From positions 1-6,488 of the forward strand of contig OMQY01000269.1 in the NCBI GenBank assembly GCA_900313405.1: a stretch of DNA of 6,488 bases, read 5' to 3'. This DNA comes from an uncultured Eubacteriales bacterium (GTDB lineage Bacteria > Bacillota_A > Clostridia > Saccharofermentanales > Saccharofermentanaceae). Shown here in pieces: positions 1-6,488 of this stretch. Position 1 is the stretch's first letter. Each line of letters opens with the position of its first letter. Under the pieces are notes generated by a model, which made no database searches, was not told the DNA's origin, and saw only the letters and a program-made list of their open reading frames with translations. A program made the translations under genes and the position numbers.

Positions 1-664
1 AATAACCGATACCCCATTCTGTCTTAACGAAAGTGATCTCCGGTGCGATCTTCTCCATCTTCTTACGCAGGTAGGAGATATTGACCATTACGAGATGGTT
101 GTCGCACGGGCTGTCATCACCCCACACGTGGCTGTAGATCCTGCTGAACGGAACGATGACATTAGGTGTCTCCGCGAGCAGTCTCAGGATATCGAACTCT
201 CTGTTGGTCAGATGCACGGGCGAATCCTTAAGTGTTACCTCACGTGTCTTGATATTGATCTTAAGCGGCGGGAATTCCATAAGGAAGCCTTCGCTCTTCA
301 TATTACGTCTGATATGGGCGTTGATCCTCAGCGCGAGCTCGGGAAGCGAATAAGGCTTTGTGATATAGTCATCAGCTCCGGACTGGAAGCCGGTGATCTT
401 GTCCTCTGCCTGCTCTCTGGCGGTGAGGAAGATGATCGGAGCACTGGAATAGACTGCGATCTTGGGCGGCAGTTCGAAAGCGCTTCCGTCAGGTAACATT
501 ACATCCAGAACGATGCAGTCAAAGTTATGAAGCTGAACCTTTTCCATTGTCTGGGCGATAGTGGTAGCGGTCACCACCTCGTATCCTTCACTCTCAAGAA
601 ATGCGCGATTGATCTCGAGGATATCGGTATCATCGTCTACAAGTAAGATCTTGTGCTGTGCCAT
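1..664 (-). CDS. OmpR/PhoB-family DNA-binding response regulator (C-terminus cut by window edge)
   Basis: This is a two-component response regulator: a partner histidine kinase would phosphorylate the receiver domain, and the winged-helix domain would then bind DNA. I translated it from the ATG at 664; 221 codons are visible. The receiver domain (residues about 4-118) starts MAQHKILLVDDD. It has the acidic triad D10-D12, the phosphoacceptor D54 in IVLDVMLPDG, the switch Thr T81 in IIFLTA, and K103 in DDYITKP. The trans_reg_C winged helix (about 125-220) shows LTNREFDIL, a VWG turn, the recognition-helix region VMVNISYLRKKME, and ends EWGIGY, where family members usually stop within a few residues. 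Only the tail is therefore missing. A Shine-Dalgarno AAAGGAGG at 675-682 lies 10 nt from the ATG. The kinase is not in the window, and may lie beyond position 1 as a downstream gene. The regulon cannot be inferred. Confidence 0.95.
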   Translation of the reverse strand, partial: MAQHKILLVDDDTDILEINRAFLESEGYEVVTATTIAQTMEKVQLHNFDCIVLDVMLPDGSAFELPPKIAVYSSAPIIFLTAREQAEDKITGFQSGADDYITKPYSLPELALRINAHIRRNMKSEGFLMEFPPLKINIKTREVTLKDSPVHLTNREFDILRLLAETPNVIVPFSRIYSHVWGDDSPCDNHLVMVNISYLRKKMEKIAPEITFVKTEWGIGY

Positions 665-715
665 AGATGCGGTGCCTCCTTTAATCTGTTTATGTTTTTT
701 TGATTTTATATAACT

Positions 716-744
716 ATTATAGTTTGGAATCACTTCAAATCCAA
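716..744 (-). promoter_or_regulatory. Sigma-A promoter for the response regulator gene, with an inverted repeat in the spacer
   Basis: On the minus strand, -35 TTGGAT (744-739) and -10 TATAAT (721-716) are separated by 17 bp. The predicted start is near 709, giving a leader of about 45 nt before the ATG at 664. The arms TTGGA and TCCAA form an imperfectly centred inverted repeat spanning the -35 element and most of the spacer (11-bp gap). This is where a repressor or autoregulator could bind, but the operator role is inference. Confidence 0.7.
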
Positions 745-758
745 CCTTTTTTTGCTCG

Positions 759-774
759 AAAATGTAAACATTTT
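759..774. repeat. Perfect inverted repeat in the divergent intergenic region
   Basis: AAAATG (759-764), a TAAA gap, then CATTTT (769-774) make a perfect 6-bp dyad. It lies just upstream of the -35 box of the response regulator promoter. The rest of the 233-bp gap between the divergent genes (665-897) contains the response regulator promoter and leader, plus AT-rich sequence. I found no convincing -35/-10 pair for the plus-strand radical SAM gene there. The dyad may be an operator, or simply AT-rich sequence. Confidence 0.4.
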
Positions 775-897
775 GTCATCAACTCCTCTTCTTCTCCGTA
801 AGAGATGTCAAATCTGTGTAAGATGCCCGTGCCGATATATGAGATAATAAAGCCACGGGTGATCTGATTGCCCATAATGAGAGGCGAAGAGACCGGA

Positions 898-1773
898 ATG
901 AGATACCTTGATGCGAACACTTACTACAGGCAGAGATTCGGACGGCCGATGTACAAGGCGGCCGTCAGCCTTGATGTGACCTGCCCTAACAGAGACGGTA
1001 CGTGCGGCGCAGGCGGGTGTGCTTTCTGCTCCGAGGGCGGTTCAGGTGAGTTCGCATCTCCCGCCTCCATGTCCGTAACAGAGAGCCTTGATCTGGCGAT
1101 CTCAAAGCTTCAGGCAAAGAGCAAAAAGGACATGGGCTTCATAGCATACTTCCAGAGCTTCACGAGTACTTATTGTGACCCTGAGTATCTGAGATCGGCA
1201 CTTAATGAGGCCATCAGCCATCCGCTGGTGGGAGCTGTTGCCATCGGGACGAGGCCGGACTGCCTTCCTGATGCTATTCTGGATGTATTGTCGGAGGCGG
1301 CCTCGAAGATACCGCTGTTTGTCGAGTTGGGGCTTCAGACAGCCTCGGATAAGACGGCTGAATGGTTCGGCCGCGGATATAAGACGGAAGTCTTCGATAG
1401 AGCAGTAAAGCAGCTTAAGGCACGTGATATCAATGTGATCGCACATGTGATCTTTTTCCTCAAGGGTGAAGGGCGCGATGAGATGTTAGGCAGCGTGAGA
1501 CATGTTGTCGACTCCGGCTGTGACGGGATCAAGATCACTTGTCTCTATATCCTCAAAGGCACAAGGATAGTTCCCGAGTGGGAGAGAGGCGAGATTGCTC
1601 TTCCTTCCATGGAGGAGTATTTTGATATTATCGAAGCGGCACTGGAAATCATACCGCCTGACATGACTGTTCACAGGATAACGGGGGACGGACCGAAGAG
1701 ACTTCTTCTGGCTCCTTTGTGGACAGCGAACAAGAGAGCGGTCATCAACTATATCAATCACAGGTTCGGCTGA
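898..1773 (+). CDS. Radical SAM protein, YhcC/TIGR01212 family
   Basis: This is a radical SAM enzyme of the family that includes E. coli YhcC, whose reaction is not established. With the ATG at 898 it has 291 residues, close to the family's roughly 300. The N-terminus RYLDANTYYRQRFG followed by SLDVTCPNRDGT matches the family start. The [4Fe-4S] cysteines are C29, C41 and C44 in CX11CX2C spacing (CPNRDGT...GGCAFC), followed by SEGGSG; C36 is an extra cysteine. Later hallmarks are FQSFTSTY, GTRPDCLP, ELGLQTASDKT, LKGEGRDEM, LYILKGT and HRITGDGPKRLLLAPLW. Starts at TTG 868 and ATG 877 are also in frame. I chose 898 because family homology begins there, although its ribosome binding site (GAGAGG, 879-884, about 13 nt away) is mediocre. 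The downstream membrane-protein gene follows after 18 nt, so the two are probably co-transcribed. Confidence 0.92.
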   Translation: MRYLDANTYYRQRFGRPMYKAAVSLDVTCPNRDGTCGAGGCAFCSEGGSGEFASPASMSVTESLDLAISKLQAKSKKDMGFIAYFQSFTSTYCDPEYLRSALNEAISHPLVGAVAIGTRPDCLPDAILDVLSEAASKIPLFVELGLQTASDKTAEWFGRGYKTEVFDRAVKQLKARDINVIAHVIFFLKGEGRDEMLGSVRHVVDSGCDGIKITCLYILKGTRIVPEWERGEIALPSMEEYFDIIEAALEIIPPDMTVHRITGDGPKRLLLAPLWTANKRAVINYINHRFG

Positions 1774-1791
1774 GCCGGGGAGGGACAGCAT

Positions 1792-2157
1792 ATGAAGGAA
1801 TATATCTCTTCTTACATAAGTGAGATCACCGAATACATGAACGGGAAGATGGCAGAAGACGACAGGTCAGGGATCGGGAAGGTCCTTGACGAGTTCGAGG
1901 TAAAGATAGCCTTCTTCCAGCATGAGAGGCTTATACATCTTATCGTTACGGTGCTTTTCGCTCTGATGGAGATCGCGTCCATATATGTTGCAGCAGTGAC
2001 ACTGAACCTCGTCTCCGAGATCCTGAGCATAATGTTCCTGATCCTTCTGGTGCCTTATGTGCTGCACTACTACTTCCTCGAGAACAGCGTGCAGCATATG
2101 TATCACATGCGTGATGACATCAGGAAGGCGTTAGAGCAGCTGCCTGATACGAAGTGA
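1792..2157 (+). CDS. Small two-helix membrane protein of unknown function
   Basis: I do not recognise this 121-residue protein. A charged, probably helical N-terminal stretch (1-45) precedes two hydrophobic segments, about 47-70 (LIHLIVTVLFALMEIASIYV) and about 74-95 (VSEILSIMFLILLVPYVLHYY). A short charged tail (HMRDDIRKALEQLPDTK) follows. The two helices should form a hairpin with both termini on the same side, probably the cytoplasm given the basic and charged ends. The ribosome binding site GGAGG (1779-1783) sits 8 nt before the ATG. The gene starts 18 nt after the radical SAM stop, so it is probably in that transcript. Its last 38 bp overlap the end of the opposing mechanosensitive channel gene. 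It has no motif that suggests an activity, so any link to the radical SAM enzyme is positional only. Confidence 0.85.
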   Translation: MKEYISSYISEITEYMNGKMAEDDRSGIGKVLDEFEVKIAFFQHERLIHLIVTVLFALMEIASIYVAAVTLNLVSEILSIMFLILLVPYVLHYYFLENSVQHMYHMRDDIRKALEQLPDTK

Positions 2158-3220
2158 GCCTGAAGTCCTTCAATGCTGCGTAGGCGAGCTCGCCCACATA
2201 TGAAGAATAAGCACAATACTCGTCATAATCGGCGTTATCCGTCGTGAAAAGGATCTCAACCGGAATACCGAAGCCGTCCTTGCTGTTGGCAGTCCTGACC
2301 TGGAGCGGGAATTCTGTCTTTATATGTTCCGATTCCATCAGTCTGTTCGCCAGCGCCTGCCTGTACCGGGTAAGGTTGGTGGTAGATCCGCCGTCCTCGG
2401 GCCTTATCGAAGAAGCGTCAACATAGATGGTCCTGACGACCTGTCTCTTACCTTCGGTTATCGTGTCATGATAGTTGACGAAAGCGTTGGATACAAAAGC
2501 ATATGCCGGAACGGAAATGACCGTGTTATTGAAAGCCGTGACCCTGACGGAGATAAGTGAGATATCAGTTACGGATCCTTCAACATCGAGCGACGGGATC
2601 TTGACCCAGTCACCGATCTTGAGCAGGCCTTCTGAAGTGATCTGCATACCTGCAACGAGGCCTAACAGAGCATCCTTGAAAACAATGGTAAGGATAGCCG
2701 TAAACGCACCGACACCGGATACGAGCACCACCGGATTCTGATTTATCAATACGGAAACAAAGATCATCGACAGGATGATGAATATAACGATCTTAACTAT
2801 CTGAAGAGGTCCCTTGATCGGTCTGGATCTGGATACTTCCTTGCTGCCGTAATAGTCGATGATGATATTGATAATGACATTTATGATCGACATGAGAGCC
2901 AGGATCATACCGAGAACGGATATCCTCTCGATGAATGACTGGAACCTCGGGATCCTGAAGGCGAATGCCAGCAGGAAGAAGAAAAGCAGGAAGGATGCGC
3001 ACTTGTTAGCCAGGCGGCGTGTTATGGCAATGCCGGACACCTGCTTGATAAAGTCTATCCTCGATCTCTTATGGATGAACCTGATCACCGCAACGATCAC
3101 GGTATATGCGATAAGCGTTATGACCAGTACGATCGCCAGATTGATAAGTACTGACAGGAGACTTCCCAATACTCCCTTGCCGGCCTGATCTTCTATCCAG
3201 GAATCAAGTTTATCGAACAT
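2120..3220 (-). CDS. MscS-family mechanosensitive ion channel, YbdG-like
   Basis: This is an inner-membrane channel of the MscS superfamily, whose members open under membrane tension to release solutes on hypo-osmotic shock. From the ATG at 3220 it has 366 residues. Hydrophobic segments lie at about 20-47, 73-90, 102-122 and 138-160. The pore-lining helix is about 163-190 (VLVSGVGAFTAILTIVFKDA, then LLGLVAG). The beta domain follows (about 191-250: LKIGDWVKI, EGSVTDISLISVRV, NNTVISVPAYAFVSNAFVNY). The charged stretch EGKRQVVRTIYVD after it, and a long C-terminal alpha/beta domain, resemble the YbdG/MscM type rather than minimal MscS. The start at 3220 has GGAGG (3229-3233) 8 nt upstream. An in-frame ATG at 3250 is rejected because it lies just upstream of the start predicted from the promoter. 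The gene is monocistronic here and its 3' end overlaps the opposing membrane-protein gene. Confidence 0.93.
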   Translation of the reverse strand: MFDKLDSWIEDQAGKGVLGSLLSVLINLAIVLVITLIAYTVIVAVIRFIHKRSRIDFIKQVSGIAITRRLANKCASFLLFFFLLAFAFRIPRFQSFIERISVLGMILALMSIINVIINIIIDYYGSKEVSRSRPIKGPLQIVKIVIFIILSMIFVSVLINQNPVVLVSGVGAFTAILTIVFKDALLGLVAGMQITSEGLLKIGDWVKIPSLDVEGSVTDISLISVRVTAFNNTVISVPAYAFVSNAFVNYHDTITEGKRQVVRTIYVDASSIRPEDGGSTTNLTRYRQALANRLMESEHIKTEFPLQVRTANSKDGFGIPVEILFTTDNADYDEYCAYSSYVGELAYAALKDFRLTSYQAAALTPS

Positions 3221-3253
3221 AGTAATACCCTCCGAAGGAAAAGATACCATTGT

Positions 3254-3262
3254 ATTATAACA
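3254..3262 (-). promoter_or_regulatory. Extended -10 promoter for the mechanosensitive channel gene
   Basis: Read on the minus strand, TG (3262-3261), one base, then TATAAT (3259-3254) form an extended -10 element. A clear -35 is lacking: TTTTAA or TTTAAC at the right distance is weak, which is tolerable for an extended -10. The predicted start near 3247 gives a leader of about 27 nt containing the GGAGG site, and supports the ATG at 3220 as the true start. Confidence 0.65.
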
Positions 3263-3296
3263 GGGAAAGACAAGTGTTAAAAGAAATTGTGATATT

Positions 3297-3355
3297 GCAC
3301 AACATATATATTATATCATGCGTGGACTTTTGTGCTAATCTGACAGAATGCACAA
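3297..3355. repeat. Three GCACAA half-sites between divergent channel and ncRNA promoters
   Basis: GCACAA occurs at 3297-3302 and 3350-3355 on the plus strand and inverted (TTGTGC) at 3330-3335. The last two form a dyad with a 14-bp gap. The outer two copies are 53 bp apart, about five helical turns. All lie in the 140-bp AT-rich gap between the channel promoter and the ncRNA promoter. Regulator binding is inference. Confidence 0.35.
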
Positions 3356-3388
3356 TTAGGAACCGGCTTTCTTGGTATTTAAACGAGA

Positions 3389-3417
3389 TTGTTACAATTG
3401 TGAGTCCATAGTATTAT
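3389..3417 (+). promoter_or_regulatory. Sigma-A promoter for the large structured RNA
   Basis: -35 TTGTTA (3389-3394) and -10 TATTAT (3412-3417) are separated by 17 bp. The predicted start, seven bases after the -10, is A3424. That is exactly the first base of the long-range closing helix of the RNA, which supports both calls. Confidence 0.75.
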
Positions 3418-3423
3418 TAAGGT

Positions 3424-4088
3424 AGCTCCAGGGAATACGAAGACAGATTCTTCGGACACGGAGGCCGCCTGAATCAGACGAGCGGAGCGCAGGGTAGAAC
3501 TTAAGATCCTTTGGATCGGAGGCGAAGCCGAAGAGACGAACCGAAGCACGGTAGCGATACTTGAGCAGAGGGGACACGAAGCAGAGGCTGGGAAGAGGAA
3601 GGAGATACGAGCTTAGCGATTGACGGGGTGGGTTTCCACTTACAAGTCGCAGGTTGTAACAGAATAGTTGATTCGGTATCTGATTCGCGTGCTTGTGAGA
3701 TGTCACAGCCGAGAGATAGGAGCCGAGGCTCGACGGATGTTACATCGGTTCGTGCAAACCGAGTAGCCGGTGTGGTTCACGCCAGAGGTTACACAAGGGC
3801 AGACGATTTGAGAGAGATTGGTGACAAGATTGATTTAATTGACTGAAGCTCTTAACCTACGGTGAACGTAAAGCAAAAGATTAAAAGCGGTGAATGGGAG
3901 ACATGAGTTGCACGGTGTGAGATTTGAGTCGCAGCAGTCAATGGTTCGTTGCGATATCAAGTGGGGCTCGTGGAGTTGGCAAAGGGCGACGTACAGTTCG
4001 AGGATGTGCTGCTCGAGAGGGCAGACGGAGATTGGGTTCGCTGGAGCTTTTCAATACAGGGGTTGCCTCCGAAGGGGTAACCCCTTTT
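3424..4088 (+). ncRNA. Large structured non-coding RNA, about 665 nt, family unassigned (ornate large RNA type)
   Basis: About 860 bp between two converging gene sets hold no credible protein but are rich in perfect short helices. A closing helix pairs AGCTCCAG (3424-3431) with CTGGAGCT (4041-4048) over more than 600 nt. Hairpins seen: 3438-3443/3449-3454; 3505-3509/3513-3517; 3521-3523/3527-3529; 3540-3543/3549-3552 (the last three inside 3500-3504/3561-3565, a multi-way junction); 3628-3631/3636-3639; 3640-3645/3654-3659; 3694-3698/3703-3707; 3720-3723/3728-3731; 3736-3739/3743-3746; 3747-3750/3757-3760; 3769-3774/3778-3783; 3858-3861/3867-3870; 3929-3935/3948-3954; and 4009-4014/4019-4024 with a GAGA tetraloop. 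The RNA is purine-rich, with repeated CGAAG and GGACACG segments. It has its own promoter and an intrinsic terminator. Size and architecture resemble ROOL, GOLLD or OLE RNAs; ROOL is my first guess given the likely clostridial host, but no diagnostic consensus was recognised. A structured RNA is likely; the family and function are unknown. Confidence 0.8.
4058..4088 (+). terminator. Intrinsic terminator ending the structured RNA
   Basis: GGGGTTGCC (4059-4067) pairs with GGTAACCCC (4076-4084) with one G-U pair; A4058-T4085 can extend the stem. The loop is 8 nt, and TTTT (4085-4088) follows. It points rightwards and ends 25 bp before the stop codon of the convergent phosphoribosyltransferase gene. 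On the minus strand no T-run follows the hairpin, so it mainly serves the RNA. Confidence 0.9.
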
Positions 4089-4113
4089 GTATGCTGTTTT
4101 CGATAAAGAGTTA

Positions 4114-4662
4114 TTATTGCTTCTTCATCAGTTCGGCGATATAAGGAAGGTTACGACCGGTCTCCTTGATGTCGAGACCGTAGCCCAGGAGCCAGTTATC
4201 ATTGATCTCGAATCCGTAGTACTTGACGGGGATCGTCATGAGAAGCCTGTCGGGATTGAGCAGCATCGTCGCGAGAGTAATGTCACGCGGCTTCTTGGAT
4301 TCGAGGTTGGATATGAGATAAGCGGTGGTAAGACCGGTTCTGATAACATCCTCTACGATAAGTACGTGCTTGTCGGTGATATCGATATCAATGTCCTTGG
4401 TGATACGGACGACACCTGTCTTGGAAGTCGTATCCGGGATATTACCGAAGCCGATCATGTCGATCTGAATGGGAAGATCAATGGCGCGCGTCAGGTCGGA
4501 GAAAAAGTACAGTGATCCTTTGATAACGCCGACGACTATCAGTTCCTCTCCCTTATAGTCTTCCGTGATGCGCTTGCCGAGTTCTTTTATCCTCGCTGCG
4601 ATGGTCTCTTCGTCATATACGATGCGCTTGATCTCAATACTGTCGTTAAGAACTTTGGACAT
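4114..4662 (-). CDS. hpt: Hypoxanthine phosphoribosyltransferase homologue with altered catalytic motif
   Basis: HPRT enzymes transfer phosphoribose from PRPP to hypoxanthine or guanine in purine salvage. From the ATG at 4662 this protein has 182 residues, normal for bacterial HPRT. Family features: VIKGS with K48 (pyrophosphate loop), ITKDIDIDI, VLIVED (100-105), YYGFEI, LLGYGLD and RNLPYI near the C-terminus. Two active-site elements depart from the family. The PRPP motif reads EDVIRTG, with R108 (codon AGA) where EDxxDTG/DSG has the Asp that acts as general base in human HPRT. The flexible loop has IGFGN where most have SSYG, so the conserved Ser-Tyr pair is replaced. The start at 4662 is set by AGGAGG at 4668-4673, 5 nt away; a GTG at 4677 would put this site inside the gene. 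It lies 28 nt behind the kinase-like gene, in an operon with it. The fold is secure; the activity is not. Confidence 0.88.
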   Translation of the reverse strand: MSKVLNDSIEIKRIVYDEETIAARIKELGKRITEDYKGEELIVVGVIKGSLYFFSDLTRAIDLPIQIDMIGFGNIPDTTSKTGVVRITKDIDIDITDKHVLIVEDVIRTGLTTAYLISNLESKKPRDITLATMLLNPDRLLMTIPVKYYGFEINDNWLLGYGLDIKETGRNLPYIAELMKKQ

Positions 4663-4690
4663 ACTTTCCTCCTGCACGGGCAGAGCATTA

Positions 4691-5632
4691 TCAGCCGAAC
4701 TGCCTGAGTCTTTCTATCAGTTCCTGGAAATCCTTCTTATATACTATCCTGATGTTGGTGCCTGGATATAACTCCCTTACCATTCTCATCTTCTTGTTCT
4801 TCTTGGTTACGTATTTCTGATCCATCGTGGTCAGCTCGAGATACAGGTCGAACTTCGGCAGATAGAAGTCGGGGGAGAATGCCATCTTGATGTTGCCCTC
4901 GGCGTCCCACTCGATCGGGAATGTCTTGGGTTCATAGAGCCATTCGATGTTATACATATCGAGGATGCGTGCGAATTCCTCTTCGGTGGCATTCTTGAAT
5001 ACCGGCAGTTCGCTCTGATGGTCTATCACATTATTGCCGACTGTCTCGCTGGTTATCTTCTGTCTCAGATCGTGTTTCTCAATGAGTGAGAGGATCGCCG
5101 CCGCACATTCCTCGACGGACATCTTATCCGTGTTGAGCGACAGGTCGTAGAGCTCGGCGGAATTAAGATCCTTCTCGAAGAGCGTACTTACAAATCTCTT
5201 ATGCTTACGGTCACCTATAGCGATGATCGAAGCCGCCTCATCAGTGCTGATATTGAAACGTCTGGCGATCCTGGCGCAGCGCGTCTGTTCACCGGCATAT
5301 ATCCTTATATTGACCGAGTCGGGAGAAGCGCCGAACAGCACACAGCCGCCGAGCCCCAGGATTATTATTCCGTTATCCGAAGCGGCCTCTGCCTCAGCTC
5401 TTAATCTGGCGATAAGAACGTCGCGGTATGTCTTGTCTGAATCGGGGATGGGGTTCAAGAAGAACTTGGCACTCTCGTTAAGCCGCTCGAGCGTTCCTTC
5501 GGTCAGTTCTCCGAAGTAGTTCTTGAGTGCATAATCTCTGGATATTATCCTGCAGCCGAGCTTCTCTGACAGATACTCGGCGAGTTCGTCTCCAAGACTA
5601 CCGCTCTGTCTGGATATGGTTATTACGGCCAT
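4691..5632 (-). CDS. Cytidylate-kinase-like protein fused to a PD-(D/E)xK-nuclease-like domain
   Basis: This 313-residue protein has two parts. Residues 1-190 match the cytidylate-kinase-like family (Cytidylate_kin2 type): ITISRQSGSLGDELAEYLSEKLG is the P-loop region, lacking a classic GKS/T lysine as is usual in that family, with SRDYAL, IILGLGGCVLF, RIYAG, RCARIARRF and YDLSLNTDKMSVEECAAAI following. Residues about 213-313 form a second domain. WLYEP is followed by FSPDFYLPKFDLYLELTTM and then KYVTKKNKKMRMVRELYP; this resembles a PD-(D/E)xK fold with D255 and E266, but ELT replaces the usual ExK. Substrate and nuclease activity are both unproven. The ATG at 5632 has GGAGG (5639-5643) 6 nt upstream. 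The gene is first in an operon with the phosphoribosyltransferase homologue, which suggests a nucleotide-linked role. It could also be a regulator that senses nucleotides. Confidence 0.85.
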   Translation of the reverse strand: MAVITISRQSGSLGDELAEYLSEKLGCRIISRDYALKNYFGELTEGTLERLNESAKFFLNPIPDSDKTYRDVLIARLRAEAEAASDNGIIILGLGGCVLFGASPDSVNIRIYAGEQTRCARIARRFNISTDEAASIIAIGDRKHKRFVSTLFEKDLNSAELYDLSLNTDKMSVEECAAAILSLIEKHDLRQKITSETVGNNVIDHQSELPVFKNATEEEFARILDMYNIEWLYEPKTFPIEWDAEGNIKMAFSPDFYLPKFDLYLELTTMDQKYVTKKNKKMRMVRELYPGTNIRIVYKKDFQELIERLRQFG

Positions 5633-5663
5633 CAGCAGCCTCCGCGCGTTGTTCTATATAATC

Positions 5664-5669
5664 ATTATA
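5664..5669 (-). promoter_or_regulatory. Likely -10 element for the kinase-like/hpt operon
   Basis: TATAAT on the minus strand (5669-5664) puts the start near 5657, leaving a 25-nt leader that still contains the GGAGG site at 5639-5643. No good -35 sits 16-18 bp upstream (CATTTT at best). A second -10-like TAAAAT at 5697-5692 is an alternative. The promoter shares a 95-bp divergent region with the flavodoxin gene. Confidence 0.5.
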
Positions 5670-5712
5670 CAATTACTTCATCTCGAAAATGATTTTAATT
5701 ATATTTCAGTAT

Positions 5713-5721
5713 TGTTAGAAT
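5713..5721 (+). promoter_or_regulatory. Extended -10 promoter giving a leaderless flavodoxin mRNA
   Basis: TG (5713-5714), one base, then TAGAAT (5716-5721) form an extended -10 element. Seven bases after it is A5728, the first base of the ATG. The upstream TTTTAA (5693-5698) is a weak -35 at 17 bp. No Shine-Dalgarno sequence exists between 5700 and the ATG, which fits a leaderless transcript. Confidence 0.6.
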
Positions 5722-5727
5722 AATCTT

Positions 5728-6261
5728 ATGAGTTCATTGATCGTTTGTTTCTCACATACGGGGCATACGAAGATCATATCCGAACACATCACCGAGCGAC
5801 TGGGAATAGACAGAGTTATGATCATGCCGCGGCTCCCATATCCATTATCCGATGCCGAACTGGACAGACGCGTGTTGGCGGAAGTCCGTGGCGGTCTGCT
5901 TCCTGCGCTCACAGATCCCGATGTCGACATTACCGGATACGGATATGTTTTTCTGGGTTATCCGATATGGTGCGGAGAACCCGCTCCTCCCATACTGACA
6001 TTTATAAACCGTAATGTGTGGTTCGGGAAAACGGTCATTCCGTTTATGACCTGCGGCGGGACTTACGGGCGGGGATTAAGTGAGATCAAGTTATTGATGA
6101 AGAACAGGGGTGCCAGTGTAACAAATGAACTGATATTGAAGGTGCCCGATAACATGGCGAAAGATGATGAAGCCTGTAATCTCGCCGTGGAAAAGACCGA
6201 CAGGTGGCTTGATGAGATCATCCGGAGATTCGGGACAAATATAACAAAAAGAAAACCCTGA
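5728..6261 (+). CDS. Flavodoxin-like protein
   Basis: Flavodoxin-fold proteins bind FMN and carry electrons or act as small reductases in the cytoplasm. This one has 177 residues. The first beta strand, SLIVCFS, runs into the phosphate-binding loop S9-H-T-G-H-T14 (S/T-x-T-G-x-T pattern). Next come YVFLGYPIWCGEPAPPI (about 73-89), with W81 at the usual flavin-stacking region, and PFMTCGGTYGRGLSEI (about 105-120), the third flavin-contact segment. A C-terminal helix follows. It resembles the Flavodoxin_4 group rather than the classic short electron-transfer flavodoxins. The start is fixed by the strand-loop motif beginning at residue 4; no ribosome binding site precedes the ATG, and the -10 element is placed for a leaderless mRNA. 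The last codons (Lys-Pro-stop) form the left arm of the terminator. It stands alone, divergent from the kinase-like operon; its redox partner is unknown. Confidence 0.88.
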   Translation: MSSLIVCFSHTGHTKIISEHITERLGIDRVMIMPRLPYPLSDAELDRRVLAEVRGGLLPALTDPDVDITGYGYVFLGYPIWCGEPAPPILTFINRNVWFGKTVIPFMTCGGTYGRGLSEIKLLMKNRGASVTNELILKVPDNMAKDDEACNLAVEKTDRWLDEIIRRFGTNITKRKP

Positions 6262-6283
6262 TACACTTATGTACCAGGGTTTT
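6252..6283. terminator. Bidirectional intrinsic terminator between flavodoxin gene and tRNA-Thr
   Basis: AAAACCCTG (6252-6260) pairs perfectly with CAGGGTTTT (6275-6283); inside, TAC (6262-6264) can pair with GTA (6271-6273). Rightwards the T-run is the 3' arm itself; leftwards, for the tRNA, CAGGGTTTT is followed by CTTTTTG. The left arm includes the final codons and most of the TGA of the flavodoxin gene. Confidence 0.85.
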
Positions 6284-6287
6284 GTGA

Positions 6288-6363
6288 TGGAGCCGCTTGC
6301 GAGACTCGAACTCGCGACCTGCTGATTACAAATCAGCTGCTCTACCAACTGAGCTAAGGCGGC
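6288..6363 (-). tRNA. tRNA-Thr, anticodon UGU
   Basis: The 76 bases fold as a standard cloverleaf on the minus strand. The acceptor is GCCGCCT with AAGCGGC. The D stem is GCTC/GAGC with loop AGTTGGTA. The anticodon stem is GCTGA/TCAGC with loop TTTGTAA, so the anticodon is TGT, reading ACA and probably other ACN codons. The variable loop is AGGTC, and the T arm is GCGAG, TTCGAGT, CTCGC. The discriminator is U73 and the CCA is encoded (6290-6288). The acceptor stem has one mismatch, C6 against A67. The gene stands alone, with its own promoter and the shared terminator downstream. Confidence 0.96.
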
Positions 6364-6379
6364 GTCACACGCGAAAATG

Positions 6380-6408
6380 ATTATATTATGACCTCTCCTG
6401 ATTGTCAA
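6380..6408 (-). promoter_or_regulatory. Perfect consensus sigma-A promoter for tRNA-Thr
   Basis: On the minus strand, -35 TTGACA (6408-6403) and -10 TATAAT (6385-6380) are separated by exactly 17 bp, matching the consensus at every position. The start is predicted near 6373, about 10 nt before the mature tRNA 5' end at 6363. This fits strong expression of a stable RNA. Confidence 0.9.
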
Positions 6409-6417
6409 CCTTAAATC

Positions 6418-6447
6418 TTGATTGTCCGTAATATAATGGAGTATACT
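6418..6447 (+). promoter_or_regulatory. Possible promoter for the gene starting at 6480
   Basis: TTGATT (6418-6423), 18 bp, then TATACT (6442-6447) would start a transcript near 6454, about 26 nt before the ATG. A TATAAT at 6432-6437 is the better -10 hexamer but has no -35 at the right distance. The region is divergent from the tRNA promoter. Confidence 0.45.
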
Positions 6448-6479
6448 TTTTCAACCTATATATTTAACGGAGGCGGAGG

Positions 6480-6488
6480 ATGACACCT
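6480..6488 (+). CDS. Start of an unidentified gene, cut by window edge
   Basis: ATG ACA CCT is preceded by GGAGG (6469-6473) with a 6-nt gap, and by a second GGAGG directly next to the ATG. Only Met-Thr-Pro is visible, so no function can be given. The ribosome binding site and upstream promoter-like sequence support a real start. Confidence 0.55.

Follow-up and report, generated by a model that had tools for sequence, protein, structure and literature searches.

A candidate new class of large structured noncoding RNA, often beside hpt, in relatives of Saccharofermentans

The stretch of DNA analysed here, 6,488 nucleotides of a rumen-type Clostridia bacterium, is referred to below as the window. 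Besides a tRNA-Thr, its genes specify a response regulator, a radical SAM protein, a small protein without a Pfam match, a cytidylate kinase-like protein and a flavodoxin, as well as an MscS-type channel and the phosphoribosyltransferase-like protein Hpt, whose nearest relative, at 95% identity, comes from a Clostridia MAG and several of whose further close relatives are titled Saccharofermentans. Between mscS and hpt, and antiparallel to both, lies a predicted noncoding RNA of about 625 nt (Table 1). The first-pass annotation had read this region as a large structured RNA equipped with a promoter, an end-closing helix and a terminator of its own, a reading that is supported here by conserved ends and by covariation. 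A minus-strand promoter aimed at mscS (TTAGCA-17-TATAAT, 3310-3338, with TG before the -10 box) overlaps the palindrome upstream of the RNA, so that the RNA and mscS promoters are divergent.

Table 1. Positions of the RNA, its signals, its helices and the flanking genes in the window.
Feature	Position	Strand	Basis or remark
MscS-type channel gene (mscS)	2120-3250	minus	
Operator-like inverted repeat TTGTGC-N14-GCACAA, upstream of the -35 box	3330-3355	n/a	Conserved in relatives
Promoter: -35 TTGTTA (3389-3394), 17 nt, -10 TATTAT (3412-3417)	3389-3417	plus	Conserved among relatives in both strength and position
Body of the noncoding RNA	3424-4048	plus	Conserved ends, covariation, no conserved frame
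P1, 5' strand AGCTCCAG	3424-3431	plus	Pairs with 4041-4048
P1b, GAAU with GUUC	3433-3436/4036-4039	plus	268/268 cells paired, no variation
P2, GCC with GGC	3464-3466/3985-3987	plus	ACC/GGU and GUC/GAC in relatives
P3, CGAGC with GCUCG	3608-3612/3966-3970	plus	Covariation
P4 hairpin	3616-3650 (P4a 3616-3621/3645-3650; P4b 3626-3629/3638-3641)	plus	Covariation
Rival helix to P7	3655-3661/3738-3744	plus	3740-3744 can pair with 3655-3659 instead
P5, UUGAUU with AGUCAA	3668-3673/3936-3941	plus	Covariation, 67-sequence set
P6 hairpin, UGUGA-GAUG-UCACA	3694-3707	plus	Covariation, 67-sequence set
P7, UUACAU with GUGUGA	3740-3745/3915-3920	plus	Covariation
P8 hairpin, CGGUU-CGUGCA-AACCG	3746-3761	plus	Weak covariation
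P1, 3' strand CTGGAGCT (= CUGGAGCU)	4041-4048	plus	Perfectly complementary to 3424-3431
Intrinsic terminator, 12-pair stem then T	4058-4085	plus	Predicted hairpin; terminator-like site conserved
hpt (Hpt)	4114-4677	minus	Name from Pribosyltran match

Transcription would begin from a housekeeping-type promoter belonging to the RNA itself, at or beside the first base of P1, with the predicted +1 at or very near position 3424. The promoter named in the initial annotation is present, but in the window alone it does not exceed chance, since nine such sites occur on both strands against 8.5 expected; it is among the relatives that it rises above shuffled sequence, where the best promoter scores at least 9/12 in 84 of 110 members (4.9 of 110 once the upstream DNA is shuffled) and stops 6-7 nt short of the first P1 base in 92 of 110 (20.2 in shuffles). 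It is this comparison, and not the window promoter by itself, that makes the transcription unit convincing. The perfect eight-base-pair helix said to close the ends of the RNA is found exactly where it had been placed, and shuffling the downstream DNA produced a perfect 8-nt partner for P1 20 times in 2000. The terminator described after P1, at which the RNA would end, is likewise in place, and a terminator-like site, by a loose rule, lies downstream in 103 of 111 members compared with 33 of 111 in shuffles. Across the class the ends read AGYUCCRRGGAAU and GGUUCGYUGGRRY, form P1, and stand at +1 and just before the terminator; both are present in all 67 profile-selected relatives, while the 111 distinct sequences with both ends were selected by those very motifs.

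The region was originally thought to encode no credible protein, and this holds: none of the three ORFs examined has a Pfam match, the length over them is not divisible by three in 42, 50 and 50 of 67 relatives, each stays open in 3 of 67, and the longest stop-free stretch occupies 0.57 of the length compared with 0.58 in shuffled sequence. A conserved frame, which would have spoken for a gene, is thus absent from the 67 relatives, and a protein-coding gene was rejected. An RNA read from the minus strand was rejected as well, given its weaker fold (z -2.2, compared with z -3.8 over 20 shuffles for the plus strand, whose folding energy across 3424-4088 is -227.1 kcal/mol) and the promoter and terminator on the plus strand.

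Of the 188 genomes in the host's order, which comprises relatives of Saccharofermentans, at least 114 carry a relative of the RNA, as does one genome outside it. With the window RNA alone as query, 78 of the 188 were found, which disposes of the early concern that there might be no homologues. A second query (L162), from one of six weak matches to the core model R1, contributed 28 more order genomes, namely 23, counting those six, and a compact group of five (~430 nt). Eight others with both ends (G034, G058, G062, G066, G072, G168, G169 and G184) were reached via a compact-group query and the 5'-end word, and gave members of 258-274 nt and very divergent ones. Three genomes with one end only (G031, G176 and G181; contig edge, position before an N run, or partner absent) stand outside the count, and about 71 of the 188 gave no member, whether because the RNA has diverged, the genome is incomplete or the RNA is truly missing. 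MAGs are the source of many members, and three carriers (KHP2, AB4001 and YAD3003) are not marked as such. R1, a covariance model of the core built from 33 sequences over window positions 3610-3776, matched 84 of 188 order genomes, six of them weakly, 83 of these 84 having just one match; the six weakly matched genomes have the whole architecture, in which about 575 nt separate the two ends and a TTGACA...TATACT-like promoter precedes them. In a sample of 391 genomes of the class, R1 matched eight, all members of the host's order, and the 5'-end word occurred in 14, compared with five, among the matches listed, for a reversed control word. Both ends were present in seven of these 14, one of which, G202, lies outside the order and is the single genome of its own order in the sample; R1 missed it, so the model is not sensitive outside the host's order. 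Second copies of the RNA stand in tandem in G058 (L344) and in G066 (L352/L353, where the 3' end of the second copy is not reached and one copy runs into a GATCAAAA repeat), and are dispersed in G100 (L103/L111).

The 111 distinct sequences range from 258 to 624 nt, and the strongly conserved blocks, GGGAAUAC, CCGCC, AAAGGG and GGUUCG, are kept across this entire range, while in the most divergent members (L331, L332, L344 and L352) little is recognisable beyond the ends. Five members are shorter than 280 nt, and in four of them (L328, L329, L334 and L336) a small hairpin whose loop contains GAAA fills the stretch from CCGCC to the P3 strand, whereas in the window this stretch is about 140 nt, which suggests that the size range comes largely from insertions between conserved blocks.

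Covariation was assessed in a profile-chosen set of 67 sequences, cut by word similarity from 90 and leaving out eight partial loci (L005, L067, L074, L088, L096, L102, L103 and L105), and in a set of 48 very different members cut from the 111; the 111 and 48 sets were chosen by the two-end pattern, and P1 is favoured there. Null alignments were simulated on the tree with an equal number of changes per column, 20 for the comparison of helices in the 67 set and 300 for each helix-by-helix test. Among the 67 relatives, three helices have at least four covarying pairs against none in the 20 nulls, and 16 helices of length 4 have at least two against a null mean of 2.55 and maximum of 5; the plain number of pairable helices does not exceed the null (689 compared with a mean of 733), and an all-pairs G-test yields only three significant column pairs, all Watson-Crick compatible. 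P1, whose covariation had been proposed as the decisive test, is kept in every one of the 67 and is paired in 469 of 469 cells over 3425-3431/4041-4047 with 37 two-sided changes (0/300 nulls), and in 336 of 336 in the 48 set (0/300). P1b is invariant, which leaves it outside the covariation support, and its pairing is plausible. P2 is paired in 134 of 144 cells with 18 two-sided changes in the 48 set and in 187 of 192 in the 67 set (0/300 nulls in each), and P3 in 211 of 220 with 16 two-sided changes (48 set, 0/300) and in 320 of 320 with two (67 set, 1/300). In the P4 hairpin, P4a is paired in 402 of 402 cells and P4b in 256 of 267, with 60 and 84 two-sided changes, in the 67 set, and in 269 of 278 and 144 of 184 in the 48 set, with 0/300 nulls throughout. 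The outcome that would have told against the structure, homologues lacking compensatory changes, is therefore not what is seen for P1, P2, P3, P4a and P4b.

Three further helices have 0/300 nulls, two of them in the 67 set only, namely P5 (390 of 398 cells paired, 10 two-sided) and P6 (329 of 335, 32 two-sided), the third being P7 (380 of 402, 22 two-sided). The P8 stem is paired in 311 of 335 cells with two two-sided changes (3/300 nulls), and its loop, 3751-3756, is complementary to 3909-3914 (344 of 392 paired, three two-sided, 1/300 nulls), a weakly covarying and possible pseudoknot. Of the more than a dozen perfect hairpins first counted, then, only some are conserved, and the helices with support are those given here. 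The support for the core helices P2, P3 and P4 is weaker when all possible helices are scanned, since in the 48 set P4a reaches E 0.05, P3 0.7, P2 1.2 and P1 3.25, and P1, P2 and P3 do not stand out among them. The top helix of that scan, 3488-3490/3890-3892 (E 0.025), crosses the model and was left out of it; it may be alignment noise or a pseudoknot. A helix at 3731-3734/3928-3932 looked fair at first and was dropped, because with offsets 3929-3932 it pairs in 52 of 265 cells, and the whole-alignment RNAalifold structure was not taken as the model.

Among the supported helices, P7 has a rival, which is paired in 446 of 469 cells with 11 two-sided changes (0/300 nulls). The two share bases 3740-3744 and are mutually exclusive, and each has compensatory change; folds constrained to the two states have -219.7 and -216.7 kcal/mol, 3 kcal/mol apart, against the free minimum of -227.1. 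This competition between conserved helices suggests switching, and it could also be that one of the two forms between two molecules and so drives assembly.

Upstream of the promoter lies a conserved palindrome, whose usual form in the relatives that have it is TTGTGCA-N3-TGCACAA at about -85 to -69 from P1, and whose geometry resembles that of Rex or CRP sites. It occurs with no mismatch in 23 of 72 relatives and with one in 17 of 72, compared with 0 and 0.8 in shuffles. The gap between TTGTGC and GCACAA is 5 nt in 19 of the 23 perfect palindromes and 14 nt in four, the window being one of these, so that the half-sites of these four stand 9 bp wider apart. A collection of non-viral loci totalling 1.08 Mb, redundant and with many copies of this RNA, contains 80 exact sites, and 79 of them are no more than 140 nt away from a recognised start of the RNA. 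This conservation suggests a putative operator, through which the RNA may be regulated.

Scans against Rfam 15, a library that presumably includes the models of OLE, ROOL, GOLLD and HEARO, returned no credible family for the window RNA at E<=5, none for 15 different, divergent loci, of which 12 have both ends, at E<=5 and 10, and none for the RNA in the nine loci carrying it among 15 scanned at gathering thresholds. The alternative of a new class, which the first-pass annotation had set beside membership of a known one, thus stands. Weak matches to SNORD67 in the window (3895-3933, E 4.1) and to sR32, Thr_leader, suhB and others in the divergent loci lie under the gathering scores and were taken as chance, and RNase P RNA (RF00010) and tmRNA (RF00023, over its cut-off) are each a separate gene in 10 of 10 genomes. 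At the level of titles and abstracts, the literature held no recognisable description of the RNA; the supplement of one study gives 16,482 putative models (PMC8040213), among which an earlier unnamed prediction of it is possible.

Taken as a whole, we put the probability that this is a new class of trans-acting structured noncoding RNA at about 85%, the scaffold role being the least certain part. In this picture P1 and P1b would hold the 5' and 3' ends closed, with P2, P3 and P4 forming a core in which the conserved blocks sit. The RNA would most likely work as a scaffold in the form of a stable RNA or RNP particle, whether or not proteins join it, with a chromosomal role in housekeeping or stress. 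RNA scaffolds and ribozymes alike have the look of a conserved core carrying expandable arms, and catalysis is an alternative to the scaffold role. A more elaborate proposal, that the RNA is a regulated switch with two exclusive helices, has its expression set by a regulator at TTGTGCA-N3-TGCACAA and replaces raiA in the order, strikes us as doubtful.

The last element of that proposal leads to a related explanation, which we regard as improbable, that the RNA is this order's counterpart of raiA/ModT, either a distant relative or an unrelated RNA with the same growth-transition job. ModT is described as self-standing, with a SigA promoter, a terminator and predicted pseudoknots, in Bacillota (PMC11706538), and the present RNA resembles it as a self-standing structured RNA with promoter and terminator. 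The raiA model (RF03072) was found in none of 188 order genomes, a count made with stricter filters, with at most 11 candidates scored per genome and with no positive control, nothing having matched in its controls; it does match two of 12 genomes, G348 and G557. Of three class genomes tested that had yielded no copy of the present RNA, these are two, the third, G193, having no match. By eye, the short words AGUCGCAGG, ACGGCGAG and AAGUAAGUCCG are common to both RNAs, but they differ in order, the end sequences differ, and the 209-position raiA model matches neither the window nor the 15 divergent loci at E<=5 or 10. Within raiA genes R1 reaches at best 4.1 bits (E 2.6, L355) and has no match in L354, and absence from one order is a single event. 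Replacement of raiA by this RNA is an intriguing but weak hint.

A ribozyme, in which GGGAAUAC, CCGCC, AAAGGG and GGUUCG would be an active site held by P1-P4, would account for the persistence of these blocks through so large a change in size, but their conservation is also compatible with protein binding and no ribozyme family matches; the 3' end runs directly into the terminator, which implies no cleavage product, and we give this explanation little credence.

The position of the RNA between hpt and mscS, opposite to both, could be taken to mean that it is an antisense or leader RNA for one of them, with hpt its usual neighbour in 76 of 94 judgeable members, a share inflated by the 33 of 111 members that were fetched through hpt. 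It overlaps neither coding region, however, and an MscS relative is present in only five of 52 listed hpt loci, one of them 3 kb off. Searched by blastn with the RNA, 38 of 58 hpt loci have a match next to the gene, and of 15 genomes without the RNA beside hpt, 12 carry it on another contig and three (G003, G015 and G016) gave no RNA. The 18 of 94 judgeable members that lie away from hpt make a cis element very unlikely, and with neighbours changing in this way, action in trans is the most likely mode for the RNA. An identity as phage or mobile-element RNA, in the manner of ROOL or GOLLD, to which its size, its large structured fold, the tandem copies in two genomes and the two dispersed copies in one might point, is hardly tenable and was rejected, for in searches with the window RNA and two short words no full match appeared, the RNA having none among 50,697 phage and 72,556 plasmid records, the 22-base core word being absent from viral contigs, and the 105 viral stretches with the 15-base 5' word all being without the 3' end.

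Few bacterial RNA classes are so large and structured, and several have proved surprising, as nanocages or membrane particles; OLE, ROOL and GOLLD form homo-oligomeric RNA-only complexes, and OLE works with OLE-associated proteins. Members as short as 258 nt and as long as 624 nt form a natural series that shows which parts of the present RNA are core, and together with a deep alignment, the candidate two-state element, the putative operator and the three carriers not marked as MAGs this series makes structure and function directly testable. Like HEARO, the RNA is structured and exceeds 300 nt in the window; HEARO accompanies an HNH endonuclease gene (PMC12286853), whereas there is no HNH endonuclease among the scanned window proteins, and no Rfam match. 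It shares with ROOL and GOLLD the character of a large ornate RNA, but those are reported from phage and prophage genomes, commonly close to tRNA islands (PMC12286853), while this RNA has chromosomal neighbours and, again, no match to their models. The OLE RNA is described as likewise ~600 nt, self-standing and highly structured, in anaerobic or extremophile Gram-positives, and the present RNA differs from it in having no cmscan match and in belonging to a class that shrinks to 258 nt. It would be new at the level of the family, with no relative among 4,227 Rfam families, and the general sort to which it belongs, the large ornate RNA of unknown role, has precedents.
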